From positions 1 through 36,967 of the forward strand of contig JANWKE010000161.1 of NCBI GenBank assembly GCA_025451535.1: a DNA stretch of 36,967 nt, written 5' to 3'. The stretch is from Verrucomicrobiia bacterium (GTDB lineage: Bacteria > Verrucomicrobiota > Verrucomicrobiia > Limisphaerales > UBA11358). Within the stretch, counting starts at the first letter, position 1; each line of letters starts with the position of its first letter. Made by a program: the position numbers and the translations under genes. The notes under the pieces were generated by a model that was given only the letters and a program-made list of their open reading frames with translations, searched no databases and was not told the DNA's origin. This document shows, one piece after another, positions 1-36,967 of this stretch.

Positions 1-2
1 GG

Positions 3-122
3 CCCGGTGCCTCGTGGACGCGGGTGACCGGACCTCTCACCCTGTCGGGAGGCAACTATCAGTTGAGCGTACCAATGACGGGATCGGCGCGCTTCTTCCG
101 GCTGTCGTCACCGTCACCGTAG
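3..122 (+). CDS. C-terminal end of a secreted protein (partial)
   Basis: An open frame enters from the left edge and ends at a TAG at 120-122, giving 39 residues. It contains a Trp-Thr-Arg-Val-Thr stretch, GGNYQLSVP and the tail GSARFFRL. A closing strand of the form '(A/G)(A/S)xFFRL' is, from general knowledge, very common at the C-terminus of large secreted verrucomicrobial proteins built from Ig, LamG or glycoside hydrolase modules. The function of the missing part cannot be seen. Because it lies just upstream of araA on the same strand, an arabinan- or arabinoside-degrading enzyme is possible, but that is inference. Confidence 0.65.
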   Translation, partial: PGASWTRVTGPLTLSGGNYQLSVPMTGSARFFRLSSPSP

Positions 123-185
123 CCGCAAAAACAGGACGGCCCAGCAACCGCACAGTACACAGTAGATGATTGTTGGGCGTGCGTT

Positions 186-227
186 CGCCGCGTGGGTGTT
201 TTTCGCTTGCCGGAACCCCACGCGGCG
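186..227. repeat. Inverted repeat in the araA leader
   Basis: Two perfect 11-bp arms (CGCCGCGTGGG at 186-196 and its complement at 217-227) enclose a 20-nt loop. They are followed by a short GTTTATTA run and then the araA start 33 nt further on. It may be the terminator of the upstream gene, a leader structure of the arabinose transcript, or an operator; the sequence does not decide. The rest of 123-259 shows no gene, and no convincing -35/-10 pair was recognised. Confidence 0.45.
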
Positions 228-259
228 GTTTATTAAGTAGCGACACAGCAGGTGCGCAC

Positions 260-1771
260 ATGATTGATTTGAAACGGCTTGAAATTTGGTTCATAACGGG
301 CAGCCAGCATCTTTATGGGCCGGAAACGCTTAAACAGGTCGCTGCCCATTCCCGGGAGATTTCCACGGCGCTAAACGATGCTGACGCAATTCCGGTCAAG
401 ATGGTTTTTAAACCCGTTGTCAAATCTCCGGAGGAAGTGTTCGCGCTTTGTGAGCAGGCCAATCAGGCCTCCCCGTGCATCGGCCTCGTGACGTGGTGCC
501 ACACCTTTTCGCCCTCCAGGATGTGGATCAACGGTTTGAAATTGCTGCGGAAACCCATCCTGCATTTGCACACCCAGTACAACCGTGACATTCCATGGTC
601 GTCCATTGACATGGATTTCATGAATCTCAACCAGGCCGCCCACGGCGACCGCGAACACGGTTTCATCATGAGCCGGATGCGCCTGGCCCGGAAGGTGGTG
701 GCCGGCTACTGGCAGGAGGCCGCAGTGCAACAGCAAATCGGCGCCTGGTGCCGGGCGGCGGCGGCGTGGCATGACTGGCAGGGCGCGGCGTTTTGCCGGT
801 TCGGCGACAACATGCGCGAAGTGGCGGTCACCGAGGGAGACAAAGTCGCGGCGCAAATCAAATTTGGCTACTCGGTGAACGGTTATGGCGTCGGCGATCT
901 GGTGAAACAGGTCAATGCCGTGAGGGAGCCGCAAATCAAGGCGCTGCTTGAAGAATACGAGGCCAGTTACGAAATTCCGTCGGCATCCGCCAAGGATGAG
1001 AAATATCAGGGTTCGTTGCGCGAAGCGGCGCGCATTGAGGTGGGTTTGCGAGCTTTCCTGAAGAATGGCGGTTTCAAGGGATTCACCACGACCTTTGAGG
1101 ATTTACATGGCTTGGCGCAATTGCCGGGAGTCTCCGCCCAGCGGTTGATGGCCGATGGGTACGGCTTCGCCGCCGAGGGCGATTGGAAAACATGCGCGCT
1201 GGTTCGCGCCATGAAGGTGATGGCCGCCGGATTGAAAGGCGGCACGTCCTTCATGGAGGACTATACCTATCATTTGAATGCCAAAGGCTCGAAAGTGCTC
1301 GGAGCGCACATGCTGGAAATCTGTCCCAGCATCGCGGACGGCAAGCCGTCGCTGCAAGTCCATCCGCTGGGCATTGGCGGGAAGGCCGATCCGGCTCGTC
1401 TGGTGTTCGACACGCCGCCAGGCCCGGCTCTGAACGCGGCGCTCATGGACATGGGGAACCGCTTCCGGCTGCTCGTCAACGAAGTGGACGTGGTTTCCCC
1501 CGACAAACCGCTGCCCAAGCTTCCTGTGGCGCGCGCCTTGTGGGTGCCCAAACCTGACTTTAATACCGCGGTCACGGCATGGATTTATGGCGGCGGCGCG
1601 CATCACACCGGCTTCAGTCAGGCCGTCACAACCGAGATGCTGGAGGATTTCGCAGCCATGGCGGGCATCGAACTGGCGGTCATTGACGCCGGGACGAGCC
1701 TCCGGCACTTTAAGCACGAATTGAATTGGAACGAAATCTATTACGGCCTCCGGAGCGGATTGGGATCGTGA
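260..1771 (+). CDS. araA: L-arabinose isomerase
   Basis: Cytoplasmic metal-dependent isomerase converting L-arabinose to L-ribulose, the first intracellular step of the pathway. The 503 residues match the usual length of about 500. The start at 260 was chosen because it places the metal ligands at the Escherichia coli numbering: Glu306 (AEGDWK), Glu333 (SFMEDYTYH) and His350 (LGAHMLE); the fourth ligand is the HH pair at 448-449 (E. coli His450). The N-terminal [20 protein letters not shown] is typical of the family. An upstream in-frame extension to about 170 would add 30 residues that run through the leader hairpin and is not credible. It is the first gene of a same-strand arabinose cluster. 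Confidence 0.97.
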
Positions 1772-1791
1772 CCGGCAAAGCGATTGCCGGT
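1771..1791 (+). terminator. Hairpin directly after the araA stop codon
   Basis: Perfect 8-bp stem (ACCGGCAA and its complement) with a 5-nt loop. It begins at the last base of the araA stop codon. The following sequence has only a weak GTTTT tract several bases later, so a partial terminator or an RNA-stabilising structure is more likely than a full stop. The remaining 80 bases to the next gene show nothing else. Confidence 0.4.
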
Positions 1792-1871
1792 TGACCGGGT
1801 TTTCATTAACTATCACCGGACGACACCAGCGGCACATCGGCGGTGACGCCGGCTTGCCGAAATCATATTAA

Positions 1872-4214
1872 ATGATGAAACTCGAACGATTTTCCATTTT
1901 GATGGCACTGGTGCTGATGGGTTGGGGTGTCCGGGCCGCTGTCCAGCCGGCTGTGGATCTGCCGGCGCAGCCGTTTTCACCCGCAGACGTGCGCCTGCTG
2001 GACGGTCCATTCCGCGACGCGATGTTGCGCGACGGGAATTATCTGTTGAGCCTGGATTGCGACCGGCTGCTGTATAATTTCCGCGTCAATGCGCATTTGC
2101 CCACCGACGCCAAACCTTACGGCGGCTGGGAAGCGCCATCGTGTGAATTGCGCGGACACATTGTTGGACATTATTTGTCGGCCTGTTCGTTGATGTTCGC
2201 GAGCACCGGCGATGCGCGGTTCAAGGAGCGCGTGGGCAAAATCGTTGCCGGACTGGCTGAATGCCAGAACGCGCTCGCCACGAACGGCGCCAATGCCGGT
2301 TATTTGTCGGCCTTCCCGGAATCGTTCATTGACCGCGTGGAAAACCGGAAGTCAGTCTGGGCGCCGTGGTACACCCTCCACAAAATTATGGCCGGTTTGC
2401 TCGATGCCCATCAACTGTGCGGCAATGCGCAGGCGTTGTCCGTCCTGACCAACATGGCGAACTGGGCTAAATTCCGCGTAGACCGGCTGACGCCGGAGCA
2501 AATGCAACGATCATTGGAAACCGAGCAGGGCGGCATGACCGAAGTGCTGGCTAATCTCTACGGAGTCACGGGCAACACGAATTACCTGCAATTGGCCGGG
2601 GTGTTCAACCACCAGCGGGTTATTGGGCCGCTCGAACGCGGGGAAGACAGGCTGAACGGCCTTCACGCCAACACGCAAATTCCCAAAATCATCGGCATCG
2701 CCCGCGAATACGAGTTCACCGGCAACCCGCAGTTTCTGACCGCTGCGGTTACGTTTTGGAACGCCGTCGCGCTGGATCGCTCCTACGTCATCGGCGGCGA
2801 CAGCGACCGCGAACATTTTTTTTCGACCAACACCTTCCCCGGCCACCTGAGCGCCGAGACGGCCGAGACGTGCAACACCTATAACATGCTCAAGCTCACC
2901 CGCCACATTTTCGAATGGCGGCCCTCAGCGGCCGCGATGGACTTTTACGAGCGCGCGCTGTATAACGACATCCTGGCGTCGCAAGACCCGGACACGGGCA
3001 TGTTCACTTATTTCATGTCGCTCAAGCCGGACCACTTCAAAACCTATTCCACGCCGGAGAATTCCTTCTGGTGTTGCGTTGGCACCGGCATGGAAAACCA
3101 TGCCAAATACGGCGACACCATTTATTTTCACGGGAGAAATTCCTTGTTTGTGAACTTGTTTATTCCGTCCGAATTGTCCTGGACTGAGAAAGGACTCAGC
3201 GTACGGCAGGAAACTGAATTTCCCAACAGGGACACGACACGTCTGACGTTCCAATGCAGGCAACCGGTCAGGATTGCACTCAATGTCCGCTGGCCGATGT
3301 GGTCGGAAAAAATGTCCGTGCAGGTGAACGGCAAAAAGCAAAAGATTTCCGGCGCGCCCGGTTCTTACGTTTCGATTGAGCGCGAATGGCGAAATGGCGA
3401 CCAGGTGGAAATCCAGTTGGCGATGAAACTGCACGCCGAGCCGCTGCCGGGGACGAACAACATCGTCGCGGTGCTTTATGGACCTATCGTGCTGGCTGGC
3501 GACCTCGGCACGAACGGAGTGCCCAGCCAGTACGCGCGGAACCAGAGCGATCTGGTGAGGGTGCCGGATCCGGTGGTTCCGGTTTTCGTCGGCGATTCAA
3601 AAACTTTTCTGAAAAGAATCCGGCCCGCGGCGCAGCCTCTGGTGTTTGAGACGAAGAAACTGGTCCGGCCGAACGACTTGACGCTGATTCCGTTCTATCG
3701 GGTGCATGACGAACGTTACACGGTTTATTGGAAGCTTCTGGCCGAAGCTGATTGGCGGGTGCAGGCAGCGCGGATGGCCGCCGCCAACACCCAACGCACG
3801 GCTGAAGCAGCGCGCGTGGTGGACCTGGTTTACCCCGGCGAACCGCAGTCCGAAACCGATCACAAACTCCAGGGCGATAACACGCAAACCGGTGACTTTT
3901 ACGGCAGCAAATGGCGTGATGCCGCCGGCTGGTTCAGCTACGAGGTCAAGGTTTTGCCCGGCGAATCGCAGTCCTTGACGGCCAGATATTGGGGCGGCGA
4001 CGCCGGGGCGCGCGAATTTGACCTGCTGGTGGATGGTAAAATCATCGCCACGCAGCAATTGAACAATAACAAACCCGGTGACTTTTTTGAGGCCGTGTAC
4101 CCGCTGCCAACGGAACTCACCCAGGGCAAGCAAAACGTCACGGTAAAATTTGCCGCACACCCCGGCAGCCTGGCCGGTGGCTTGTTCGGCCTCCGCGTGT
4201 TGCGTTCAAAGTAA
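1872..4214 (+). CDS. Secreted GH127-family beta-L-arabinofuranosidase
   Basis: Predicted to release L-arabinofuranose from arabino-oligosaccharides or arabinosylated glycans outside the cytoplasm. It has 780 residues. An N-terminal Sec signal of about 22 residues is visible (hydrophobic MALVLMGWGV, then Ala-x-Ala). The (alpha/alpha)-barrel of the former DUF1680 family follows. The zinc-cysteine site that defines GH127 is present: Glu332-x-Cys334 in ETCNTYNML, and the Cys401-Cys402 pair in FWCCVGTGMENHAKYGD. In the characterised enzyme HypBA1 the equivalent cysteines bind zinc and one is the nucleophile. Glu314 is a candidate acid/base. From about residue 650 a separate beta-sandwich tail (DUF6805-like, from memory) is attached. 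Two adjacent ATGs (1872, 1875) are possible starts; neither has a clear ribosome binding site. The gene lies between araA and araB. Confidence 0.9.
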   Translation: MMKLERFSILMALVLMGWGVRAAVQPAVDLPAQPFSPADVRLLDGPFRDAMLRDGNYLLSLDCDRLLYNFRVNAHLPTDAKPYGGWEAPSCELRGHIVGHYLSACSLMFASTGDARFKERVGKIVAGLAECQNALATNGANAGYLSAFPESFIDRVENRKSVWAPWYTLHKIMAGLLDAHQLCGNAQALSVLTNMANWAKFRVDRLTPEQMQRSLETEQGGMTEVLANLYGVTGNTNYLQLAGVFNHQRVIGPLERGEDRLNGLHANTQIPKIIGIAREYEFTGNPQFLTAAVTFWNAVALDRSYVIGGDSDREHFFSTNTFPGHLSAETAETCNTYNMLKLTRHIFEWRPSAAAMDFYERALYNDILASQDPDTGMFTYFMSLKPDHFKTYSTPENSFWCCVGTGMENHAKYGDTIYFHGRNSLFVNLFIPSELSWTEKGLSVRQETEFPNRDTTRLTFQCRQPVRIALNVRWPMWSEKMSVQVNGKKQKISGAPGSYVSIEREWRNGDQVEIQLAMKLHAEPLPGTNNIVAVLYGPIVLAGDLGTNGVPSQYARNQSDLVRVPDPVVPVFVGDSKTFLKRIRPAAQPLVFETKKLVRPNDLTLIPFYRVHDERYTVYWKLLAEADWRVQAARMAAANTQRTAEAARVVDLVYPGEPQSETDHKLQGDNTQTGDFYGSKWRDAAGWFSYEVKVLPGESQSLTARYWGGDAGAREFDLLVDGKIIATQQLNNNKPGDFFEAVYPLPTELTQGKQNVTVKFAAHPGSLAGGLFGLRVLRSK

Positions 4215-4225
4215 AAGATCAATTT

Positions 4226-5902
4226 ATGCCAGAAAAATATACGATTGGCCTGGACTATGGCACGAACTCCGTTCGCGCCCTCATCGTCAACGTCGCCAAC
4301 GGGCGCGAAACCGGCACGGCCGTCTGGAATTACGAGCACGGAACGGCTGGCGTGCTTTTGTCCCGTGATCCCAGCCTCGCCCGGCAGCATCCCGCCGATT
4401 ATGTCAAGGGCGCGGAAGTCACCATCCAGAAGGCGCTCGCCGATGCGAGGAAAAACACGCGCGGGTTCAAGCCGGAACAGATCGTTGGCATCGGTGTGGA
4501 CACGACCGGCAGCACGCCGCTGCTGGTGGCCGCCAGCGGCCAGCCGCTGGCCTTCGACAAACAATTCGCCCGGAACCCGGCGGCCATGGCCTGGCTGTGG
4601 AAGGACCACACCGGCGTGGCGGAGGCGGCGGAAATCACGGAGCTGGCAAAAAAAATCCGCCCGCAATATCTCGCCAAATGCGGGGGTGTCTACTCCAGCG
4701 AATGGTTTTTCAGCAAAATCCTGCACTGCCTCCGCACGGCGCCCGAAGTGTTCAACGCCGCGCATTCGTGGATGGAATTGTCCGACTTCGTTCCCGCCGA
4801 ACTGACCGGCACGCTCGCGCCCGACAAATTTATCGCCGGCGTTTGTGCCGCCGGCCACAAGGCGATGTGGAACGCCGCCTGGAACGGCTATCCCGACGCG
4901 CCATTTCTTTCGCGACTGGACCCGAAACTGGGCGCGCTGCGCCATCGCCTCTGTCCGCGGGTGCGCGCCGTGGATTCCGCCGTGGGCGGTTTGACGGCGG
5001 CGTGGGCAAAGAAGACCGGTTTGACGGCAGGAATACCCGTCGCCGTCGGCGCGTTCGACGCGCATCTGGGCGCCGTGGGCTGCGGCGTCGCGCCGGGCGC
5101 GCTGGTGAAAATCATCGGCACCAGCACGTGCGACATCGCGGTTTGTCCAAATACGGGAAAACTGGCGGACATTCCGGGTTTGTGCGGCATTGTGGACGGC
5201 AGCGTATTGCCGGGCTTTTACGGACTCGAAGCCGGCCAATCCGCTGTCGGCGACATTTTCAACTGGTGGGTTCATTACGTTCAACCCGGTGGCAGAAAGC
5301 CATTGTCGCACGCCGACCTGGACAAGGCGGCCGCCAAACTGCAGGCCGGCGAATCCGGCCTGCTCGCGCTGGACTGGAACAACGGCAATCGTACCATTCT
5401 GGTGGACCAACGCCTGACCGGCCTGCTCGTCGGCCAGACGCTTTACACCACGGCGGTGGAAATTTACCGCGCGCTCGTGGAAGCGACGGCATTTGGCGCG
5501 CTGACGATCATCAACCGCTTTGAGGAGTACGGCGTGAAGATTGACCAGGTCATCAACTGCGGCGGCATCGCGGAAAAGAGCCCGCTGACGATGCAGATTT
5601 ATGCGGATGTGACCGGCCGCCCCATGAAAGTCTCGCGTTCGGCGCAGACCTGTGCGCTGGGGGCGGCGATTGCCGGGGCGGTGGTGGCGGGAACGCACGG
5701 GAATTTCGCCCTCGCGCAAAAGGCGATGACGGGGTTGAAGTCAAAAAGTTACCAGCCGGATCCCCAGGCGCACCTCGTTTACCGGGAGTTGTATGCACTC
5801 TACAAAACCCTGCATGACGCGTTTGGCACGCGTGAATGGAGCGGCAATCTGTACGACGTAATGAAGAAACTGATTGAAATCCGCAGTCGCGCTCGCCGAT
5901 AA
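4226..5902 (+). CDS. araB: L-ribulokinase
   Basis: ATP-dependent kinase of the FGGY family that phosphorylates L-ribulose to L-ribulose-5-phosphate in the cytoplasm. The 558 residues compare with 566 in E. coli. The N-terminal phosphate loop is IGLDYGTNSVRAL. A second nucleotide-binding segment is seen as IIGTSTCDIAV. The ribulokinase-type stretch LDWNNGNRTILVDQRLTG follows, and the C-terminal ATPase segment is NCGGIAEKSPLTMQIYADV. The start is 11 nt after the GH127 stop, so the two genes are very likely on one transcript. Its position between araA and araD fits ribulokinase better than xylulokinase or glycerol kinase. Confidence 0.95.
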   Translation: MPEKYTIGLDYGTNSVRALIVNVANGRETGTAVWNYEHGTAGVLLSRDPSLARQHPADYVKGAEVTIQKALADARKNTRGFKPEQIVGIGVDTTGSTPLLVAASGQPLAFDKQFARNPAAMAWLWKDHTGVAEAAEITELAKKIRPQYLAKCGGVYSSEWFFSKILHCLRTAPEVFNAAHSWMELSDFVPAELTGTLAPDKFIAGVCAAGHKAMWNAAWNGYPDAPFLSRLDPKLGALRHRLCPRVRAVDSAVGGLTAAWAKKTGLTAGIPVAVGAFDAHLGAVGCGVAPGALVKIIGTSTCDIAVCPNTGKLADIPGLCGIVDGSVLPGFYGLEAGQSAVGDIFNWWVHYVQPGGRKPLSHADLDKAAAKLQAGESGLLALDWNNGNRTILVDQRLTGLLVGQTLYTTAVEIYRALVEATAFGALTIINRFEEYGVKIDQVINCGGIAEKSPLTMQIYADVTGRPMKVSRSAQTCALGAAIAGAVVAGTHGNFALAQKAMTGLKSKSYQPDPQAHLVYRELYALYKTLHDAFGTREWSGNLYDVMKKLIEIRSRARR

Positions 5903-5943
5903 TTGGCAAATGAACCGCGGCTTGAATCGGCAACCCCGACCGT

Positions 5944-5964
5944 TCATGTCATCAAATTACATGA
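5944..5964. promoter_or_regulatory. Small inverted repeat between araB and araD
   Basis: TCATGT and ACATGA half-sites are separated by 9 bp, within a 102-bp gap that is long for this cluster and locally AT-rich. It could be an operator or part of an internal promoter for araD. No -35/-10 pair is clear, so this is a weak call. Confidence 0.2.
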
Positions 5965-6004
5965 TATACCGCAGCAGGCTATTTGGGTATTGAACAGAAA
6001 GGTC

Positions 6005-6697
6005 ATGATCAGCCAATTAAAGCGAGACGTTTGCCGGGCCAATCTGGCTTTGGTAAAAGAGGGGTTGGTGATTCAGACCTGGGGCAATGCCAGCGCCATT
6101 GAACGCGCCCGAGGATTAGTCGTCATCAAGCCGTCCGGCGTGCCTTATGAGGGAATGACGCCAAAGGACATGGTCGTCGTGTCGCTGGAAACCGGCGAAG
6201 TGGTCGAGGGCAATCTCAAGCCAAGTTCGGATACGCCGACGCACCTGGTGCTTTACCGCGCCTTTCCGGAAATCGGCGGCGTGGTTCATACGCACAGTCT
6301 TTATGCAACGGCGTGGGCACAGGCACGGAGGAAAATCCCGGCTTACGGCACCACCCAGGCGGATTATTGGTTTGGCGAGGTTCCGTGCACGCGCGCCTTG
6401 ACGCCGCGCGAAATCAAAAGCGATTACGAATCGAACACCGGCCAGGTCATCGTCGAGACGTTCAACCGGCTGGATCCGCTGCAGCATCCGGCGGTGCTGG
6501 TCGCCAGTCATGGACCGTTTACCTGGGGCAAGGACGTGGACGATGCGGTCCACAATGCCGTGGTTTTGGAATTTGTCGCCCGGCTGGCGGGCGAAACGTT
6601 GAGGATTAATCCGAGGACAAAACCGATGCCATCCGCGCTGTTGGACAAACATTTTCTTCGCAAACACGGAAAACACGCGTATTACGGACAAACATGA
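6005..6697 (+). CDS. araD: L-ribulose-5-phosphate 4-epimerase
   Basis: Zinc enzyme that epimerises L-ribulose-5-P to D-xylulose-5-P, delivering arabinose carbon to the pentose phosphate pathway. The start at 6005 gives 230 residues (E. coli 231). It puts the key residues at family numbering: Ser74-Ser75-Asp76 (SSDTPTH), zinc ligands His95 and His97 (VVHTHS), Asp120, His169 in SHGPFTWG (E. coli His171), and the C-terminal Tyr pair in HAYYGQ. An in-frame TTG at 5903 would add 34 unrelated residues and was rejected. The start is preceded by GAAAGG at an unusually short distance of 2 nt, so translation may be modest or partly coupled. Confidence 0.96.
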
Positions 6698-6710
6698 TTG
6701 AGCAACTATT

Positions 6711-7889
6711 ATGAAAAAAATCCTGCTATCAACCGCTGTGATGGTGGCCGGGCTGGGCGTGATCTGCCTGACCGGTTGCACCTCAGTTTCAAAATCAGGT
6801 TCCACTTCCATGGGAACCGTCACGGAAGTTCCTTTTGGCACCATGCCGGATGGCACGCCGGTGCAAATCTATACCCTCCGTAATTCCAAAGGCGCCGAGG
6901 CCCGCATCATGACGTACGGCGGCATTGTGGAAAAGCTCACCATGCCCGACAAAAACGGCAGCTTCGCCGACGTCGTTAATGGCTTCGATACGCTGGACGG
7001 CTACACCCGGCCCGGCTATGTCAGCGCCTGCCCGTATTTCGGCGCGCTCATCGGCCGCTACGGCAACCGCATCGGCGGCGCGAAGTTCAGGCTCGAAGGC
7101 CAAACTTACACGCTGCCGGCGAATGACCACGGCAATACGCTGCACGGCGGCACGAAAGGATTCGACAAGGTCGTCTGGACGGTGGTCAAGGCCGATGTCG
7201 GCCCGGAAGGCCCGCGGCTGGTGTTGAATTATTTGAGCAAGGACGGCGAGCAGGGTTTTCCCGGCAACCTGAACGTCACGGCGACCTACACGCTGATGGA
7301 CGACAATGCGTTGAAGCTGGTGTTCACCGCGACGACTGACAAACCAACGGTGGTGAACCTGACCCACCACTCTTATTTTAACCTGGCCGGGCAGGGGAAC
7401 GGCGACATCCTCGGCCATTTGGTTTACATCAACGCCAATCAGACGACCCCGGTGGATAGCACGTTGATCCCGACCGGCGCGTTTGCCGATGTCGCCGGCA
7501 CGCCGTTTGATTTCCGCACACCGACGGCCATTGGCGCCCGCATCAATGACCCGGACACGATTCTCCAATACGGCCCCGGCTATGACCACAACTGGGTCAT
7601 CAACAAGCCGCTCGGCCAGTTCGGTTTGATGGCGCGCGTGATGGACCCCGGCAGTGGTCGCGTGATGGAAGTCTGGAGCGACCAGCCGGGCCTGCAATTC
7701 TACGCCGGCAATTTCCTCGACGGCACCCTGACCGGCAAGGACGGCAAGGTTTATCAGCGCCGCTCCGCCTTCTGCATGGAGCCGCAACATTATCCCGACT
7801 CGCCGAATCATTCGAACTTTCCCTCGACCGAGTTGAAGCCGGGTGAGACGTACCACAATACCATTGAATACAAATTCAGCGTCGAATAA
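6711..7889 (+). CDS. galM: Lipoprotein aldose 1-epimerase (mutarotase)
   Basis: Interconverts the alpha and beta anomers of free aldoses. The 392-residue protein starts with a lipoprotein signal: a charged MKK, a hydrophobic stretch and the lipobox LTGC with Cys23. It is therefore probably anchored in the periplasm or outer membrane rather than cytoplasmic like E. coli GalM. GalM motifs are GRYGNRIGGAKF, LHGGTKGFDK, LTHHSYFNLAG (His219/His220) and the catalytic Glu357 in CMEPQHYPDSPN. It starts 13 nt after araD and 23 nt before the symporter. The likely role, by context, is anomer equilibration of arabinose or galactose released by the neighbouring hydrolases before uptake. Confidence 0.92.
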   Translation: MKKILLSTAVMVAGLGVICLTGCTSVSKSGSTSMGTVTEVPFGTMPDGTPVQIYTLRNSKGAEARIMTYGGIVEKLTMPDKNGSFADVVNGFDTLDGYTRPGYVSACPYFGALIGRYGNRIGGAKFRLEGQTYTLPANDHGNTLHGGTKGFDKVVWTVVKADVGPEGPRLVLNYLSKDGEQGFPGNLNVTATYTLMDDNALKLVFTATTDKPTVVNLTHHSYFNLAGQGNGDILGHLVYINANQTTPVDSTLIPTGAFADVAGTPFDFRTPTAIGARINDPDTILQYGPGYDHNWVINKPLGQFGLMARVMDPGSGRVMEVWSDQPGLQFYAGNFLDGTLTGKDGKVYQRRSAFCMEPQHYPDSPNHSNFPSTELKPGETYHNTIEYKFSVE

Positions 7890-7912
7890 GTATCGCATAA
7901 ACGATTAATTCT

Positions 7913-9757
7913 ATGAATGAAATAACCAATAGCGTGTTGACGGCAACCAACAGCATGGACATGGCAACGAATGCCCTCGCCACGGCGTCCGTGGCCGGAG
8001 GCATGAACGGCACGGTCTTCAACGGCCTGGATCTGGCGGTGATCATCTTGTTTGCGCTCGGCATGATCGGGACCGTCTGGTATTCGATGCGGAAGAAGAA
8101 CGAGTCCGGCAAAGACTACTTCCTGTCCGGGCGCGACGCCAACTGGCTGCAAATCGGCTCCTCCATCTTCTCATCGAACATCGGTTCCGAACATCTCGTC
8201 GGCTTGGCCGGCGCCGGCTTTCTTACCGGCATGGCCATGGCCCACTGGGAAATGCACGCCTACTGGATCATCATTCTGGGTTGGGCGTTCGTGCCGATTT
8301 ACGACCGCATGAAAATCTTTACCATGCCGGAATTCCTCGAACTCCGTTTCAGCCGCGGTTCGCGAAATGTCCTCAGCCTCCTCACCATGGCCAGCCTGGT
8401 GTTGACCAAAATCGCCGCCACGATTTATGCCGGTGACGTCGTCATCCGCACGCTGTTGAACGTGGATCATATCAGTGTCTTCGGACACCAGATCGACGTC
8501 TTCTGGGCGATTGCTTTGGGACTGGCCGCCACGACCGGCCTTTACACGATTTTCGGCGGCATGCGCGTGATCATGTACACCTCCGTGCTCCAGGCCCCGG
8601 TGCTGATCCTGGGTTCCGTCTGCATCCTTTACACGGGACTTCATGTTCTGGGCCACGGCAGCCTCATTGACGGCTGGCATGCCACCCTCGTCACGGTCGG
8701 CAGTAATGTGCATTTGATTCGTTCGGTGCATGACCCGGTCTGGGCGTGGACGGCCGTTTTGCCGGCCTCCGCCATTATCGGTTTCTGGTATTGGTGCACC
8801 GACCAATACATCGTCCAACGTGTGCTCGCCGGCAAGAACCAGCAGGAGTCCCGGCGCGGCACGATTCTCGCCGGTTTCTTCAAACTAACGCCGGTGTTCA
8901 TTTTCCTGGTGCCGGGCATGATCGCCTTCGCGCTCACCAAGACGCCCGGTGTCGGTTTCAGCACCAACGGTGACGCCGCCTACACTTCGCTCGTGGCGCA
9001 AATCCTCCCCCACGGCCTGCGTGGCATGGTGGCCTGCGGCATGATCGTTGCCTTGATGGCCTCGCTGGGTTCCAAATTCAACGCCTCGGCCACGCTGTTC
9101 ACGATGGATTTCTATCGGGAATGGTTTCCCAATGCCTCCGGCCGGACTGAAGTGTTCGTCGGCCGGCTGGCAACCGCGGCCATCGTTTTCCTCGGCATCT
9201 GCTGGGTGCTGGTCATCAAAAGCCTGCATTCCAATCTTTATGTCTATCTTCAGAGCGTGCAGGGATACCTCTCTCCGGCCATCGCCGTGCTGTTCGTCAT
9301 GGGCGTGTTCTGGAAACGGGCCAACGCCACGGCCGCCTTGTGGTCCTTCTCCATCGGGGTGGTGGGCGGCTTCGCCCGTCTGGCCGTGGACATTTATATG
9401 CGAAGTTATGAAACCATCGTGGGTGATGCGAAAAACAATCTCTACCACGGCGTGATTACCTTGGATCAATACAAGACGATTATCGCGCCCATTCAGCAAA
9501 AATATGGGCTGATTTATGATTTATGGACCATCAACTGGCTGTATTACTGCCAGATATTGTTCGTGGTTACCGCCGCATTGATGATCATCATCAGCCTGAT
9601 GACCAAGCCGCCGGATCCCAAGACCATCAAATACACCTGGTACGGCGCCACGCCGGAAGAAAAGGCCGCCACCAAGGCCAGTTGGAACGCCATGGACGTG
9701 GTGCTGAGCCTGATCGTCATCGGCTGCGTCGTCCTGTTCTATATCAAGTTCTGGTAA
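7913..9757 (+). CDS. Sodium:solute symporter (SSS/SGLT family)
   Basis: A 614-residue inner-membrane protein with about 14 hydrophobic segments. It is of the SGLT type, judged by the N-terminal SGRDANWLQIGSSIFSSNIGSEHLVGLAG, TMPEFLELRFSR, the repeated Gly-rich helices and WYWCTDQYIVQRVLAGKN. Members of this branch import hexoses, pentoses or related sugars together with sodium. A polar 35-residue N-terminus rich in Asn, Thr and Ala precedes the first helix. Lying within the arabinose cluster, it is the only transporter in the window and the obvious candidate for L-arabinose uptake. The exact substrate is inferred from context only. Confidence 0.9.
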   Translation: MNEITNSVLTATNSMDMATNALATASVAGGMNGTVFNGLDLAVIILFALGMIGTVWYSMRKKNESGKDYFLSGRDANWLQIGSSIFSSNIGSEHLVGLAGAGFLTGMAMAHWEMHAYWIIILGWAFVPIYDRMKIFTMPEFLELRFSRGSRNVLSLLTMASLVLTKIAATIYAGDVVIRTLLNVDHISVFGHQIDVFWAIALGLAATTGLYTIFGGMRVIMYTSVLQAPVLILGSVCILYTGLHVLGHGSLIDGWHATLVTVGSNVHLIRSVHDPVWAWTAVLPASAIIGFWYWCTDQYIVQRVLAGKNQQESRRGTILAGFFKLTPVFIFLVPGMIAFALTKTPGVGFSTNGDAAYTSLVAQILPHGLRGMVACGMIVALMASLGSKFNASATLFTMDFYREWFPNASGRTEVFVGRLATAAIVFLGICWVLVIKSLHSNLYVYLQSVQGYLSPAIAVLFVMGVFWKRANATAALWSFSIGVVGGFARLAVDIYMRSYETIVGDAKNNLYHGVITLDQYKTIIAPIQQKYGLIYDLWTINWLYYCQILFVVTAALMIIISLMTKPPDPKTIKYTWYGATPEEKAATKASWNAMDVVLSLIVIGCVVLFYIKFW

Positions 9758-9771
9758 GCCGGTTTGCCATC

Positions 9772-9807
9772 GAGGCTGCGGCGTTACGGCCGCAGCCTCT
9801 TCAATTT
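9772..9807 (+). terminator. Strong hairpin between symporter and GH27 gene
   Basis: A perfect 11-bp GC-rich stem (arms 9772-9782 and 9789-9799) with a 6-nt loop is followed by TTCAATTT. It begins 14 nt after the symporter stop. This is the best intrinsic-terminator shape in the arabinose cluster, though the T tract is interrupted. It ends just 8 nt before the proposed GTG start of the next gene, so it could both reduce read-through and hide the ribosome binding region. Confidence 0.6.
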
Positions 9808-11463
9808 GTGCGTCGCGAAAATTTCATCACTCTCCCTCTGGCAGGGTTGTTGATTTTCAGCGCAAACTGTCTCCCTGGACAAATCATCGCTCCGGACACA
9901 AACCTCACCGCGCGCGAGGAACAAATCATCGCCGTCTCAAAACCCGCCGCCGCGCCTCAATTCAATAACGCGATGGTTACCGGCGTCCGCCCCGGTACGC
10001 CGTTCCTTTATTCACTGGCAGTAACCGGCGCCCGTCCGGTCACCTATTCCGCAAAAAAACTGCCCGCGGGACTCACGCTGGACCCCCAAACCGGCATCAT
10101 CACCGGTGCGCTGAAGAACCAAGGAGCGTTCACCTTCACCGCGTCCGCCAAAAATTCTGCCGGCCAAGCGTCGGCAAAAATTAAAATTGTGTGCGGCGAC
10201 ACTCTCGCGCTCACGCCGCCGATGGGCTGGAACAGTTACGACGCTTTTGGCGACAACGTCGTCGAGTCCGAAGTCCTGGCGAACGCGCGCTACCTGGCGG
10301 AGAAGTTGCAGCCGGCCGGCTGGGACACGGTCGTTGTGGATTACTGCTGGTCCGACCCCGGCGCGCACGATAACAACCGCAATGCGCGCGCCAATGCGCC
10401 GCTCGCGATGGACACATATGGCCGCCTGCTGCCCGCGCCGAACCGTTTTCCCTCCGCCGTGGACGGCGCCGGCTTCAAGCCGCTCGCCGATGCGGTCCAT
10501 GCGCTCGGTTTGAAGTTCGGCATCCACGTCATGCGGGGGATTCCGCGGAATTCCGTCAAGGCCGGCCTGCCCATCGAAGGTTCGAGCTTTACCGCCGCCG
10601 ATGCCGCCAACACCAACGACAAGTGCGTCTGGTGCCCCGACATGTTTGGCGTCAAAAACAACTCTGCCGGCCAGGCGTGGTATGATTCCTGTGCCGGCCT
10701 GTGGGCCGGGTGGGGTGTGGATTACATCAAGGTGGACGATCTTTCCCAGCCGTATCACGCGCCGGAAATTGAAATGATCCATCACGCCATCAGCCAATGC
10801 GGACGCAGCATCGTTTTCAGTACGTCGCCCGGCCCCACGCCCGTCAGCCGTGCGGCACACATCATGGCCAATGCAAACTTGTGGCGTGTCTCCGGCGATT
10901 TCTGGGACGACTGGAGATCGCTCAATCACGAGTTCGCGCTCGGCGAACGCTGGCGCGATTTTGTCGGCCCGGGACACTGGCCGGACGCCGACATGTTGCC
11001 GGTCGGACATCTCTCGGTCAGGCATCGCTCCGTCGGCCCCGACCGGTTCACCCGGTTGACGCGTGATGAGCAACTCACGCACATTTCGCTCTGGTGCCTG
11101 TTGCCCTCGCCGTTGATGCTGGGCATGAACCTGCCGGAAAACGACGATTGGACGACCGCCATTATCTCCAATCCCGAAGTCCTTGCGGTGGACCAGGATT
11201 CGCTCGGCAAACCGGCGCAACAAGTAGTCAATGCCAAGGTACCCGCGCAAACGTGGATGAGGCCATTGACCGACGGCTCGGTGGCCGTCGGATTTTTTAA
11301 TCGCACCGGACAGCCGCTGAAAATCGATGTGCTCTGGCGGGATCTCGGGCTTCGTTCCACACCCAAAGTCCGTGATTTATGGCTGCGAAAGGATTTGGGG
11401 AGGGAAAAGAACTTTTCCGCCGAATTGCCCCCACATGGCTGCATGCTGCTTCGCGTCAAGTGA
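9808..11463 (+). CDS. Secreted GH27-family alpha-galactosidase or beta-L-arabinopyranosidase
   Basis: A 551-residue glycosidase that starts at a GTG, chosen because it gives a short charged start and a hydrophobic signal segment (ITLPLAGLLIFSANC). An upstream open frame overlaps the symporter in another frame and is not credible. After the signal comes an Ig-like putative domain of He_PIG type (LPAGLTLDPQTGIITG, about residues 50-130). The GH27 barrel follows from PPMGWNSYDAFG. The nucleophile is Asp310 in YIKVDD and the acid/base Asp364 in WRVSGDFWDDW, aligning with Asp170 and Asp231 of human alpha-galactosidase A. GHWPDADML and a beta-sandwich close the protein. GH27 contains alpha-galactosidases and beta-L-arabinopyranosidases; the arabinose context favours the second, but the residues seen do not decide. 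Confidence 0.88.
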   Translation: MRRENFITLPLAGLLIFSANCLPGQIIAPDTNLTAREEQIIAVSKPAAAPQFNNAMVTGVRPGTPFLYSLAVTGARPVTYSAKKLPAGLTLDPQTGIITGALKNQGAFTFTASAKNSAGQASAKIKIVCGDTLALTPPMGWNSYDAFGDNVVESEVLANARYLAEKLQPAGWDTVVVDYCWSDPGAHDNNRNARANAPLAMDTYGRLLPAPNRFPSAVDGAGFKPLADAVHALGLKFGIHVMRGIPRNSVKAGLPIEGSSFTAADAANTNDKCVWCPDMFGVKNNSAGQAWYDSCAGLWAGWGVDYIKVDDLSQPYHAPEIEMIHHAISQCGRSIVFSTSPGPTPVSRAAHIMANANLWRVSGDFWDDWRSLNHEFALGERWRDFVGPGHWPDADMLPVGHLSVRHRSVGPDRFTRLTRDEQLTHISLWCLLPSPLMLGMNLPENDDWTTAIISNPEVLAVDQDSLGKPAQQVVNAKVPAQTWMRPLTDGSVAVGFFNRTGQPLKIDVLWRDLGLRSTPKVRDLWLRKDLGREKNFSAELPPHGCMLLRVK

Positions 11464-11475
11464 CCTCGCTCCACT

Positions 11476-11506
11476 CAAACCGCCGGACATTCAGGCCGCC
11501 GGTTTG
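11476..11506. terminator. Hairpin between convergent genes
   Basis: 11-nt arms (11476-11486 and 11496-11506) pair at 10 of 11 positions around a 9-nt loop, in the 78-bp gap where the + strand arabinose cluster meets the - strand tsaD gene. A bidirectional terminator is the natural reading; no T tract adjoins it. Confidence 0.4.
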
Positions 11507-11541
11507 CCGGTAAAAGGTTCTTCCGGCCGAACGTCATGGCT

Positions 11542-12567
11542 TCACGCCAATTCCCAACCGGGCGCGATTTCCTGGTCGGGTGGCGTGGGTTTGGTGCCAG
11601 CCAGCAATTTGCGTTCGGCCAGGACGCCAATCATTCCTGCGTTGTCGGTGCAAAGATTCTGGTCTGCCAGGCGCAGCGTAAAACCTTTGTTCTTACATTC
11701 GCCCGTCAGTTCACGCCGCAAGGTGCGATTGCAAGTCACGCCACCGGATGCCGTTACGCAGCGTACGCCCTTGCGCTTTGCCGCGCGCAGGGTCTTCGTT
11801 ACGAGTACCTCGACGATCGCCGCCTGAATGCTGGCACACAGGTTGCGCACGGATTGCGCGTCGTTCAATAATTCCGGGTGGTCGTGGAGAAAATAACGCA
11901 CGGACGTTTTCAAGCCGCTAAAACTGAAGTCATCGCCGGTGTCGTTGAGCAGGGGGCGCGGGAAATCGAAAGCCTTCGGATTTCCCGTCTCCGCCAGCCG
12001 GTCTATTTCCGGACCGGCGGGGTAGGGGAGTCCCATCAGCTTGCCGGTCTTGTCAAAACATTCACCGGCTGCGTCGTCCGTTGTCGAGCCGAGTACGGAA
12101 TGTTTCAACTCCGATTCCACCAGCACCAGCATCGTATGCCCGCCGCTGACGATAAGCGACACGTTGGGTTGGAAGAGGGAGAAGTCAGCCGTCGGCGGAT
12201 CGCCGGATATCCACGGTGAATACAAATGTGCTTCGTGATGATGGATGCCGAGGAATGGTTTCTCCCGGGCAAACGCGATGGCTTGTGCGGCCTTGAATCC
12301 AACCAACAGCGCCGTGGGTAGTCCAGGCCCCTGCGTGGCGGCGACGGCGTCAAGCTGGTCGGGCTGTACCCGCGCTGCTTGCAGCGCCGCCTGGGTTACC
12401 GGAACCAGATTCCGCAAATGTTCGCGCGCGGCGAGTTCGGGTACCACCCCGCCATACTCGGCGTGCAATTTGATTTGCGAGGAGATGATGCTGGAAAGAA
12501 TTGTTCCACCGCGCACCACGGAGGCGCTGGTTTCGTCGCACGAGGTTTCTATGGCGAGCAAGGTCAT
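11542..12567 (-). CDS. tsaD: tRNA N6-adenosine threonylcarbamoyltransferase
   Basis: Catalytic subunit that transfers the threonylcarbamoyl group to A37 of ANN-decoding tRNAs, acting with TsaB, TsaC and TsaE (none of them in the window). It has 341 residues, the usual bacterial length. The start LAIETSCDETSASVV, the metal-binding His110-x3-His114 in HHEAH, and the ATP-site stretches VSGGHTMLVLVE, GEDFDK-like GECFDKTGKLMG and DFSFSGLKT are all present. It is the last gene of the - strand series ispD, ctp, tsaD. The 105-bp gap to the upstream protease gene is almost filled by a palindromic element. Confidence 0.96.
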   Translation of the reverse strand: MTLLAIETSCDETSASVVRGGTILSSIISSQIKLHAEYGGVVPELAAREHLRNLVPVTQAALQAARVQPDQLDAVAATQGPGLPTALLVGFKAAQAIAFAREKPFLGIHHHEAHLYSPWISGDPPTADFSLFQPNVSLIVSGGHTMLVLVESELKHSVLGSTTDDAAGECFDKTGKLMGLPYPAGPEIDRLAETGNPKAFDFPRPLLNDTGDDFSFSGLKTSVRYFLHDHPELLNDAQSVRNLCASIQAAIVEVLVTKTLRAAKRKGVRCVTASGGVTCNRTLRRELTGECKNKGFTLRLADQNLCTDNAGMIGVLAERKLLAGTKPTPPDQEIAPGWELA

Positions 12568-12574
12568 TTTTTAT

Positions 12575-12650
12575 CGTAGCGGCAGGTCGGCAGACCGCCG
12601 CCTGCCTGCGGAAAACCGAATTGTCCGGCCTTCTGCCGAAAGCCGCCACG
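12575..12650. repeat. BIME-like palindromic element, copy A
   Basis: This 76-bp intergenic element starts CGTAGCGGC and ends GCCGCCACG. Its left hairpin is GCGGC-A-GGTC / GACC-GCCGC on a GGCA loop. Its right hairpin is GGCCTTC / GAAAGCC on a TGCC loop. A 26-nt spacer separates them. The outer feet are GTAG on the left and CCAC (GTGG reversed) on the right. It matches the element at 19485-19558 in layout and in the right-hand sequence TTCTGCCGAAAGCCGC. A REP/inverted-REP pair is the closest known structure. Confidence 0.7.
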
Positions 12651-12672
12651 TTTCTTTTACCGGGATCTCATT

Positions 12673-13983
12673 TTATTTCGCCGCGACTTTTTCCGGGCTT
12701 GCCAGGTGGCTGTAAAGCAAAATGCCCTTCAACAAATCGTCGGCACGTTCAAGTTGCACGTCCTGGATTTTGTCGACCCGGGCACGGTCTTCCGGGCTCA
12801 GCGAGTACAGCCCGCCGAGCGAACGCTTGAAGATCAATGCGGCCTCTTCCTCATCCGTCATGGGCACAACCACGTCCGGCGTGATGCCGTGTTCATGAAT
12901 GACCCGGTGGCTGGGGGTGTAATATTTGGCCGTCGTCAACTTGAGCGCCGAGCCGTCGTCCAGCGGGAAAATGCTCTGCACGGAACCCTTGCCGAACGTT
13001 TTCTCGCCCAGAATGACCGCGCGATGCAAATCCTGCAAACAGCCGGTGACAATTTCCGACGCGCTCGCGCTGCCGAGATTGACCAGCACCACCATGGGCA
13101 TGCCTTTTAATTCATCCCCGTGGCCTTCCGCGCGCCGCGTCGAATTTTGTTCCGGATCGCGCCCTTCAGTGGTGACGACGAGTTGTCCCCGCGGCAGGAA
13201 TTTGCTGCAAACGCCGACTGCCTCGTCCAGCAGGCCACCGGGATTGCCGCGCAAATCGAGGATCAACGCCTGCATTCCCTCCGCTTTCAACGTTTTCAAC
13301 GCGTCTCCCAGTTCATCACTGGTATTGTCGCCAAACTGGGTGATGCGAATGTAGCCGATCCGGTCCGGCCCGAGCGGGAAATCCTTTTTGCCGTTGATGT
13401 CCTTTACCATGTCCACGTTGATGATGGCGCGGGTCAGCGTGAAATCCTTGGTCATGCCGGACGAGGGGCGTTGGATGGTCACGGTGACCTGCGTATCCGG
13501 TTTGCCGCGCAGCAGCTTCACCGCGTCCGGCAGCGCCATCTTTTCTGCGCTGCGGCCGTTGATTTTGACGATGCGGTCGCCGGCCAGAATGCCCGCGCGG
13601 AATCCCGGTGTGTCATCCATCGGCGTGACCACGGTCACATAATCGTCCTTCATCGAGACCACCAGCCCCAGCCCGCCAAACTCGCCTTCCGTGTCACTCT
13701 GCAATTCCTGGTACTCCTCCGGGTCCATGAACTCGCTGTGCGGATCGAGCGAATCAATCATCCCCTTGAGCGCGTCCGAAACCAGGTCGTGATACGTCAG
13801 GTTGGTGCCATCCACGTATTCCGTACGCACCTTTTCCAGCACATTGGCAAAAAGCTCCAGATTTGGATAGACCGAATCCTTGTGTTCCGCGGCCTGGGCC
13901 GAGCTCAAATAAACGTGCGTGCCGATGGCCAGATTCAGCAACAACACCCCAATGACCGTTCCATAAATCAAACGTCGTTTCAT
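12673..13983 (-). CDS. S41-family C-terminal processing protease
   Basis: A 436-residue envelope protease with an N-terminal signal/anchor (residues about 4-32, LIYGTVIGVLLLNLAIGTHVYL). A helical segment ending in DSLDPHSEFMDPEEYQEL follows. Next come a PDZ domain (GLGLVVSMKDDYVTVVTPMDDTPGFRAGI...) and the tail-specific protease fold. The catalytic Ser lies in NLGSASASEIVTG and the Lys in GEKTFGKGSVQ. CtpA-type enzymes trim the C-termini of periplasmic proteins and peptidoglycan hydrolases. The gene is 39 bp downstream of ispD and likely shares its transcript. Which of the several Ctp subgroups it belongs to is not clear. Confidence 0.94.
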   Translation of the reverse strand: MKRRLIYGTVIGVLLLNLAIGTHVYLSSAQAAEHKDSVYPNLELFANVLEKVRTEYVDGTNLTYHDLVSDALKGMIDSLDPHSEFMDPEEYQELQSDTEGEFGGLGLVVSMKDDYVTVVTPMDDTPGFRAGILAGDRIVKINGRSAEKMALPDAVKLLRGKPDTQVTVTIQRPSSGMTKDFTLTRAIINVDMVKDINGKKDFPLGPDRIGYIRITQFGDNTSDELGDALKTLKAEGMQALILDLRGNPGGLLDEAVGVCSKFLPRGQLVVTTEGRDPEQNSTRRAEGHGDELKGMPMVVLVNLGSASASEIVTGCLQDLHRAVILGEKTFGKGSVQSIFPLDDGSALKLTTAKYYTPSHRVIHEHGITPDVVVPMTDEEEAALIFKRSLGGLYSLSPEDRARVDKIQDVQLERADDLLKGILLYSHLASPEKVAAK

Positions 13984-14022
13984 AAACGGAGGAAAACTAA
14001 CACAAACGGTGGAAATTTCGAA

Positions 14023-14706
14023 TCAAGTTTTGTTTCGCAGCAACATTTCAACGAATGGCAAGTCGCCCGGCACCGTGACCTTGGGGTTCGGGGCGATGCT
14101 GGACACCAGCCGGACCGGCTGGCTGATCAACTCGCAGGCCGCCGTGTCGTCCGTGAAAATCAGGCGTCGGCGGCGCACTTCCGCCAGCGCCCGGCGGATG
14201 ACTTCAACCCGGAACGATTGGGGCGTCTGCACTGCCCACAATTTCGAGCGGTCCAGCGTGCGTTGAATCAATCGGCCATCGGCGGATTCCTTGACGGTGT
14301 CGGTCACCGGCTGCGCCGCCACCGCCGCGCCGGTTTCGTCCGCCGCCTGGACGGTGGTCGCAATCAATTCGTCGCTGGTGCAAGGCCGGGCCGCGTCGTG
14401 AATCGCCACAATCTCCGCTGTGACGGGCAGGGCTTCCAGGCCGTTCCAGACCGAATCCTGCCGTTCGACCCCGCCCACGACGACGCGAAACGGTTTTTTC
14501 AGATTAAACTTGGCTGCCAGTTCCGTGAACGCCTTTTGCATCCCCTCGCGCACGACGACAATGATTTCGCTGATGCACTGCGCATCGTTGAACTTTTGCC
14601 ACGTATGGGCGACAACCGGCCGGCCGGCCACTTCGAGAAACAGTTTATCCACCCCGGCGCCCATGCGGACGCCTTTGCCGGCGGCAACCAGGATCGCGGC
14701 ATTCAT
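14023..14706 (-). CDS. ispD: 2-C-methyl-D-erythritol 4-phosphate cytidylyltransferase
   Basis: Third step of the MEP isoprenoid pathway: it couples CTP to MEP to give CDP-ME in the cytoplasm. The 227 residues match the family. The nucleotidyltransferase loop is AAILVAAGKGVRMG, followed by DKLFLEVAGRPV, ERQDSVWNGL, IHDAARP, VTDTVKE, TPQSFR, FTDDTAACE and the closing NPKVTVPGDL. No ispF is fused or adjacent, although the two are often neighbours. Two other MEP genes, dxr and ispG, lie in a separate cluster at 24435-28927 on the same strand. Confidence 0.96.
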   Translation of the reverse strand: MNAAILVAAGKGVRMGAGVDKLFLEVAGRPVVAHTWQKFNDAQCISEIIVVVREGMQKAFTELAAKFNLKKPFRVVVGGVERQDSVWNGLEALPVTAEIVAIHDAARPCTSDELIATTVQAADETGAAVAAQPVTDTVKESADGRLIQRTLDRSKLWAVQTPQSFRVEVIRRALAEVRRRRLIFTDDTAACELISQPVRLVSSIAPNPKVTVPGDLPFVEMLLRNKT

Positions 14707-14750
14707 TTGTCAGGAAGTCTAAAGTCTCAAGGCCAAAGTCCAAGGCCAAA
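14707..14750. repeat. Short degenerate repeat abutting the ispD start
   Basis: Read on the - strand, the 44 bases just before the ispD ATG are an imperfect run of a unit like GGACTTTGGCCTT. The same type of run abuts the recJ stop codon at 16607-16640. The rest of the gap to 14842 shows no gene. Confidence 0.4.
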
Positions 14751-14842
14751 AATACGAAGATCTCACTTTCAGCCCGCAGCGAAGGTGATGGTGTTGTTGG
14801 GCGGCGTAGTTGATTTGTTAAACTGTTCCCCGATTCCAAACC

Positions 14843-15548
14843 TTAAGAAAGCAGCCTGTGCCGTATGATCAGGGAGATTATGTAAGCGACACCCCGAAAC
14901 CAGTCAGCCACTTGATACATGAACAGGAAAAATCCTGTATAAAACAAAGCGGGATATTTATCCATGAATTGAAAAGTTATTTTGGCAACCACAGCCTTGA
15001 TATCTTTTTGGTTCGCCAGGAGAGCTACGCCAACACCAATAGCTGCCCCGGCCAATATGTCGGTCGGGTAATGAATGCCCAGATAAACCCTCGGCACCAG
15101 GACCAATAAGGTGCTGTCCAGCAAGGCAATCCAACCGCAAAGACGGGAAATAAAGAAGAGACAGGTGGTCAGCGTAGCGAGCAGTATGGCGTGATCACTC
15201 GGAAAGGAACTCCAATTCACCCAGTCGAAATTGTCCTTTGGAAAATGCAATCCGTTTGTCGGGTCAACCAGCGGCCTTACTCTGAATGGAAGGACCAGGG
15301 CGATTAGCCGGATGAGGATCAGTGAAACCACACAAGCCAACATCCCGGATATCACGATGGCTCGGGGCTCTTTGTTTTTATTGTTGTTCTCTCCGTTCTT
15401 AAACCACGACCACCAGTACATCGCGCAATCGGCCCAATTGTCAGGAGGGTGTTTGCTCCCGATAACGATTGCACGGCTCGACCAAAGGAAGGGTGAAGAC
15501 CTTCAAATTGGTTGAGCTCATTCGTATGGTGAAATCAAATGCGTTCAT
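14843..15548 (-). pseudogene. PAP2-family phosphatase, frameshifted at the N-terminus
   Basis: The intact part (14843-15421, 192 residues) is a membrane phosphatase of the PAP2 superfamily. Its catalytic motifs are LPFRVRP, SSFPSDHA and RVYLGIHYPTD, with several transmembrane helices; relatives dephosphorylate undecaprenyl diphosphate or lipid phosphates. It lacks the usual first helix. Upstream on the same strand, a second frame (about 15434-15534) reads LNQFEGLHPSFGRAVQSLSG and then ANTLLTIGPIA, which is what a PAP2 N-terminus looks like. It would join the main frame by a single-base shift near 15422-15426. A third frame supplies MNAFD from an ATG at 15548. At least one and probably two frameshifts therefore split the gene. 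Sequencing error or a truncated functional start at 15421 remain possible. Confidence 0.65.
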
Positions 15549-15687
15549 AACCGTACTGACAGAACACCAGCAGACAGGTGAAGGGGACGGCGCTCCTAGA
15601 CGCCTGGCGCTCCAAATCCTGCAATGTGGGGCACGACCGGTTCATGCGGCTGCAACCTGGACTCTCAAATCTCATTGTGCAATTTAA

Positions 15688-15720
15688 ATTCAGCATTCAG
15701 CATTCCTCCTTCAGCATTTC
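15688..15720. repeat. ATTCAGC-type short direct repeat
   Basis: Three to four imperfect copies of a unit like ATTCAGC or TTCAGCATT lie next to each other. No gene start or stop adjoins them, apart from the degraded region around. Confidence 0.4.
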
Positions 15721-15931
15721 CTGCATAGCTCCGGCGCGGGTCAGGTGGCATCTGATCTCTCATTTTCCATCGAAGCCCATCAAAGGCGTAAGTGATCTGG
15801 AAACAACATGGTGATATGCCAGGTCGCTCAGGCCAGATTTGGGTTCAGCGATGATAAGGTGTTGTGAGTAATACAAGTAGAGAATTCTATTATTGGCATA
15901 GGCTAAGCTGCCTCCGGTTTACAGAACCGTT

Positions 15932-16174
15932 ATGAACCCGCAGCTAAATCATGTGGACACTGCGAACCAAGGCAGCGAAAGCCTGCAATATCAGCTAAGT
16001 GCATTGTGCATTGGGACGAGGACCGAGAAGACCGAACAGTTGATCCATGATATTGAACAGCTGATGCGCGACAACGTACAGAGCCCGGTGGGAATGGGGC
16101 AAGCGCTCGAAGAAAACCTTCGGTCTTACTTGGAGCATCTGGAGCACTGGGAGCATTGGGGTCTGAACGAGTAG
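15932..16174 (+). CDS. Small hypothetical protein (doubtful)
   Basis: An 80-residue ORF whose product is predicted to be mostly helical and acidic. It ends in a run of imperfect Leu/Trp-Glu-His repeats caused by a short DNA repeat (GAGCA(T/C)(C/T)TGG units). No ribosome binding site, conserved motif or functional neighbour is visible. It may be a chance frame or a decayed gene. Confidence 0.25.
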   Translation: MNPQLNHVDTANQGSESLQYQLSALCIGTRTEKTEQLIHDIEQLMRDNVQSPVGMGQALEENLRSYLEHLEHWEHWGLNE

Positions 16175-16235
16175 GCCAGATTTGCTAAAACAGAACGCTT
16201 GGATTGTGACATGGCGTATGTCGCCTGACGGGCCG

Positions 16236-16431
16236 AAGTTGAGTCACCTCCGCTCCGCTGCGGCTCGCCGATCCACTCTTATTAAACCATATTGACAACC
16301 CTTGTAGGGGCTCCAGTGCGTTGTTAGAGGAAATCGCCATCGGCTTAGGCAATCCGGACGGCAATGTCAAATTCCAAAGGGATTTCCGCAAAATCAACCC
16401 GCCAGACATCCCGGCGGGAGGAGGATTTTAA
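16236..16431 (+). pseudogene. Possible C-terminal gene remnant
   Basis: An open frame without a plausible start codon runs to a TAA at 16429-16431. Its last residues, such as LLEEIAIGLGNPDGNVKF and PPDIPAGGGF, have the composition of a real protein rather than of random sequence. The family was not recognised. The stop is directly followed by the AACCGCAGAGG-type repeat, so a gene truncated by repeat insertion or deletion is plausible. Confidence 0.3.
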
Positions 16432-16469
16432 CCGCAGAGGCACGGAGGCGCGGAGAGATTAAATCTTGT

Positions 16470-16520
16470 GGTAGGGACGCGCTGCCGCGTGTCCCGGCTG
16501 ACCGGCAGGTCAGCCCTACC
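16470..16520. repeat. Compact BIME-like palindrome
   Basis: A 51-bp element begins GGTAGGG and ends CCCTACC. The left hairpin is GGACGCG / CGCGTGTCC with a CTGC loop and one bulge. The right hairpin is a perfect 8-bp stem GGCTGACC / GGTCAGCC on a GGCA loop. Feet are GTAG and CTAC. Two hairpins head-to-head on complementary feet is the layout of a REP/inverted-REP pair without a spacer. Confidence 0.7.
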
Positions 16521-16606
16521 TTAGGCGTATAAGTTCTATTTTTCAACTTGGCGTCCTGGCGTCTTAGCGGTTGGTTCCGCATCTGACGTTTTTGCCGTGA
16601 CGAATC

Positions 16607-16640
16607 GGACTTTGGACCTTGGACTTTCGACTTTGGACTA
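16607..16640. repeat. GGACTTTGGAC-type repeat touching the recJ stop
   Basis: Imperfect copies of GGACTTTGG/C form a run that overlaps the recJ stop codon (16638-16640). The related run beside ispD lies at 14707-14750 in the opposite reading. Confidence 0.4.
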
Positions 16641-18431
16641 ACCCGCAGCTTGCCAGTCGAGCACTTTCAATTGCACCGAGCGGTTGCCGTTGAATTGGTT
16701 GATTTGCGGCACGAAGGCGAGATCAAATTTGCCGACCGGCAACGATTCATCGCCGCCATTCCAGCAAACTGCTTCCAGCACCGTGCCGCCGGCAGCACCG
16801 TAGCCGCCAGGCGGCGAAGGCGTGTCCGTCACCCACATTTTGACGTGTTGCTTGTCCGCGCCGATGCGCTGGAGCGGCCGGGCGTGGACGAGGTTGCGCG
16901 CGCAGAATTGCACCCCGGGATTGCCCTGTCCCGTTGGCTTCAAACGGGACAGTTCGTTAAGCATTTCCAACGTCATTTCATCCAGTCCCACCTCGGCATC
17001 GAGGCGGAGCAGTGGTTGCAAATCCTCCGGTTTCAATGCGCGACGGGCCAATTCGTTCAGCCGTTCCCGCAAAACGTTAATTTTATCCGGCCGGATGCTG
17101 AGTCCCGCTGCCATCGCGTGTCCGCCGTGGCGCACCAGCAAATCGTCGCATTCGCGCAGCGCGGCCGCGAGATCGAAACCGGCGATGCTGCGGCCCGACC
17201 CGCGCCATTCCTCACCTTCACCGCCGATGATGACGGTGGGCCGGTAAAATTCCTGCAACACCCGCGACGCCACGATACCGACTACGCCGATGTGCCAGCG
17301 CAATTGGCCCTCCACGATGGCAAAATCGGTTTGTGGGTTGAATTTGCTGCGCACGGTGCCGGCGACTTCCTCCACGATGCCGTGTTCGATTTTCTGGCGT
17401 TCACGATTTTGCGCGTCGAGCCTCTGAGCGAGCGGCATGGCCTCGGCCAGCGTCGGGGCGAGCAACAGTTGCAGGGATTCCTCGGCGGTTTCAAGCCGGC
17501 CGGCGGCGTTCAGACGCGGCGCGAGTTGAAACCCGACGTCGTAAACGCCCAGGACCGGCGGCGATTGCGCGACTTTTTTCAAGGCGACCAGTCCGGGCCG
17601 TTGCGTCGTGTTCAACCGTTGCAGACCGACGGCGGCCAGAATCCGATTTTCACCGGTGAGCGGAACGAGGTCGGCAATCGTGCCCAGCGCGACCAGGTCG
17701 AGCCAGGGTCGCAAATCAAATTTCGCCGCGCCCGGAAGATTGATTTCGCGTCCGCGCTTGATGAGTGCATGGGCAAGTTTGAAGGCAAGACCGACGGAAC
17801 AAAGTTCGGTGAATGTTTGGAAGGCAACGCCTGGTGGCTGCCCTGAATGTTTGGGCACTGACGAAGCAGTGCCCTCCAGTTGCGGATTCACCAGGGCGAC
17901 GGCTTCCGGCGCCGGCAACGAAACCTGGTGGTGGTCGAGGACTATGACATCGACGCCACGGCCGCGAAGCGAGTGGATGGTTTCCACGGCGGTTGAGCCG
18001 CAATCCACCGCCAGTAAAAGCGTGACCGGGAACTTTTTGAGGCAGTTTTCAACGCCGTCGGCGCTCAGGCCGTAGCCTTCGTCCATGCGATTCGGCAGGT
18101 AAAAATCCACCTTCCAGCCAAGTGCGTGCAATACTCCGAGGAGCAGGGCGGTGGAAGTCACCCCGTCCACATCGTAATCGCCGAAAATCACGAGCGGCTC
18201 ATTTTGCTCCCGGGCGCGCAGCAATCGTTCCACGGCCGCGGCCATGGCCGGCAATAAAAACGGATCCGCCAGGTGCTGGAGACGTGGATGGAGGAAGTTC
18301 TCGATGGCGGGCGGTTCACTGAAGCCACGATTGAGCAGGCACTGCGCAAGCAGCGGTGGTATTTTGAGCTGTCCCGCCAGTTGGCCGGCCAGCAGCGGTT
18401 GCGGCGGCGCGAGCGTCCAGCGGGATTTCAT
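16638..18431 (-). CDS. recJ: Single-stranded-DNA exonuclease RecJ
   Basis: 5'-3' ssDNA exonuclease of recombination and mismatch repair. The 597 residues match the family (577 in E. coli). The DHH phosphoesterase core is clear: Asp85, Asp87 and Asp89 in GDYDVDG, DCG at about 143-145, and Asp166-His167-His168 in VLDHHQ. DHHA1 features appear in GSGRSIAGFDLAAAL and RHGGHAMAAGLS. The C-terminal OB-fold ends in FNGNRSVQLKVLDW. Residues about 185-206 (LEGTASSVPKHSG and following) are an extra segment between VNPQ and FTELCSVGLAFK; the DNA there is a palindromic element described separately. The start overlaps the terC stop by 4 nt, so translation is probably coupled. Confidence 0.95.
   Translation of the reverse strand: MKSRWTLAPPQPLLAGQLAGQLKIPPLLAQCLLNRGFSEPPAIENFLHPRLQHLADPFLLPAMAAAVERLLRAREQNEPLVIFGDYDVDGVTSTALLLGVLHALGWKVDFYLPNRMDEGYGLSADGVENCLKKFPVTLLLAVDCGSTAVETIHSLRGRGVDVIVLDHHQVSLPAPEAVALVNPQLEGTASSVPKHSGQPPGVAFQTFTELCSVGLAFKLAHALIKRGREINLPGAAKFDLRPWLDLVALGTIADLVPLTGENRILAAVGLQRLNTTQRPGLVALKKVAQSPPVLGVYDVGFQLAPRLNAAGRLETAEESLQLLLAPTLAEAMPLAQRLDAQNRERQKIEHGIVEEVAGTVRSKFNPQTDFAIVEGQLRWHIGVVGIVASRVLQEFYRPTVIIGGEGEEWRGSGRSIAGFDLAAALRECDDLLVRHGGHAMAAGLSIRPDKINVLRERLNELARRALKPEDLQPLLRLDAEVGLDEMTLEMLNELSRLKPTGQGNPGVQFCARNLVHARPLQRIGADKQHVKMWVTDTPSPPGGYGAAGGTVLEAVCWNGGDESLPVGKFDLAFVPQINQFNGNRSVQLKVLDWQAAG
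17810..17878. repeat. REP-like palindrome inside the recJ reading frame
   Basis: Read on the recJ strand, a GGAG foot (17874-17877) leads into a perfect 7- to 8-bp stem GGGCACTG / CAGTGCCC (17853-17860 and 17867-17874 on the + strand) with a 6-nt loop. An 11-bp direct repeat TGAATGTTTGG occurs at 17844-17854 and 17810-17820, with a GC-rich 23-bp segment between. The whole stretch is translated in frame as about 22 extra RecJ residues. Confidence 0.6.
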
Positions 18432-19390
18432 CGCGCGGCCTTCTTCTCACGCCGGGCGGTGACGGCTGACAGCGTGATGGCGACCAGCAGAATCACGGCC
18501 ACAACCAGCAGCGAAATGCCGGTGGGGGTTTTGATTTGAAACCACTGCGGCGACGGACCGTGTGGTTCGAGCAGCATTTTGGCGCCGATAAAAACCAGCA
18601 CGGCCGACAACCCAATTTTCAAGTAGCGGAAATAACCGAGCGCGCCGGCCAGCAGGAAGTAAAGCGAACGCAAACCAAGAATGGCGAAGACGTTTGAGGT
18701 AAAAACGATGAATGCCTTGCGAGTCACCGAAAAAACCGCCGGAACGGAATCCACGGCGAAAATCAAATCGGTCGTTTCCACCAGCAGCAGTACCAGCGCC
18801 AGCGGAGTCAGCGCCAGGCGGCCATCCAAGCGCGCGAAAAATTTCCCGCCGATAAAATCGGGGGTGACGGGAAATAGTTTGCGCGCGAAGCGCAGCGCGA
18901 GATTTTTTTCCGGTTGTATCATGGCCTTGCGGGCGAAAAGCATTTTAATCCCGGCAAACAGGAGAAATGCGCCAAACAGGTAAAGCACCCAGGCGAACTC
19001 ATGAATGAGCGCCACACCGGCGGCAATCATCACACCGCGCATGACGAGCGCGCCGAGGATGCCCAGGAAAAGCAACCGGTGCTGAAGCTCAGACGGTACG
19101 CGAAACCAGGCAAAGATGAGCGCAATGACCAGGACATTGTCGAGCGACAGTGAGAGCTCGATGACATAACCGGCGGTGAACTGGACCGCGTCTTCGTGAC
19201 CGCGCCAATACGCCATCGCGCCGGCGAACAACATGGCCAGTAAAAACCAAAACGCCGTCCAGGCGAGCGCTTCCTTGAATTTGACCACATGCGCCCGGCG
19301 ATGGAACAGGCCCAGATCGAGCGCGAGAAAAATCAGGACACAGAGAATGAAGCCCGCCCAATGCCAGGGGGTGATTGCAACGCGGTCCAT
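18428..19390 (-). CDS. TerC/Alx-family membrane protein
   Basis: A 320-residue inner-membrane protein with about nine hydrophobic helices. Its acidic membrane motifs are ELSLSLDNVLVIALIFAW and VETTDLIFAVDSVPAVFSVT, with FTSNVFAILGLRSLYF, which define TerC/Alx. Family members act in metal homeostasis, especially manganese export, and in membrane-protein metalation during secretion. It follows secDF by 200 bp on the same strand and overlaps recJ by 4 nt. The leader contains a palindromic element and short repeats; nothing like the yybP-ykoY manganese riboswitch was recognised. Confidence 0.92.
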   Translation of the reverse strand: MDRVAITPWHWAGFILCVLIFLALDLGLFHRRAHVVKFKEALAWTAFWFLLAMLFAGAMAYWRGHEDAVQFTAGYVIELSLSLDNVLVIALIFAWFRVPSELQHRLLFLGILGALVMRGVMIAAGVALIHEFAWVLYLFGAFLLFAGIKMLFARKAMIQPEKNLALRFARKLFPVTPDFIGGKFFARLDGRLALTPLALVLLLVETTDLIFAVDSVPAVFSVTRKAFIVFTSNVFAILGLRSLYFLLAGALGYFRYLKIGLSAVLVFIGAKMLLEPHGPSPQWFQIKTPTGISLLVVAVILLVAITLSAVTARREKKAAR

Positions 19391-19416
19391 TTACGAATTA
19401 CGATTTACGATTTACG
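19389..19416. repeat. TTTACGA heptamer repeat abutting the terC start
   Basis: Four imperfect heptamers (TTTACGA, ATTACGA, TTTACGA, TTTACG) begin in the terC start codon and run upstream of it. They occupy the place of the terC ribosome binding site. Confidence 0.5.
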
Positions 19417-19484
19417 CGCCGACTGCAAATGGATTCGTCAGTTACAAACCGCAAATCGAGACCTCTGAAAAAGTCCTCATTGAC

Positions 19485-19558
19485 CGTAGCGGCGTCTCGG
19501 AAGAGCGCCGCAAACTTCAGGAAATCAATGATGCGGCTTTCTGCCGAAAGCCGCTACG
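19485..19558. repeat. BIME-like palindromic element, copy B
   Basis: A 74-bp element bounded by CGTAGCGGC and GCCGCTACG. The left hairpin is GCGGCG-T-CTC / GAGCGCCGC with a GGAA loop and one bulged T. The right hairpin is a perfect 9-bp stem GCGGCTTTC / GAAAGCCGC on a TGCC loop. An 18-nt spacer lies between. Both feet are intact (GTAG and CTAC). It lies between secDF and terC and shares its right half with the element at 12575-12650. Confidence 0.75.
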
Positions 19559-19590
19559 CCTGTTTTGTAGAGCCCTCGAATGGCAAATTC

Positions 19591-22155
19591 TTACACCTTC
19601 GCCGGCACCGTGTTCTGCTGCATCGTCACCTGGGAGGCGCCGATAGTGGGGCGTTCGCCTTTGTGCCACCAGAGCACGAACGCACTGGCGATGTAAATGC
19701 TTGAATAGGTGCCGGTGATGATGCCGACCAGGAAGGTGAAGGCGAAATCGTTGATGACGCCGCCACCCCAGATGAACAAACAGAGCGTGGCAATCAGCAC
19801 TGTGCCGCTGGTAATGATGGTGCGACTTAACGTCTGGTTCAGCGCCTGGTTGATTACGTCCTTGAACGAGCCGCGCACGCCCAGCTTCAGATTTTCACGG
19901 ATACGATCGAAGATAACGACCTTGTCGTTGAGCGAGAAGCCGATGATGGTCAGCAAGGCGGCGACCACGGTGGCGTTGAACTGGCGCCCGGAAACGGCAT
20001 TGGCAATGCAGTAACAGCCGATGGCCAGCAGCACATCGTGCAGCACCCCGACAATGGCGCCGACGGCGAAGGAAAATTCGTAGCGGAACGCGACGTACAA
20101 CAAGATGCCGAACATGGACAAGAGACAGGCAATGACAGCCGATTGCCGGATTTGCGCTCCCACAATCGCGCCGACCTGCTGGCGCATCTTGACGGCAAAC
20201 TGCGCTTGCGGGAACTGTTTGGCGAGCGCTTGTTCGACCTTCTGTTCGGAGCCGTTGGAGGTCGTCACGCGCAGCGTTTCATTGCCGCCGGTTACGTCCT
20301 TTTGGTATTGGATTTGTGCGTCCTTCTCTCCGATGTCCGTCAGCGCCGTGCGGATTTGGTCCACCCCGACTTTCTGCTGGAAACTGAACGTGGTGCTGTC
20401 GCCGCCCAGAAAATCCACGCCGAACAGTTGGTTGCCGCGGCCGAAAATGCCGTAACCCAGCGACAGGATGACAAAGGCCCACGTGATAATGAACAAGGGC
20501 GTGGCGGCCTTCATGAAATTCACCTGAGTGCTCCGGATGATGTGGAGCATCGGCAATGATTTCAGCCAGTTGCGGTCGAGCAGGAAGTTGAAGATGAGGC
20601 GCGTCACGACGAGCGCGGTGAACAGGCTGGCGGCCACGCCGATGGTCAGCGTGACGCCGAAACCCTTGATTTCGCCCGTGCCCTTGAAAATCAGGATGAC
20701 GGATGAAATCAGCGTGGTGACGTGCGAGTCAAAAATGGTGCCGAAGGCGCGGGCGTACCCGGCGGCAATCGCGCCGCGCAGGGATTTGCCTTTGGCGAGT
20801 TCCTCGCGCAGACGCTCGTAAATCAGCACGTTGGCGTCCACGGCCATGCCGATGGTGAGCACCATGCCGGCGATGCCGGGCAGCGTCCACGTGGTGCCGA
20901 TGGAACACATCACGCCAAATAAAATGATGATGTTGGTGACCAGCGCGATGTTTGCAGTCAAACCGGCAATCCAGTAATAACAGAGCATGAAGGCGGAAAC
21001 CAGAACGACGGCGGCGATGGACGCGCGGACGCCGCTCTGAATGGAATCCTTGCCCAGCGTCGGATCCACATCGTAGGAGGAATCAATCTTGAGCGGGGCG
21101 CGCAACGGATTCTGAAGGACGTTCGCCAGCGACTGTGCTTCCTCCGGGGTAAAACGGCCGGTAATCTGGCCGTTGCCGGCTTCAATGGCGCCCTGAATGG
21201 TCGGCGCGGACTGAAGCTCGCCGTCCAGCACGATGGCCAGCTGGCGTCCAATATTGTTGCGGGTGACGTCGGCGAACTTTTTCGCGCCATTATCGTTGAG
21301 CGTAAAATCAATCTGTGGTTCGCCCATATTGCCACGCACCACCATCGAGCTCTTTACGATGTCACCGGCCAGACCGTTCTCCGGCCGTTTTTTCACCACG
21401 TACTGTTCAATTCGCGGCGGCAGGTTATTGGGCTGCGGTTCGATATGTTTAAGCAGTTCATAGCCGGGCGGAATCGGCAGGTGATTGTCGATAATTTGCT
21501 GGCTGTCCTCCTTTACCATCCGGAACTCCAAATACGCGGCATTGGTGATTTGTGACCGGGCGCTGTCCTTGTCGGCCTCCGACAAGCCGGGCAACTGACT
21601 CAAAATGCGGTCGCTGCCGGCCGCTTGAATGACCGGCTCGGCCACGCCGAAGGCATCCACGCGCTTGCGCAGGACTTCCACCGCCTGGGACAGCGCCCCG
21701 GAGACATCCGGAACGTTGGTGACGATTTCAACCTGGCCCGCAGAGTTCGTCCGGTTTTCCGTGGTCTCCAGCTTGGTGATGTCCATTTCGACGAGAAATG
21801 ACGTACCGCCCTGGAGATCGAGGCCGAGTTTGATTTTGCCCGAGGCGTCACGTTGAAGCTGGTTCAGGATGAACGTGTTCGGGTAAAGATGATCTTTCGC
21901 GGGGATGAACGAGAAATAAGATTCGATATCATTGGTGCCGATGGCTTCCTGCAGGTTGGCGAATTCGCGGTTGGGCCGTGCCTTCTGCAGCGGCTCGAGT
22001 CGCGCCAAAATGCCGGCGAAGGCCGGGTCCCGGTGCACCGCGCGGGCTTCGAATTCCTTGACCAGATCGCGGCTGGTCGGCGGGTACGTTTCGAAAAGCG
22101 CCCAGCAGACGATGAAGATGACCAGGATGAATTTCCAGAAATCGTTGTTTTTCAT
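19591..22155 (-). CDS. secDF: Fused protein-export subunit SecDF
   Basis: A proton-driven accessory of the Sec translocon that helps pull secreted proteins across the inner membrane. It has 854 residues from the chosen start at 22155 (MKNNDFWKFILV), 7 nt after the yajC stop; a longer frame to 22233 would overlap yajC. The SecD half has an N-terminal helix, GLDLQGGTSFLVEMD, a large periplasmic domain and a six-helix bundle containing AVDANVLIYERLREEL. The SecF half starts near NFMKAATPLFII, with GVDFLGGDSTTFSF, FSLNDKVVIFDRIREN and LNQTLSRTIITSG. Fusion of SecD and SecF is common in Bacteroidota, Firmicutes and Verrucomicrobiota. The yajC-secDF order is conserved. Confidence 0.95.
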   Translation of the reverse strand: MKNNDFWKFILVIFIVCWALFETYPPTSRDLVKEFEARAVHRDPAFAGILARLEPLQKARPNREFANLQEAIGTNDIESYFSFIPAKDHLYPNTFILNQLQRDASGKIKLGLDLQGGTSFLVEMDITKLETTENRTNSAGQVEIVTNVPDVSGALSQAVEVLRKRVDAFGVAEPVIQAAGSDRILSQLPGLSEADKDSARSQITNAAYLEFRMVKEDSQQIIDNHLPIPPGYELLKHIEPQPNNLPPRIEQYVVKKRPENGLAGDIVKSSMVVRGNMGEPQIDFTLNDNGAKKFADVTRNNIGRQLAIVLDGELQSAPTIQGAIEAGNGQITGRFTPEEAQSLANVLQNPLRAPLKIDSSYDVDPTLGKDSIQSGVRASIAAVVLVSAFMLCYYWIAGLTANIALVTNIIILFGVMCSIGTTWTLPGIAGMVLTIGMAVDANVLIYERLREELAKGKSLRGAIAAGYARAFGTIFDSHVTTLISSVILIFKGTGEIKGFGVTLTIGVAASLFTALVVTRLIFNFLLDRNWLKSLPMLHIIRSTQVNFMKAATPLFIITWAFVILSLGYGIFGRGNQLFGVDFLGGDSTTFSFQQKVGVDQIRTALTDIGEKDAQIQYQKDVTGGNETLRVTTSNGSEQKVEQALAKQFPQAQFAVKMRQQVGAIVGAQIRQSAVIACLLSMFGILLYVAFRYEFSFAVGAIVGVLHDVLLAIGCYCIANAVSGRQFNATVVAALLTIIGFSLNDKVVIFDRIRENLKLGVRGSFKDVINQALNQTLSRTIITSGTVLIATLCLFIWGGGVINDFAFTFLVGIITGTYSSIYIASAFVLWWHKGERPTIGASQVTMQQNTVPAKV

Positions 22156-22162
22156 GAACAGC

Positions 22163-22510
22163 CTAGGAATCGGTCGTGCTGCTGGATTCGAGAATTTCCG
22201 CCACGGACCCCTTGGTGACTTCCATTTTGGCATCCGCGGAACGCAGGGAAACCGTCTTATCCTTCACCGTGATGACCTGACCGATGATGCCGCTGGAGGT
22301 GACAATTTTGTCGCCGGACTTGAGGGCCTGCAGCATTTTTTCCTGCCGCTTGCGCTGTTGCGATTGCGGGCGGAACAGAAGGAAATACATCATGACCACC
22401 ATCAGGATGATGAAGATGAGTGGGTTGCCAAACAGCTGCTGCAAACCGGTTGGCGGTGCCTGGCCCGCGGGTGGTGCGGCTTGCGCCAGAATTTCAGTCA
22501 AATGATTCAT
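22163..22510 (-). CDS. yajC: Sec translocon accessory protein YajC
   Basis: A small inner-membrane protein that joins SecDF in the holotranslocon. From the start at 22510 it has 115 residues: a short Ala/Pro-rich N-terminus, a transmembrane helix (NPLIFIILMVVMMYFLLFRPQ) and the soluble YajC domain (QALKSGDKIVTSSGIIGQV). The ATG at 22510 was preferred over an in-frame one at 22516 and a longer 22588 extension because a GGA sits about 8 nt upstream and the length matches the family (110 in E. coli). It is directly upstream of secDF. Confidence 0.93.
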   Translation of the reverse strand: MNHLTEILAQAAPPAGQAPPTGLQQLFGNPLIFIILMVVMMYFLLFRPQSQQRKRQEKMLQALKSGDKIVTSSGIIGQVITVKDKTVSLRSADAKMEVTKGSVAEILESSSTTDS

Positions 22511-22646
22511 GTGCATATTCCGAAAGTGGTCGCTCACTGTATGCAAGCGCGCACCATTGGGCAAGCGTAATTGGTTGGAATCCGACACAGGGGGCGTGTG
22601 TCAGGATGCGCCCGAGCCAGGTACGAGCCGTGCCGAATCCGCGGGG

Positions 22647-23501
22647 TTATTGGCCGTAAGCCAGAGCGTTGTCGAATGCGGCAAACCATTTCTCGTCCCC
22701 CGGCTCAGAGGGCGACTTCCAGAGATGCAGGTCCACCCATTTGCCCTGGTAGGCAAAGAAGTAGTTTACTTGAAGCTGGTTCTGTGCGGTGTAGGAGACT
22801 TTGATAAAGTTGTCCCTTCTTTGGACCTTCACCGACTCCGCGTCAATCAATGAAGTGTTACCCATGTTCAACCAGTAGAAATTGTACGCCGGGTCATTGC
22901 CGGGAATATTGTTGACCGGCCGGTCAACGAAAAGGGCAAGGTTGAATCCGTTTGGTCCCGGCAGGCCGCGCAGGACAAATTGATTGGTGTTGTTCTCGGC
23001 CGCCCATTTGCTGAATCCCAGGTCCAGAATGGTCAGTTTCCAGTTTTGATTGGGTATGACTAATGCCAGATATTTCAGGGAGTCGCTGGAGGGGACATCG
23101 GCCCGGTCGGCGGCCTGCTCATTTTGCTCCGCTTGTTGCGCCGCCAGTTGCTGCGATTGTTCGGCTTGTATATGCCCGGTGTAGGCAAAGTAGGCCGCAT
23201 TAGCTGCGCCCTGTTTTTCCTCCTTCTTGAGAAGACCGGCCGCCATGGGCCGATATTTTTTGCTGATGTCCGATGGCAGGTCTTCATATTTGACTTTCAT
23301 GGCCGTGGTTCCGCGTTGCAGGACCAGCCCGTCACTGAGAATTTGCGCCACAGCCGGGTTGGCCAAAACATCGCCGAACTTGTTGGTGAGGGATAGAGGC
23401 AACCGGTCTCCGACACCGGGGACCGCCGGAGCAGAGAAGACTGGTTTTGCGGCCAGAAGCGAAATCAACGTGGCAGCCAAAAACGCGGCAGTTCGTCTCA
23501 T
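22647..23501 (-). CDS. Secreted protein of unknown function
   Basis: A 284-residue protein with a clear Sec signal (MRRTAAFLAATLISLLAAKPVFSA, Ala-x-Ala-type end). The next 60 residues (LPLSLTNKFGDVLANPAV, DGLVLQRGTTAMKVKYEDLP) resemble a small beta-rich module often seen at the N-terminus of secreted verrucomicrobial proteins, where it reads like 'G..y.na.V...dgl.v....G..kv.f.dLP' (from memory). A Gln/Ala/Glu-rich probable coiled coil follows (IQAEQSQQLAAQQAEQNEQA), then a beta-rich domain with GFNLALFVDRP and KVSYTAQNQLQVNYFF. No catalytic motif was recognised. It lies upstream of yajC on the same strand, with a gap of about 136 bp, so a link to secretion is possible but unproved. Confidence 0.75.
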   Translation of the reverse strand: MRRTAAFLAATLISLLAAKPVFSAPAVPGVGDRLPLSLTNKFGDVLANPAVAQILSDGLVLQRGTTAMKVKYEDLPSDISKKYRPMAAGLLKKEEKQGAANAAYFAYTGHIQAEQSQQLAAQQAEQNEQAADRADVPSSDSLKYLALVIPNQNWKLTILDLGFSKWAAENNTNQFVLRGLPGPNGFNLALFVDRPVNNIPGNDPAYNFYWLNMGNTSLIDAESVKVQRRDNFIKVSYTAQNQLQVNYFFAYQGKWVDLHLWKSPSEPGDEKWFAAFDNALAYGQ

Positions 23502-23800
23502 AAACTCCGGTTCTGACAGCCGGTTTCGTGCCGGAAACGCATCTTGATCTATTGCGGCTCCATGGTGGGTTCATCGGCTCGAATGCTTTCTGGCAACCCG
23601 CCGCTGAGGCAAGGCTGCTTCCACGTGATGTGTTCTGTGACCAACCCCGGCCGGCGTCCATGTGGAATACCTTTAGGGTGCAATAAGCCTTCTCCTGGTT
23701 GACACCGGAGGGTGTCTGGGAGCACAAATCGGGCGCCGGCTTGATTCTCACTTTGCCAACTGCACAAGGGGAACGGGCCAAAACGTTCAGGCGGACAACT
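23502..23800. other. Divergent intergenic region
   Basis: About 300 bp separate two divergently transcribed genes and should hold both promoters. A TTGACA at 23699-23704 lacks a recognisable -10 at the right distance. No repeat, RNA gene or conserved ORF was seen. Confidence 0.4.
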
Positions 23801-24388
23801 ATGAAAATTATTGTTGGAATTCTGGCGGTGGTGTCGGTTGCCAGCGTGCTTTGGATTGTGCTCCTCACGCAAAATGTCGCTCAACTGGAGAAACAGTTGC
23901 AACCGGTTATTGCCCGGCAGGCCATGGAAAACCGTCAGCAGGCGCTCCGCGAAAGATTTACGAAGCGGATGTCGCAGGACCAGCAAAAATACACCCGGGA
24001 CCAACTAAACGAGGCGGAACAGCTATATCAGGCTGCCAGCCGGAAATGGGGAACTCCCGAAGCGGTCCAGGGCCTTCAGTCAATGATTAAGAAATATCCC
24101 GATCTTGACCGGACCGGTTGCGCCGTGCTGTATCTTGCCGACATGTCCAAAGGCGATGAGCGCGCCGGATATCTGCAGGATTGCATTGATAAATACACCG
24201 ATTGCTTTTATGGGGACGGCGTTCAGGTGGGAGCCTACGCGCGGTTTCTGCTGGCCGAGGATTACCGGAGCGCAGGTGAGAAGGAAAAGGCGGCAGCGCT
24301 TTTCAACGAAATCAAGGCCAACTACGCCGAAGCCATAGACCATGGCGGCAAGCTTTTAGTGGACCGCATCAAAGCTGATACTAATTGA
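23801..24388 (+). CDS. Membrane-anchored coiled-coil / TPR-like protein
   Basis: A 195-residue protein. The start at 23801 was chosen because AGGCGGA lies 6 nt upstream and an uncleaved anchor follows directly (IIVGILAVVSVASVLWIVLL). After it come a coiled coil (QNVAQLEKQLQPVIARQAMENRQQALRERF) and a helical domain whose pairs (AEQLYQAASRKWGTPEAVQGLQSMIKKYP and AYARFLLAEDYRSAGEKEKAAALF) look like tetratricopeptide repeats. The pattern resembles periplasmic scaffold proteins such as YbgF/CpoB, without a firm match. Its neighbours give no further clue. Confidence 0.7.
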   Translation: MKIIVGILAVVSVASVLWIVLLTQNVAQLEKQLQPVIARQAMENRQQALRERFTKRMSQDQQKYTRDQLNEAEQLYQAASRKWGTPEAVQGLQSMIKKYPDLDRTGCAVLYLADMSKGDERAGYLQDCIDKYTDCFYGDGVQVGAYARFLLAEDYRSAGEKEKAAALFNEIKANYAEAIDHGGKLLVDRIKADTN

Positions 24389-24390
24389 GG

Positions 24391-24421
24391 AAACATGAAG
24401 CGCCACAGGCGCGGTATGTTT
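24391..24421. terminator. Bidirectional terminator-like hairpin
   Basis: AAACAT / ATGTTT and GCGCC / GGCGC arms form an interrupted stem with a 3-nt internal bulge on each side and a 3-nt ACA loop. It fills the 46-bp gap between the convergent 23801 gene and ispG. A short TTTGTAT run follows on the + side and AAA-flanked bases allow a U-rich tail on the other. Confidence 0.55.
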
Positions 24422-24434
24422 GTATCCGCGCGCG

Positions 24435-26276
24435 CTAGGACTGCGTTACGACTTCTTTCATTTCCGGCTCAACCCATTTGCCGTGTTCCTTGATGAGGTC
24501 TACCAACCGTTCCACGGCCTCGGTTTCGGGGATGTTGAATTTGATGGCCTGCTTGCCGACGTAGAGATTGATCTTGCCGGGCGCGCCGCCGACGTAACCG
24601 AAGTCCGCATCGGCCATTTCACCGGGTCCGTTCACGATGCAGCCCATGATGGCAATCTTTACACCCTTCAGATGCTCCGTCCGCACCTTGACGCGCGCCG
24701 TCACCGTCTGGAGGTTGAACAACGTCCGGCCGCACGACGGACACGCCACGTAATCGGTTTTGAACGAGCGGCAGCCCGCCGCCTGCAAAATATTGTAAGC
24801 CAGCCGGAGTGATTGGCCGCCACCGGATTCGGCGCGAATTAGAATCGCGTCACCGATGCCATCCGCCAGCAGCGAACCTATGACGACTGAGGCCCGGAGC
24901 AGGGCAATCCTTGGCTCCAATGGCGCCGGTTCGAAACGGATGCAATCCTTCAGCAAAATCGGATTGTTCCGTCCCAGCCGCTTCAACTTCGCTGCGAGCA
25001 GTCGGAAGGCAGTAATGGCCGGCAACTTTACACCGTCCTTCACCGTAACCAACTGTGTCTCGCAATTTATTTCAAAATCCTGGGTCGGATCAATCTCGGC
25101 GACATTCAAGTCTTCATAAACCGCTTCCGGTTTCACGTCATCTTTGGGCCGAATCTTCGGGGCGACTTTGTCCCACGTCGCCCGGGTGACAACGACACGG
25201 ATGAGTTGTTCACCGCCACAGTTCACGCCGTCGGCCAGTTCAATTTCCGGCGTTTCACGGCGCTCGAAATGGAAAGGGTCGAACGGAAAGTCGGTCGGAG
25301 GGACGAGCTCTGCGAGTCCCAAACCTTTGTTTCCTGGAGAGTCAGGGACTCGTGTAACTCCTCCCTCCGAAATTGTAAGTTCAGGAATCTGCGCCAGCAA
25401 ATCACGGCAAACTTCGATTTCCCGCGGCGAATCTTCGGTGAGCGAAACGCGGATGGTGTCGCCCAGGCCGTCGCAGAGCAGGGAACCGATGCCGATGGCG
25501 GATTTGATGCGGCCGTCCTCGCCTTCGCCCGCCTCGGTGACACCGAGGTGGATTGGATAATTCCAGTCCGGGCCTTCCTGCTCCAGCCGCGCCACGAGCA
25601 GCCGGTAACATTCAATCATTACCTTGGGGTTGGACGACTTCATCGAGAATTTGAAATTGTGGAAGTTGTGCTGGCGGCAAATGCGGGCAAACTCCAGCGC
25701 GCTCTCGACCATGCCCAGCGGCGTATCACCGTAGCGGTTCATGATGCGGTCGCTGAGCGAACCGTGGTTGGTGCCGATGCGCAGCGCGCGTTTCAGCCCG
25801 ATGCACTCCCGCACCAGTGGTGTGAATTTCTCCTCGATGCGCTTCAACTCGGCGGCATACTGCGCGTCCGTATATTCCTTGGTCGCAAATTTCTTCGAGT
25901 CGGCGTAATTACCGGGATTCACGCGCACGACTTCGACCCATTTCACCGCTTCCATCGCGGCGTCCGGTTTGAAATGAATGTCGGCGACAATCGGCACGAG
26001 GCAATTTTGTTGGCGCAATTCGGCGGCGATCTTCTGCAAATTGGCCGCGTCTTTTACCGTGGGCGCTGTGATGCGGACGAGCTGGCAGCCGACGGCGACA
26101 AGCTCAAGCGTCTGCCGCACACATTCGGCGGTGTCCATCGTGTCGCAGGTGAGCATGGACTGCATGACGGCAGGATGCTGGCCGCCGATGATGACCCCAC
26201 CGTGGTTCGGGTCGCCGATGACGACCTCACGCGTTTTGCGTCGCCGGTAAGAATACGGTGATTCGCAGTAGCGCAT
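24435..26276 (-). CDS. ispG: 4-hydroxy-3-methylbut-2-enyl diphosphate synthase, long form
   Basis: Iron-sulfur enzyme of the MEP pathway that converts MEcPP to HMBPP. It has 613 residues, the long type with an extra middle domain known from Bacteroidota, Chlamydiota and plants. The N-terminal barrel contains VMQSMLTCDTMDT, VRITAPTVKD, VADIHFKPDAAMEAVKWVEVVRVNPGN and LHLGVTEAGEG-like motifs. The C-terminal [4Fe-4S] ligands are Cys512 and Cys515 in ACPSCGRTLF and Cys546 in GCIVNGPGE. Residues 303-328 (SEGGVTRVPDSPGN and following) are encoded by a palindromic DNA element and look like an in-frame insertion. The gene follows rseP after only 3 nt. Confidence 0.96.
   Translation of the reverse strand: MRYCESPYSYRRRKTREVVIGDPNHGGVIIGGQHPAVMQSMLTCDTMDTAECVRQTLELVAVGCQLVRITAPTVKDAANLQKIAAELRQQNCLVPIVADIHFKPDAAMEAVKWVEVVRVNPGNYADSKKFATKEYTDAQYAAELKRIEEKFTPLVRECIGLKRALRIGTNHGSLSDRIMNRYGDTPLGMVESALEFARICRQHNFHNFKFSMKSSNPKVMIECYRLLVARLEQEGPDWNYPIHLGVTEAGEGEDGRIKSAIGIGSLLCDGLGDTIRVSLTEDSPREIEVCRDLLAQIPELTISEGGVTRVPDSPGNKGLGLAELVPPTDFPFDPFHFERRETPEIELADGVNCGGEQLIRVVVTRATWDKVAPKIRPKDDVKPEAVYEDLNVAEIDPTQDFEINCETQLVTVKDGVKLPAITAFRLLAAKLKRLGRNNPILLKDCIRFEPAPLEPRIALLRASVVIGSLLADGIGDAILIRAESGGGQSLRLAYNILQAAGCRSFKTDYVACPSCGRTLFNLQTVTARVKVRTEHLKGVKIAIMGCIVNGPGEMADADFGYVGGAPGKINLYVGKQAIKFNIPETEAVERLVDLIKEHGKWVEPEMKEVVTQS
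25295..25370. repeat. Palindromic element inside the ispG reading frame
   Basis: A 76-bp stretch is bounded by perfect 9-bp arms TCGGAGGGA and TCCCTCCGA. Inner arms CGAGTCCC (25313-25320) and GGGACTCG (25345-25352) are also perfect, and partial pairing lies between. The ends carry GGAG/CTCC feet. It is translated in frame on the - strand as about 25 IspG residues, in a place where the flanking LTI and DFPFDPFHFERRETPEIEL segments look like ordinary IspG. Confidence 0.75.
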
Positions 26277-26279
26277 GGA

Positions 26280-27677
26280 TTATTTAACCTGTCCCGGGTT
26301 GGACACAGCGGGTGCAGTCGATTGCTCGATTTTCGCGGTGTTGTCGAACATGGCGCGGAAGAACGACAGCCGTTTGATATCACCGAAGACCGTGATATAA
26401 AGCATAAAGGAAATCAGCATCACCGCAAAGGCGGTGGTGACGTATTCCACAAATTTCACATTCATCGGCCGGCGCCGGATTTTCTCAACGATCGCCATCA
26501 GGATATGTCCGCCATCCAGAACGGGAATAGGCAGGAGATTGATGATGGCAAGGTTGATGTTCAACAAAACCAGGAAATTGAGCGCCAGGCGGTAGTCGGT
26601 CTTCACTTCGACCGCGAGCATGGTGAGAATCCCGACCGGCCCGGCCAAATCCTTGGCGCCCACGCCGGTTTCGTGGGAATGGACGAGCGCGCTGATGACC
26701 ATGTAAGTCTGTTCCAGCACGCCGCCGACATTTTCCCAGGGCAACGGCCCCGGCTTTTGAACGAGGTAAATCTGCGTCGAATCCGTGCCGAGCATGACAC
26801 CGATCTGGCCGAACTTCGTCCCGGGATCAACGGCCGGGGTGACGCTCAACGCGACTTTTTTTTCACCGCGTTGAACGCGCATTTCTGTGGCCTGCCCGCC
26901 GCGTTTGCGAATCAAATCAATCAATTGTTCCCGGCTGGCCACCGGCACGCCGGCGAACGAAATGACAACGTCCTTCGGTTTGAGGCCCGCCCTTTCTGCC
27001 GGCGTACCGGAGAGGACCTGGATCACCTGCGGATGGTCGCGCGGATCCAAATTCAATAACTTGAGACCGAGCGCATTGTCCGCCGTCGCCTGAAGCTGAT
27101 AGGTGTGTTCCTGGCCGGCATGTTCGATGACGACGGGCAATACGCTCGTGCGCGCCACCGCCGTGTTCATGGTGATCTCCTGCCAATCAATCACTTTCTT
27201 GTTGTTGACCGCCTTGATGACGTCTCCCTCCTGAATGCCCAGTTTGGCCTCCGCCGAACCCGGTTCGACGTAACCGATGATCGGAGGATTCACGGGCAGT
27301 GGCAGACCGACGAAATAAATGATGGTTGCCAGGGCGAAGGCGAAAACCACATTCATAAACGGCCCGGCGAAGGCCACGAGAATTCGATGCAACGGCGGCG
27401 CGGGCGGCACATCCTCGGTCGTCTTGCCTTCGAGCGCTTCGGCCGTGACCATTTGCGGCAACTTGACGAAACCGCCGGCGGGAATCCAACGAACGGAATA
27501 AACAATTCCGTCGCGCGTCCAGCTGCATATTTTAGGCCCCATGCCGATGGCAAATTCCTCCACCTTCATGCCCAGCTTCCGGGCGACCCAGAAGTGGCCG
27601 AACTCGTGGACAAAAATGGCCGCGCCAAACAGCGCCAGCACGGCGGCAGCAACGTAAATAAAGGTCAATATAGTCAT
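26280..27677 (-). CDS. rseP: Site-2 protease RseP
   Basis: Inner-membrane zinc metalloprotease that cuts transmembrane segments of anti-sigma factors and signal peptides. It has 465 residues (E. coli 450). The zinc motif is His24-Glu25-x-x-His28 in FVHEFGHFWVARKLGM. Two PDZ domains follow (around VEPGSAEAKLGIQEGDVI and LSGTPAERAGLKPKDVV). The C-terminal NLLPIPVLDGGHIL provides the third zinc ligand, Asp. Co-transcription with dxr upstream and ispG downstream is likely. The 113-bp gap to dxr holds a hexamer palindrome. Confidence 0.95.
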   Translation of the reverse strand: MTILTFIYVAAAVLALFGAAIFVHEFGHFWVARKLGMKVEEFAIGMGPKICSWTRDGIVYSVRWIPAGGFVKLPQMVTAEALEGKTTEDVPPAPPLHRILVAFAGPFMNVVFAFALATIIYFVGLPLPVNPPIIGYVEPGSAEAKLGIQEGDVIKAVNNKKVIDWQEITMNTAVARTSVLPVVIEHAGQEHTYQLQATADNALGLKLLNLDPRDHPQVIQVLSGTPAERAGLKPKDVVISFAGVPVASREQLIDLIRKRGGQATEMRVQRGEKKVALSVTPAVDPGTKFGQIGVMLGTDSTQIYLVQKPGPLPWENVGGVLEQTYMVISALVHSHETGVGAKDLAGPVGILTMLAVEVKTDYRLALNFLVLLNINLAIINLLPIPVLDGGHILMAIVEKIRRRPMNVKFVEYVTTAFAVMLISFMLYITVFGDIKRLSFFRAMFDNTAKIEQSTAPAVSNPGQVK

Positions 27678-27741
27678 GTAAAAAATGCCCCGGTGACGGG
27701 ACAGGATGATTATAACAGCAAAAAGCCTGCCCGCAATCTAA

Positions 27742-27788
27742 TCGTCCTCGTCCTCCTTCTCCTTCTCGATTTACGAGGACGAGGACGA
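27742..27788. repeat. Inverted GAGGAC hexamer repeat
   Basis: Two perfect 14-bp arms (27742-27755 and 27775-27788), each made of about two and a third copies of the hexamer GAGGAC, flank a 19-nt pyrimidine-rich loop. It begins 3 nt after the dxr stop and could fold in the dxr-rseP mRNA as an intercistronic hairpin. No T tract follows, so a terminator is unlikely. Confidence 0.6.
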
Positions 27789-27790
27789 CA

Positions 27791-28927
27791 TTATTTGGCC
27801 GCCTCCCGGCGCGCCCAGGCGTCCGCCTCCAAAATCTGGTCCAGGGCGGGATGCCGGACAACTTTGTGTGCGTCCATCGTGCGTTGGACAGTTTCGGTGA
27901 TTTGCGGGAAATTGATTTTGTGGTTCACAAAGGCTTCGACGGCGATTTCATTCGCCGCGTTCAATACGGCCGGGAGGGTGCCGCCGGTTTCGCCGGCGCG
28001 GCGCGCCAGGTTCAGTGCCGGAAATTTCTCCGTGTCAGGTTCCTCAAACGTCAGGCTGCCGAGCCGGGCGAAATCCGTCTGTACCCGCCCGCTCGGCGCG
28101 CGGTCGGGATAGGTAAGCGCGTACTGGATCGGCAGGCACATGTCCGGCGTCGACAGCTGCGCGAGCATCGAACCGTCCACGAATTCGACCATGGAATGCA
28201 CGATGCTTTGTGGATGCACCAGCACTCCGACGCGTTCGATGCCAGTGTCAAACAACCAACGCGCTTCAATCATCTCCAGTCCCTTGTTGAACAACGTGGC
28301 CGAATCAATCGTGATTTTCCGGCCCATCACCCACGACGGGTGTTTCAACGCGCGCTCGACGGTGATGTTTGGAAAATCCTCCCTGGGCGTCTTGCGGAAC
28401 GGCCCGCCACTGGCGGTCAACCAGAGTTTGCGGATGGATTGGGGCGGTTTGCCGTCGAGACACTGGAAAATGGCCGAATGTTCGCTGTCCACGGCCAGCA
28501 CGCGAACACCGTGTTTGCGCGCCTCGGCCATGACGATTTCGCCGGCCATGACCAGGATTTCCTTGGAAGCGATGGCGATGTCTTTGCCGGCGCGGATGGC
28601 CGCCAGCGCGGGTTCGAGTCCCGCCGTGCCGACAATCGCTATCAAAACAATGTCCGCGCCCGGCAGGGTGGCCAGTTTCAGCAAGCCGTCCGCTCCGCAA
28701 TAAACCCGGGTTGAAGCTCCCAACGACTTGCTGAGTTCTTCGGCCTTTGCGGGATCGCAAATCGAAATCACTTCCGGGCGATGTTTGCGCGTCTGTTCCA
28801 GCAACAATTGAGCGTTGTTACCGGCAGCGAGCCCGAGCAGGCGGATCCTCCCCGGCAAATCCTCGGCCACCTTGATCGTGCTGGTGCCGATGGAACCGGT
28901 GCTGCCCAAAAGGACGACGTTCTTCAT
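27791..28927 (-). CDS. dxr: 1-deoxy-D-xylulose-5-phosphate reductoisomerase
   Basis: NADPH- and metal-dependent enzyme converting DXP to MEP, the first committed step of the MEP pathway. It has 378 residues (E. coli 398). The NADPH loop is VLLGSTGSIGTSTIKV. The metal ligands Asp147 and Glu149 lie in VDSEHSAIFQCL, and the third in NKGLEMIEA. The flexible active-site segment is HPSWVMGRKITIDSATL, with the closing motif ALNAANE-like VLNAANEIAVEAF. Its ATG overlaps the cdsA stop by 4 nt, indicating translational coupling. Confidence 0.97.
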   Translation of the reverse strand: MKNVVLLGSTGSIGTSTIKVAEDLPGRIRLLGLAAGNNAQLLLEQTRKHRPEVISICDPAKAEELSKSLGASTRVYCGADGLLKLATLPGADIVLIAIVGTAGLEPALAAIRAGKDIAIASKEILVMAGEIVMAEARKHGVRVLAVDSEHSAIFQCLDGKPPQSIRKLWLTASGGPFRKTPREDFPNITVERALKHPSWVMGRKITIDSATLFNKGLEMIEARWLFDTGIERVGVLVHPQSIVHSMVEFVDGSMLAQLSTPDMCLPIQYALTYPDRAPSGRVQTDFARLGSLTFEEPDTEKFPALNLARRAGETGGTLPAVLNAANEIAVEAFVNHKINFPQITETVQRTMDAHKVVRHPALDQILEADAWARREAAK

Positions 28928-29835
28928 TTAATCAGGATATGGCGGAGATAGAGATACATGATCGGCGCGTTGAACAAAAGGCTGTCGAGCAAATCCAGAA
29001 TGCCGCCGATGCCGGGGAAGAATCTGCCCGAATCCTTCACGCCCGCCTCACGCTTGAAAAGGGATTCAATCAAATCGCCGATGACCGCTGTTATACTCAG
29101 CACCACGCCAAGTATCACGGCGTGAAACCAGTTCATGCCCGCCATCCGGTTGCCGAAGAAATGCACAAAAACGAGGCTCGCCGTGGTCGAAAATGCGAGC
29201 GCACCGCCAAAGCCTTCCCATGTTTTGCCGGGGCTGATGCGCGGGATCATCTTGTGCCGGCCGACCAGTGAACCGACCACATACGCGCCGGTGTCACTGA
29301 ACTTCGTCAACAGCACGAAATAGAGCAGGAAATATTTGCCCTCCGCGCCGGGGAAGAAATTGATTTTCTGGATGAAATTCAGCAGCCACGGCACGTACAT
29401 CAGGCCCAAAAGCGTTGTCGCGATGGCGACCATGCCCGAGGCGCCGTTGCGCGAAACCAGTTGTCGCAAGCACAACCCCAACACGAAGAGGATGAGAAAG
29501 CCGGTTTCGAAGTCGTTCACGCGCGCGGGTGAGCCGGACGTGCCGATGTGGCCGGTCAGGTTTAAAAAAGTCCCGACCATGAGCAAGGCGCCGCCAACCA
29601 GGCCGCACCATTTAAAGCAGGCGAGGCCGCGCCTTTCGGCCAGCCCATAAAATTCCGCGAGGCCGGCCAGCGCGAGCAAGAAGATGATCAGCAGAAAAAG
29701 CCCGTCGGCAATCATCGCGTTGCTGGAAAACAGTCCCGCCAGAATCACCGTCCAGAGAATCACCGTGGTGATTAACCGGCGGAGAAACACTTGTGCCTTG
29801 GAAGGCGTTTGGGCTGCCGCAGCCGCGTCGGACAT
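28924..29835 (-). CDS. cdsA: Phosphatidate cytidylyltransferase
   Basis: Inner-membrane enzyme that makes CDP-diacylglycerol from phosphatidate and CTP, the branch point of phospholipid synthesis. From the start at 29835 (MSDAAAAAQTPSKAQ) it has 303 residues and about eight helices. The family signature is seen as KFSDTGAYVVGSLVGRHKM, SPGKTWEGFGG, GDLIESLFKREAGVKDSG and FPGIGGILDLLDSLLF. An upstream in-frame extension to 29922 runs through a palindromic repeat and was rejected. The uppS gene that usually precedes cdsA in the cdsA-dxr-rseP series is missing; a repeat and a tRNA lie upstream instead. Confidence 0.95.
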   Translation of the reverse strand: MSDAAAAAQTPSKAQVFLRRLITTVILWTVILAGLFSSNAMIADGLFLLIIFLLALAGLAEFYGLAERRGLACFKWCGLVGGALLMVGTFLNLTGHIGTSGSPARVNDFETGFLILFVLGLCLRQLVSRNGASGMVAIATTLLGLMYVPWLLNFIQKINFFPGAEGKYFLLYFVLLTKFSDTGAYVVGSLVGRHKMIPRISPGKTWEGFGGALAFSTTASLVFVHFFGNRMAGMNWFHAVILGVVLSITAVIGDLIESLFKREAGVKDSGRFFPGIGGILDLLDSLLFNAPIMYLYLRHILIK

Positions 29836-29891
29836 GCGGGCGGAGGGTAGCAAGCGCAATGGGAAATGCCAACCGGCAATTGAACCGTATC

Positions 29892-29963
29892 GGGAGCGTC
29901 GGCATCCTGTCGGCGAGTTCATGGTTTCGATTGCGGAAGGAGCGGCAGGATGCCGGGGCTCCC
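29892..29963. repeat. GGAG-footed imperfect palindrome upstream of cdsA
   Basis: Two 20-nt arms (29892-29911 and 29944-29963) match at 17 of 20 positions and are 32 bp apart. The left end is GGGAGCG and can also fold locally: after the GGAG foot, CGTCGGC pairs with GTCGGCG through two wobbles around ATCCT. The right end has the complementary CTCC. It is another REP/inverted-REP-like unit. The rest of 29836-30063 shows only a T7 run near 30023. Confidence 0.6.
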
Positions 29964-30063
29964 GGTACGGGCTGGCGGACTGTGGTTTGATGACGGGAAT
30001 TACTTAAGAATTGCGCGACGTGTTTTTTTGTGCCAAAGCTATGGATGTCCGAACGGCAAGGCT

Positions 30064-30139
30064 GGGGTCGTAGCTCAGTTGGTAGAGCGTCTCGTTCGCA
30101 ATGAGAAGGTCAGGGGTTCGACTCCCCTCGGCTCCACCA
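30064..30139 (+). tRNA. tRNA-Ala (CGC)
   Basis: 76 nt with encoded CCA. The acceptor stem GGGGTCG / CGGCTCC carries the G3-U70 wobble pair that is the alanine identity element. The D arm is GCTC-AGTTGGTA-GAGC. The anticodon stem is TCTCG / TGAGA and the loop TTCGCAA gives anticodon CGC, reading GCG. The T arm is AGGGG-TTCGACT-CCCCT and the discriminator is A. Confidence 0.95.
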
Positions 30140-30173
30140 GTCTTCGCTCGGAGCAGCGCGGAGAGCGAAGACT
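30139..30173. repeat. Palindrome starting at the tRNA 3' end
   Basis: Perfect 11-bp arms AGTCTTCGCTC (30139-30149, sharing the last A of the tRNA) and its complement (30163-30173) enclose a 13-nt loop. A second, imperfect GC-rich hairpin follows to about 30200. It may end tRNA transcription or be a mobile palindrome placed at the tRNA end; no T tract follows. Confidence 0.6.
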
Positions 30174-30347
30174 GCCGCGCCGAAGTGAAACGAAGGCGGG
30201 CCGGAGCCAAAGGAGTAGGAGCAAAAATGCTCCGGGCTACGACCCGGCATGCCAGTCTTGCTTAAATGGTTGCTGTGCAATTTTCACTCAATTGTTTCAA
30301 ATCGGTGGTTGAGTTTTTGTTTCTACATCACCTAATATCCTGACTCG

Positions 30348-30368
30348 GACCGCCGACAACCGGCGGTC
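30348..30368 (+). promoter_or_regulatory. Leader hairpin before the 30382 gene
   Basis: Perfect 8-bp stem GACCGCCG / CGGCGGTC with a 5-nt loop. It ends 5 nt before a full AGGAGG ribosome binding sequence (30374-30379). The stem would leave the binding site exposed; a role in RNA stability or attenuation is possible. From 30174 to 30347 no gene is seen. Confidence 0.35.
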
Positions 30369-30381
30369 GGACAAGGAGGAT

Positions 30382-30885
30382 ATGTTGCGATTGATACACC
30401 CGTTATTTGGCGACCTGATGTTTGATGGAGTTGGTTTGCTGGGTTGTGTGTTCGTGCTGGTTTTGATGTGGGACGCATGGAAGGACTGGAAGCGGGCCTG
30501 CGTCATGCGCGGCCGGCGGAGAAACCAGTTGCCCTATTCGACCGGACGCCGCAGGCCACCAAGAGGTTTCTTCAGAAAATACCGGACCAGGTTGGCCTTG
30601 CTGGTCATTGTTTCAGGCCTGACCGCGGTGTTGGTGGGCGGAAGACAGAATCCCCATGGCAACAAGACCTCCCCGACAACACCGGCGAGGACGCTGAATC
30701 CCGCCGCCGGCAATTTATCGAGCGACAACGATTCGAACCGGGTGGATAAGGCCATTTTAACCTATCAAACACTTCCCCCTCCACACGGGGCAGGAGGTTC
30801 AGCGGCCAATGGGATTTCAAATACGATCGCACCCCGCTTTGAAAACAGTTCGAAAGCAACCAACGGTATATTGAATCCCCCCTGA
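30382..30885 (+). CDS. Hypothetical membrane protein with two helices
   Basis: A 167-residue protein. The perfect AGGAGG is only 2 nt from the ATG at 30382, so the in-frame TTG at 30385 or 30391 may be the real start. The first helix is FDGVGLLGCVFVLVLMWDAW. A strongly basic loop follows (KDWKRACVMRGRRRNQ, then GRRRPPRGFFRKYRTR), then a second helix (LALLVIVSGLTAVLVGG). The rest is a Pro/Ser/Asn-rich, probably disordered and exported tail with several Asn-Pro and Thr-Pro pairs. No family was recognised. Confidence 0.5.
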   Translation: MLRLIHPLFGDLMFDGVGLLGCVFVLVLMWDAWKDWKRACVMRGRRRNQLPYSTGRRRPPRGFFRKYRTRLALLVIVSGLTAVLVGGRQNPHGNKTSPTTPARTLNPAAGNLSSDNDSNRVDKAILTYQTLPPPHGAGGSAANGISNTIAPRFENSSKATNGILNPP

Positions 30886-30888
30886 TTG

Positions 30889-31944
30889 TTAAGGCAACAG
30901 CCTTGGAACGTTTCGAATGTGATAAGAGTGAAACGATTTACCATCGCTGGCCGACGGGTTCGTTTCCCGGCCGATAGAAGCACCGGCGCCGGCTGGTGCT
31001 CTCCCCGACAACGTGGTGTCACGCGAGTTCCGGCGGCGGCGGCACAGGAGCAGAGAGACGGCACCGATGGCCGCCAAACCCGATACTGAGGGTTCGGGTA
31101 CGGGCGGGGGATCGAAAGCCAGTCCCTCGGGAACGCCGGTTACGGAGGCATAGGTGCTCCTGGCGCCCGCGGGCGTAAATGCATAAATGTTGCCACTGAT
31201 GTCGGCTGCAAACAGGTTGCCCGCATTGTCAAAGGCGAGAGCATCAGGATCATTCAACCCGGAGGCGAAGGTGCTTCGGGTTCCACCCGGTGTAAATGCA
31301 TAGATGTTGCCGCTGCTGCCATCCGCCTCAAACAGGTTGCCCGCGCTGTCAACGGCCAATGCGTAAAGGCTCCCCAACCCGGAAGCAAAGGTGCTCCTGG
31401 CGCCGCCCGGCGTAAATTCATAAATATTGCCGCTGCCCTGATCTCCCACAAACAGGTTGCCCGCGTTGTCAAAGGTCAGGGCATACGGATAATTCAACTC
31501 GGAGGCAAAGGTGCTTTGCCCTCCGCCGGGAGTGAATTCATAAATGTTGCCGCTACCGTAGTCCGTCTCGAACAGGTTGCCCGCGTGGTTGAAGGCCAGG
31601 GCACAGGGATAATTCAACCCGGAAGCAAAGGTGCTTTGCCTTCCGCCGGGAGTGAATTCATAAATGTCGCCGCTGTAGTAATCCGCCTCGAATAGATTGC
31701 CTGCGCCGTTGAAGACCGGTCCAAAAGGCTCACCCAACCCGGAGGCGAAGGTGTTCTGCGCTCCGCCCGGCGTGATTTCAATGATGGTGCTGGCGGGAGT
31801 GAACGGCACATTATACTGAAATACCGACACAAACAGGTTTTGCGCCGGCACACTGGCGGCGAACAGCATGACGGCTCCGACCGCGGTTGCCCTGCCAAAG
31901 GAAAGACACGCGGCTAAAAGAAAGGATTTGGACTTCGTTTTCAT
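30889..31944 (-). CDS. PEP-CTERM protein with NHL-like repeats and an extended tail
   Basis: A 351-residue exported protein starting at 31944 (MKTKSKSFLLAAC). A signal peptide ends near SVPAQ. Five 39-40-residue repeats follow, each reading like ST(F/Y)ASGL.xPxALAFDxAGNLFxAD and SGNIYEFTPGG, plus part of a sixth. They suggest a beta-propeller of the NHL/SMP-30 type, usually used for binding or as a surface scaffold. A PEP-CTERM sorting signal is present at about 282-306: VPEP, a short helix and RRRRN. Such signals normally end the protein; here 45 more residues follow and the DNA of this tail contains a hairpin. The natural stop may have been lost. No exosortase gene is in the window. Confidence 0.85.
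   Translation of the reverse strand: MKTKSKSFLLAACLSFGRATAVGAVMLFAASVPAQNLFVSVFQYNVPFTPASTIIEITPGGAQNTFASGLGEPFGPVFNGAGNLFEADYYSGDIYEFTPGGRQSTFASGLNYPCALAFNHAGNLFETDYGSGNIYEFTPGGGQSTFASELNYPYALTFDNAGNLFVGDQGSGNIYEFTPGGARSTFASGLGSLYALAVDSAGNLFEADGSSGNIYAFTPGGTRSTFASGLNDPDALAFDNAGNLFAADISGNIYAFTPAGARSTYASVTGVPEGLAFDPPPVPEPSVSGLAAIGAVSLLLCRRRRNSRDTTLSGRAPAGAGASIGRETNPSASDGKSFHSYHIRNVPRLLP
30979..31000 (-). terminator. Hairpin inside the tail of the PEP-CTERM gene
   Basis: AGCACC / GGTGCT arms plus two further pairs across one mismatch enclose a 4-nt loop. It lies about 45 bp downstream of the codons for the RRRRN anchor, where a terminator would be expected if the protein ended at the anchor as usual. 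Confidence 0.35.
31144..31740. repeat. Exact-period 120-bp tandem repeats within the PEP-CTERM gene
   Basis: The marker GGAGGC(A/G)AAG or GGAAGCAAAG recurs at 31261, 31381, 31501, 31621 and 31741, exactly 120 bp apart. The unit from 31144 to 31260 is 117 bp, one codon shorter. Five units are complete. The low divergence between units points to recent duplication or ongoing gene conversion. Confidence 0.85.
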
Positions 31945-32476
31945 AAGAGGGTCCGGTGGGAACAACTGAGGCGATAAAACAAAAATACGGCAGGTTCTTT
32001 CGAGGTTTCTACAACCGCCACCGCTGAACGTTTCGTGAAAAACAACAGAAAAACATCATGACAAAAAAACAACCATGTCATGCCGGCGTTTTAGCAGGAA
32101 ACAAGCCACGGCGCATTAGCATCCGATGTCTTTGTGATAATGCGTCCTCACCTGATTCATCACCGAAAGGGCTCGCGGCCAACGGCGGGTCCGCCGTTGG
32201 CTGAGGCTCACGCCCGATTTCGCGCTTGTCGTTTTTGTGCCGTGGCTCAATTTTGGATTGTCAGTCCATCGCACTGACATGATTCAGTTCACCGCATTTC
32301 TGACCTGAGCAGTGAGAGTCTTGAAGCGGCCTGTTACTTTTACGTTAGAGTCACAGCGGAATCCCTTTCCGGAGCTTGAGCATTCGGGTTGACATTGCCG
32401 GCCCGGCGTGGCTGAGTGCTGATCACGATTTCCAGCTGGCCCAAACTCCAGTCCGGATCGCAACGGAAGGATGATT
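31945..32476. other. Intergenic region between divergent genes
   Basis: About 530 bp with no convincing ORF. A 7-bp inverted repeat CATGACA / TGTCATG lies at 32057-32082 around an A-rich 12-nt centre, and could be an operator for the PEP-CTERM gene. A strong 11-bp hairpin lies at 32178-32201. A TTGACA at 32391 has no matching -10. Both promoters should be here. Confidence 0.4.
32178..32201. repeat. Near-perfect short palindrome
   Basis: GCCAACGGCGG and its complement are separated by only 2 nt, forming a very stable hairpin or cruciform. No T tract adjoins it on either strand. It is probably one more member of the palindromic repeats of this genome. Confidence 0.55.
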
Positions 32477-33907
32477 ATGAAAAGAACGGGAATTCTCCTG
32501 CGGGAGAAGCTTTCAGTTTCCAGATGCCTCCCTTTTGTCCTGGTCGCGATAACCTTCGTCGTGACGGGTTGCCCGCACAACCAGTACCTCGTTGAACTCA
32601 AACCGCAGGGTAACGTGGTTGAACGTACGCTGGTCTTTTATTGCGAGGACGGGGTGAACACAAACACAGGCGTGCCCAATTACCAGCCCTTTGGCGCGGC
32701 CGAACTGGCGGCGATTACCGCTCTGTACCCACCGGGTGGCCTGACCAACAACGGCCTGCGATATGTTGCCCGCGGTAAATTCACCAACCAGTTCCCGCCT
32801 GATGTCGGTGGCGTGGGCGCCTATACTTGTTTAACCAACAGCCTGGGAGAGACAGGTTTCTACGTGGAGCGATTCCGGGGTAATGATGACCTGGCGGGCA
32901 TGACCGAACGGCGTTTTCAGGCGGCCGATCAATTGGCCGACCTGTTCGTTGGCTGGAGCCGGAAGGAGTTGGGGCACGAACCCGGCTACGACAAGCTGCA
33001 CCAATTTCTGGATGTGGATTTACGGCGCGATCTCAAAAATCTTGGTGCGTATTCGTGGGAAGGCGAGCTGACCGGCAGCTACACCACCAACGCCAGCGAG
33101 GAATTTATTGTTCGGTTTGGCCAGTACCTTGTCGAACGCGGCTATTTAACGATGGGAGACGTCCCCGCCGTATTCCGGGAGGTGTATGGGGATGACCCGC
33201 CGGCTTTGTTACACCGGATTCAACGGCTGGTAGCGCGTAAAATGGGTGTGCCGGACACCGAACCCGTGCCGGCCTCGCTCGCTTTTCTTGCCGACGAGAC
33301 AACGATGGAAAAATCGTTTGATAAGTATCTCGCCGGTACCGAGCTTTACCGCGCGAAACTCAAGCAATGGGAGGAGGATAAGAAGCTGAATCCCGACCTT
33401 AAGCAACCCGAGCCGTCCGAGGTGTTGAACGATGCGATCGGGAATTTGCTTGAATTTGATCTGTTCGGCCAACCCGATCATCTTGCCGTCCGACTGTCGC
33501 TGCCGGCGCCGCCTCTTCACAGCAATGGCCGGTGGGACAAGGCGCACCAGCAGGTGATTTGGGAATCGGACATCGAGGGCAGAACGAATGCGACGCATTT
33601 TCCGTTTTTCTGTTACGCAAGTTGGGTCCAGGCTGACGGCAGGTTCCAAAAGAAGCATTTTGGCCGGGTAATTTTGGTCGGCGATGGGTTGACGCGCTAT
33701 TGTCTGTGGCGCAGCAGTCAGAACCAACAGGCTGGGGACGAATGGGACGCCTTCCTGGCAGGCCTGCGACCCGGCCACGGATTGGCGGAAAAGATTGACG
33801 CCTTCCGGTTTCCGGGCGAACCGGCTCAAGCGGGCACAAATGTCCAGGAGAAGGTATCCAGTCCCTCCGCCTATCCGCGCGAACTCCTTAAGGCGGCGCT
33901 CAAATAA
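32477..33907 (+). CDS. Lipoprotein of unknown function
   Basis: A 476-residue protein. The start at 32477 is preferred to the ATG at 32471 because GGAAGG then lies about 6-8 nt upstream. The lipoprotein signal ends in VVTGC (Cys32), predicting membrane attachment. The mature part begins with ELKPQGNVVERTLVFYCED, continues through a beta-rich N-terminal segment and a helical middle (ERRFQAADQLADLFVGWSRKELG), and has a highly charged stretch near residue 290 (LKQWEEDKKLNPDLKQPEPS). No catalytic motif or known domain was recognised. It stands alone between long intergenic gaps. Confidence 0.75.
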   Translation: MKRTGILLREKLSVSRCLPFVLVAITFVVTGCPHNQYLVELKPQGNVVERTLVFYCEDGVNTNTGVPNYQPFGAAELAAITALYPPGGLTNNGLRYVARGKFTNQFPPDVGGVGAYTCLTNSLGETGFYVERFRGNDDLAGMTERRFQAADQLADLFVGWSRKELGHEPGYDKLHQFLDVDLRRDLKNLGAYSWEGELTGSYTTNASEEFIVRFGQYLVERGYLTMGDVPAVFREVYGDDPPALLHRIQRLVARKMGVPDTEPVPASLAFLADETTMEKSFDKYLAGTELYRAKLKQWEEDKKLNPDLKQPEPSEVLNDAIGNLLEFDLFGQPDHLAVRLSLPAPPLHSNGRWDKAHQQVIWESDIEGRTNATHFPFFCYASWVQADGRFQKKHFGRVILVGDGLTRYCLWRSSQNQQAGDEWDAFLAGLRPGHGLAEKIDAFRFPGEPAQAGTNVQEKVSSPSAYPRELLKAALK

Positions 33908-34433
33908 TTCGTTGCCTGCCGCCCCACAGGCTGGAGCCGTTAGAATGGTTGAGTGCCCGGCGGTTGAGGGTCGGGTGCAAGCGGGCAGGTTCGCCGAGTT
34001 ACGAACTCTGAGTCCAAGTTGTCTCGCCATGCGGGATTTGGAATGTCGGATAAGATTGAACACCAAACGCTAACAGGCGATTCAAGGTGCCTGCTCCGGT
34101 GGCGCAGCCGTCTCGGCTGCGGGTTTAGGCGGCGTCCTGCTGCGAGGACTCAAGGTCGAGGTGGCTTCGCGCGGCGAGACGCCGCCTAAACCCGCAGGCA
34201 AGGACGCCCGCGCTACGATTCCCGCCGGCGATGTCGGTGTAGTATCAAGATGCGCCCTTGGTCTCATTCCTCAACAAGTCGGGATTGACACTGCGGTTCA
34301 AGCGCGAAACCTCGCCTGTTATAAATACTTATGGACTGGCATGAAAGTAGTGGATAAGGTAATTATGTAACGCCTCAAAAGGCGTCCGTTCTAAACCCGA
34401 CTTAAACTGTTCACTGAACCAAAACGCCCCACC
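33908..34433. other. Intergenic region
   Basis: About 525 bp without a credible ORF. It contains a large palindromic element (34099-34217) and a small hairpin ACGCCT / AGGCGT at 34370-34385 with a CAAA loop, 48 bp before the next gene. Confidence 0.45.
34099..34217. repeat. Large palindromic element with 18-bp perfect arms
   Basis: Arms of 18 bp (34119-34136 and 34178-34195, GCGGGTTTAGGCGGCGTC and its complement) are perfect and 41 bp apart. A left hairpin CGCAGCCG / CGGCTGCG with a TCT loop (34103-34121) stands on a GTGG foot at 34099, and a CTAC foot closes the right end at 34214-34217. Local refolding GCGGCG / CGCCGC is possible in the right arm. This is the largest member of the palindrome set. 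Confidence 0.75.
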
Positions 34434-35120
34434 ATGGATTTGGTCGCTTCACCGGCTGAAATCACGACGAGCGCAACCGATACGCTACTGGCCATTGAGT
34501 GCGTGGTGGTTCTGGCCTGTCTGTGGCGGACGCCGACCGGTGATCGGTGGAGAATAGGGTTATGGTGTTGGGTATTGGGTTTGCTGGCGTTTGTATCCTT
34601 CCTTGGGTCCGCGGCACATGGACTGGAGATGCCGCATCCCTGGCGCGCTGCGCTCTGGAAACCGCTCTACTTGAGTCTGGGACTTCTGGTAGCCCTGTTC
34701 CTGGTCGGTGCTTTCTTTGACTGGCGTGGCCGTGTCGTTGCCGGCCGTCTCGTTCCGTGCAGCCTCGGGGTGGGAGCCATTTTTTTCGGGATGACCGAAT
34801 TTCTCGACGGAGGGTTTATCATCTTCCTGGTGTACGAGGCGGTGGCGATGGCCGGCGCGCTGGCCATCTACTCCTTCCTCGCGGCGACACATCGGTTGAA
34901 AGGAGCGGGAATCGTGGCCTTGGCCATCTTTCTTAATCTGGCGGCGGCGGCGGTTCAGGCCAGCAGCCTGTCGTTCACGATCTGGGTTCCCTTTGACCAT
35001 AATGGCGCGTTTCACCTGGTCCAGATGCTGGCGATAGCCGTGTTAGGGCTCGGATTATACCTGGGCCTGAAGCCCGGTGCGCAACGCGTGATCAGCGAAC
35101 CAAGCGGTGACGCAAATTGA
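34434..35120 (+). CDS. Multi-pass membrane protein, function unknown
   Basis: A 228-residue protein with about seven hydrophobic helices and almost no soluble loops. Conserved-looking polar positions inside helices include ITTSATDTLLAIE at the start, FLGSAAHGLEMPHPW, GMTEFLDGG and PFDHNGAFHLVQM. The overall pattern recalls the DUF6962-type seven-helix proteins (from memory) and faintly the ceramidase/PAQR hydrolases, but the Ser-His and His-His spacings differ. No ribosome binding site is obvious. The 35160 lipoprotein gene follows 39 bp later and may be co-transcribed. Confidence 0.7.
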   Translation: MDLVASPAEITTSATDTLLAIECVVVLACLWRTPTGDRWRIGLWCWVLGLLAFVSFLGSAAHGLEMPHPWRAALWKPLYLSLGLLVALFLVGAFFDWRGRVVAGRLVPCSLGVGAIFFGMTEFLDGGFIIFLVYEAVAMAGALAIYSFLAATHRLKGAGIVALAIFLNLAAAAVQASSLSFTIWVPFDHNGAFHLVQMLAIAVLGLGLYLGLKPGAQRVISEPSGDAN

Positions 35121-35159
35121 GAATCAGCGCAAAGCAAGCCGACAGAGAAAGGCAAATCA

Positions 35160-35588
35160 ATGAAAAGAACAGCGGATATGCTCGTTTTGACAAGCGTGGT
35201 CGTGCTGCTGGGGGCGCTGGGGTGCTCGGCGTTGCATAAATCGGACACGGCCAGGCTCCAGGGCACGTGGCAAGGTGACGAGGTCGGAGCCGACATGAAG
35301 GGTAAGTGCAGTTTGATCGTTTCCGGAGCGCATTGGGAGTTCCGTGGCGGGGATACCAACGAATGGTACAAGGGAGATTTCTCCCTTCGGGAAGACGCAA
35401 ACCCGAAACAGATCGTTCTCTCCATCAGCGAATGTTCGGCCCCTCAATTTATTGGCAAGACGAGTTACGGGTTATACCGGTTCGAGAATGGCACGGTCAC
35501 TTTGGCGGTGAATAAGCCCGGCAGTTCCAATGCGCCCTTAAACTTCGAGGCCCCTGGCACTCGTCAGTTTGTGCTTAAGCAGCAGTGA
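35160..35588 (+). CDS. Small lipoprotein with LQGTW domain (TIGR03067-like)
   Basis: A 142-residue protein with a GAAAGG ribosome binding site 8 nt before the ATG. The signal ends in the lipobox LGALGC (Cys22). The mature part starts with ARLQGTWQGDEVGADMKGKC and continues as a small beta-barrel-like domain (LIVSGAHWEFRGGDTNEWYKGDF, QFIGKTSYGLYRFENGTVTLAV). The LQGTW opening is typical of the TIGR03067 proteins common in Planctomycetota and Verrucomicrobiota, whose function is unknown. A lipocalin-like fold is plausible. Confidence 0.75.
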   Translation: MKRTADMLVLTSVVVLLGALGCSALHKSDTARLQGTWQGDEVGADMKGKCSLIVSGAHWEFRGGDTNEWYKGDFSLREDANPKQIVLSISECSAPQFIGKTSYGLYRFENGTVTLAVNKPGSSNAPLNFEAPGTRQFVLKQQ

Positions 35589-35647
35589 GGAATCCTTTTG
35601 CGAGCGAGCCATGACCCGGCTCCTGGCTCTGAGCTCGGCGCGCCGAT

Positions 35648-36967
35648 TTACTTTTCCATCTCAAACACTTCGTAGCTGTGCGGCAGGAGATGCACGTTGA
35701 AGGATTCGCGGTTTTCACCTGTAGCCTGACGGCGTCCAAAATCTTGCAGTTCCTCCGGCGCCTGGCCGACAATCTCTCCGCCGGTGACCAGGTTCCGCAG
35801 TTTGGTGTAATCACCGGGCACGGAAATCTTCACGTCGGTTTCCGCAGGCAAAAAGGATTCCACGATAAACGTATGGTTGTCATACGCAAACAGTGCGACC
35901 TGGCTGGTGCCGTCCAAACGAACGGGGAAGCCGCGCATCAAATAGGTCTTGAGCGCGCCGGTGACGGCAGGCGGCAGCCGGTATAAATCGGCAAAGTTGT
36001 CGGGAATGGTCAAAACATAAAGCACGCCTTTGGAATAGCGGTCCATCAGCAGCAGCGGACAGGCGCCACCATTGCCCATCGCGCGCACCAGCGGCCACGC
36101 GTCGTTCGTCAGGAATTCAATCACCGGCAGCAGGACGGCTGCGTTCGGATCATTGCCGAGGTCGGCACCGTTGCCGGCGCCGAATCCGCCGTAAAACTCG
36201 TGCGCCAGCAATTTGCGGTCGGTGTAGCGCAATTCCACAATGTCGTTAATACCCCGGTCCTGCAGCGCGCGGAGCAGGCCGGAGGTGATGACGACGGATT
36301 TGCTGGCGACCAGTTGCTGTTTGATTTTGGCGACGATGTCGGGATCGAACTTGGCCGATTCAGTCAGCAGCACCAGGTCCGCGTTGGTGGGGAAGTACGG
36401 ATACAGCTCAATCGGAATGCCAATCATGCCCAGGTAATTGTGCAGAAAATCTTCGCCGGTGGATTGATACGGTTTGTAGCTGGCGATGCCAATCGGCTTG
36501 CCCAACTGGCCTAGAAATGGGTCCAATTGTTTCAGACTGTAACTCGCGACGGAGGCAATGGTGGGATTTGTCAGACCGGCCGGAGGATTGGTTTCAAAAT
36601 CCGCCAGCATCCGGGTGTAGTCGAAACTCGTGTGCAGGTTTTGCCAGGCTTCACGGTCACCCGGCACGACCGGCCGGCTCATGGCCGACCATTCGAACAG
36701 CATGATTTGCGGGGCCTTGGCAAAGAAGGTGTCCCAAAGCTGCTCGGCGTAGCGGTCAAGGTACCGGATGCTATAAGTGTCCACCCAACCGCCGCCGTTG
36801 CGGCCCGGCGCGATGTTGTCAAAGTAGCGGATGATTTCGTAGCTCTCATACTGCTGCAAATGCTGGTCGGTGATGATGGGGTCGCGCGTCTCGGTGCCGG
36901 TATAGATGCCGTCGAACAATTTTGGCTCCTGGTCGAGGTCATACCCGAGTCCCTGAAAATGCTCGTA
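35648..36967 (-). CDS. Probable glycoside hydrolase, C-terminal part (5' end off the window)
   Basis: 439 residues of a larger protein; the frame is open to the right edge, so no start is assigned. The N-terminal part (TDQHLQQYESYEIIRYFDNIAP, LWDTFFAKAPQIMLFEWS) looks like the end of a TIM barrel. A middle Rossmann-like segment (KPIGIASYKP, DLVLLTESAKFDPDIVAKIKQQL, SVVITSGLLRAL) resembles the glutamine-amidotransferase-like trimerisation domain of GH42-type enzymes. The closing region is a beta-sandwich (FNVHLLPHSYEVFEME). The family assignment is inferred from this three-part layout; the barrel's catalytic residues are mostly outside the window. Confidence 0.6.
   Translation of the reverse strand, partial: YEHFQGLGYDLDQEPKLFDGIYTGTETRDPIITDQHLQQYESYEIIRYFDNIAPGRNGGGWVDTYSIRYLDRYAEQLWDTFFAKAPQIMLFEWSAMSRPVVPGDREAWQNLHTSFDYTRMLADFETNPPAGLTNPTIASVASYSLKQLDPFLGQLGKPIGIASYKPYQSTGEDFLHNYLGMIGIPIELYPYFPTNADLVLLTESAKFDPDIVAKIKQQLVASKSVVITSGLLRALQDRGINDIVELRYTDRKLLAHEFYGGFGAGNGADLGNDPNAAVLLPVIEFLTNDAWPLVRAMGNGGACPLLLMDRYSKGVLYVLTIPDNFADLYRLPPAVTGALKTYLMRGFPVRLDGTSQVALFAYDNHTFIVESFLPAETDVKISVPGDYTKLRNLVTGGEIVGQAPEELQDFGRRQATGENRESFNVHLLPHSYEVFEMEK

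Follow-up and report, generated by a model that had tools for sequence, protein, structure and literature searches.

The closest described relatives of the element analyzed here are the REP/REPIN (BIME) elements and their transposases (RAYT, TnpA_REP), i.e., palindromes of 20–50 nt in many dispersed copies, whose foot tetranucleotide is most often, not always, GTAG (PMC8266576). In Opitutus terrae (Verrucomicrobia), pairs of GTAG REPs lie in frame in ORFs, often those of DNA repair genes, and encode 20–30 residues (Di Nocera 2013, PMC3733652). In recB of two Xanthomonas species, different REPs were found at about the same site (PMC3733652). Rickettsia palindromic elements (RPE), marked by a CGTC tag, are in-frame palindromes in still-functional protein genes, according to the passages of PMC3733652 that deal with them. 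A different class of repeat, the four-unit GGGNATC heptamer repeats of Xanthomonas and Nostoc, is G-rich and under-represented in coding regions (PMC4692102).

The locus described here is the recJ gene in the window, the whole stretch of DNA that was analyzed (36,967 nucleotides). It is contig C161 of G000, a Limisphaerales (Verrucomicrobia subdivision 3) bin of 4.4 Mb in 188 contigs. We class the recJ segment as a REPIN, a pair of inverted REPs, inserted in frame. Its family fits the REP/REPIN description given above in palindrome size and dispersal, and resembles these systems further in its inverted pairs with a short linker, its conserved foot, its copies flanking a RAYT gene and its compensatory stem changes. 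It differs in the foot (TGGA/GGAG instead of GTAG), in the number of sites (about 20 instead of hundreds) and in having several copies within housekeeping ORFs. The GTAG end of the GTAG superfamily of REPs (PMC3733652) is absent from the family, the foot being TGGA followed by GGG. The CGTC end of the Rickettsia RPE/CGTC superfamily is absent too; the recJ element works like an RPE as an in-frame palindrome without being a member, and has a linked transposase gene. The in-frame REP pairs of O. terrae are alike in position within ORFs, while the tag and the bacterial order differ. Compared with the Opitutus and Xanthomonas cases, the site in Limisphaerales is recurrent across about 30 species and receives unrelated repeat classes beyond REPs, among them heptamer arrays. 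These arrays share dispersal and a size of about four units with the GGGNATC repeats. Their units, however, are of many types, and in one genome (G031) roughly half of the CTCAACT set is in frame in genes. In the open-access literature, we found no report of heptamers or in-frame repeats in the order Limisphaerales, nor of a single protein loop that is refilled throughout a genus with repeats of unrelated classes. In-frame REPs are already known from Opitutus and Rickettsia; what looks new is that the same protein slots are refilled again and again by repeats of unrelated classes.

The palindromic element in recJ and its family

The coordinates of the features are collected in Table 1. RecJ scored 472 bits against TIGR00644 (cut-off 397) and retains every column invariant among 40 RecJ proteins, including D85, D87, D89, D143 and DHH166-168. 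In the AlphaFold model (mean pLDDT 91.3), for which a structural aligner was used for fold confirmation only, the insert sits between the strand 179-181 and the helix 212-229 and is predicted to be a disordered stretch (pLDDT <50 at residues 188-204). Low pLDDT (<50) was also obtained at residues 540-547, in the region of the second, smaller insert, whose DNA contains small palindromes. Rfam gave zero matches at the recJ locus.

Table 1. Features of recJ and ispG in the window (positions from its first base)
Feature	Position	Strand	Basis or remark
recJ, intact host gene, 597 aa	16638..18431	minus	TIGR00644 and catalytic columns
Variable loop codons, RecJ residues 185-206	17814..17879	minus	low pLDDT and differing inserts in relatives
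Second RecJ insert, ~11 aa, TPSPPGGYGAAGG region	16782..16814 (limits approximate)	minus	this genome only
61-bp REPIN element (TGGA...TCCA), inverted REP pair and linker	17818..17878	no strand	~60-bp relatives elsewhere in genome
REP arm A, perfect: TGGA GGGCACTG CTTCGT CAGTGCCC on coding strand	17853..17878	minus	identical copies and covariation
Linker TGAATGTTT joining arms A and B	17844..17852	no strand	9 bases
REP arm B, inverted, degenerate: TGGAAGGCAACGCCTGGTGGCTGCCC	17818..17843	plus	length and ends as arm A
Direct repeat copy 1, TGAATGTTTGG	17810..17820	plus	8 flank bases and 3 element-end bases
Direct repeat copy 2, TGAATGTTTGG	17844..17854	plus	linker and first 2 hairpin bases
In-frame REPIN in ispG (24435-26276, minus), second family	25295..25370	no strand	dispersed family

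An earlier note on this DNA had described a perfect hairpin with a GGAG foot in recJ, coding for about 22 in-frame residues between VNPQ and FTELCSVGLAFK. Both observations were confirmed: the perfect 8-bp stem (GGGCACTG-ACGAAG-CAGTGCCC) lies at 17853-17874, followed by the foot TCCA at 17875-17878 (TGGA/GGAG on the coding strand), and the segment encodes the 22 residues LEGTASSVPKHSGQPPGVAFQT in frame. However, the partner of this hairpin, arm B, had been overlooked. Arm B aligns to the intact second arms of other family copies and has the same TCCA end. Since it is degenerate, the recJ copy of the REPIN is not recent. The element length, 61 bp, is not divisible by three; the event was therefore no clean 61-bp insertion with the frame kept, and bases must have been gained or lost too.

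When up to two mismatches were allowed, 21 genomic places fitted the hairpin pattern and 2 fitted the reversed control pattern, which bears out the expectation of further copies. The hairpin of arm A occurs in identical form at three other places in the genome, and a 101-bp query revealed further places with about 60 bp at 79–85% identity. Overall, the family occupies about 20 sites. Most copies have the organization TGGA-hairpin-linker-hairpin-TCCA, with a linker that varies in length and sequence. Among 27 REP arms, the stem pairs 4 (C-G, A-T, T-A), 6 (C-G, G-C, T-A) and 7 (T-A, C-G) covary; the change on both sides of these pairs indicates that the palindrome itself is maintained. Of the 27 arms, 25 carry the TGGA foot. 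This count is biased, since the arms were collected with a pattern that included TGGA or something close to it; the flanks of the copies, which are free of this bias, show the foot as well.

Family members are located on contig C125 at 2297, 2944 and 3107 and flank a Y1_Tnp match (2528-2779) on either side. The ORF concerned (213 aa) scored 103.5 bits against NF047646, the REP-associated tyrosine transposase (RAYT), with a cut-off of 80. Such an arrangement, a RAYT gene flanked by family members, is the REPtron of known REP systems, and by analogy with these the C125 RAYT is a candidate cognate enzyme for binding, cutting and copying the TGGA hairpins. Three further Y1_Tnp loci of the genome (C1, C122, C97) carry different flanking palindromes, one family per locus. 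At L021:1360-2001 and L009, the apparent N-terminal part of the RAYT ORF consists of a REP copy, and the neighbouring CstA-like ORF is extended at its end by another. A Y1_Tnp match within a 985-aa open frame (G000:C188:9399-9740, L019) may represent a fusion.

The recJ loop in related genomes

RecJ was detected in 57 of the 59 genomes searched. The loop comprises 4–10 residues in the sampled bacteria outside the order and up to 42 aa inside it, and the relatives' inserts between VNPQ and F-x-E-L-C differ from one another. The earlier claim that the segment is an insertion is supported; it is not conserved in RecJ across the phylum. The recJ loop is an insertion hotspot; the earlier note had recognized neither this nor the transposase gene.

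Of 31 recJ alleles from the genus, 19 have a period-7 structure (p ≤ 0.02, shuffles) and three have a hairpin (p ≤ 0.025). The heptamer units include CTCAACT, CAAAACT, CCAACTC, CCCAGCT, AAATCGG and AAATTCA, as well as inverted GTGACGA pairs, and the heptamer alleles are of nearly constant length, 11 residues after Q, though their units differ. Other palindromes are present in the loops of G030 and G007, and also at L249, L255 and L258, while the loop of G001 and G023 is near-empty (four residues only). Assembly error was rejected as a source of the loop inserts, which occur in dozens of independent bins, in open frames and in proteins scoring above the family cut-off.

Sister species whose flanks are 79–94% identical hold unrelated inserts. 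In the pair G030/G031 (flanks 92% identical), one allele carries a REPIN and the other heptamers, a clean replacement; in the pair G017/G003 (94%), the loops agree at 9 of 36 positions in register. A change from one heptamer to another could be evolution within an array, whereas the exchange of a REPIN for heptamers cannot. The suggestion that heptamer types cannot interconvert by mutation was dropped, because some units have 5 of 7 bases in common; clear replacement was consequently counted for REPIN-for-heptamer swaps only. On a loop-free RecJ tree, the 14 allele classes require at least 28 changes (close to the mean for shuffled labels, 31.9), with support given as SH-aLRT from a quick search, in which single forks are unreliable. 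The recJ palindrome of G030 gave 68 hits in its own genome, against none in either G000 or G022. To the extent tested, the recJ inserts derive from each genome's own repeats.

Heptamer arrays and other genes with inserts

CTCAACT arrays abound in G030, G031, G010 and G022, and 20 of 40 genomes have none; CAAAACT arrays abound in G004, G019, G020 and G023, with none in G000, G030 and G031. For both units, a reversed-pattern control is invalid, as the units read backwards are their own rotations. In 344 kb from the group, period 7 leads the short tandem repeats (12 against 0–3 for each other period from 4 to 13), which is partly explained by the centring of this sample on recJ; period-7 short tandem repeats were not found in 402 kb from other orders and phyla. 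Array lengths cluster at about 31 bp. The opposite strand of CTCAACT contains TGA, and the intragenic arrays examined have the tolerated orientation. When all 20 listed CTCAACT arrays of G031 were read, about nine were in frame within proteins (Mfd, ProA, QueE, BioA and others), and several further arrays directly precede start codons. In QueE, arrays occupy one site in six genomes, found in searches blind to the site.

Some further observations concern these arrays. In-frame arrays of about 31 bp were seen in the relatives' Mfd, ProA, BioA, PheS, HisC, MetG, PrmC, MutY and QueE (L329-L348 of G031; L189-L232), where the encoded peptides are repeats of NSQLSTL or NSKLKTQ. Mfd of G031 (L332) apparently contains several independent repeat-derived inserts. 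Inverted pairs of heptamer arrays, about 25 bp apart and REPIN-like, occur at L191:956-1055 and L214:906-993 and in recJ of G022, G028 and L252.

In the genome of the window, a second housekeeping gene with an insertion, as had been claimed earlier, is ispG, whose REPIN belongs to another dispersed family with 49 places (up to three mismatches) against 0 in the control. In addition, fmt (TIGR00460, 323 bits) contains an in-frame family member, and so do two further ORFs with recognizable family matches. One of these encodes a MurQ-like protein whose score stays under the curated cut-off; the other, a B12-binding radical SAM protein, is named by sub-cut-off resemblance only. The process is frequent, as the earlier note had proposed: insertions are present in recJ, ispG, fmt and two or more further ORFs here, and in many genes of relatives. 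The pattern of the recJ loop recurs in fmt and ispG. The fmt site is insert-free in most relatives and holds different palindromes in about six. The sister G022 has the same family at this site, and the fmt copy was therefore probably inherited. Most relatives lack an insert in ispG as well.

Origin of the recJ insert

Mobile repeats in housekeeping genes are expected to be purged. Based on the above results, we suggest that the recJ segment is most probably a REPIN, likely copied by a RAYT into a tolerant loop, and that such loops are passively refilled by whatever repeats are active in the lineage. The C125 RAYT would be the most likely agent of copying, a transposition step that we infer from known RAYT biology. 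The REPIN lies in frame in a surface loop that leads from a beta strand to the helix after the DHH motif, where extra residues would be tolerated. In this scheme, small repeats would insert often and everywhere and survive only in frame and in loops. Selection would remove insertions at rigid or out-of-frame positions, and as a result tolerant loops would gather repeats and be refilled over time. Several points count against the REPIN account, namely the TGGA/GGAG foot in place of the usual GTAG, the length of 61 bp, which does not fit a clean frame-preserving insertion, the degenerate state of arm B and the absence of a true empty recJ site among the closest relatives.

It is conceivable, though we regard it as unlikely, that housekeeping proteins of Limisphaerales, such as recJ, QueE, fmt and ispG, contain fixed slots where an active process overwrites the content in place by exchange between REPINs and heptamer arrays of four to five units. 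Period-7 arrays would suit such refilling because one of their strands gives the same cyclic heptapeptide in all frames. Rather unlikely, too, is a targeted slot, in which a DNA property or a site-directed process repeatedly swaps the resident repeat for another. The fact that one loop is nearly saturated throughout the genus, the clean swaps between sisters, the near-constant length of heptamer alleles with differing units and the shared QueE site are consistent with it, but most relatives carry no insert in fmt and ispG, a common target motif was not seen at the insert boundaries, and passive tolerance makes the same prediction. Passive tolerance of the loop, in our inference untargeted, best explains the refilling.

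A selective advantage of the added peptide for RecJ function in the order seems quite improbable. Nearly all members of the genus have some extension; however, the sister sequences are unrelated, range in length from 4 to 42 and are predicted to be disordered, and two members have no extension.

The 11-bp direct repeat TGAATGTTTGG had been put forward as a possible target duplication or trace of slippage. It is indeed present; however, instead of flanking the perfect hairpin, the two copies are found on the same side of it, with arm B between them, and each overlaps the element ends by 2–3 bases. A site with a single TGAATGTTTGG and no insert was not seen among the relatives examined, because close relatives have other inserts there, and TGAATGTTTGG itself was not found in any of their recJ loops. 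In a side-by-side comparison of other element copies, read by eye, no comparable direct repeat was seen in the flanks and linkers. A target duplication, the mark of insertion in MITE-type elements, is thus not supported. An 11-bp direct repeat within 100 bp occurred in 0 of 3000 shuffles and in about 1% of real 100-bp windows, so that its presence inside 45 bp is unusual for the window and would fit local slippage or tandem duplication of recJ sequence as the source of the segment. This origin is nevertheless very improbable: slippage cannot import dispersed sequence, and arm A is identical to copies on other contigs and is paired with a second arm as in the family. Hardly any weight can be given to retention of the insert for an RNA or DNA hairpin function in recJ (gyrase binding, transcript control), since the perfect stem of arm A and the roles proposed for intergenic REPs (PMC3733652) are set against hairpin-less heptamer arrays at the same place in sister species and no match in Rfam.

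With passive refilling as the preferred reading, repeat insertion routinely rewrites the housekeeping proteins of this group. Unrelated repeats have independently rewritten a single loop of RecJ, a repair nuclease, in dozens of species, and the enzyme has stayed intact. This offers a natural experiment on which protein loops accept arbitrary peptides and on the spread of REPINs and heptamer repeats, including possible in-place exchange of repeats. For annotation, species-specific inserts in housekeeping proteins of the order may be repeat DNA and not functional domains. Elsewhere in the window, a diverged 120-bp tandem repeat (31143-31770) lies inside a repeat-protein ORF with a signal-like start (31965-30889, minus).
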